From Candidatus Kapaibacterium sp. (GTDB lineage Bacteria > Bacteroidota > Ignavibacteria > Kapaibacteriales > UBA2268): a stretch of 35,234 bases of DNA. Positions 1-35,234 of this stretch are shown here, piece by piece; positions within the stretch are counted from its first letter, which is position 1; the number at the start of each line of letters is the position of its first letter. A program made the translations under genes and the position numbers. Where the stretch lies: contig CALKJQ010000136.1 of assembly GCA_937995785.1 (NCBI GenBank), positions 1 through 35,234 of the forward strand, read 5' to 3'. The notes under the pieces were generated by a model. That model was not told the DNA's origin. It saw only the letters and a program-made list of their open reading frames with translations, and searched no databases.

Positions 1-10
1 ACCCCCCTGT

Positions 11-126
11 CCCCCCTCTCTTACAAAGAGAGGGGGGTGTGACTCCCCCTCAATGTAAGAGGTGGTAGGGGGGGGGAGTTCATTCTCCCCCTCTTCGTAA
101 GAGGGGGAAGGGGGGAGTTCCATTCC
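11..126. repeat. Cluster of three G/C-rich palindromic hairpin units
   Basis: Three related imperfect palindromes lie side by side in an otherwise AT-rich window. Unit 1 is a perfect 12-bp stem (11-22 with 26-37) around a 3-base loop. Unit 2 (about 42-79) pairs ACTCCCCC with GGGGGAGT and contains a G9 run at 68-76. Unit 3 is a perfect 9-bp stem (87-95 with 99-107). All share a TAAGAG or AAGAG core, and GGGGGGAGTTC followed by ATTC occurs twice as a direct repeat. This looks like a REP/MITE-type dispersed element, as found between genes in many Bacteroidota and cyanobacteria. No reading frame is present. The array may continue beyond the left edge. Confidence 0.7.
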
Positions 127-130
127 AATA

Positions 131-161
131 AAAAAGGTGGATTTTAATCCACCTTTTATTA
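131..161. terminator. Bidirectional rho-independent terminator after rplY
   Basis: A perfect 12-bp stem (132-143 with 146-157; core GGTGGATT/AATCCACC) is flanked by A-runs and T-runs on both sides, so it can work on either strand. It lies about 20 bases past the rplY stop codon and closes the tRNA-Gln-prs-rplY transcript. Confidence 0.85.
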
Positions 162-180
162 AATAAAATTGAATATTTTA

Positions 181-744
181 TTAGTTTGTTTTGGTGTCTC
201 TTGTGGCTTTGATTGAGCAAATCAATGCTGATGGAGGCACCGAAAATTTCCAGCCTTCTTTTATTATGTCTTTGAATTGGATTTGTTGATTTACATTTAA
301 ATTTGTTACATCAACCTCGAGAGCGGGGATTAAATTTTCGGGTGTGGATGTGATTTTTACTTTATGAATTACTTGGTTCATTTTGCCACCGACGCGTGTA
401 CCGATTGCTGTCCCTTTTAGAATAACGGGAATTTCAATCGTAACTGGGTGGTTTGGAATTAAACCGATAAAGTCGATATGCAGCAACTTGTCTGTTGTTG
501 GATCGAAAGCCATATCTTTGACGACTGCATCGAATGTTTGATTGGTTTCTTCGATTGTAATTCTTGCAATTGGTTTGTATGCAGTATAAACAAATGGACG
601 AAGATCTTTCATTTTGGCATAGAAGCTAACATTATCCTTGCCCATTGCATAATAAACACACGGGATAAAATCGGAACTGCGTAATTCCTTTGCTTTTTTG
701 CGACCAACTTCTCGTTGGTGACCTTTAAGTTCAATAACTTTCAT
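181..744 (-). CDS. rplY: 50S ribosomal protein L25/TL5/Ctc
   Basis: Ribosomal protein L25 of the long (Ctc/TL5) type, which binds 5S rRNA in the large subunit. The N-terminal half (about 1-95) is the 5S-binding beta-barrel, with the family pattern KELRSSDFIPCVYY and a DFIGL segment near its end. The C-terminal half (about 96-187) is the beta-rich TL5 domain, beginning VTIEIPVILKG. The length of 187 residues is normal for the two-domain form. A GTG at 753 would add three residues, but AAGG at 755-758 is correctly spaced for the ATG at 744, so I use that. It follows prs by 34 bases; prs-rplY is a widely conserved pair. The usual next gene, pth, is not here, because a terminator follows. Confidence 0.93.
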   Translation of the reverse strand: MKVIELKGHQREVGRKKAKELRSSDFIPCVYYAMGKDNVSFYAKMKDLRPFVYTAYKPIARITIEETNQTFDAVVKDMAFDPTTDKLLHIDFIGLIPNHPVTIEIPVILKGTAIGTRVGGKMNQVIHKVKITSTPENLIPALEVDVTNLNVNQQIQFKDIIKEGWKFSVPPSALICSIKATRDTKTN

Positions 745-778
745 TTTGAACACCTTTTATATTAATAAACAACTATAA

Positions 779-1723
779 CTATCTTTCGATCTCGAACAAT
801 GATGATATTGAGCGGTTGTCGTGAGTGCGGATGATGGCTTCAGCCAATAATTCGGCAACACTAACAACCTGAATTTTGTCTGATTTCCTTGGCAGTGGCT
901 TGGAATCAGTAACAAAAACCTTTCGCACCGAGCTTGCATTCTCAATTTTTTCGATAGCATTTCCACTAAGGACGGGATGGACGCAAATTCCATAAACATC
1001 CAAAGCACCTTGGTTCAGCAAAGCATCTGCACAATTGATAAAGGTAGTTCCAGTGTCGATCATATCATCGACGATGAAAACATACTTATCTTTGGCAGAG
1101 CCAATTATATGCATAACTTCGGCTTCGTTGTGGCTGGGTCGTCTTTTATCTATCAGAACCAAATTGGCGTCTTCTAACCTTTTGGCATAGGCACGAGCAG
1201 TTTTAACCGAACCAACGTCGGGTGCGGCAACGGCAATTGGTGATAAATTAAGGCGACGTGCTGCACGAAGCAACACAGGCGATGCATATAAATTATCCAA
1301 GGGAATATCGAAAAAACCTTGAATTTGGGATGAGTGAAGATCTACCGTGATCACTCTATCCGCACCGGCACGTTCTAACAAATTTGCAACAAGTCGAGCA
1401 GTTATAGATACTCTTGGTTGGTCCTTGCGGTCTTGACGAGCATATCCATAGTAGGGAATTACTGCAGTAACACGCTTAACAGAGGCGCGTTTGGCAGCAT
1501 CGATTAACATTAATAGTTCAAAAATGTTATCTGCGGGAGGCATTGTTGATTGGATGATAAATAAATCGATTCCACGGACGTTGTCCTCGAATTTTACCCA
1601 AATTTCACCATCGCTAAAATTTTGTATCGAGGTTGTGGATAGCTCCACACCAAGAATATTAGCTACTCTATTTGCCAATTCAGGATTGGAACGCCCTGTC
1701 GCAATTTTAAAATCGTGCATCAT
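779..1723 (-). CDS. prs: Ribose-phosphate pyrophosphokinase (PRPP synthetase)
   Basis: Makes phosphoribosyl pyrophosphate from ribose 5-phosphate and ATP in the cytoplasm, feeding purine, pyrimidine, His and Trp synthesis. The sequence is class I Prs throughout: the start (KIATGRSNPELANRVA), the FSDGEIWVKFEDNVRG segment, the regulatory-flexible loop YGYARQDRKDQPR, the metal site VDLHSSQIQGFF, and the PRPP-binding loop VDDMIDTGTT. At 314 residues it is full length. Two adjacent ATG codons (1723 and 1720) are possible starts; AAGAG directly precedes the first, so the second may be used. The gene begins 16 bases after the tRNA-Gln end, with only a T-run between, and is probably transcribed from the tRNA promoter. 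Confidence 0.96.
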   Translation of the reverse strand: MMHDFKIATGRSNPELANRVANILGVELSTTSIQNFSDGEIWVKFEDNVRGIDLFIIQSTMPPADNIFELLMLIDAAKRASVKRVTAVIPYYGYARQDRKDQPRVSITARLVANLLERAGADRVITVDLHSSQIQGFFDIPLDNLYASPVLLRAARRLNLSPIAVAAPDVGSVKTARAYAKRLEDANLVLIDKRRPSHNEAEVMHIIGSAKDKYVFIVDDMIDTGTTFINCADALLNQGALDVYGICVHPVLSGNAIEKIENASSVRKVFVTDSKPLPRKSDKIQVVSVAELLAEAIIRTHDNRSISSLFEIER

Positions 1724-1739
1724 CTCTTAAAAAAAAATG

Positions 1740-1811
1740 CTGGGGTGAAAGGACTCGAACCTCTGAATGGCGGAACCAAAATCCGCTGCCTTACCACTTG
1801 GCCACACCCCA
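1740..1811 (-). tRNA. tRNA-Gln (anticodon UUG)
   Basis: A complete cloverleaf reads on the minus strand. The acceptor stem is TGGGGTG/CACCCCA with discriminator G. The D arm is GCC-loop-GGC. The anticodon stem GCGGA/TCCGC encloses loop TTTTGGT with anticodon TTG. The T arm is AGAGG-TTCGAGT-CCTTT with one G-T pair. UGGGGU...ACCCCAG is the typical Gln acceptor identity. CCA is not fully encoded (CA then T-run). A canonical promoter lies about 17 bases upstream, and prs follows on the same strand. Confidence 0.96.
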
Positions 1812-1827
1812 GTAAAAATAGAGAATA

Positions 1828-1859
1828 CAAAATTAACATTTTTTTGGGAAATAAGCAAA
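1828..1859 (-). promoter_or_regulatory. Bacteroidota-type promoter for tRNA-Gln-prs-rplY
   Basis: On the minus strand, TTTG (1856-1859) and TAATTTTG (1828-1835) are separated by 20 bases. This is an exact match to the Bacteroidota consensus TTG/TTTG-N17-23-TAnnTTTG. The predicted start near 1821 would give about 10 bases of leader before the tRNA. Confidence 0.8.
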
Positions 1860-1895
1860 AAAATATTAATTTTTTTATGCTTTTTTTTGTATTTG

Positions 1896-3092
1896 TTAAA
1901 TTAAATTATCAATTTTTTTGTCGAGCCAATCCACATAGTTGCTATTTTCTATTTTCTGAATTAATTCGTTGACAAATGCTTTTAACAAAAGTGATTTACT
2001 TTGTTCACGGCTAATTCCGCGGGTCATTAAATAGAACATTTCGTTTTCTTGCAAGAATCCCGAAGTTGCTCCGTGGGAACACTTCACATCGTCGGCATAT
2101 ATTTCCAATTCGGGTTTTGTGAATATTTGAGCATCTGCGCTTGTCAAAATGTTTTTATTGGACTGGTATGCGTTTGTTTTTTGGGCATCCTTTTTGACGT
2201 GAACTTTACCATTGAATATGCCGCGTGATTTGTCTTCCAGAATACCCTTGAAGAATTGATTGCTATGCGAATTTGGCTTATTGTGGTTAACTAAAATATG
2301 ATTGTCGACCACATTTTTCTTGGTGCCAATATACAAACCATTTAAAAGTGCATCGCAATTTTGTCCGTTAATATCCACTTGTATGTTGTTTCGGGTAAAT
2401 ATTCCATCGATTGCAAATACCGACAAATTTAGTTGGGAATTATCCGATAAATCAAGGTAAAAATTGTTTATCAGATTCAATTGATTTGGGTCATCTTCCA
2501 AAATGTTGATTTTAAGCTTTGCATTCTCTTCTAATTTAAATGAAAAGTAATTATTTTGCAAAAATGATTTTTTTGTAAAATTGGTGAAATAAAAATCAAA
2601 CTCAATTTCGGTATCTTTTTTAATTACAAACGACAAGCTAGTGTTTGCCAGAAAATTATCGTCTTCTGCCAAAGCTCCAACTATAAAGGAATAATTCTTA
2701 TTTTCTGAACTTTTATCGAACACAAAAGAGTAGATTTCTTTATTTGTCGATTGGTTAAGGTAATAAAAGAAATCTTTAATAAAGTAGTTGTATTGCTTTT
2801 CTATATTTGTTTTGGTTAGGTTTGGGATAACATTTAAAATTTCGCCATTTAGTAGATACAATGGTATATCATTTTCCTTTGAAAATCGCTCAACATATTT
2901 AAATAATTCGATATTTTGGGAATTTATTTCCTTAGTTGATATTTCGTAATTTGATATTGGAAAGTTGAGAGGGGTATATTTCCACGATTCCGTTTTTGGA
3001 TTGGGCAAACCAACTTTTAGTGCTTGCTCTAAATCGGATAAATTGAGTATATTTTCGCTTAATGATTTTTTTATATTTTCGATTAAATTCAT
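1896..3092 (-). CDS. sufD: Fe-S cluster assembly protein SufD
   Basis: SufD is the partner of SufB in the SufBC2D scaffold that assembles Fe-S clusters in the cytoplasm. The 398-residue protein has a divergent N-terminal helical region (1-130), then the SufBD right-handed beta-helix fold (about 150-350). The diagnostic C-terminal core is DVKCSHGATSGF, followed by FYLMTRGISREQSKSLLLKAFVNEL, which matches the SufB/SufD family end. The Cys-Ser-His of this core lies at the SufB-SufD interface in known structures. It is the last gene of rrf2-sufB-sufC-sufD and begins 14 bases after sufC. No SufS or SufE/SufU follows; the next feature is the tRNA-Gln promoter. Confidence 0.93.
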   Translation of the reverse strand: MNLIENIKKSLSENILNLSDLEQALKVGLPNPKTESWKYTPLNFPISNYEISTKEINSQNIELFKYVERFSKENDIPLYLLNGEILNVIPNLTKTNIEKQYNYFIKDFFYYLNQSTNKEIYSFVFDKSSENKNYSFIVGALAEDDNFLANTSLSFVIKKDTEIEFDFYFTNFTKKSFLQNNYFSFKLEENAKLKINILEDDPNQLNLINNFYLDLSDNSQLNLSVFAIDGIFTRNNIQVDINGQNCDALLNGLYIGTKKNVVDNHILVNHNKPNSHSNQFFKGILEDKSRGIFNGKVHVKKDAQKTNAYQSNKNILTSADAQIFTKPELEIYADDVKCSHGATSGFLQENEMFYLMTRGISREQSKSLLLKAFVNELIQKIENSNYVDWLDKKIDNLI

Positions 3093-3106
3093 CTTTACAT
3101 CAGGGT

Positions 3107-3853
3107 TTAGTTAATAATCCAATCATATCCTTTTTCTTCCAATTCCAATGCCAAGTCTTTTGTTCCCGATTTTATAATTTTTCCATTATGAAGCACATGA
3201 ACAAAATCGGGGACGATATAGTTTAGCAATCTTTGATAGTGGGTGATTACGATAAAAGCATTTTCTGAATTACGCAAAGTGTTCACACCTTCGGCAACAA
3301 TCCGCAAGGCATCGATATCCAAACCCGAATCAGTTTCGTCTAATATTGCCAAAGTTGGTTCTAAAACCGCCATTTGTAAAATTTCATTACGCTTTTTTTC
3401 GCCACCCGAAAAGCCTTCGTTCACGGCACGACTAAGAAATTTAGGATCCATTTTAACGAGATTAGCCTTTTCGCGGACTAATTTCAAAAAGGTGCCGGGC
3501 TCGATTATTTCTTCGCCGCGATACTTTTTGTGTTCATTCAATGCAGTACGAAGAAAGTTCATATTACTAACCCCGGGAATCTCCACAGGATATTGAAACG
3601 CAAGAAAAATTCCCATTTTAGAGCGTTCGTCGGGTTCGAGTTCCAATACATTTTGGTTGCGAAACAAAACGCTACCTTCGGTAACTTCGAATTCCTTTTT
3701 GCCAGCTAAAACCGAGGCTAATGTGCTTTTGCCGGAGCCATTCGGACCCATTATGGCGTGGATTTCGCCTTTGTTTACTTCAAGATTGATACCATGAAGA
3801 ATTTCGGTCCCATTAATGTTTGCTTTTAGATTATTAATTTTTAATAACGACAT
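3107..3853 (-). CDS. sufC: Fe-S cluster assembly ATPase SufC
   Basis: ABC-type ATPase of the SUF scaffold; ATP binding drives rearrangement of SufB-SufD during cluster assembly. It has no membrane domain and is cytoplasmic. Walker [10 protein letters not shown] is at 36-44, the signature SGGEKKR at 149-155, and Walker B with the D-loop, [12 protein letters not shown], at 168-179. [10 protein letters not shown] (about 86-95) is the SufC-specific Q-loop region. The switch histidine is in VITHYQRLL. 248 residues is normal. An AAGGA lies just upstream of the ATG. It is 51 bases after sufB and 14 before sufD. Confidence 0.97.
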
Positions 3854-3904
3854 TTTATTTTTTCCTTTTGTTTTTTCGTGTTATAAATAATTGAATTGAA
3901 ATAA

Positions 3905-5344
3905 TCAACCAACACTACCTTCCAAACTAATTGCGAGCAATTTTTGTGCTTCGACAGCAAATTCCATTGGTAATTGCATTATAACTTCGCGTGCATAACC
4001 ATTCACAATCATACCAACGGCATCTTCGGTGGAAATTCCCCTTTGATTTAGGTAAAAGATTGCATCGTCCGAAATTTTGGATGTTGTTGCTTCGTGTTCG
4101 ACCACAGCAGTTTGATTTTCTACTTCGATATAGGGAAAAGTGTGTGCTCCGCAAGTATCGCCAATCAGTAAGGAGTCGCATTGAGTGTAGTTCCTTGCTC
4201 CGGTTGCTTTTCGGGCAACTTTAACCAGTCCTCGATAGCTGTTGTCGCTATGGCCCGCCGATATACCTTTGGAAACTATTCGGCTGCGTGTGTTTTCGCC
4301 AAGGTGTATCATTTTAGTTCCTGTATCGGCTTGTTGGTAATTATTGGTCAATGCAACTGAGTAGAACTCTCCAATTGAATTGTTACCTTTAAGCACACAC
4401 GAAGGGTATTTCCAAGTTATTGCCGAACCTGTTTCCACTTGCGTCCACGAAATTTTGGAATTATCGCCGGCGCAGAGCCCTCGCTTGGTTACGAAATTAT
4501 AAATTCCACCTTTACCTTCTTTATCGCCGGGATACCAGTTTTGAACTGTTGAGTACTTTATTTCAGCGTTTTTATGTGCATAAAGTTCTACCACAGCGGC
4601 ATGCAACTGGTTCTCGTCGCGCATCGGTGCAGTGCAACCCTCCAGATAACTCACATAAGAACCTTCGTCGGCAATTATCAGTGTGCGTTCGAATTGTCCT
4701 GTTTGTGCGGCGTTTATTCTAAAATAGGTGCTTAATTCCATAGGGCAACCAACTCCTTTGGGAATATATACAAAGGAGCCATCGGAAAAAACTGCTGAAT
4801 TCAATGCCGCATAGTAATTATCGGTATAGGGAACAACACTTCCCAAATATTGCTTAATCAGTTGCGGATATTCTTGGATAGCCTCGCTAATTGAGCAGAA
4901 AATGATGCCAACTTCGGCTAATTTATCCTTGAATGTGGTTGCAACCGATATACTATCCATCACTGCATCAACGGCAATTCCGGCAAGTAATTTTTGTTCT
5001 TCCAACGGTATGCCTAATTTATTGTATGTATCTCGAATTTCGGGGTCGATTTCTTCCAAACTTTTTGGCTTGGATTTGATTTTGGGTGCGGCATAATAAT
5101 ATATGTCTTGCAAATCGATCTCGGGGAAATTTACTTTTTGCCATTCGGGATGTTTCATTTGTTGCCAAAACCTAAATGCTTTCAATCGGAACTCGAGCAT
5201 ATAGGCGGGTTCATTCTTCTTTTCCGAAATAAAACGAACTGTATCTTCATTCAATCCCTTTGGGGCGTATTCCTGCTCTATATTCGTTACAAATCCATAT
5301 TTGTAATCAGATTTCGTAATTTGTTCTATTAATTCATTGGACAT
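3905..5344 (-). CDS. sufB: Fe-S cluster assembly scaffold SufB
   Basis: Core scaffold subunit of SufBC2D, on which the nascent cluster is built. The 479-residue sequence is well conserved: [14 protein letters not shown] near residue 50, [15 protein letters not shown] in the middle, then [22 protein letters not shown], and [16 protein letters not shown] near 395, which contains the Cys used in cluster building. The end ([22 protein letters not shown]) is the SufB form of the shared SufB/SufD tail. AGAGG lies 5-10 bases before the ATG. It starts 8 bases after rrf2, so regulator and scaffold are surely cotranscribed. Confidence 0.97.
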
Positions 5345-5352
5345 AAGATCCT

Positions 5353-5790
5353 CTATATTATCTCTGATAACTTAATTTCATTAAATAATTTTTCTATTTT
5401 CGATTGCAATACAATCATCGAAGATTTAATCCCACAATTGTCTGTATGCTCACAAGTGTCGGATATTGCCATATAATCTTGTTTTGCAAAATAATCTATT
5501 TGTGTTTTATGGTTGCACTGGATCAATTTGGGATATTCTCCCATCATTTTAAGGAAATCGAGGAAGGAAATTGAGGTTGTTTCGGTTTTTATTCTATAAC
5601 CGCCTTTGGTTCCTTCCAGGGATTCCAGCAAACCATTTTTCATCAGTTGCTGTAATGTTTTAGCAGTTAAATGTTGTGGAATACCAATACTCGTGGATAT
5701 TTGCTTAGCAGAATGGTAATTATTGGCATTTTTCGATAGCACCTGCATACTCATCAAGGCATATTCTATTTTTTTTGGTATTCGCAACAT
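5353..5790 (-). CDS. Rrf2-family regulator of the suf operon (IscR/SufR-like)
   Basis: A winged-helix Rrf2 regulator, probably sensing Fe-S status and controlling suf. The DNA-binding part is residues 1-75 (start [16 protein letters not shown]; wing [14 protein letters not shown]). Three cysteines, C92, C113 and C119, are placed as in cluster-binding Rrf2 proteins such as IscR, but the first spacing is 20 residues instead of about 5; the second (C-x5-C) is normal. This suggests a 2Fe-2S or 4Fe-4S sensor with a longer loop. 145 residues is typical. It is the first gene of rrf2-sufBCD. Its target is inferred only from position; an inverted repeat at 5814-5838 is a possible operator or a terminator. 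Confidence 0.88.
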
Positions 5791-5807
5791 AGATATAGTT
5801 TTAAACG

Positions 5808-5838
5808 AAAAAAAACTCGGACTATTTTAATCCGAGTT
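5808..5838 (-). terminator. Hairpin plus T-run between nuoK and rrf2
   Basis: On the minus strand AACTCGGA pairs with TCCGAGTT (5814-5838). Including one G-U pair and two A-U pairs, the stem reaches 11 bp around an AAA loop, and eight Ts follow. It is a textbook terminator shape for nuoJ-nuoK. It ends only about 17 bases before the rrf2 ATG, leaving no room for a separate promoter after it, so it may also act as leader attenuator or operator for the suf operon. Confidence 0.75.
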
Positions 5839-5877
5839 ATCTTTGGTTAATTAAGAGGTAAAAAAATGAAAAATAAT

Positions 5878-6186
5878 TTAATTCTTTAACAAATTAACTT
5901 CGTCCACATACACTGTTTGTTTCCTTCGGAACAAGGCAAGAATAATAGCCAAACCAATTGCACTTTCGGCAGCAGCAACTGCCATTACAAAAAGCACAAA
6001 AATTTGTCCGGTTTGTTCCCCCAAATAACGAGAAAAGGTAATAAAAGTTAAATTAACACTATTTAGCATCAATTCTATCGACATAAATATTATTATTGCA
6101 TTACGGCGGAAAATCACGCCCAGTGCACCAATACAGAAAATAATTGCCGATAATCCTAAATATAATTCTATTGGTAATGCGTTCAT
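5878..6186 (-). CDS. nuoK: NADH-quinone oxidoreductase subunit K
   Basis: Small membrane subunit of respiratory complex I (MrpC/ND4L homologue), part of the proton-translocating arm. Its 102 residues form three membrane helices: about 4-24, 29-49 and 61-85. The conserved Glu residues of this family are visible in [14 protein letters not shown] and in [18 protein letters not shown] strong AAGGAGG lies 6 bases before the ATG. It starts 11 bases after nuoJ. No other nuo genes (A-I, L-N) are in the window, so this pair is separated from them. Confidence 0.95.
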
Positions 6187-6197
6187 TCAATTCCTCC

Positions 6198-6707
6198 TTA
6201 ATCAATTAATTTCTTTTTTGCCATCACCATTGCACCAATTATCGCCGCCAAGAGCAATATACCTACAACTTCGAATGCGGCAAGATGTTGCTTGAACAAC
6301 AAATCGCCCAATGCTTTTGCTCCAAACATTGTGCTAAAATCACCTTCGTTTGGATAGTGAAATACCCCAGTGGTTAGATAAACAACAAGCATAATTGCAA
6401 ATATTGCAACTATGATTATTCCAAAACTATGGCGGGATTGGACTATTAATTTGCGTTTTTCTTCTTCATTCAAATTAAGCAACATTATCACAAAAACAAC
6501 CAAAACCATTATGGCTCCGGCGTAAACAAGTATTTGCAGTACAGCTATAAATTGGGATTGAAGTGTAAGATAAATCCCAGCTAAAGCAAAAAAGTGCAGA
6601 ATCAGCGACATTGCCGAATATATCGGATGGCGGTTGAGAACTGTCGATAAGGCAGATGCAATTGCAATTATGCCCAAAATTATGAAAGAAATTAATTGTA
6701 ATTCCAC
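6198..6707 (-). CDS. nuoJ: NADH-quinone oxidoreductase subunit J
   Basis: Membrane subunit of complex I (ND6 homologue). Five hydrophobic helices are visible. The typical NuoJ stretch HPIYSAMSLILHFFALAGIY is followed by the conserved YAGAIMVLVVFVIMLLN, which contains the pi-bulge helix of ND6. An upstream TTG (6734) would add nine charged residues (MFLSKNRNK) not seen in NuoJ; I prefer the GTG at 6707, giving about 169 residues. Interestingly, the PiT gene at 18695 opens with the same codons (GTG GAA TTA CAA). nuoK follows 11 bases later. Confidence 0.92.
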   Translation of the reverse strand: MELQLISFIILGIIAIASALSTVLNRHPIYSAMSLILHFFALAGIYLTLQSQFIAVLQILVYAGAIMVLVVFVIMLLNLNEEEKRKLIVQSRHSFGIIIVAIFAIMLVVYLTTGVFHYPNEGDFSTMFGAKALGDLLFKQHLAAFEVVGILLLAAIIGAMVMAKKKLID

Positions 6708-6821
6708 TTTGTTTCGATTTTTACTTAAAAACAAAAATAAATAATTTTTATCAATTACGATTATTTTAAAATAAAAGTTTTTTTTATGAGTTTATACACT
6801 ACTTAAATATAGGACTATTTT

Positions 6822-7634
6822 ATGTTAAATAAAGCACTAATATCGTTAACTTTGATTAGTTTACTTTTTTTATTTTCTTGTTCGGACGACAATACCACAA
6901 ATCCAACAAACGAACAAAATTTTTTCCCACTCACAATCAACAACTTTTGGGTTTACGAAAATTATCAATTGGATTCGCTTGGGAATAAAATTCTTTCTAC
7001 CAAAGCATTGGATTCGATGATTATTTACAAAAAAGAAACCGAAGACGTATTAACCTTGAAAAATGTTCAAATCTCTGTTGCTAAGCACTTTTACACCGAC
7101 AAGGACGACGAAGAACAAAAATTGTATTATTCAAAAGATGCTTTATATCAAAAATTCGACCAAATACCGGGATTAGGCGCCGAGCTATTTGGAGTTAAAA
7201 TTAGCGAGTATATTCCGTTAAGCTGGGTAATGCTTGTTGATTTTAAAAATACAAATTGGACTATTATCCCACAAGGTAACGTAAAAATTTCCGACCAAAC
7301 CATACCAGCTGCAGGCAAGGTTGATTTAGACCTAAACTACACTTTGGTTGGCAACAAAGGCGGAACCAAACAATTCACAATCAATGGCAAACAATACACA
7401 GCCAACGAATATAAATTATCATTCAAATTGTCCGGCAACGTTATTTTGAAAGATTTGTTTGGCGCCAAGGTGCCAATTTCCGAAATAACATTCCCAACAA
7501 GTATGTATTTTGTGGATGGAATTGGGATGATCTACACCAAAACTGAAGGAGTGAATATAAACATTGCTGGAGTTGTAAACCAAAGAGTTGACGGCAACGA
7601 ATCCACATTAGTTAGATTTAATGTGGTAAAATAA
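6822..7634 (+). CDS. Putative lipoprotein of unknown function
   Basis: Not recognised. The first 19 residues form a signal peptide ending in lipobox LFSC, so Cys20 should be lipidated; after it comes the Asp/Asn/Thr-rich linker SDDNTTNPTNEQN, suggesting export to the outer membrane. The rest of the 270 residues is soluble and beta-rich, starting with FFPLTINNFWVYENY, a pattern often seen at the start of secreted or surface lipoprotein domains in FCB bacteria. No catalytic motif is visible. It stands alone on the plus strand, divergent from nuoJ, and its stop codon directly abuts the stop of uvrC on the other strand, with no terminator between. Confidence 0.7.
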   Translation: MLNKALISLTLISLLFLFSCSDDNTTNPTNEQNFFPLTINNFWVYENYQLDSLGNKILSTKALDSMIIYKKETEDVLTLKNVQISVAKHFYTDKDDEEQKLYYSKDALYQKFDQIPGLGAELFGVKISEYIPLSWVMLVDFKNTNWTIIPQGNVKISDQTIPAAGKVDLDLNYTLVGNKGGTKQFTINGKQYTANEYKLSFKLSGNVILKDLFGAKVPISEITFPTSMYFVDGIGMIYTKTEGVNINIAGVVNQRVDGNESTLVRFNVVK

Positions 7635-9527
7635 TCATTCATCAAGCCTATTGAAGTATTGATTGATTCTTTCTGCATCAGCCGTGGATACAACTTTGGA
7701 AAGTTCATCAATACTTTGTTCCTTAATCGATTTAACTGAGCCGAAATGCTTCAAAAGCTTTTCGGCTTTTGTTTTGCCAATACCGGGAATTTTGGTAAGC
7801 TCGGTTTGCAAAGTGCGTTTTTCGCGTAACTTGCGATGATAGGTAATTGCAAACCGGTGTGCTTCGTCGCGGATTTGTTGCAACAAACGCAAACTCAAAG
7901 ATGCCTTTGGCAGTAGTAAAGAATCCGATTCGCCCGGCACGAACACCTCTTCCAATCGCTTTGCTAAACCAATTATATTGGTTTTATGCAATATCTGTAA
8001 TTCTTCTAAAACCTCTACAGCGGCATTCAATTGTCCCTTGCCACCATCAATTATAATCAAGTCTGGCAACTGCTGCTTTTCGGCGAGAACACGCGTGTAG
8101 CGTCGTCTAACAACTTCTTTCATTGTTGCGTAATCATCATTTCGTTGAACAGTCTCGCTCTTGAATTTACGATACTCTGACTTCTTTGGTTTGCCTTGTT
8201 CGAATACGACCATCGACGAAACCAAATCAGTTCCTTGAATATGAGAATTGTCGAAGCATTCCAAACGTATGGGAGGTCGCTTTAGTCGCAAATCTCGCTG
8301 AAGAGATAATATTGCTTTAGGAACTTGCTTTTCTCTTTTTTCGATTGAATTTAGATGTTCTTGAAGTATAAATTTGGCATTTTCGTTGACCATAGCAACA
8401 AGTTTTTGTTTGTCGCCAGCCATAGGAATCGAAAAAACAAGGTTTTGCCTAAATCTTTTTTGTATCCAATCAGTTAAATACTCCAAATCTTCGGGTTCGT
8501 GCGGCAAAAGAACTTCATCGGGAAGGAATTCTGTGTTCATATACCAAGTTTCCAATGTACGCTGGATTATTTCGGCTTCGGTGGATTCCAATGATGACTT
8601 AACAAAAAAATGTTTCTTGCCGATTACTTTTCCCTCGCGAACCAAAAAAACGACGCTGCATACGCTATCCTCGATTCGTGCAATTCCAAAAACATCTTTA
8701 TCTTTAAAATCTTGGGAAACTATCTTTTGGCGTGCGGCAAAATCTTGCAAGGACAAAAGCTTATCTCGAATTTCGGCAGCTTGTTCGAATTTTTCGTTTT
8801 CGGCTAATTCTTGCATCCTCTCCTCGAGCAATTGCACTAATTTTTTGGTTCTTCCCTGAAGAATGTGCATTGCATTTTTTATGTTTTCCTGATAGTGTTC
8901 TCGCGAAATATAACCAACGCATGGACCCTCGCATTTGTGAATATAGTAATCCAAACAAAGTTTGAACTTTTTGTCTTCTATTGATTGTTTGGTTAATTTT
9001 AGGTTACAACTTCGGACGTAAAATAAACTTCGGATAATTCGCAACATCATCTTCATCGAAGGCACATCAGAATAGGGTCCGAAGTATTTCGAGCCATCTT
9101 TAATTACTTTGCGGGTTGGGAAAATTTTTGGGTACTCCTCGCTTGTAACTTTAATGTAGGGATAAGTTTTATCGTCGCGTAGCAGAATATTGTATTTAGG
9201 CTTATGTTTTTTTATTAAATTATCTTCCAAGATGAACGCTTCGTCCTCGGTGTCCACAACCAAAAAGTCGAAATCGTCTATATGGCTCACCATTGCTTTG
9301 GTTTTGGCGTCAACAATTCGACCCTCTTGAAAATAGGATCGCAAGCGATTACGTAGGTTCTTCGCTTTTCCAACATAAATAATTGTACCCGAAGAGTTTT
9401 TGTGTAGATACACGCCTGGTTTTGTGGGTACTTGTGCTAATTTTTGTTTTAATTTCTCGCTAATAATATTTTGAATTTCCAAAGGCTCGGCGTTCAAAGC
9501 ATTTCGTATTTCACTTGGAATTTCCAT
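7635..9527 (-). CDS. uvrC: Excinuclease ABC subunit C
   Basis: Nuclease of nucleotide excision repair that cuts on both sides of a lesion after UvrAB loading. The N-terminal GIY-YIG domain (about 36-115) has KPGVYL...YVGKAKNLRNRL. The UvrB-binding UVR motif is near 240-255 (EKFEQAAEIRDKLLSL). The RNase H-like endonuclease domain follows (ECFDNSHIQGTDLVSSMVVF; LIIIDGGKGQLNAA). Tandem helix-hairpin-helix is at about 580-625 (IPGIGKTKAEKLLKHFGS). 630 residues is full length. It begins 3 bases after the Rieske gene, and is the last gene of the queC-led unit. Confidence 0.97.
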   Translation of the reverse strand: MEIPSEIRNALNAEPLEIQNIISEKLKQKLAQVPTKPGVYLHKNSSGTIIYVGKAKNLRNRLRSYFQEGRIVDAKTKAMVSHIDDFDFLVVDTEDEAFILEDNLIKKHKPKYNILLRDDKTYPYIKVTSEEYPKIFPTRKVIKDGSKYFGPYSDVPSMKMMLRIIRSLFYVRSCNLKLTKQSIEDKKFKLCLDYYIHKCEGPCVGYISREHYQENIKNAMHILQGRTKKLVQLLEERMQELAENEKFEQAAEIRDKLLSLQDFAARQKIVSQDFKDKDVFGIARIEDSVCSVVFLVREGKVIGKKHFFVKSSLESTEAEIIQRTLETWYMNTEFLPDEVLLPHEPEDLEYLTDWIQKRFRQNLVFSIPMAGDKQKLVAMVNENAKFILQEHLNSIEKREKQVPKAILSLQRDLRLKRPPIRLECFDNSHIQGTDLVSSMVVFEQGKPKKSEYRKFKSETVQRNDDYATMKEVVRRRYTRVLAEKQQLPDLIIIDGGKGQLNAAVEVLEELQILHKTNIIGLAKRLEEVFVPGESDSLLLPKASLSLRLLQQIRDEAHRFAITYHRKLREKRTLQTELTKIPGIGKTKAEKLLKHFGSVKSIKEQSIDELSKVVSTADAERINQYFNRLDE

Positions 9528-9530
9528 AAA

Positions 9531-9932
9531 TTAAATTTCCATTTGTCGCCATTTTGGTAAGTTGATTTTTGGTTTTTTGATATATACAAAATTGTCGATT
9601 ATCCTTGCTTCGAAGGATTGTAGAGATTTTAATCCCTGTAATTTATTAATATTTTCGCCCGTTTTCAAATTATAAGTCCAATGATGAAGAGGGCATATTA
9701 TATGTTCGTCCTTAATGTAACCCTGAGATATTTTATTTTGATGACGATGGGGACACACATTCGACAGGCAATAAACCTCGTTGTTGACGAAAAATATTGC
9801 TACTTCGTAATCCAAATCATCGCCAAGAGCAACAGTAATTCCTCCATTAATTTTTAAATTCTTAACAGATTCAACCTGCCAATATTCCTCATTGTCTATA
9901 ATTATTTTTGGAAAATTATAATAATCAGCCAT
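9531..9932 (-). CDS. Rieske [2Fe-2S] ferredoxin-like protein
   Basis: A small soluble Rieske protein of 133 residues. Cluster ligands are complete: C60-P-H62 and C80-P-L-H83, spaced as C-x-H-x17-C-x2-H. The layout resembles NirD or dioxygenase-type ferredoxins (VYCLSNVCPHRHQ ... GENINKL). There is no transmembrane anchor, so it is not the cytochrome bc1 Rieske subunit. Its redox partner cannot be told: no oxygenase, reductase or nitrite reductase gene is near. It sits 5 bases after the RsbW-like gene and 3 before uvrC. Confidence 0.88.
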   Translation of the reverse strand: MADYYNFPKIIIDNEEYWQVESVKNLKINGGITVALGDDLDYEVAIFFVNNEVYCLSNVCPHRHQNKISQGYIKDEHIICPLHHWTYNLKTGENINKLQGLKSLQSFEARIIDNFVYIKKPKINLPKWRQMEI

Positions 9933-9937
9933 AAATT

Positions 9938-10354
9938 TTAATACTTAAAATGAAGGATAAATGTTGTGCCGTTTTCACTCGTAATAATCTCAAAATTATC
10001 GCTAAGGGACTTCATTATGTAAATTCCACGTCCACTTTCTTTGAGTAAATTTTCATCATTTGTGCAATCTCCAACCGATGAAGGGTCGAATCCCGTTCCC
10101 TGATCTTGAACAATTATTTCGAGTTCGTGGGAATTAGCAAAAAGTTCGAAAAATACACTTTTGTTCGTATCCATATGGTTGCCATGGGTCATTGCATTAT
10201 TTACTGCTTCACTTATTGCAATTAAAATATTATAATATGTATCCTTAGGAATATTATAAGTATTTTTCACATTTTCGACTAATGATTCCACTAAATCGAG
10301 CGTTGAATGTTGATTTGGAAAAATCTCTTTATTGTGTATATCAAAATCCTTCAT
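9938..10354 (-). CDS. RsbW/SpoIIAB-like serine kinase, anti-sigma factor family
   Basis: A single GHKL ATPase domain of 138 residues. The N box EAVNNAMTHGN, the G1 box QDQGTGFDPSSV and the G2 box ESGRGIYIMKSL are those of RsbW/SpoIIAB-type anti-sigma serine kinases (HATPase_c_2). Such proteins usually bind a sigma factor and phosphorylate a STAS-domain antagonist, but no sigma factor, STAS protein or PP2C phosphatase is in this window, so the target is unknown. A TTG at 10360 is an alternative start two codons earlier. It begins 9 bases after the barrel gene stop. Confidence 0.85.
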   Translation of the reverse strand: MKDFDIHNKEIFPNQHSTLDLVESLVENVKNTYNIPKDTYYNILIAISEAVNNAMTHGNHMDTNKSVFFELFANSHELEIIVQDQGTGFDPSSVGDCTNDENLLKESGRGIYIMKSLSDNFEIITSENGTTFILHFKY

Positions 10355-10363
10355 AGGCAATAA

Positions 10364-12280
10364 CTAAAAAATCATATTAATGGTCAAATTCATATTTGCA
10401 ATTTCGTTAATTTTATTTCTATTTTGATACTGGAATTCGTACCATCCGCTAAATTTTAATTGCCAATCACCATAGCGATAAACAATTAAAACTTCGGGCG
10501 AAAAGCTCATAATGTCGTAGTCAATAGTGTTTTCCTGTATTTTGGATTGAGTGTAATCAAATAAATTACAACCAATTCCAATTTCGCAATAATCATATTT
10601 ACGAATAAACAAAGATTTTATGAAAATTTCATTTATTCTAATTTGAGGATACTCACTAAATTCGTGCCAATTTAATAAACTTCGTTCACTTATTTGATAC
10701 TTGAATTGGGTTCGATTCTCTATTTGTTTCGTAAACATTATTGAAATTGAGTCCCGATAACCAATATTTCGCAAACTCAAACTTTTGGTTGCTGACGATT
10801 TGCCCGAAAAATCATAAATGGTGTAGTTAGCTAATACTTCGAACCTTGGGTTAATTTCCAAGAAATCATTCCGATATCTGATAGTTGGCGATAAACGGTA
10901 AATCTTGTTCCAATTGTTCATATTGCTGCGTTGCGAAAACAAATAAACAAGGTGGTTTTGGATGTTTTCGAACAACAATTCCATAGAAGTAAACCCAGAA
11001 AACTTGTGATTAAGTATTGCTCGGAAAATACTGCTAAATTCATCGCGGTCGTCGTAATTTTGCTTAGAGGGAGTGTCGTATTGCAATAAATACACATTGT
11101 AATTTAATGCTATATTCGTATTCCTCGACAAATTCACCAAAGTTTGATTTAATAAATTAATTTTGTTTGTCTGATAGTCCCTTTGATTTTCGATATTTTG
11201 ATATTTTAATAAATCTCCCGAATAATTCTTATTTGACAATTCCAAGGTATTACTTTCGCTACGGCTCCAAAAACCAACCGAAACAAAGTGATTGATTAAA
11301 TTCCAATTCCAACTCAAACCCGAATTGATTGCAATATCCATTTGGTCGATATTACGCCGAAAATTAGAATAATCATATTCTTTCCAACTTTGTTTGTATT
11401 CTCTATTGATATTATTCGAAATCAAATTAAAATCCAAAAATAATGTTGTTGATTTCGCTATGCTGTAATCGATTATAATTTTGGGATTTATATAATTTTC
11501 TTGACGAGTTTCGATAGGGGTAAATTCGGTATTTGAAGCAATTGAAAGTAAATTGTTTTGGAGAAATTTGTAATCGATACTCGATTGCAATAATGCTTCA
11601 TTGCTAAAACGACCAAATAAATTAACTTTTGCCAATAAATCTCTGTCCAACCTATCCAAATTCAATTTCAACCAATTTCCCGATAAATTGCCCGAAGTAG
11701 AAATATTGTCCATCGAAAAATCTTTCCAACCAGCCCTAATCGATAGCACTTGTCCTTGCGAATTTATTCCAAGCAATTTATTACTTTCCAATCCCGCTAT
11801 TGCAGATAGATTGTAAGAGTTTTCGTCTGTATATTCCAAACCCATCAGACCATTGATACGAGACATTTGGTTTATTCCAATACTACGACTATCCGATACT
11901 AAAACTAAATTTTGATTGGCAATTATTCCCAAACGACCATAAAGTGATTTTTTATAAGTCAATTGCCAATTTTGGTCGTCGCGCCAAGATACTTCTGATA
12001 GTTTTAGATAACTACCGTTATAATATTGCCGTAAAGATATGTTGCCATAGTCAGTTTTGAGTATTGCTTTGCCCTCAATCTGCAACTGAAAAAGGTTAAT
12101 GTATTTGTTGAAATTGGTAGCTAAAAAATTGTCATATTTAAGGGTATCCGCAATGCTCGTGTTTGTAACGATATTTTCTGCGGGCTGAGGGTTATTGGCA
12201 TTGATAACAGCATAATTAATTAAGAAAAGAATCATCAAAAGATAAAATTGCAACGGAATTTGCTTTTCGGATAATGACAT
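10364..12280 (-). CDS. Large outer-membrane beta-barrel protein of unknown function
   Basis: Not recognised as a named family. The first ~29 residues form a signal peptide (hydrophobic core FYLLMILFLINYAVINA). The rest alternates polar and aromatic/aliphatic residues in many short strands (for example YKISERSLLNW, IIVYRYGDWQLKFSGWYEFQY), and the chain ends in Phe, the classic C-terminal signal for BAM insertion. I see no TonB box or plug domain, so it is not a standard TonB-dependent receptor; an organic-solvent-tolerance or generic barrel is possible. The ATG lies one base after the stop of the lolC/E-type gene, implying coupled translation. Confidence 0.65.
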   Translation of the reverse strand: MSLSEKQIPLQFYLLMILFLINYAVINANNPQPAENIVTNTSIADTLKYDNFLATNFNKYINLFQLQIEGKAILKTDYGNISLRQYYNGSYLKLSEVSWRDDQNWQLTYKKSLYGRLGIIANQNLVLVSDSRSIGINQMSRINGLMGLEYTDENSYNLSAIAGLESNKLLGINSQGQVLSIRAGWKDFSMDNISTSGNLSGNWLKLNLDRLDRDLLAKVNLFGRFSNEALLQSSIDYKFLQNNLLSIASNTEFTPIETRQENYINPKIIIDYSIAKSTTLFLDFNLISNNINREYKQSWKEYDYSNFRRNIDQMDIAINSGLSWNWNLINHFVSVGFWSRSESNTLELSNKNYSGDLLKYQNIENQRDYQTNKINLLNQTLVNLSRNTNIALNYNVYLLQYDTPSKQNYDDRDEFSSIFRAILNHKFSGFTSMELLFENIQNHLVYLFSQRSNMNNWNKIYRLSPTIRYRNDFLEINPRFEVLANYTIYDFSGKSSATKSLSLRNIGYRDSISIMFTKQIENRTQFKYQISERSLLNWHEFSEYPQIRINEIFIKSLFIRKYDYCEIGIGCNLFDYTQSKIQENTIDYDIMSFSPEVLIVYRYGDWQLKFSGWYEFQYQNRNKINEIANMNLTINMIF

Positions 12281-12281
12281 A

Positions 12282-13490
12282 TTATTTAAATCTTAATGCA
12301 TTAACAATTTTTACTCTCGATGCAATTATCGACGGGATAATTGTTGCAAGCAACGCAAGCGTAAAAGTAATTACTAAGACAATTATGTAATGATATGGAT
12401 TTATCTCGATTGGCAAAACATCCAAAAAGTAGATTTCTCCATTTAATCTTATGATGCCGAATTCCTTTTGGATAATACTTAGAGCAAATGAAATTATTGC
12501 ACCGATTAACAAACCAAACAGAGCGAGGCGTATTCCAGTGTTCACAAAAAGCCCAATGATTTGTTTCTTGGTCATCCCCAATGAGCGAAGTATTCCTATT
12601 TGTCTCATTTTTTCCAAAATAAGAATTAACAAAGTGGTTATAATGTTGAATGCTGCAATAATGGAAATTAAACCCAAAATAATAGGTATCGGTTCTTTTT
12701 GCAATTCAATCCACGAAAAAATAGAGCGGTGAAGGTCGAACACCGTTAAGCTATAAAAGGGGTAGCCCAAATATTTTTCCAACTCAGTCCCTAATTGCGA
12801 TGCTTTGGTAACGTCCTCGATTATTAATTCAAGGTTTGTTGCCTGTGTTTTTTTTAAATCCATAAATTGTTGAACAATATCGAAGTCGGCATAAACAACC
12901 AAGTCGTCGTATTGTGCCATTTGGGATTGGAATATTCCAACAATTTCGAATTTTCCAGCTCGGTAACTAATATCTTCCAAGTTTTCGGATTTTAGAAAAA
13001 ACAAGTGAACCGAGTCGCCAACTTGAGCATTTATCCTACGGGCTAATCGGTATCCAATTACTATGGCCTTTTTGTTGATTAATTCACAATTACCATAAAT
13101 AATTATAGACTGCACTCTGTTCTTTAAATAATCAGATTTTACTCCTCTTAGCCCTATTCCTTCGGTAAATTCCTTAGTCTTAATTAAAGCTTCGGATTGA
13201 TTTACGGGATATACTTTTTGGATTGATTGACTAAATTTTTGGATTTTGCCAGTAATTTTCTCATAATCGTCAACAAGAGCTCGATTGAAAGGTTGAATAA
13301 TAATATGAGAAGTGAATTTGATTGCATTTTCTCTTAGAGCCTTGTCGTATCCTTCCAACACTGCTAACGAAAGCAATAAAGCAACAACTCCAATTATGAT
13401 ACTGAAAAGTGAAAAAAACTTAGCAAAGCTCAAAAAACGCTTATTGGTATTCTTCCAGAAATTAGTTGTTATTAATTGCGTTAAATTCAT
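12282..13490 (-). CDS. LolC/LolE-type ABC permease (lipoprotein release, FtsX-like)
   Basis: Inner-membrane permease of the Lol system, which extracts outer-membrane-directed lipoproteins for transfer to LolA. It has one N-terminal membrane helix (about 24-45), a periplasmic MacB-PCD domain (46-265), and three C-terminal helices (about 270-295, 318-340, 365-390). The segment LEKMRQIGILRSLGMTKKQI is the coupling motif of the FtsX/LolE family, and the end PSIIASRVKIVNALRFK is typical. 402 residues is normal. The LolD ATPase is not nearby. FCB genomes often carry one hybrid permease (LolF-like), so LolC versus LolE cannot be decided. It begins 24 bases after queC. Confidence 0.9.
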   Translation of the reverse strand: MNLTQLITTNFWKNTNKRFLSFAKFFSLFSIIIGVVALLLSLAVLEGYDKALRENAIKFTSHIIIQPFNRALVDDYEKITGKIQKFSQSIQKVYPVNQSEALIKTKEFTEGIGLRGVKSDYLKNRVQSIIIYGNCELINKKAIVIGYRLARRINAQVGDSVHLFFLKSENLEDISYRAGKFEIVGIFQSQMAQYDDLVVYADFDIVQQFMDLKKTQATNLELIIEDVTKASQLGTELEKYLGYPFYSLTVFDLHRSIFSWIELQKEPIPIILGLISIIAAFNIITTLLILILEKMRQIGILRSLGMTKKQIIGLFVNTGIRLALFGLLIGAIISFALSIIQKEFGIIRLNGEIYFLDVLPIEINPYHYIIVLVITFTLALLATIIPSIIASRVKIVNALRFK

Positions 13491-13514
13491 TAAGCAAAAC
13501 TAATAAAAAAATCA

Positions 13515-14195
13515 CTAATACTTAGGCCGAGTTTCATACTTAATTGGGTCGAAAATTCCAGCTTCGTCGAAGCCTTTCAAGCGTAATGCACACGAGTCGC
13601 AAGTTCCGCAAGCAATATCGTTGTTGCGATAGCAGCTCCACGTAATTTCGAAAGGCACTTTTAACTTACTTCCGTATTCGATAATCTCTTTTTTACTCAA
13701 TTCAATAATTGGAGTTTCGATTTTGATATTTGTATCGGGTTTGGTTCCCAAATCAATCATTCTTTGAGCAGCATCGAAAAAATCTTTACGAGTATCGGGA
13801 TAACCGCTGGAATCCACTTGATTAGCACCGATAAAAATTGCTTGGGCTTTTATAACTTCAGCCCAACTTGTGGCTATCGCCAATATATTAGCGTTACGAA
13901 ACGGCACATATGTGTTGGGAATTTCTGTATTGTCCAACTTGGCATCAAGAACATTGATTTTAGAGTCGGTAAGGCTACTGCCTCCAATTTCGGCAAGATA
14001 GGAAATATCGACAACTAATTTGTCGTTGATATTATAATAATCACAAAGTTTTTCGAAGGATTGTAATTCGCGCTCTTGGGTTCTTTGTCCATAATTCAAA
14101 TGTAATGCCGCAATTCTGAAGCCTTTATTAATTGCTATTGCGGTAGTTACTGCCGAATCCATCCCACCACTTAATAGTACTATTGCTTTTTTCAT
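13515..14195 (-). CDS. queC: 7-cyano-7-deazaguanine synthase
   Basis: Converts 7-carboxy-7-deazaguanine to preQ0 with ATP and ammonia, a step in queuosine tRNA modification. The PP-loop SGGMDSAV is at 9-16. The zinc site is Cys188, Cys196, Cys199 and Cys202 (C-x7-C-x2-C-x2-C), as in QueC. HLNYGQR and VPFRNANILAIATSWAE are further family blocks. 226 residues is full length. It appears to be the first gene of a six-gene minus-strand unit and is divergent from ftsL. queD, queE and queF are not in the window. Confidence 0.96.
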   Translation of the reverse strand: MKKAIVLLSGGMDSAVTTAIAINKGFRIAALHLNYGQRTQERELQSFEKLCDYYNINDKLVVDISYLAEIGGSSLTDSKINVLDAKLDNTEIPNTYVPFRNANILAIATSWAEVIKAQAIFIGANQVDSSGYPDTRKDFFDAAQRMIDLGTKPDTNIKIETPIIELSKKEIIEYGSKLKVPFEITWSCYRNNDIACGTCDSCALRLKGFDEAGIFDPIKYETRPKY

Positions 14196-14215
14196 AATTT
14201 TTTCTTTAATAACGA

Positions 14216-14244
14216 TTTGGAATAAATATAATTTAGTTAATTTG
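14216..14244 (+). promoter_or_regulatory. Possible promoter for ftsL-ftsI
   Basis: TTTG (14216-14219), a 17-base spacer and TTAATTTG (14237-14244) match the Bacteroidota promoter except for one base in TAnnTTTG. It lies in the queC-ftsL divergent region, about 30 bases before the proposed TTG start. Confidence 0.4.
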
Positions 14245-14272
14245 CATTTAAGGGGAAAAACATTTTTTTACT

Positions 14273-14572
14273 TTGTTGATAATTCCAAAAATAAGAGAAA
14301 GTTTAATAAAAAACAGATGGAGGATAATACTCGTTATCTTTATTATTGTGTCCATCATTGTTGTGTGGATTAACAATGTTTCGTCTGTTAATAATTTAAT
14401 TTTAGAAAACCATAGGTTGGAAGTGAAATTAAAGGACTATCGCTCCCAAAACGAAGAACTACGACAACGCATCACCCAGCTATCATCCCCAAATAGAATT
14501 ATTGAAATTGCTACTAATAAATTAGGTATGGTTTCTAACGAGGAAGCGCCAATAGTACTCAAAAACGAATAA
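14273..14572 (+). CDS. ftsL: Cell division protein FtsL-like (DivIC/FtsB/FtsL family)
   Basis: A small bitopic division protein. A short cytoplasmic tail is followed by one membrane helix (about 18-36, IILVIFIIVSIIVVWINNV), then a coiled coil (about 42-75, LENHRLEVKLKDYRSQNEELRQRI) and a C-terminal NRIIEIATNKLGM, which is the typical FtsL/FtsB 'A..LGM' motif. FtsL bridges FtsB and the FtsI-FtsW synthase. There is no ATG; TTG at 14273 or 14276 is the likely start, with an AAGGGG about 17 bases before. Its stop overlaps the ftsI start (TAATG). The usual upstream rsmH (mraW) is absent; queC lies there instead. Confidence 0.85.
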   Translation: MLIIPKIRESLIKNRWRIILVIFIIVSIIVVWINNVSSVNNLILENHRLEVKLKDYRSQNEELRQRITQLSSPNRIIEIATNKLGMVSNEEAPIVLKNE

Positions 14573-16287
14573 TGAGAAGACGAAAGAAAATATCGAATCC
14601 CGAAAAAATTTCACAATATAAATTATTTGCTATTGTTATTCTTTTTACGTTAGCTTCTGTCGGGTTAGTTGCACGATTATTTTATTTGCAGATAATTAAA
14701 CACGATTATTTTGCAGATAAAGCAAAGAACATCCAATTGATAAAAAAGAACATAAATGCAACAAGAGGCAGAATTTATGATAACAGAAATAATGAATTGG
14801 TTACGAGCACTAAATCTCTTTTAATTGCAGTCGACCCCTCGGTTATCCATCGAATGCCAAAGCGAAAAAAAGCATTTTTCGATTATCTTGCTAAAATCAC
14901 ACAAAAGCCGGCAAAAAATTACTATAAAATTACACAGGATACTACATTAAAATATGTAGTACTCGAGAAAGAAGTTAATATCAAGTATAAGGAAAAATTA
15001 ATAGAACTACAATTTTTTGGGGTAATCGTTCAAGAAAATTTTGAGCGGATATACCCCTACGACCATTTGGCAGCACATATACTTGGGTTTACGAATTCTG
15101 ATGGTATAGGAATAAGTGGATTGGAACTACAATTCGATTCAATTTTAAGTGGCAAACCCGGTTATATGGTATTGAAGCGGGATTTGCGACGCAACCTCCA
15201 CGCAAGTGCTGATTTGCCAAACATTCCACCCGTTGATGGTTACAATTTGCATCTTACAATCGATATTAATCTACAAAGTATAGTCGAATACGAACTTGCA
15301 AGAGGGGTGGAGAACTATGCCGCCAATGCGGGCACCGTAATTGTTATGAATCCGCAAACTGGCGAAATTCTTGCTTTGGCATCCAATCCCCAATTCAATC
15401 CAAATATACCCGTGGAAAGGAAAAGCAGCTGGGTTCGCAATCGAGCCATTAACGACGAGTATGAACCCGGTTCCACATTCAAAATGATAACCGCCGCTGC
15501 GGCATTAGAGGAAAAACTTGTTAAACCAACAGATGTTTATTCGGGTTATGGAGGTGCTTATAAAGTGGGCGATTATACCATTCGCGACGTCCATCCTTTG
15601 GGAAATATCACATTTCGTCAAGCAGTAGAACAATCCAGCAACATTGTTTTCGCCCAAGTTGCCTCTAAAATTCCGAGCAAAACATTCTATAAATACATTC
15701 GTGATTTCGGATTTGGGCTACTTACCGACATAGAATTGCCCGGCGAAGCTCGTGGACGAATACCCAAACCCGAAAAAATAACTCCAATGCTCCAAAAATA
15801 CATTGGTTTTGGTTATGGCATTGCGGCTACTCCATTGCAAATGCTATGTTCTTATTGTGCTGTGGCTAATGGCGGCAATTTAGTCAAACCATTTGTTGTA
15901 AAGAAATATACCGACAATAATGGTAATACAATTTACGAGAATAAACCTAAAGTAATACGCAAAGTAATATCAAAAGAAACCTCTGATTTAATTAAGGAAT
16001 TATTCGTTGGGATTGTTGAAAATGGCACCGGTAAAGCCGTTAAAATTGCAAATTTAAAAATTGCGGGTAAAACGGGAACATCGCAACAATTGGTGGAGGG
16101 TTCGTATTCCAAAGCACATTATAATGCATCGTTTGTTGGTTTTTTCCCCGTGGATAATCCCCAAATTGCAATGATTGTTGTGTTGGATAATCCCAAAACA
16201 AACTATTATGGAGGCGCTACTGCCGCACCAATCTTTCGTAACATAGCTCTTCGTATCATTAACTCAAGCGATATATTACTTAAATAA
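14572..16287 (+). CDS. ftsI: Peptidoglycan transpeptidase FtsI (PBP3-type)
   Basis: Class B penicillin-binding protein that cross-links septal peptidoglycan. One N-terminal membrane anchor (about 18-40) is followed by the dimerisation/pedestal domain (about 60-220) and the transpeptidase domain. Active-site motifs are all present: S301-TFK in EPGSTFKM, SSN in EQSSNIVF, and K500-TGT in AGKTGTSQQ. 571 residues is normal and there is no C-terminal PASTA domain. The ATG overlaps the ftsL stop by one base, so the two are coupled. murE, mraY and the rest of the dcw cluster do not follow. Confidence 0.94.
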   Translation: MRRRKKISNPEKISQYKLFAIVILFTLASVGLVARLFYLQIIKHDYFADKAKNIQLIKKNINATRGRIYDNRNNELVTSTKSLLIAVDPSVIHRMPKRKKAFFDYLAKITQKPAKNYYKITQDTTLKYVVLEKEVNIKYKEKLIELQFFGVIVQENFERIYPYDHLAAHILGFTNSDGIGISGLELQFDSILSGKPGYMVLKRDLRRNLHASADLPNIPPVDGYNLHLTIDINLQSIVEYELARGVENYAANAGTVIVMNPQTGEILALASNPQFNPNIPVERKSSWVRNRAINDEYEPGSTFKMITAAAALEEKLVKPTDVYSGYGGAYKVGDYTIRDVHPLGNITFRQAVEQSSNIVFAQVASKIPSKTFYKYIRDFGFGLLTDIELPGEARGRIPKPEKITPMLQKYIGFGYGIAATPLQMLCSYCAVANGGNLVKPFVVKKYTDNNGNTIYENKPKVIRKVISKETSDLIKELFVGIVENGTGKAVKIANLKIAGKTGTSQQLVEGSYSKAHYNASFVGFFPVDNPQIAMIVVLDNPKTNYYGGATAAPIFRNIALRIINSSDILLK

Positions 16288-16355
16288 ATCTTTCGCCACG
16301 AATTACAATAGTATTTGCGAACACAAAAAACTATCCATCTCTCGCTCAATAGGAC

Positions 16356-16395
16356 AAAAAAAAGAGGCCGCCCTTGCACGAGTCAGCCTCTTTTT
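16356..16395. terminator. Bidirectional terminator between ftsI and PiT gene
   Basis: AAAGAGGC (16361-16368) pairs with GCCTCTTT (16386-16393) around a 17-base loop, with A8 on the left and T5 on the right, so it can end both convergent transcripts. Confidence 0.85.
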
Positions 16396-16421
16396 CATTA
16401 TTTTGAATAATTTGAAATTAT

Positions 16422-18695
16422 CTACAAATTATCTTTCTTTTGACTTTCTTTTGATATCTTTTTAAATACCCGGCGCAAAGCACGATATAATGTTCGCGAG
16501 TTATCTGCAATCAAATCCATATCAGATAAAATTGTGAAATATAGTAAATTGCGTTTGATTGGTTTTGGTGAATGTTTAACTCGTTCCACCTGCAACTTAT
16601 TGAGTTCTTCGATTTTTTTCTTGAAGGCATCTATTTTTTCTTCGATATCGGCTTCTTTGTAGTCTTCCACATTATTAATCACATTCATTATTATATTGGC
16701 AAATTGAGAAAGATTATCCGAAATAGATTGAATTTCTTTTGCTTGTTCTTCGCTCAATAAAGTGTGAGAATTAGCAATGTAATAATAATTTTGTTCAGTT
16801 AATAATTGCACCCTATCTGCCAAATTCTGGAGGTTCGACATAATCTTGGTAGAGAAGTTCATAAATTCATCCATACGTTCATCGGGTACTTTGAGCATAT
16901 TAATAATATTAATCGAAAGTATATTAACTTCGCGAGCAACATCACGGGCTTCGGAGCGTAACTTGCGTAATTTTAGTGCATCATTGTGTACTAATCTATC
17001 CAAACTCAAGGCTATCATATTATAGGTTGTATTAACGTAATTTGCAATTTGGTTTATTAGTTCTGTATAATACGAAGAGTCGAGTTTTTGGTCCTGAAAC
17101 ACATAGGCTTTTTCGCTTTTTTCTTCCTTTTCGGCTCTTTTACGGTGGTCTATTGCATTTTTCCAGAACACTAAACCCAATCCTAACAAAGCTATAATTA
17201 CCCCAAAAGTACCTATAGAAATGACCACAAAAGCGATTGTTAAGGAAAATAATGTTGCAAATATTGCAGTTACCATCCATCCGCCAATAACCGTAAGTAC
17301 TCCCGATACGCGGTAAACTGCACTTTCGCGACCCCAAGCTTTGTCGGGTAAAGCTGCTGCCATTGCAGTTATAAAGGTAATATATGTTGTAGATAAAGGT
17401 AATTTAAGGAAAGTACCCAACGAAATTAATGCCGATGAAATTGCTAAAATTACCGATGCACGAATTATATCGAACGAACTTCTTTCGCCGTTCTCGTCCA
17501 CCTCGAATTTAAATTGAGTTGTATCGAATTGTTTTTTTACGAAGTTCTTTATTGGAGTGGGTGTTATTTTTTCGAAAAATTGAGTTATAGTTATTGTAAT
17601 GGTAACCAAAGCACGAGCAAGTGCATTGGATTGGAACCTCTCGAAACCTTCTCCTTGGCGACCTAAAGAAATTTCTGTTTTTGTTACAGATCTTGCTTTT
17701 TTGGATAGAACCAAACTTCCAAACATAATTATTCCCGCAAACAACAAATAATACACTGGCGGAGATATATCAGAATGACCGAGATCGACCATTAGAATGG
17801 AAGTGGGATTAGCACTTTGCGAAGCTATATTATAAGCATCTAATCCTGCAAGTGGAACACCTATGAAATTAACCAAATCGTTCGAAGCAAAACTCATAGC
17901 TAATGCAAATGTTCCAAAAAGTATAACTATTTTCAAAATGTTGAATTTTGTTATTGCTATAATTATTTGGAATATCAAGGTTATACCAATAAAAAGTCCA
18001 ATCAAAATGAGAACTAAATTTTGATTAATATATCCCAATAATTCGGGAGTGATAAAAGAGGCATGCTTCAAACCCTTGATAAATACAAAATAAAGCATAA
18101 ATGTGGTGGCAAATGCACCCCAAGCAGCCCCAAAGTATTTGATTCTTTTCATATAATCGAACGAAAATATTAATCGAGCAAAAAATTGAGCAATCGTACC
18201 AAAAATAAAAGCAGTTATTATAGAAAGAACAATCGAGCTGAAGATGGATGTTACTTTTTGAACATTAATGTAGTCCGACATATCCGATAAAGGCAATCCC
18301 GATGAGACAAGTTTATAGATAGTAACGCCCAATGCGGCTCCCAGCAAATCAGCTAAAATAGATACAGTTGTCGAGGTAGGCAATCCATAAGTATTAAAAA
18401 AGTCGAGTAAAATAACATCGGCAACCATTGCCGCTAGCAATATTACCAATACTTCGTCTAAAGTGAAATATCCTGGGTTGAATATGCCTTTGCGGGCAAT
18501 TTCCATCATTCCGCCCGAATAAACAACACCTAAAAGCATACCTAAACCAGCAACAATCATTATTACTCGAAAACTGGCAACTTTGGAACCAATTGCTGCA
18601 TTAGTAAAATTAACTGCGTCGTTTGCTACTCCAACGTATAAGTCGATTATACCAAGAATTATCAGAAAGATTAGAATAATTAGTTGTAATTCCAC
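16422..18695 (-). CDS. PiT-family inorganic phosphate transporter with PhoU-like C-terminal domain
   Basis: Inner-membrane phosphate symporter. Two inverted PiT repeats are visible by their signatures (numbering from the upstream TTG): VANDAVN (31-37) with GLPTSTTVS (112-120), and ASNDLVN (278-284) with KLPLSTTYITF (439-449). About 10-12 membrane helices fill residues 10-520. From about 545 to 755 the protein is soluble and helical, resembling PhoU; this fused form is common in Bacteroidota. A TTG at 18719 gives 765 residues, but it coincides with the predicted transcription start, so I prefer the GTG at 18695 (757 residues). It stands alone, divergent from the gene at 18754. Confidence 0.9.
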   Translation of the reverse strand: MELQLIILIFLIILGIIDLYVGVANDAVNFTNAAIGSKVASFRVIMIVAGLGMLLGVVYSGGMMEIARKGIFNPGYFTLDEVLVILLAAMVADVILLDFFNTYGLPTSTTVSILADLLGAALGVTIYKLVSSGLPLSDMSDYINVQKVTSIFSSIVLSIITAFIFGTIAQFFARLIFSFDYMKRIKYFGAAWGAFATTFMLYFVFIKGLKHASFITPELLGYINQNLVLILIGLFIGITLIFQIIIAITKFNILKIVILFGTFALAMSFASNDLVNFIGVPLAGLDAYNIASQSANPTSILMVDLGHSDISPPVYYLLFAGIIMFGSLVLSKKARSVTKTEISLGRQGEGFERFQSNALARALVTITITITQFFEKITPTPIKNFVKKQFDTTQFKFEVDENGERSSFDIIRASVILAISSALISLGTFLKLPLSTTYITFITAMAAALPDKAWGRESAVYRVSGVLTVIGGWMVTAIFATLFSLTIAFVVISIGTFGVIIALLGLGLVFWKNAIDHRKRAEKEEKSEKAYVFQDQKLDSSYYTELINQIANYVNTTYNMIALSLDRLVHNDALKLRKLRSEARDVAREVNILSINIINMLKVPDERMDEFMNFSTKIMSNLQNLADRVQLLTEQNYYYIANSHTLLSEEQAKEIQSISDNLSQFANIIMNVINNVEDYKEADIEEKIDAFKKKIEELNKLQVERVKHSPKPIKRNLLYFTILSDMDLIADNSRTLYRALRRVFKKISKESQKKDNL

Positions 18696-18711
18696 AATTT
18701 TCTTAATTTTG
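18684..18711 (+). promoter_or_regulatory. Bacteroidota-type promoter for the gene at 18754
   Basis: TTG (18684-18686), a 17-base spacer and TAATTTTG (18704-18711) form a full consensus match on the plus strand. It lies inside the 5' end of the PiT gene and overlaps the opposing promoter region. Confidence 0.6.
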
Positions 18712-18726
18712 TTTAACAAATAATTT

Positions 18727-18734
18727 CAAAATTA
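18727..18734 (-). promoter_or_regulatory. Minus-strand -7 element for the PiT gene
   Basis: TAATTTTG reads on the minus strand, a perfect TAnnTTTG match; no clear TTG lies 17-23 bases upstream. It predicts transcription starting near 18720, which favours the GTG at 18695 as start of the phosphate transporter. Confidence 0.5.
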
Positions 18735-18753
18735 TCAATCTATCGACGAAACT

Positions 18754-19698
18754 ATGTTAAAACTTCTTAACAAAGCTCTGAAACCTTGTTCTTTTCTCAT
18801 TTTAGTTTCATTATTTTTTTATATTAACTTCAAAGAATCAATAGCCAATCAAATTGATATGCACTTTTTGGACAAATACAAATTTACACAAGTTATTGTT
18901 AGATTGAACAACGGCGATGTGTTTTCTTGCGAACTATTGAATTACGAAGTTGAAGATGGAAAAGTAACTAAGTTGGAGGTTGCCACAGCTATCGGTAAAA
19001 CCAAAATATTTGCCGACGAAATTGCCGAAATTATGCACTATCAGGATTATAATCGCCATTCGCATAGGATTTATATCTTGCCAACAGCCGAGCCGATTTC
19101 CGGCAACCATTTTATTGGTAATTACGAAATTTTGTTTTTTTATTTCGGTTTTGGAGTGAGCGATTATCTTTCCATCACTGCCGGACGTTCGGTAATTCCC
19201 TCAATTCGTAGTCAAGAACAAATTTCTGTGGTAAATGCCAAAGCAACTTTGTTTCAACAATATTGGGAGTCGATGGAAGGAAATATGTCCATTGCACTGG
19301 GCGGAAACTATGCTTTGGTTAATTCTAATAATGTTATTTCTCATCTATATTCGGCAGTTAGTTTTCGTGGTGCAAAGTCGATTCTTACGGCTTCGGTATT
19401 TGCCAAAATTGGACAAAATGATTATTACGAAGCCCGTTTTGGGGAGAATTTTCTGCCATTTTCGTTCGAAAATGGTTCATTTGGCTTTGCACTTGGTTTG
19501 GATACCCGATTTTCGTCCACTCGAGACATCCATTTTATTGGTGAGTTGTGGAATAGCAATATCACCAAACCTGGGAGCTCGGGTTTGTTGCTTGGCTTTA
19601 GAATAGCCAACACTAAAGTTGCTGCCGATTTTGGTATTGCAGTTTTTGGTTCGCCATATTTTGTTCCATTCACAAGTTTTACTTGGACACCTTTTTAA
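18754..19698 (+). CDS. Secreted/outer-membrane protein of unknown function with SH3-like N-terminal segment
   Basis: Not a named family. An N-terminal signal segment (hydrophobic core about 13-32) precedes a small region at about 44-92 (VIVRLNNGDVFSCELL ... GKTKIFADEIAEI) that resembles the SH3/LSm-like 'NGD...I..EI' repeats seen at the start of some Bacteroidota envelope proteins. The remainder has alternating beta-strands (GNYEILFFYFGFGVSDYLSI; AVSFRGAKSILTASVFAKIG) and the chain ends in Phe, suggesting a small outer-membrane barrel. It starts a plus-strand run that continues with bamD 49 bases later, which fits an envelope role. Confidence 0.6.
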   Translation: MLKLLNKALKPCSFLILVSLFFYINFKESIANQIDMHFLDKYKFTQVIVRLNNGDVFSCELLNYEVEDGKVTKLEVATAIGKTKIFADEIAEIMHYQDYNRHSHRIYILPTAEPISGNHFIGNYEILFFYFGFGVSDYLSITAGRSVIPSIRSQEQISVVNAKATLFQQYWESMEGNMSIALGGNYALVNSNNVISHLYSAVSFRGAKSILTASVFAKIGQNDYYEARFGENFLPFSFENGSFGFALGLDTRFSSTRDIHFIGELWNSNITKPGSSGLLLGFRIANTKVAADFGIAVFGSPYFVPFTSFTWTPF

Positions 19699-19747
19699 AA
19701 AATAATAAAGAAAGAATTTCTTCTATGTATAATTAATTTACCAAAAA

Positions 19748-20506
19748 ATGAAAAATAAATCAATATTAATATTCACAATTTTATATCTCATATCGATTTT
19801 ATTGGTATCCTGCAAATCAACTTCAGTTCGTGATTATAGCAATGACGAAGAAGTATATTTAAATGCTTTAAAGCTATTCAACGATAAAGATTATCGCGAA
19901 GCACTTCAATTGTTCGATGTAATTTTGCTGCAATATCCCGCCAGCAAATATGCAGATGATGCACAGTACCATATTGCCGAAATTAACTATATTGAAGAAA
20001 AATATGTGCTTGCCGCATTCAATTATCAAAAATTGATGCGTAACTATCCTGCTTCGGATTACGTTAAAATATCATTCTATAAATCTGCTCTTTGTAATTA
20101 CTATCTCTCGCCAAGTTACGACCGCGACCAAAAGTATACCCGCGACGCAATTAAATCGTTTCAGGATTTCCAAATGGTTTATCCCGGTGATAGTTTGTCG
20201 GTCGAATCCGACAAAAAAATCCAAGAATTACGCAACAAACTTGCTAATAGGGAATATTTTACAGCAGAATTATATAAAAAAATTGATAGCCCAATTTCCT
20301 CGATTATTTATTACGACGAAGTAATTAAAAATTATCCCGATACGAAATTTTACGAACCCTCTTTTTACGGAAAAATCCAAACATTATACGAAATTGGAAA
20401 ATACGAACAACTTAAATCCTTAATCCAACTTTATAAATCTAAGTTTCCTTCCAGCAGCAATTATTCCAAAGTTTTAGAAATCGAAAAGCAAATTGCCGCA
20501 AAGTAA
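19748..20506 (+). CDS. bamD: Outer membrane assembly lipoprotein BamD
   Basis: Lipoprotein of the BAM complex that folds outer-membrane proteins. The signal peptide ends with lipobox LVSC, so Cys22 is lipidated. The remainder is TPR-like helices of the YfiO/BamD family: LKLFNDKDYREALQLFDVILLQYPASKYADDAQYHIAEINY, broken here into two typical repeats, then SIIYYDEVIKNYPDTKF. 252 residues is typical. BamA is not in the window. rimO starts 4 bases after the stop codon, so the two are probably cotranscribed. Confidence 0.87.
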   Translation: MKNKSILIFTILYLISILLVSCKSTSVRDYSNDEEVYLNALKLFNDKDYREALQLFDVILLQYPASKYADDAQYHIAEINYIEEKYVLAAFNYQKLMRNYPASDYVKISFYKSALCNYYLSPSYDRDQKYTRDAIKSFQDFQMVYPGDSLSVESDKKIQELRNKLANREYFTAELYKKIDSPISSIIYYDEVIKNYPDTKFYEPSFYGKIQTLYEIGKYEQLKSLIQLYKSKFPSSSNYSKVLEIEKQIAAK

Positions 20507-20510
20507 CAAG

Positions 20511-21794
20511 ATGAAAGAAAGAATATGCGTTACCACACTTGGATGTGCCAAAAACATTGTTGATAGCGAAAAATTAATTGCCAATTTAAGTAAGCAATAC
20601 AACGTTTCCGAAAACCCAAATGATACAGATTATCTTGTAATCAACACCTGTGGTTTTATTAATTCTTCGATAAAAGAAAATACAGATTATATCAATTCTG
20701 CAATCAAGCTAAAGGAAATTGGAAAGATTAAAAAGCTTTTTGTAGTCGGATGTTTGCCCCAAAGAATTTCTACCGAATTTGCGAAGAAATTCCCCAATGT
20801 CGATGGATTCTTTGGTGTTGATTTTTTGGAACAACTGCCCAAAGCATTGAACTCACAAATTTACGAACTGCATGGCGAACGCCATTTGCTCACCCCTTCC
20901 CACTTTGCCTATCTCAAAATTTCCGATGGATGCGAGCATAATTGTGCGTTTTGCTCAATACCTTATTTCAAAGGTGGATTTCGTTCCTTGCCCATACCCG
21001 AATTAGTGGAAGAAACCCAAAAACTTGTGGAAAAGGGAGTGAAGGAAGTAATTCTCATTGCCCAAGATACAACAAGTTATGGTGTGGATCTATACGGTAA
21101 GAAAGCATTGAATGAATTATTAATTGAAATTGAAAAAGTCGAAGGTTTGCAATGGATAAGATTAATGTATGCATTCCCAAGAAATTTTCCATTGGAAATT
21201 TTGGATACAATAAGTAATTCAAGCAAAATAGTAAAATATATCGATATTCCCATCCAACACATCAGTTCTAATGTTCTGAAAAAGATGGGCAGAGGAATGG
21301 ATAAAGAAGCCACAATATCACTGCTCGAAACAATTAGGAAAAAAGTTCCCGGTATTGCCATCAGAACCACTATAATTGTTGGTTTCCCCGGCGAAACCGA
21401 AATAGAATTCCAAGATTTATTAAAATTTGTGAAAGATTTTAGGTTCGAACGCTTGGGAGTGTTTGAATATTCGTTGGAACCGGGCACCCCCGCATTTGTT
21501 TATGGCGATGAAATACCCGCAGAAATAAAGAGAGAACGATACGAAAAATTGATGATAACTCAGCAAAAAATTTCAAAGAAATTTAATAGCCAATTCATTG
21601 GAAAAACAATCGATGTAATTGTCGACGAAATTCAGGGAAATCAATCAATCTGCCGAACTCAATTTGATGCCCCCGAAATTGATAATCTCGTTTACTTAAA
21701 TACTAACAAAGTAGAGCCAGGCGACATCATTAAAGTTAAAGTAAATAATTCCAAAGAATACGATTTATTTGCAAAAATATCGAAAATCAAATAA
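20511..21794 (+). CDS. rimO: Ribosomal protein S12 methylthiotransferase RimO
   Basis: Radical-SAM enzyme that adds a methylthio group to the conserved aspartate of ribosomal protein S12. The N-terminal UPF0004 domain supplies cluster ligands C12, C47 and C81 (TLGCAKNIVDSEKL is the RimO rather than MiaB signature). The radical-SAM motif is C141-x3-C145-x2-C148 (CEHNCAFC). A C-terminal TRAM domain occupies about 365-427. 427 residues is normal. A TTG at 20493, inside bamD, would add six residues; the ATG at 20511 is preferred because it begins at the family's N-terminus. Confidence 0.95.
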   Translation: MKERICVTTLGCAKNIVDSEKLIANLSKQYNVSENPNDTDYLVINTCGFINSSIKENTDYINSAIKLKEIGKIKKLFVVGCLPQRISTEFAKKFPNVDGFFGVDFLEQLPKALNSQIYELHGERHLLTPSHFAYLKISDGCEHNCAFCSIPYFKGGFRSLPIPELVEETQKLVEKGVKEVILIAQDTTSYGVDLYGKKALNELLIEIEKVEGLQWIRLMYAFPRNFPLEILDTISNSSKIVKYIDIPIQHISSNVLKKMGRGMDKEATISLLETIRKKVPGIAIRTTIIVGFPGETEIEFQDLLKFVKDFRFERLGVFEYSLEPGTPAFVYGDEIPAEIKRERYEKLMITQQKISKKFNSQFIGKTIDVIVDEIQGNQSICRTQFDAPEIDNLVYLNTNKVEPGDIIKVKVNNSKEYDLFAKISKIK

Positions 21795-21833
21795 ATTTCT
21801 TAAATTAGTAAAATTTATTAATCCGAAAAAAAT

Positions 21834-23396
21834 ATGAAAACGATAATTATCTTGATTTCTATTATTTTAATTACTTGTAATTTTCAATCAATTGTTTATT
21901 CGCAAAACTACACAGATAGCCAACATAGCATCAATATCGATAAAATCGAGATTAACAATCAAGAATTTGGATTAGTAAAAGGTGCAATAATCTTGTCGGA
22001 TACAGATTCGCTTAAAATAAGCTACAGTTTAAAAACATCTTCAAAAGAAAGCAACAAATCAGATTTCTTTTTTAAACTCCAATTCACCGATGGAATTGAT
22101 ACTTCCATTAGTACTTCGGGATTTAATACTGCATCCTACAAAAAATTGCAACAAGGCAAATATTACTTGGTTATCTCGGCTTTTGCAGTCAAAGACCGAT
22201 GGGCGACCCAAGGACTTATTGTTCCAATAATAGTTGATAATAAATTGTCGGAATTATACAAAAAAGCTAAATCGATAGAGGAAGATTTAACAAAATCAAT
22301 CGACAGTATGAACGTGAAAAAAAATATGTTAGATAGCGGGGTTATTGGCGTAATCGAAACTCCAACGGGAAGAATTGGAATTGTTTTGTTGTCGTTCTGC
22401 TTAGGTTTTGGTTTCTTTTTTGTACTATATTCCAAAAAAATAAGTTCATTCAATAAAGTTAGGAAATTAATTGAAAAAAGAGGTATAAAAATGGCTAATC
22501 CAGAATTGGCTCCTATCACAAAAGAAGAATACGAAAAAATTCTTACCGAAAATGCCGCATTAAAAGCCGAATTGGCTTCGATGAAAGGTCAGATAGACGC
22601 AATGAACCAACGAAGCAACGAACTCTCGAAACGAAACAAAGAAGTTGAAGATAAGTTAGAAAAGCTCTCAAAGAGCAAAAACGATTTGGAAGAGCTTGCT
22701 CGTCAAAAAGATGAGCTTTTTGCGATAGTTATTCACGATATTAAGAATCCCGCCGCATTAATCAAAAATTTGGTTGATTTGCTTCGCTCCTACGACTTAA
22801 CTGCAAACGAACAACAAGAGATAATTGAAGATATTGCCCAAACCACTTTGAAAATTGTTAAGCTTTCGCAAGAAGTAACAAAGATTTTATCATTAGAAAG
22901 CGGATTGATGAACCTTGAATTCGAGCCTGCACCCATTAATATGATTATCGAGGATGTTGTTACGCGCAACAAAGTAGCTGCACAAAAGAAAAATATGACT
23001 TTATTTACGGAATTGACCGACGATTTGCCCGATGTGGAAATGGATGCCCAAAAAATTGAAGAAGTGTTGGATAACTTAGTTTCCAATGCAATTAAATTTA
23101 CACAGGAGGGTGGCTCTGTTCGCGTTAAAGCCTACAAGGAATTAAGGGACATAATTGTCGAGGTGAGCGACAACGGCTTGGGTTTGAGCGAGGAAGATGT
23201 TGCAAAAGCATTTCGTCGAGGACAAAAGCTGAGTGCAACTCCGACGGGAGGAGAATCTTCCACGGGGATGGGGTTGTGGATAGTCAAAAAAATTATCGAT
23301 GCCCATCACGGTAAAGTTTGGATTAAAAGTATTTTGGGAAAGGGCTCGACATTCGCCTTTGCATTACCGGGACGGCAACCAAAGAAAGAAAAATAA
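21834..23396 (+). CDS. Sensor histidine kinase with secreted N-terminal domain (orphan)
   Basis: A membrane histidine kinase of unknown signal. Residues 1-24 form a signal peptide or helix; 25-175 is a periplasmic beta-rich region of unrecognised type; one membrane helix spans about 180-199; a coiled coil covers 230-295. HisKA has the phosphoacceptor H301 in IVIHDIKNPAAL. The HATPase domain has N box DNLVSNAIKF (413-422), G1 SDNGLGL (445-451) and G2 GMGLWIVKKI (478-487). All catalytic motifs are intact. No response regulator is adjacent. A second in-frame start with a good ribosome site occurs at 22491, just after the membrane helix. Confidence 0.9.
   Translation: MKTIIILISIILITCNFQSIVYSQNYTDSQHSINIDKIEINNQEFGLVKGAIILSDTDSLKISYSLKTSSKESNKSDFFFKLQFTDGIDTSISTSGFNTASYKKLQQGKYYLVISAFAVKDRWATQGLIVPIIVDNKLSELYKKAKSIEEDLTKSIDSMNVKKNMLDSGVIGVIETPTGRIGIVLLSFCLGFGFFFVLYSKKISSFNKVRKLIEKRGIKMANPELAPITKEEYEKILTENAALKAELASMKGQIDAMNQRSNELSKRNKEVEDKLEKLSKSKNDLEELARQKDELFAIVIHDIKNPAALIKNLVDLLRSYDLTANEQQEIIEDIAQTTLKIVKLSQEVTKILSLESGLMNLEFEPAPINMIIEDVVTRNKVAAQKKNMTLFTELTDDLPDVEMDAQKIEEVLDNLVSNAIKFTQEGGSVRVKAYKELRDIIVEVSDNGLGLSEEDVAKAFRRGQKLSATPTGGESSTGMGLWIVKKIIDAHHGKVWIKSILGKGSTFAFALPGRQPKKEK
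22478..22493 (+). promoter_or_regulatory. Internal ribosome site and in-frame ATG within the kinase gene
   Basis: AAGAGG, 7 bases of A/T, then ATG at 22491, which is codon 220 of the kinase frame. The spacing is ideal and the site is stronger than the one before the first ATG at 21834. Use of it would give a 301-residue soluble kinase consisting of coiled coil, HisKA and HATPase without the sensor domain. Confidence 0.45.
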
Positions 23397-23428
23397 ATTT
23401 GTAGTATAGCATTATTCAATAAATAAAA

Positions 23429-24628
23429 TTACTTTCTAATTTTTTGATAGATTTCAATAATTCTTTTGGCATTTACTTGCCAACTATGCTTTAATTCGGC
23501 ATCTCGCCTCGCATTATGAGATATATGGTTCGCAAGTTCGGGGTTATTATAAATTTCATTGATAGCATCCACAATAGCCTCGACGCTGTTTGGTTCGATT
23601 GTGTAAGAATTCACCTTGTGTTCAAAAACATCTTTCAAAGTGCCGATACTACTTGCAATTATGGGCTTTCCCATTGCTTTGTATTCGTAATGCTTAATCG
23701 GTGTGCCAAAAAATTCGTCCTTGTGATTATGGATTATTGGACTAACGAGCAAATCGCAGGCGGCAAGATGTTTGGGAACTTCGCTATAGGGAACTAAACC
23801 CGTAATTACAACTTTATTTCTCACTCCGTCGTGCTTTAGGATTTCTTCGACTTTTTCCCTAAGTGCACCATCACCAATAAAAAACACAATAGAATTTGGT
23901 GTATTGTCCATTATTTTTTTTGTTGCTTGGGCAATTAGGTCAACCCCGTGATAAGCATTAAAAGTTCCCGAATAGCCAACAACGAACTTTCCTTCTAAAC
24001 CATATTTCTTGCGAATTTCCTTTCCATCGATATTTGGGTGAAATATGTTGGTATCAACTCCATTTGGAACGGGATATACTTTTTCGGGTGGAATTTGGTA
24101 AAACTCGCAAGCTTGTTTTTTTAATACATCTGATATTGTGATTATTGCATCGGCTTGGGCAACTTCGATTTTCTCGCACCATTTAAGCAGATTTCCAAAA
24201 TATAGTTTACCCCAATTTTTCTTGACCCAATACTCAATTGAATCAAAATGCAAAAGAAAAGGTAAACCCGTTTTTTCCTTTAATTTTGCTCCACCATAAT
24301 GAAAATCGTGATGATGAAGGTAAAAAAAATGCGGTTGGAATTTTTCCGCAATTTTCAGTATTTTTTTTAGTGATGAATCGTTGTAGGGAAATGTTAGTAT
24401 TTCGGGTAAGTTCCTTAATAATTTGGAATATTCTATAAGATGAAAATCAGTTTCCGATGGCAAGTTCATCGGTCCCGACGAAGCAAAAGCTGTCTGATTA
24501 CCCAATTGAACAAACGCATCCAATAAGCCTCGATAAAGCGACGCCACACCACCTTCGGTAAGCGCCCCATAAAAACCAACTCGCCAGAAAAGCACATTTA
24601 ATTTTTCGTGTATTTCCACTTTAGCCAA
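23429..24628 (-). CDS. Glycosyltransferase family 4 (GT-B fold)
   Basis: A retaining glycosyltransferase that probably adds a sugar to a surface or secreted polysaccharide from an NDP-sugar. The N-terminal acceptor domain is about 10-190. The linker VYPVPNGVDTNIFHP (about 182-196) and the C-terminal donor domain follow, with GYSGTFNAYHGVDLI, and the E-x7-E-type motif in FFGTPIKHYEYKAMGKPII. 399 residues is normal for GT4. The ATG overlaps the end of the preceding small gene by 31 bases, which implies tight coupling. It is the last gene of a four-gene minus-strand unit. The sugar and acceptor cannot be told. Confidence 0.9.
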   Translation of the reverse strand: MAKVEIHEKLNVLFWRVGFYGALTEGGVASLYRGLLDAFVQLGNQTAFASSGPMNLPSETDFHLIEYSKLLRNLPEILTFPYNDSSLKKILKIAEKFQPHFFYLHHHDFHYGGAKLKEKTGLPFLLHFDSIEYWVKKNWGKLYFGNLLKWCEKIEVAQADAIITISDVLKKQACEFYQIPPEKVYPVPNGVDTNIFHPNIDGKEIRKKYGLEGKFVVGYSGTFNAYHGVDLIAQATKKIMDNTPNSIVFFIGDGALREKVEEILKHDGVRNKVVITGLVPYSEVPKHLAACDLLVSPIIHNHKDEFFGTPIKHYEYKAMGKPIIASSIGTLKDVFEHKVNSYTIEPNSVEAIVDAINEIYNNPELANHISHNARRDAELKHSWQVNAKRIIEIYQKIRK

Positions 24629-25005
24629 TATACTTTGAAGTGATAATAGATAACAAGAATTGCACTATATAAAAATTCGATAAATAATAAGGGAATTTCG
24701 AAAAACAAGAATTTAATTATATTGAATTTATTTTTATTCCCACATTCATCGATTATCGAGCCATTGAAAGTTAGCGTGAGAAATAAATATATTTTTATAA
24801 ATGTCTGAAATCTTTGAAATCTGTTTTCGATTGTTCCAAAATAAATATTAAATCCACTATATTGTTTGATTAACGCAACCATTTTAATGGGTTTTGATAA
24901 TTCCTTTTCGTCCAATTTGATAATCTCACAATTTTGTAAATCCAAATTATGAGCCGATGCGATTTTAATAGCATTTCCCGATAATAAAAACAATATCGAT
25001 TTCAT
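24598..25005 (-). CDS. Small protein of unknown function between GlmU-like and GT4 genes
   Basis: Not recognised. 135 residues. The start (KSILFLLSGNAIKIASAH) looks like the first beta-strand and helix of a Rossmann-like or GT-B fold, and FNGSIIDECGN may be a turn of the same fold; residues about 98-122 are strongly hydrophobic (FEIPLLFIEFLYSAILVIYY), suggesting membrane association. It may be a lone N-terminal half of a glycosyltransferase. It overlaps the GlmU-like stop by ATGA (4 bases) and the GT4 start by 31 bases, so it is translated with both and is likely a real gene. Confidence 0.65.
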   Translation of the reverse strand: MKSILFLLSGNAIKIASAHNLDLQNCEIIKLDEKELSKPIKMVALIKQYSGFNIYFGTIENRFQRFQTFIKIYLFLTLTFNGSIIDECGNKNKFNIIKFLFFEIPLLFIEFLYSAILVIYYHFKVYWLKWKYTKN

Positions 25006-26267
25006 CGGTGTTCCATCGAAATTACTCGTTCGTATTCCAACCGAATAAGTTTTTCTTCCTCAGGAGTAAGTTCCTTGTTTCGGCGTTTCATCACGATGCG
25101 TGCAGTTTCGATTGCTTTGTCCACTTTGTAGATAGGGGAATTGTTTGCCCCCCCCCACGAGAACGATGGGATAAAGTTTGGCAAGAACCATTCCCTTACT
25201 AAAATACCGCAAATACCCACAACTGTTCCTGTAGTCAACATCGAATTTATACCCGTTTTGGTGTGGTCGCCAAATAGCGTCCCCAAGAACATCCTACGGG
25301 TATCAATATCCATTCTTTCAATGCGAATTTTAATATTCGAATATGTATTCTTTAAGTCGCTTGTGTTGGTATCTGCTCCAATATTAACCCACTCTCCAAG
25401 AAAAGAATGCCCCAGAAAACCCTCGTGTTGCTTGTTGGAATAATCTTGAATAATCGAATTTTCCACTTCGCCACCAACCTTCGACCAATCGCCAATTGCA
25501 GTATCGTGGTAAATCTTAGCGCCAACTTTGATTGTGGTGTTTCTGCCTATATATGTAGGACCGATAATCGTGGATTGTGGCATAACTTTTGCATAATCGT
25601 CGATAATCACGGCTCCGCGGCTTGCATCGATAACGCAATTTGGGAGAATGTTTGCCAAGGGGCTTATGCTTATGTTAGATTTATTTATAAGGTACACACC
25701 TTCATACTTTTTTTCTGATTCGATTTCCGTTTCGGATTGCAAATCTTCGTTTATCATCTTGCCAACGAAATCGAAAATATCGAACAAATAATTAATTTGT
25801 ATCGCTTTTTCCAAACGAAATTGAGGAAATTTTTTGAATAAATCAATTTCGGGATTACTCAGCAATTCGGGACGACTAAATTCATCTGCTTTCTCGAAAT
25901 CTTCTTGGGTTAGATAAATACCAACTATATTTCCTTTGAATTTAATTAAAAAAGACCCATTTTGATTGTCCTCAAAAATTCTATTCAAATCGCTCAGTAA
26001 ATCCTTAGTTGGCAAGATTGAACAATTTAATGCTAATAAGTTACCTTTGGCAAAATCATTATTATTCAATATATATTTGGCGAAAAATGACGATAAATGG
26101 GCGTTTCGTCCAAAATAATTCAATTTGGAATTAGGAAATAATCTTGCGTATTTTTCGAAAATTTTGAACTTACCAATTCTTAAGTTCCAAATAGGGTGAA
26201 GTATCGAAAAAGGATAAAAGTTAATTGCGTCCTTTGGTTCGAAAAGTAATAAATTGTGTATTATCAT
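25002..26267 (-). CDS. Alternative GlmU-type sugar nucleotidyltransferase/acetyltransferase
   Basis: Resembles the Bacteroidota 'alternative GlmU' family (UDP-GlcNAc diphosphorylase/GlcN-1-P acetyltransferase), which would supply UDP-GlcNAc for peptidoglycan and lipopolysaccharide. The N-terminal half carries the variant motif PFSILHPIWNLRIGKFKIFEKY in place of the classical GlmU loop. The C-terminal half (about 225-375) is a left-handed beta-helix of hexapeptide repeats (VIIDDYAKVMPQSTIIGP), ending in the family motif PSFSWGGA. The track start at 26357 lies inside the acyl-CoA dehydrogenase gene; the ATG at 26267, 4 bases after its stop, begins with the family N-terminus and gives 421 residues. 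A G9 run codes for W371-G-G. Confidence 0.82.
   Translation of the reverse strand: MIIHNLLLFEPKDAINFYPFSILHPIWNLRIGKFKIFEKYARLFPNSKLNYFGRNAHLSSFFAKYILNNNDFAKGNLLALNCSILPTKDLLSDLNRIFEDNQNGSFLIKFKGNIVGIYLTQEDFEKADEFSRPELLSNPEIDLFKKFPQFRLEKAIQINYLFDIFDFVGKMINEDLQSETEIESEKKYEGVYLINKSNISISPLANILPNCVIDASRGAVIIDDYAKVMPQSTIIGPTYIGRNTTIKVGAKIYHDTAIGDWSKVGGEVENSIIQDYSNKQHEGFLGHSFLGEWVNIGADTNTSDLKNTYSNIKIRIERMDIDTRRMFLGTLFGDHTKTGINSMLTTGTVVGICGILVREWFLPNFIPSFSWGGANNSPIYKVDKAIETARIVMKRRNKELTPEEEKLIRLEYERVISMEHR
25148..25156 (-). repeat. G9 homopolymer within the GlmU-like coding region
   Basis: Nine consecutive G on the coding strand cover codons W371, G372 and G373 and the first base of A374. A one-base slip would shift the frame and remove the last ~48 residues. 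Confidence 0.9.
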
Positions 26268-26271
26268 AAGT

Positions 26272-27423
26272 CTAATCAATTTCTTTGAACAATTCGCGGG
26301 CAATAACAAGAGATTGAATTTCGCTGGTACCTTCGTAAATTTCTGTAACTTTTGCATCTCTCATCAATCTTTCCACTTCGTATTCGCGCGTGTAGCCATA
26401 ACCACCGTGGATTTGGACAGCATCGCGAGCAACATCGTTGGCGATGGTTGTTGCAAACATTTTGGCTTCGGAAGCAGCGCGTACGTGTTCCAATCCCGCA
26501 TCTCGTAAATAAGCGGCTTTGAATACCAACATTTCTGCCGCCGAAATTTTCATACTCATCTGAGCCAGTTTATATTGTATTATTTGATGTTCATAAATTG
26601 GTTTTCCCATAGTTTTGCGAACTTTTGCGTAGCTAACCGATTTTTCTAATGCAGCTTGGGCAATTCCAACAGCTTGGGCGGCTATGCCAATTCTCCCGCC
26701 ATTCAATGCCTTCATTGCAATATAAAAACCCTCGCCAACTTTGCCTATTATATTTTCCTTCGGAACTCGGACATTGGTCAATGCAATCGATACCGTCTCG
26801 CTGGAATGCATACCCATCTTGTCCTCCTTCTTTAATGGCTGGAACCCTTCGGTATTTGCATCAATCGCAAAGGCAGAAATACCGCGATGCCCCATTTCGG
26901 GATTAGTTTTGGCGAATACAACATAAACATCAGCACTTTTTCCAGTAGAAACCCAGTTTTTTAAACCATTCAAAATCCAGTAATTGCCATCTTGCTCTGC
27001 ACGAGTGGATAGAGAGCGAGCATCGCTTCCGGCTTCGGGTTCGCTCAAACTATATGCACCAATCATTTTGCCCATTGCAAGTTGTCGCAAATATTTATCT
27101 TTAAGGAAATCAGAACCATATTTGAGAAAAATCCAATTTACCAATGAATTTTGCACCGATACGGGAATCGAAATTCCTGCATCTGCTTTTGCAATTTCGC
27201 GCAATGCAAGAACATACGATATTGTATCCAAACCAACTCCATCCCATTCTTCGGGTACAGTTATGCCCATAAAACCTAATTCACCTAATTGATGCAATAT
27301 ATCTTTGGGAAATTCACCAGTAATGTCCCGTTCGATTGCACCCGGTGCTATCACTTCTCGAGCAAACTTTTGGGCGGTTTCTAATATTGTTTTTTGTATA
27401 TCCGATAATTCCAACGAAAACAT
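26272..27423 (-). CDS. Acyl-CoA dehydrogenase
   Basis: FAD enzyme that oxidises an acyl-CoA to the 2-enoyl-CoA in beta-oxidation or branched-chain amino acid breakdown. The ACAD signatures are present: AYSLSEPEAGSDARSL (about 131-146), GGRIGIAAQAVGIAQAALE (about 236-254) and the C-terminal GYGYTREYEVERLMRDAK. The catalytic base is the Glu in IYEGTSEIQ near 366, the position used by short-chain and butyryl-CoA types. 383 residues is full length. Chain length is not certain. It is the first gene of the unit leading to the GlmU-like gene, from which it is separated by 4 bases, although the functions appear unrelated. Confidence 0.94.
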   Translation of the reverse strand: MFSLELSDIQKTILETAQKFAREVIAPGAIERDITGEFPKDILHQLGELGFMGITVPEEWDGVGLDTISYVLALREIAKADAGISIPVSVQNSLVNWIFLKYGSDFLKDKYLRQLAMGKMIGAYSLSEPEAGSDARSLSTRAEQDGNYWILNGLKNWVSTGKSADVYVVFAKTNPEMGHRGISAFAIDANTEGFQPLKKEDKMGMHSSETVSIALTNVRVPKENIIGKVGEGFYIAMKALNGGRIGIAAQAVGIAQAALEKSVSYAKVRKTMGKPIYEHQIIQYKLAQMSMKISAAEMLVFKAAYLRDAGLEHVRAASEAKMFATTIANDVARDAVQIHGGYGYTREYEVERLMRDAKVTEIYEGTSEIQSLVIARELFKEID

Positions 27424-27497
27424 AGTTCTCTCTCAATTTAAAATTATTTAACAATTTAAACGTTTTGTTTAATGTAAAATTAAAACATTCGATTAAT

Positions 27498-28202
27498 ATG
27501 AGAAAATATTTTTTTGCAATTTGGATATTCTTTTTATCAATAAGCATATACGCACAACCTAAAATGGAAATAGTTGGAGGCGATACTTACGATTGGGGCA
27601 AATCCAAATCAACTCAAGGCAAATTACACACTGTTATCTCTATTAAAAATGTAGGTAATCAACCTTTAAAAATTTATAGTGTTAATGCAACTTGCGGGTG
27701 TACGACTGCACCAATTTCCAAAAATGAAATAAATCCTGGAGATACCGCCGGTATCGACGTTACATTAAATATTTCTACATATTCGGGTGATGTTAAAAAG
27801 AACATTGAAGTTAAAACTAACGACCCCGACCATCCAAATAAACTAATCTGGCTGAAAACCCACGTAATCAAGCCTGTTTCGCTTTTTCCTCAATATATGA
27901 ATTTTGCAAATATGATTATTGGCAAAGAAACAATTAGTAAAGTTGTAATTACCAATTCCACAGATGAACCTATTAAAATTAAAAGTGTTTCAACCTATCC
28001 CGATGGATTGTCTGTTAATATTAAAGAGGGAGACGAGATTGCTCCAAATTCGGATTTTGTGCTCGAAGCTCGTATAACTCCAAAAATTACGGGGCGTTTC
28101 CAAGCTAACTTAAAAATGGAGACCTCTCATCCCGATGTGCCAATACTATTGATTAACGGTATTGGTAGTGTTGTTGAACCTTTGGAAAATGAATCTCACT
28201 AA
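27498..28202 (+). CDS. DUF1573 domain protein, secreted
   Basis: A signal peptide (about 1-18, ending SIYAQ) is followed by two immunoglobulin-like beta-sandwich regions. The first carries the DUF1573 hallmark: TYDWGKSKSTQGKLHTVISIKNVGNQPLKI then ATCGCTTAPIS. Such proteins are common in Bacteroidota and resemble MSP/ASH domains; their function is unknown. The 11-residue upstream extension (ATG at 27465) would put charged residues before the signal peptide, so I use ATG 27498 (234 residues). The stop codon shares CTAA with the gmk stop on the other strand; the genes overlap by 4 bases. Confidence 0.87.
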   Translation: MRKYFFAIWIFFLSISIYAQPKMEIVGGDTYDWGKSKSTQGKLHTVISIKNVGNQPLKIYSVNATCGCTTAPISKNEINPGDTAGIDVTLNISTYSGDVKKNIEVKTNDPDHPNKLIWLKTHVIKPVSLFPQYMNFANMIIGKETISKVVITNSTDEPIKIKSVSTYPDGLSVNIKEGDEIAPNSDFVLEARITPKITGRFQANLKMETSHPDVPILLINGIGSVVEPLENESH

Positions 28203-28759
28203 AAGCAATTCGTATTGGCTTTCAATATTTTAATTACGTTTTGATATGCTATTTCCAAGTCATCGTTAATTACGATTTCATCGAATTGATTTTTAAAACT
28301 CAACTCAAATTCGGCTCGTTTTAATCTATAATTAATTTGTTGCTCCGAATCACTTGAACGATTTCTCAATCGTTGCTCCAATACTTGGAGCGATGGTGGA
28401 GCAATGAATATTAACAAAGAGTCATCAGGATAATTATTCTTCATCGACAAAGCTCCTTTAACATCAATATCAAAAATCAAGCACTTCTTACCATCAATTT
28501 TTGTTAATTCGCTTTTAGGAGTTCCATAGTAATTGCCAAAAATCTCTTCCCACTCAATTAATTGGTTCGTATCAATAAGTTGCTTGAAATCGGCAAATGT
28601 TTTAAAATAATAATGTAATCCATCAATCTCGCCAGTGCGGGGGGAACGAGTTGTTGCCGAGATTGATAAAACAAAGTTTGGGAAATCAGTCAGTATTCTT
28701 TTTACGATTGTTGACTTTCCTCCCCCACTGGGGGAGGAAAATGCTATTAGTTTTTTCAT
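28199..28759 (-). CDS. gmk: Guanylate kinase
   Basis: Converts GMP and ATP to GDP and ADP. The P-loop SSPSGGGKSTIVKR is at about 8-21. The GMP-binding motifs ATTRSPRTGEIDGLHYYF (about 35-52) and the Walker B-like CLIFDIDVKGALSMK, then the LID (RLRNRSSDSEQQINYRL), are all present. 186 residues is normal. It begins 14 bases after the M24 peptidase gene. Downstream of guaB in the same unit, it would make the later step of guanine nucleotide synthesis. Confidence 0.96.
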   Translation of the reverse strand: MKKLIAFSSPSGGGKSTIVKRILTDFPNFVLSISATTRSPRTGEIDGLHYYFKTFADFKQLIDTNQLIEWEEIFGNYYGTPKSELTKIDGKKCLIFDIDVKGALSMKNNYPDDSLLIFIAPPSLQVLEQRLRNRSSDSEQQINYRLKRAEFELSFKNQFDEIVINDDLEIAYQNVIKILKANTNCF

Positions 28760-28773
28760 TTATTGCTCAAATG

Positions 28774-30258
28774 TTAAATATAAATTAATTCGTCGGCTGC
28801 ATTAGTTAGCATAATCGGACCACTTTTTGTAAGGTGGACATTGTCTTCAACTCTCATACCAAACTTTTCGGGAATATAGATGCCAGGTTCAATAGCAACC
28901 ACAGCATCTTCGGGGACGTTTTGGTCGTCCATTCGGAATGTGATTGTTGGTTTTTCGTGGGGTACAATACCAATTCCATGACCTAGTGAATGCTTGAAAT
29001 AATCTCCATAGCCTGCTTCTTGAATTAATTTGCGAGCTGCACCATCAAGTATTTTACCATTGATACCTGGACGCATTGTTTCTATTGCTTTTTTCTGGGC
29101 AGTTCTCAGCAACGAATAGATACTTTTCTGCTCTTTTGTTGGTTTGGCTCCAACGCAAATTGTGCGGGTAATATCAGAGCAAAAACCATTAACTTTGCAA
29201 CCAAAATCGATGATTACAATATCGCCTTTGCGGATTTTCTTTTCGGATGGCTGTCCGTGAACTAATGCACCTCGTGAACCGCTGGTAACGATTATATCGA
29301 ATGCATCGCCCTCACTACCCATTTTGCGACTTTGATAAGCAATTTCGATCGCTATATCTTTTTCGCTCATTCCAGGTTTTATAAAATTCAAAAGAAAATT
29401 GAAAACTTTTTCGGAAATTGTGCAAGCTTGGCGTATGTTGTCCAATTCTTCGGGTGCTTTCGAACGTGTTGTGGGCTCTACTGCTTCGGGTATTGGCTTG
29501 AACTTAACGGGACGTATTCTATTCCTAAATTCGACTGCATCTTGATACGACAAAACATCGGATTCGAAACCTATTTCTTGATATGGTGTTAATAAATTTA
29601 AGTTTATTAATGTTCCCCAAACGTCTCGGGTTATTAGCGTTTGCAAATTTGGCAATGGATACAATTCGGTTTTGATTTGTTCCTCGTATCTATCATCAGT
29701 TACAAATAATATCTTATCTTTAAATATGAACAAATGTGCATCCGACCCCGAAAAGTTCGTCAAATAACGTATATTTGGCATATGTGAAACATATATTCCT
29801 TCTACTTTTTCGGAATTTAACTTGAAATAAATTTGTTCTAATCGATAATCAATTTTATCAGGATAACTCGATTTTCCTTTGCCTAACTTCTTATCGTTGC
29901 CATTAGTTTTTTCTGTTTTCTGTGTTACATCAATTTTATTTTCTACTGCATCTAATTCTAAAGCAGGAGCGGGAGTTTCTTCAACTTTGGCTACAGCTTT
30001 TTTCTTAGGTTCGGGCTTTGGAGTAGGAGCGGGAGTTTCTTCAACTTTGGCTACAGCTTTTTTCTTAGGTTCAGGTTTTGGAGCAGGTGCGGGAGTTTCT
30101 TCAACTTGGGCTACTGCTTTTTTCTTAGGTTCGGGCTTTGGTGTGGGTGCGGGAGTTTCTTCAACTTTGGCTACTGCTTTTTTCTTTGGTTCGGCTTTTG
30201 GAGCAGGAACTTTTGTATTTGAATCATCAGTTTGCAATTGAGTAGATTTTTTTGCCAT
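28774..30258 (-). CDS. M24 aminopeptidase P-like enzyme with Lys/Pro/Ala-rich repeat extension
   Basis: Xaa-Pro aminopeptidase family. The creatinase-like N domain begins near 133 (YRLEQIYFKLNSEKVEGIYVS), the pita-bread catalytic domain near 268. All five metal ligands are present: D351, D362, H427, E457 and E471, so it should be active with two metals. The unusual part is residues 1-132: after 20 residues come four copies of a 20-residue unit (PKKKAVAKVEETPAPTPKPE) and then a Lys-rich linker (KTNGNDKKLGKGK). There is no signal peptide. The repeats resemble those of histone-H1-like bacterial proteins and may bind nucleic acid or act as a flexible tether. It lies 34 bases after guaB. Confidence 0.9.
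   Translation of the reverse strand: MAKKSTQLQTDDSNTKVPAPKAEPKKKAVAKVEETPAPTPKPEPKKKAVAQVEETPAPAPKPEPKKKAVAKVEETPAPTPKPEPKKKAVAKVEETPAPALELDAVENKIDVTQKTEKTNGNDKKLGKGKSSYPDKIDYRLEQIYFKLNSEKVEGIYVSHMPNIRYLTNFSGSDAHLFIFKDKILFVTDDRYEEQIKTELYPLPNLQTLITRDVWGTLINLNLLTPYQEIGFESDVLSYQDAVEFRNRIRPVKFKPIPEAVEPTTRSKAPEELDNIRQACTISEKVFNFLLNFIKPGMSEKDIAIEIAYQSRKMGSEGDAFDIIVTSGSRGALVHGQPSEKKIRKGDIVIIDFGCKVNGFCSDITRTICVGAKPTKEQKSIYSLLRTAQKKAIETMRPGINGKILDGAARKLIQEAGYGDYFKHSLGHGIGIVPHEKPTITFRMDDQNVPEDAVVAIEPGIYIPEKFGMRVEDNVHLTKSGPIMLTNAADELIYI
29961..30210 (-). repeat. 60-bp in-frame tandem repeat (three full copies plus two partial)
   Basis: Period exactly 60 bases: full copies at 30001-30060, 30061-30120 and 30121-30180, with partial copies at 29961-30000 and 30181-30210. 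Copies differ at only a few bases, mostly silent or Ala/Val/Thr changes. The array encodes the 20-residue repeats of the M24 protein. Near-identity at DNA level suggests recent expansion and possible length variation between strains. Confidence 0.95.
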
Positions 30259-30292
30259 ATTTATACCTTAATTTATTTTCTGTTATATTCTT

Positions 30293-31759
30293 TTATACAA
30301 AATAGTTAGGTGATTCTTTAGTTATCGCTACATGGTGGGGATGCGATTCGATTAAACTGGAGTGTGAAATTTTTACGAATTTTGCATTAGTTTTAAATTC
30401 ATTAATATTACTACAACCAGTATAACCCATAGCAGCTTTCAAACCACCAGTAAGTTGATAAATTGTTTCACTAACATTTCCTTTAAAAGGAACGCGACCT
30501 TCGATACCTTCGGGAACAAATTTAGATATTTCGCTTTCTACATCCTGGAAATATCTATCGGCGCTTCCTTGTTTCATAGCTTCGACCGACCCCATACCTC
30601 TATATATTTTGTAAGCTCTTCTTTCGTAGATAATTTTGTCGCCAGGGCTTTCTTCGTGACCTGCCAGCAAATTGCCAATCATAACCGAATCCGCTCCTGC
30701 TGCAATAGCCTTAGAAATATCGCCCGTTTGCTTAATGCCACCATCGGCTATCACTGGAATGTTGTATTTCCTTGCAACGCTCACAACATTAAATATTGCA
30801 GTTAATTGAGGTACTCCTACACCGGCAACAATCCGTGTTGTGCAAATCGAACCAGGTCCGATGCCAACTTTTAAACCATCAGCACCGTTCTTGATTAACT
30901 CTTCGGCAGCTTCGGCAGTGCCAATGTTACCCGCTACAACCGACAAATCGGGATAATTTTGTTTAATTGTTCTCAATACATTTATAACCCCAGCCGAATG
31001 ACCATGGGCTGTGTCGATAAAAACAACATCAACCCCCGCCGCAACCAATGCGGATACTCTGTCCATCGTTGATGGGGCAACACCAACAGCCGCACCACAA
31101 AGCAGTCGCCCCGAACTATCCTTGGCTGAATTTGGGAATTGTTTTTTCTTTTGTATGTCTTTAACTGTGATAAGACCTTTTAAAATATAATTATCATCAA
31201 CAACGAGTAATTTTTCGATTCGATATTTTTGTAATATTTCTTCGGCATCGTCCAAAGTGGTACCTAATGGTGCAGTAACCAAATTGCCCTTAGTCATCAC
31301 ATTATACAGACTATCTTTGAAATCTGGATTGAATCTTAAATCGCGATTGGTAACTATTCCAATAAGTTTTCCATTATTTTCGACGATAGGAATACCCGAA
31401 ATTCTGAACTTGTTCATTATTTGCAGGGCATCGCCAACTGTTTTATCCGCCGTTAAAGTGATTGGCTTAGTAATCATACCACTTTCGGAACGTTTTACCA
31501 AATCGACTTGTTCTGATTGGCGTTCGATGGACATATTCTTGTGTATAACTCCCAATCCGCCTTCTCGGGCTATTGCACGAGCCATATTCGATTCGGTTAC
31601 GGTGTCCATTGCCGCCGACAAAATTGGAATATTAATGCGTATTTGACGAGTAAGTTGGGTTTGTATATTAACGTCTTTCGGAAGCACTTCGCTATAATTG
31701 GGGATGATTAAAACATCATCGTAAGTGAGTGCTTCACCTATAATTTTCTCTTCAAACAT
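30293..31759 (-). CDS. guaB: IMP dehydrogenase
   Basis: Oxidises IMP to XMP with NAD, the committed step of GMP synthesis. Residues 1-95 and 215-488 form the TIM barrel; 98-205 hold two CBS domains ([21 protein letters not shown]). The catalytic Cys is C306 in [13 protein letters not shown], and the finger loop RYFQDVESE and flap GRVPFKG are present. 488 residues is the normal length. It starts 8 bases after atpC, so it is cotranscribed with atpD-atpC. Confidence 0.97.
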
Positions 31760-31767
31760 TTTTTAAT

Positions 31768-32175
31768 TTATTTTGCGAAAGTTAGAACTTTCAGTTTTGT
31801 TTCGTTAAATTTAATTTTATTTATAATCGATTCTTTGTCCAAAGGATTATCGAGTAATTCTGCTTTCAAGGACTCCAATTCTTTGTTAATTTGTTGAGGA
31901 TTGATATCTTGGGCTGAAGCAACGTCTTCGACTACAATCGAAATATTATTGTTCGACACTTCGACAAATCCCGTATTTATAGCAAAGTAATTATTTTTGT
32001 TTTCCAAATCCACCACCCTAACAATCCCACAATCGAGAGTGGAGAAAATAGGTGCGTGGTTATATAAAATTTGGAATGGAGACAATTTACCAGGAACATC
32101 AACAATAGTTGCCGAACCTTGGAAAACCTGTTGTTGTGGCGATACAATTTCCACATTTAAAAGTTTGTCGCTCAT
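31768..32175 (-). CDS. atpC: ATP synthase F1 epsilon subunit
   Basis: Central-stalk subunit of F1 that links rotation to catalysis. The N-terminal beta-sandwich is about 1-85 (LNVEIVSPQQQVFQGSATIVDVPG; FQILYNHAPIFSTLDCGIVRV), and the C-terminal part (about 88-135) forms the helical hairpin. 135 residues is typical. AAGG precedes the ATG. It is 12 bases after atpD and 8 before guaB. The other ATP synthase genes are not in the window. Confidence 0.95.
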   Translation of the reverse strand: MSDKLLNVEIVSPQQQVFQGSATIVDVPGKLSPFQILYNHAPIFSTLDCGIVRVVDLENKNNYFAINTGFVEVSNNNISIVVEDVASAQDINPQQINKELESLKAELLDNPLDKESIINKIKFNETKLKVLTFAK

Positions 32176-32187
32176 CTATCGCCTTAA

Positions 32188-33666
<1,479 letters not shown>

Positions 33667-33690
33667 GATATTAGTAGATAAACTTTAAAT

Positions 33691-34158
33691 TTAAATTACC
33701 TTGACATAACGAAAATTTTTTGAAGGAATTTTGTCGTAAATCTGAATTCGGTTTCTTCTACAAAATTCATTAAGCTCTTCGCAGGTATAAATTATGGCAT
33801 TAACTACTTCGGTTATATCGCTTGCGCAATGCGAACACTGACCGAGTTCTAATTTTTCGTTAATTATATACGCTTTTTTGATTAATTCCCAGTGGGTGAG
33901 AATCTTACTTATCGAGGGTGCATCATAGTTGTCGCTTAATTCTTTTTTCCAAAGCGATTTCAAGCTTGGTGGGTCTATCATTTTTTTTAAGTTCTCTTTC
34001 AATATTATCGAGGGGGTTTTGCTCGAGGCAAGAATGACCCGTTTAATTGTCCAATTGAACAACATAAAGGCTATATAAAAAGCTATTGTTGCATCCTGAC
34101 TAAGGATGTGATTGATTTTGCTTACTCTCAATTCAAAATTATCGTCAGTTCCAAACAT
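33691..34158 (-). CDS. Unknown protein, possibly a degenerate HEPN domain
   Basis: Not recognised with confidence. It is about 155 residues, almost all helical, with a central hydrophobic helix (about 22-45, IAFYIAFMLFNWTIKRVI) and a Cys pair (C108-x2-C111). The arrangement of helices and the basic motif RRNRIQIYD (134-142) near the end recall the R-x4-6-H motif of HEPN RNases, but the His is replaced by Tyr, so catalysis is unlikely. The listed long start (34251) lies upstream of a promoter; AGGAG 7 bases before the ATG at 34158 decides the start. No partner nucleotidyltransferase is adjacent. Confidence 0.6.
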   Translation of the reverse strand: MFGTDDNFELRVSKINHILSQDATIAFYIAFMLFNWTIKRVILASSKTPSIILKENLKKMIDPPSLKSLWKKELSDNYDAPSISKILTHWELIKKAYIINEKLELGQCSHCASDITEVVNAIIYTCEELNEFCRRNRIQIYDKIPSKNFRYVKVI

Positions 34159-34184
34159 TATTATTCTCCTGTTAGTTCCTTGCA

Positions 34185-34215
34185 CAAAAATAGAGTATTG
34201 GGTTATTTCTTGCAA
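34185..34215 (-). promoter_or_regulatory. Bacteroidota-type promoter for the gene ending at 33691
   Basis: TTG (34213-34215) and TATTTTTG (34185-34192) on the minus strand are separated by 20 bases, a full consensus match. The predicted start is near 34178, about 20 bases before the ATG at 34158, with AGGAG in between. Confidence 0.75.
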
Positions 34216-34325
34216 GCACAATTGTTTGAAATAGGAATTTGAATGAGCCAATACCTAATATGGATTATTTTAAAATGTAAAATATTTATAGTTATCAATG
34301 AATTATGAGCAATACGAGAATGTGT

Positions 34326-35078
34326 TTAATGAACAAAAATTATACTCTCTTGCAGTTTGCTAATCAAAATATCTTTTTTAGATGGAGAAATGGGAATTTC
34401 GATTAGATTGTACATAACCAGATAAGGTGGGCTTGTTTTAAGGATGGTTCTGATATAGCTAATGTTTATTAAGTGACTTTTGTGAACTCTCACGAACAAA
34501 TCATCGGGTAGGAATTGCTCGAATGTTGATAAAGTTTTGGAGATCAAAATTTTCTGACCGTCTGCAAGATATAGATAGGAATAATTGCCCTCACCCTCTA
34601 ATCTCACAATTTTGGATTGTTCCACCAAGATTATTCCAGAAGAAGTCGGAATTGCTATTTTTTCAAATAGTTTTTTTATTTTCAACTTATCTTGCTCGGT
34701 TTTTTTGGTTTGTTCGAACATCGAAACTATGTTTTGGTATTTTATGATAGCATCGATTAATTTATCGGCGGATAAAGGTTTAATTAAATAATGGATAGTA
34801 GGGTAATCGAGCGAATCAAAAATATAATCAGAATGCCCCGTTATAAATATCACCCAAGGTTTATAACTCAATTGTTTTAATAAATCTAATGAATTTCCAT
34901 CGGGTAATTCTATATCGAGCAATAATAAATCGGGTTTGGATGATTCGATTATTTCTTTTGCTTTTTCGATTGTTTGGGCAAATCCAAGAATGTTAATTTC
35001 AATATTGTAGTAATGGACTATTGATATAATAATATCTATAGCTTGAGCATCATCCTCTACTATTACTGTTTTAATCAT
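34326..35078 (-). CDS. LytTR-family response regulator
   Basis: A two-component transcription regulator. The receiver domain (1-118) has acidic pocket E8-D9-D10, phosphoacceptor D55 (LLLLDIELPDG) and the conserved Lys in IKPLSADKL. The LytTR DNA-binding domain follows (about 148-245), with FVRVHKSHLINISYI, typical of the family. 250 residues is normal. A TTG at 35093 is listed as start but lies inside the predicted promoter; the ATG at 35078 is preferred. The matching LytS-type histidine kinase is not in the window, so it may lie to the right or elsewhere. Confidence 0.92.
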   Translation of the reverse strand: MIKTVIVEDDAQAIDIIISIVHYYNIEINILGFAQTIEKAKEIIESSKPDLLLLDIELPDGNSLDLLKQLSYKPWVIFITGHSDYIFDSLDYPTIHYLIKPLSADKLIDAIIKYQNIVSMFEQTKKTEQDKLKIKKLFEKIAIPTSSGIILVEQSKIVRLEGEGNYSYLYLADGQKILISKTLSTFEQFLPDDLFVRVHKSHLINISYIRTILKTSPPYLVMYNLIEIPISPSKKDILISKLQESIIFVH

Positions 35079-35090
35079 TACTAAAATTTG

Positions 35091-35098
35091 CAAAAATA
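35091..35098 (-). promoter_or_regulatory. -7 element for the LytTR gene
   Basis: TATTTTTG reads on the minus strand, a perfect TAnnTTTG. The nearest upstream TTG (35124-35126) is 25 bases away, slightly beyond the usual spacing. The start would be close to the ATG at 35078, giving an almost leaderless mRNA. Confidence 0.5.
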
Positions 35099-35169
35099 AT
35101 AAAGTAATTTACGAAAAAAAATACAATATTTAATTAATCTAGCAATGTTTTTAAAACAATTAATCAATA

Positions 35170-35207
35170 AAAAAAAGTCCAATGCTTTATTAAGCAATGG
35201 ACTTTTT
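35170..35207. terminator. Bidirectional terminator at the right edge
   Basis: GTCCAATGCTT (35177-35187) pairs with AAGCAATGGAC (35192-35202) apart from one A-A mismatch, with A-run and T-run on either side. It ends a minus-strand transcript entering from the right, upstream of the LytTR promoter. Confidence 0.85.
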
Positions 35208-35234
35208 ATTAGGTATTTTTAGTTAATTCATTTT

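Follow-up and report, generated by a model that had tools for sequence, protein, structure and literature searches.

The locus and its peptidase

The window, i.e. the whole analysed stretch of 35,234 nucleotides from a Candidatus Kapaibacterium sp., encodes a peptidase of 494 amino acids on the minus strand (28774–30258), where all features below are located unless stated otherwise. The ATG start is preceded at a distance of 7 nt by AAGG (30266–30269), a possible ribosome-binding site. Pfam recognises a Creatinase_N domain at residues 139–261 (29476–29844; PF01321, 47.7 bits, cut-off 22) and a Peptidase_M24 catalytic domain at residues 274–478 (28825–29439; PF00557, 220.9 bits, cut-off 23), the latter also evident from the ligand columns of the alignment. 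Both are preceded by a lysine-rich tail (residues 1–130, 29869–30258), for which composition as well as AlphaFold2 confidence indicate disorder. The pLDDT is below 50 for 119 residues, and the low segments listed all lie within residues 1–129; the model of the tail is of low confidence throughout and shows no helix or other structured element. From residues 131–140 onward the block means reach at least 93, and the fold begins at residue 134. The fusion of an M24 enzyme to an added N-terminal tail, as proposed in the initial annotation, is real according to reading frame, Pfam and pLDDT. Judged from its sequence, the protein is a two-domain M24B enzyme (prolidase or X-Pro aminopeptidase) behind a 130-residue tail of predicted disorder.

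The alignment further shows that all metal ligands (D351, D362, H427, E457 and E471) are present, in agreement with the initial annotation, and that H334, H423, H434 and R469, the histidines and arginine typical of M24B, are likewise intact. The role of each of these residues is presumably that of its counterpart in E. coli PepP. The earlier designation as aminopeptidase P holds at the level of an M24B peptidase, but the closest structures, by sequence as well as by predicted fold, are of the short prolidase or YpdF-like type, not of the classical PepP type of E. coli. The predicted fold matches 3q6d_A (TM by target 0.94) and 2zsg_A (0.87), with 35% identity in each case. Short M24B prolidases and X-Pro aminopeptidases from T. 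maritima (2zsg), B. anthracis (3q6d), P. horikoshii (1wy2) and E. coli (YpdF, 5cnx) share with the window peptidase a fold of ~355 residues (TM by target 0.86–0.94, 31–36% identity) together with the aligned metal ligands and catalytic histidines; their chains of 347–360 residues, however, lack such an N-terminal tail. None of the 17 NCBIfam matches to the peptidase attained its own cut-off.

Upstream of the gene lies guaB (IMP dehydrogenase, 30293–31759; TIGR01302 above cut-off) and downstream gmk (guanylate kinase, 28199–28759; TIGR03263 above cut-off), both supported by synteny. Besides the window, guaB directly precedes the peptidase in 20 of 21 family loci, the sequence of the 21st (G004) ending before it; one piece without a peptidase (L192) was left out of this count. 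The pairing also occurs in two of three further families of the order, G034 being the exception, and, beyond the order, in two members of a different class. Downstream of the peptidase, gmk is present in the window and in its four congeners. In the other stretches examined no gmk was seen there, but some of these are short after the match (378 bases in G060, 619 in G018, about 400 in G125 and G130). An order of guaB and then peptidase, i.e. of a purine synthesis gene beside an X-Pro peptidase, is thereby kept over much of the order. The neighbouring genes offer no clue to the tail.

Tandem repeat and translation of the tail

The tail contains a 60-bp tandem repeat of 4.1 copies (29962–30208) that encodes units of the pattern PAPxPKPEPKKKAVAxVEET and was detected by TRF with 89% matches and a score of 396. 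Self-match at period 60 amounts to 0.65 for the tail as a whole and 0.89 inside the array, against maxima of 0.48 and 0.46 in 2000 and 500 codon shuffles, respectively. The four 20-residue repeats built from a 60-bp DNA unit, as noted earlier, were confirmed on this basis and by comparison of the units: among the four full copies, variable columns fall on seven third and three first codon positions, and on no second position. We also considered that the tail had been copied from another gene of the same genome, which found no support. Across the entire 2.25-Mb assembly (94% complete), the back-translated KKKAVA pattern was found at four places, each in this peptidase gene, and a search of residues 1–99 against the own genome returned only the tail itself and one alignment at E = 0.109 that overlaps the same place.

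Within the first 159 codons, in-frame ATG, GTG or TTG codons are limited to an ATG at codon 1 and a TTG at codon 8; the following one is ATG 160. Since no ordinary start lies between codons 8 and 160 and the fold extends from residue 134, the enzyme cannot be made without its tail from an ordinary start. This supports the use of the ATG at 30258 and excludes, for ordinary starts, an internal start or an untranslated tail (codons 9–159 are free of ATG, GTG and TTG). Barring non-standard starts, the reading frame thus obliges the tail to be translated together with the enzyme. On the plus strand, an antisense reading frame of 120 amino acids covers the tail (29879–30241). It is probably a by-product of the 60-bp repeat, which holds the opposite strand open, and not evidence of a gene.

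Distribution of tailed orthologues

Orthologues at E 1e-60 or better were found in 52 of 54 genomes of the Kapabacteria family, the exceptions being G005 and G045. The check on homologues suggested earlier, for tail presence and repeat number, showed lysine-rich N-terminal tails of 31–560 residues in 14 of these 52, with clear repeats in three of the 14. Tails were present in all five available species of the own genus, in all four of g37 and in both of g15 (39 residues), as well as in the single carriers G009 (236 residues), G013 (560) and G065 (31); eleven tails comprise at least 45 residues. The remaining 38 orthologues are tail-less, the tail thus being dispensable for the core job of the enzyme, and 33 of them have a stub of 10–19 residues before the junction. 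These stubs often begin with MAKK or MSKK and are followed by a conserved YP...RLxQ segment that heads the fold (P133 in 50, R139 and Q142 in all 52 orthologues). The tail thus seems to have grown between a start and a junction that are both older than itself.

On a tree of the catalytic part, the state of the tail (long or short) changed at least five times, with 13 of 54 inner branches open and gain and loss not distinguishable by count. For this purpose loci were dropped when their first 200 catalytic residues equalled those of another. G040, G055 and G043 were scored as short: their first ATG would give 32–38 residues, their second opens the usual stub, and the part in between resembles, by eye, the end of guaB in another frame. 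In G048 the orthologue occurs at two places (L109 on C75 and L142 on C3), one of which ends at the contig end. The partial copy on C3 represents this genome in the tree and in the ligand table, the fuller one on C75 having been dropped as a duplicate. With an assembly of 83% completeness and 6% contamination, the double locus is perhaps due to contamination or a mixture of strains.

A match is present in 112 of the order's 123 genomes, those of the family among them, and in 90 of 198 in the phylum sample. Beyond the family, none of the open frames above 411 codons (seven in the order, plus one of 402, and two in the phylum sample beyond the order) showed a lysine-rich tail, their length stemming from out-of-frame sequence upstream of a start without such a tail; none was seen in the shorter frames inspected either. 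Among the relatives inspected, the tail architecture is restricted to the family. M24 paralogues in these genomes have open frames of 259–507 codons.

Composition and evolution of the tails

Lysine accounts for 21–31% of residues in twelve of the 14 tails and for 13% and 19% in the remaining two, both from g15. Aromatic residues, Cys and Met together do not exceed 4% in twelve tails, and Asp plus Glu range from 3 to 24%. Proline is nearly absent from the four g37 tails (0–3%) and from that of G009 (1%). Thirteen of the 14 tails have a positive net charge, and the values span −2 to +62: the tail of this species carries +8 (128 residues), those of G001 and G002 +2 (72 residues) and −2 (91 residues), and the most basic ones +39 (G004) and +62 (G013).

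Clear repeats are confined to this species (60 bp), G004 (42 bp) and G013 (72 bp), where none of 500 codon shuffles reached the observed self-match; the three units are unlike each other in sequence. For the other eleven tails, 12–347 of 500 shuffles did so, the g37 member G059 being next best with 12 and the rest not differing from shuffled codons. The notion that most tails are built from repeats is thus wrong. No motif common to all 14 was seen.

All comparisons involve one genome per species, and between species the tail changes fast in length: the four g37 tails measure 51, 63, 64 and 72 residues at 94–97% identity of the catalytic domain. Within the own genus, aligned parts of the tails are 36–62% identical (four pairs). 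The tails evolve under constraint, with pN/pS of 0.09–0.58 relative to 0.04–0.26 for the catalytic part; the tail value is the higher one in ten of ten pairs, and the tail values are rough owing to gap placement. Simulated neutral change at 0.2 per site and an assumed GC content of 34% lowered lysine from 22–31% to 13–19%, i.e. to ~60% of its value, in the eleven tails tried, and added on average 1.9–16.5 stop codons per tail in each of them; the real tails have none. Lysine is retained, and tail composition appears to be better kept than tail sequence.

The g15 tails (L102, L103) and that of G004 (L106), which sit on neighbouring branches, share a basic motif of the form K(P/T)KR(P/K)Y(H/N)(R/K)(H/K), present as KxKRPYHRH in the former and KPKRKYNKK in the latter. 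We take it to bear a weak likeness to an AT-hook, and it could be an AT-hook-like or an RNA-binding element.

Rarity of comparable stretches

The abundance of comparable stretches was assessed in 832 mechanically chosen reading frames (1.05 Mb) from eight genomes of the family, in stretches picked to include the peptidase. The criterion was a stretch of 45 residues in which lysine makes up 20% or more and FWYCMLIH 13% or less, and the peptidases of G003 and G004 were identified by coordinates. Seventeen frames qualified, six of which are this peptidase, one for each of the six tailed genomes sampled; the peptidases of the two tail-less genomes contain no such stretch. With 11 of 826 other frames remaining, a genome-wide fashion for lysine-rich tails is excluded for the frames sampled. 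An earlier version with a 50-residue window had given eight matches in 522 frames of five genomes, four of them this peptidase. Ten of the eleven other frames were scanned with Pfam (one from G012 was left out). Four resemble RNA or ribosome proteins, namely a pseudouridine synthase with S4, L17, an S1-domain protein and a TP_methylase (probably RsmI), and the other six are PPDK, a SPOR protein, two PpiC/SurA-type proteins, a TPR protein and a Bro-N protein. This link, the sole pointer to RNA in our data, is a hint from a small, post hoc sample.

Possible function of the tail

We tentatively propose, with a probability of about 0.43, that the short stub of an M24B Xaa-Pro peptidase has expanded into a disordered, lysine-rich and aromatic-poor tail that acts as a fuzzy electrostatic tether to a polyanion, RNA or the ribosome being favoured. 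Expansion would have taken place in the own genus and, seemingly as separate events, in further lineages of the Kapabacteria. It would have proceeded by in-frame tandem duplication in this species, G004 and G013; in the other tails the repeats would have decayed, or these tails might be of other origin. The tail would concentrate the enzyme on its polyanionic partner, as the poly-charged tails of MetAP2 and Ebp1 do (see below). In its favour we count the obligatory translation of the tail, its recurrence on the tree, the retained lysine, the constraint, the rarity of such stretches elsewhere, the small set of RNA or ribosome proteins among the other frames, and the MetAP2 and Ebp1 precedent. 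Against a tether stand the many tail-less orthologues, the lack of a common motif, the confinement of clear repeats to three tails, the smallness of the RNA-protein sample, the higher pN/pS of the tail, the open branches of the tree, and the net charge near zero in the closest relatives, G001 and G002. This last point argues against a purely basic DNA glue and keeps alive the reading of the tail as a passive bristle. We regard it as a real, though somewhat less likely, possibility that growth was near-neutral: an exposed stub tolerates in-frame expansion and yields a passive entropic bristle or a solubility tag under a loose constraint against hydrophobic residues. Such an origin is consistent with the wide range of lengths at little sequence conservation, the faster evolution of the tail in every pair, and the 38 orthologues that do without one. 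It accounts less readily for lysine contents that are still 21–26% in tails without detectable repeats (G001, G002, G003 and G009), for the loss of lysine and the gain of stops in the simulation, and for the rarity of such stretches in other sampled frames of these genomes.

The initial annotation likened the tail to histone H1-like or TolA-like segments. The composition of this tail, with its Lys/Pro/Ala-rich tandem repeats, is indeed H1-like in the manner of AlgP; the likeness to TolA did not hold, as the single NCBIfam match to a TonB family scored 18.7 bits at a cut-off of 315 and the tail model lacks a helix. An H1-like tail might bind DNA or polyphosphate, as for AlgP, PhaF and Hc2, and localise the peptidase to the nucleoid or to polyP granules. 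We consider this unlikely, even though the Lys/Ala/Pro or Lys/Val/Pro repeats of this species, G004 and G013 and the KKA-rich g37 tails resemble the KPAA domain of AlgP and the tails of G004 and G013 are strongly basic. In the tails of G001 and G002 acidic residues balance the basic ones, proline and alanine are not kept across tails, and neither of the adjacent genes, guaB and gmk, is DNA-related. The case for a purely DNA-wrapping role is weak, because the net charge is just slightly positive here and close to zero in the two nearest species. According to the available excerpts of PMC9239181, the repeat number of the KPAA domain is altered in clinical isolates, its peptides bind DNA, and the authors speculate that AlgP tethers polyP granules. 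AlgP (as excerpted there), PhaF and chlamydial Hc2 share lysine-rich repeats with this tail, of variable copy number in AlgP and Hc2; theirs are part of DNA- or granule-associated proteins, whereas the Kapabacteria tails sit on a peptidase and contain 3–24% Asp plus Glu.

Self-regulation, with the tail as substrate or lid of its own enzyme through X-Pro bonds, appears highly improbable. Many such bonds occur in this one tail, and MetAP2 sheds its tail by autoproteolysis (PMC10808355, as excerpted). The importance that the initial annotation attached to them is nevertheless contradicted by the scarcity of proline in the g37 and G009 tails. Enzymes of this M24 type work on N-termini, and the N-terminus here reads MAKK; nor does the low-confidence tail model offer a structured element.

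The closest parallels to the proposed tether are found within the M24 fold, in eukaryotic proteins, a human relative among them. In the excerpts available, MetAP2 is described with a charged N-terminal extension of variable length and sequence that engages the rRNA segment ES27L (PMC10808355), and the catalytically inactive Ebp1 as inserting a lysine cluster into ES27L (PMC7005732). Both combine the pita-bread fold with a flexible poly-charged extension beside the core, variable in length in MetAP2 (PMC10808355, PMC7005732, same excerpts), and the window peptidase family likewise carries a poly-charged, variable extension of predicted disorder on an M24 core. In contrast, the window peptidase falls outside the MetAP2 sequence family (TIGR00501, 32.5 bits, cut-off 222.65), with prolidases and X-Pro aminopeptidases as best structures, and the lysine cluster of Ebp1 is C-terminal rather than N-terminal. 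ES27L is a eukaryotic rRNA expansion segment. To our knowledge it is absent from bacteria, and the putative partner must therefore differ from that of MetAP2 and Ebp1.

The open-access literature yielded no account of an aminopeptidase P with a lysine-rich N-terminal extension, of Xaa-Pro peptidases from Kapabacteria, or of bacterial lysine-rich disordered repeat tails tied to the nucleoid, and only unrelated matches for N-terminal extensions of prolidases; for MetAP2 and polylysine it offered a paper on Nosema. The tail architecture is real and has recurred on an ordinary enzyme; the literature reached does not describe it. It provides a natural series from a 10-residue stub to a 560-residue tail on one enzyme in one family, which lets one ask how disordered charged tails affect enzymes and how they originate. 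Should the tail bind ribosomes, these bacteria could carry out X-Pro processing during translation, and ribosome factors with an M24 fold and a tail would have arisen more than once.

Altered active sites in tail-less relatives

Active-site residues are changed in nine of the 52 family members, all of them tail-less, on two branches only and hence with no statistical association with tail state. G007 and G046 (L024 and L144) carry D351E, D362T, H423T, H434N and E471K. The other altered orthologues are those of G017, G021, G050, G051, G061, G062 and G063 (L023, L025, L140, L141, L138, L143 and L139); in the g14/g18/g38 clade, H334N is combined with H434V or H434I, plus D362A in g18 and E471D in g38. 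These proteins are possibly pseudo-peptidases that retain the fold, a hint that, besides catalysis, a non-catalytic role may preserve it. A broader reading, which we hold to be quite unlikely, would make the enzyme a bacterial counterpart of MetAP2 and Ebp1: an M24B peptidase held at the ribosome by a poly-charged tail that evolved convergently and more than once, in which the scaffold or ribosome role would be conserved and catalysis optional. In all 14 tailed orthologues, the active-site residues are intact.
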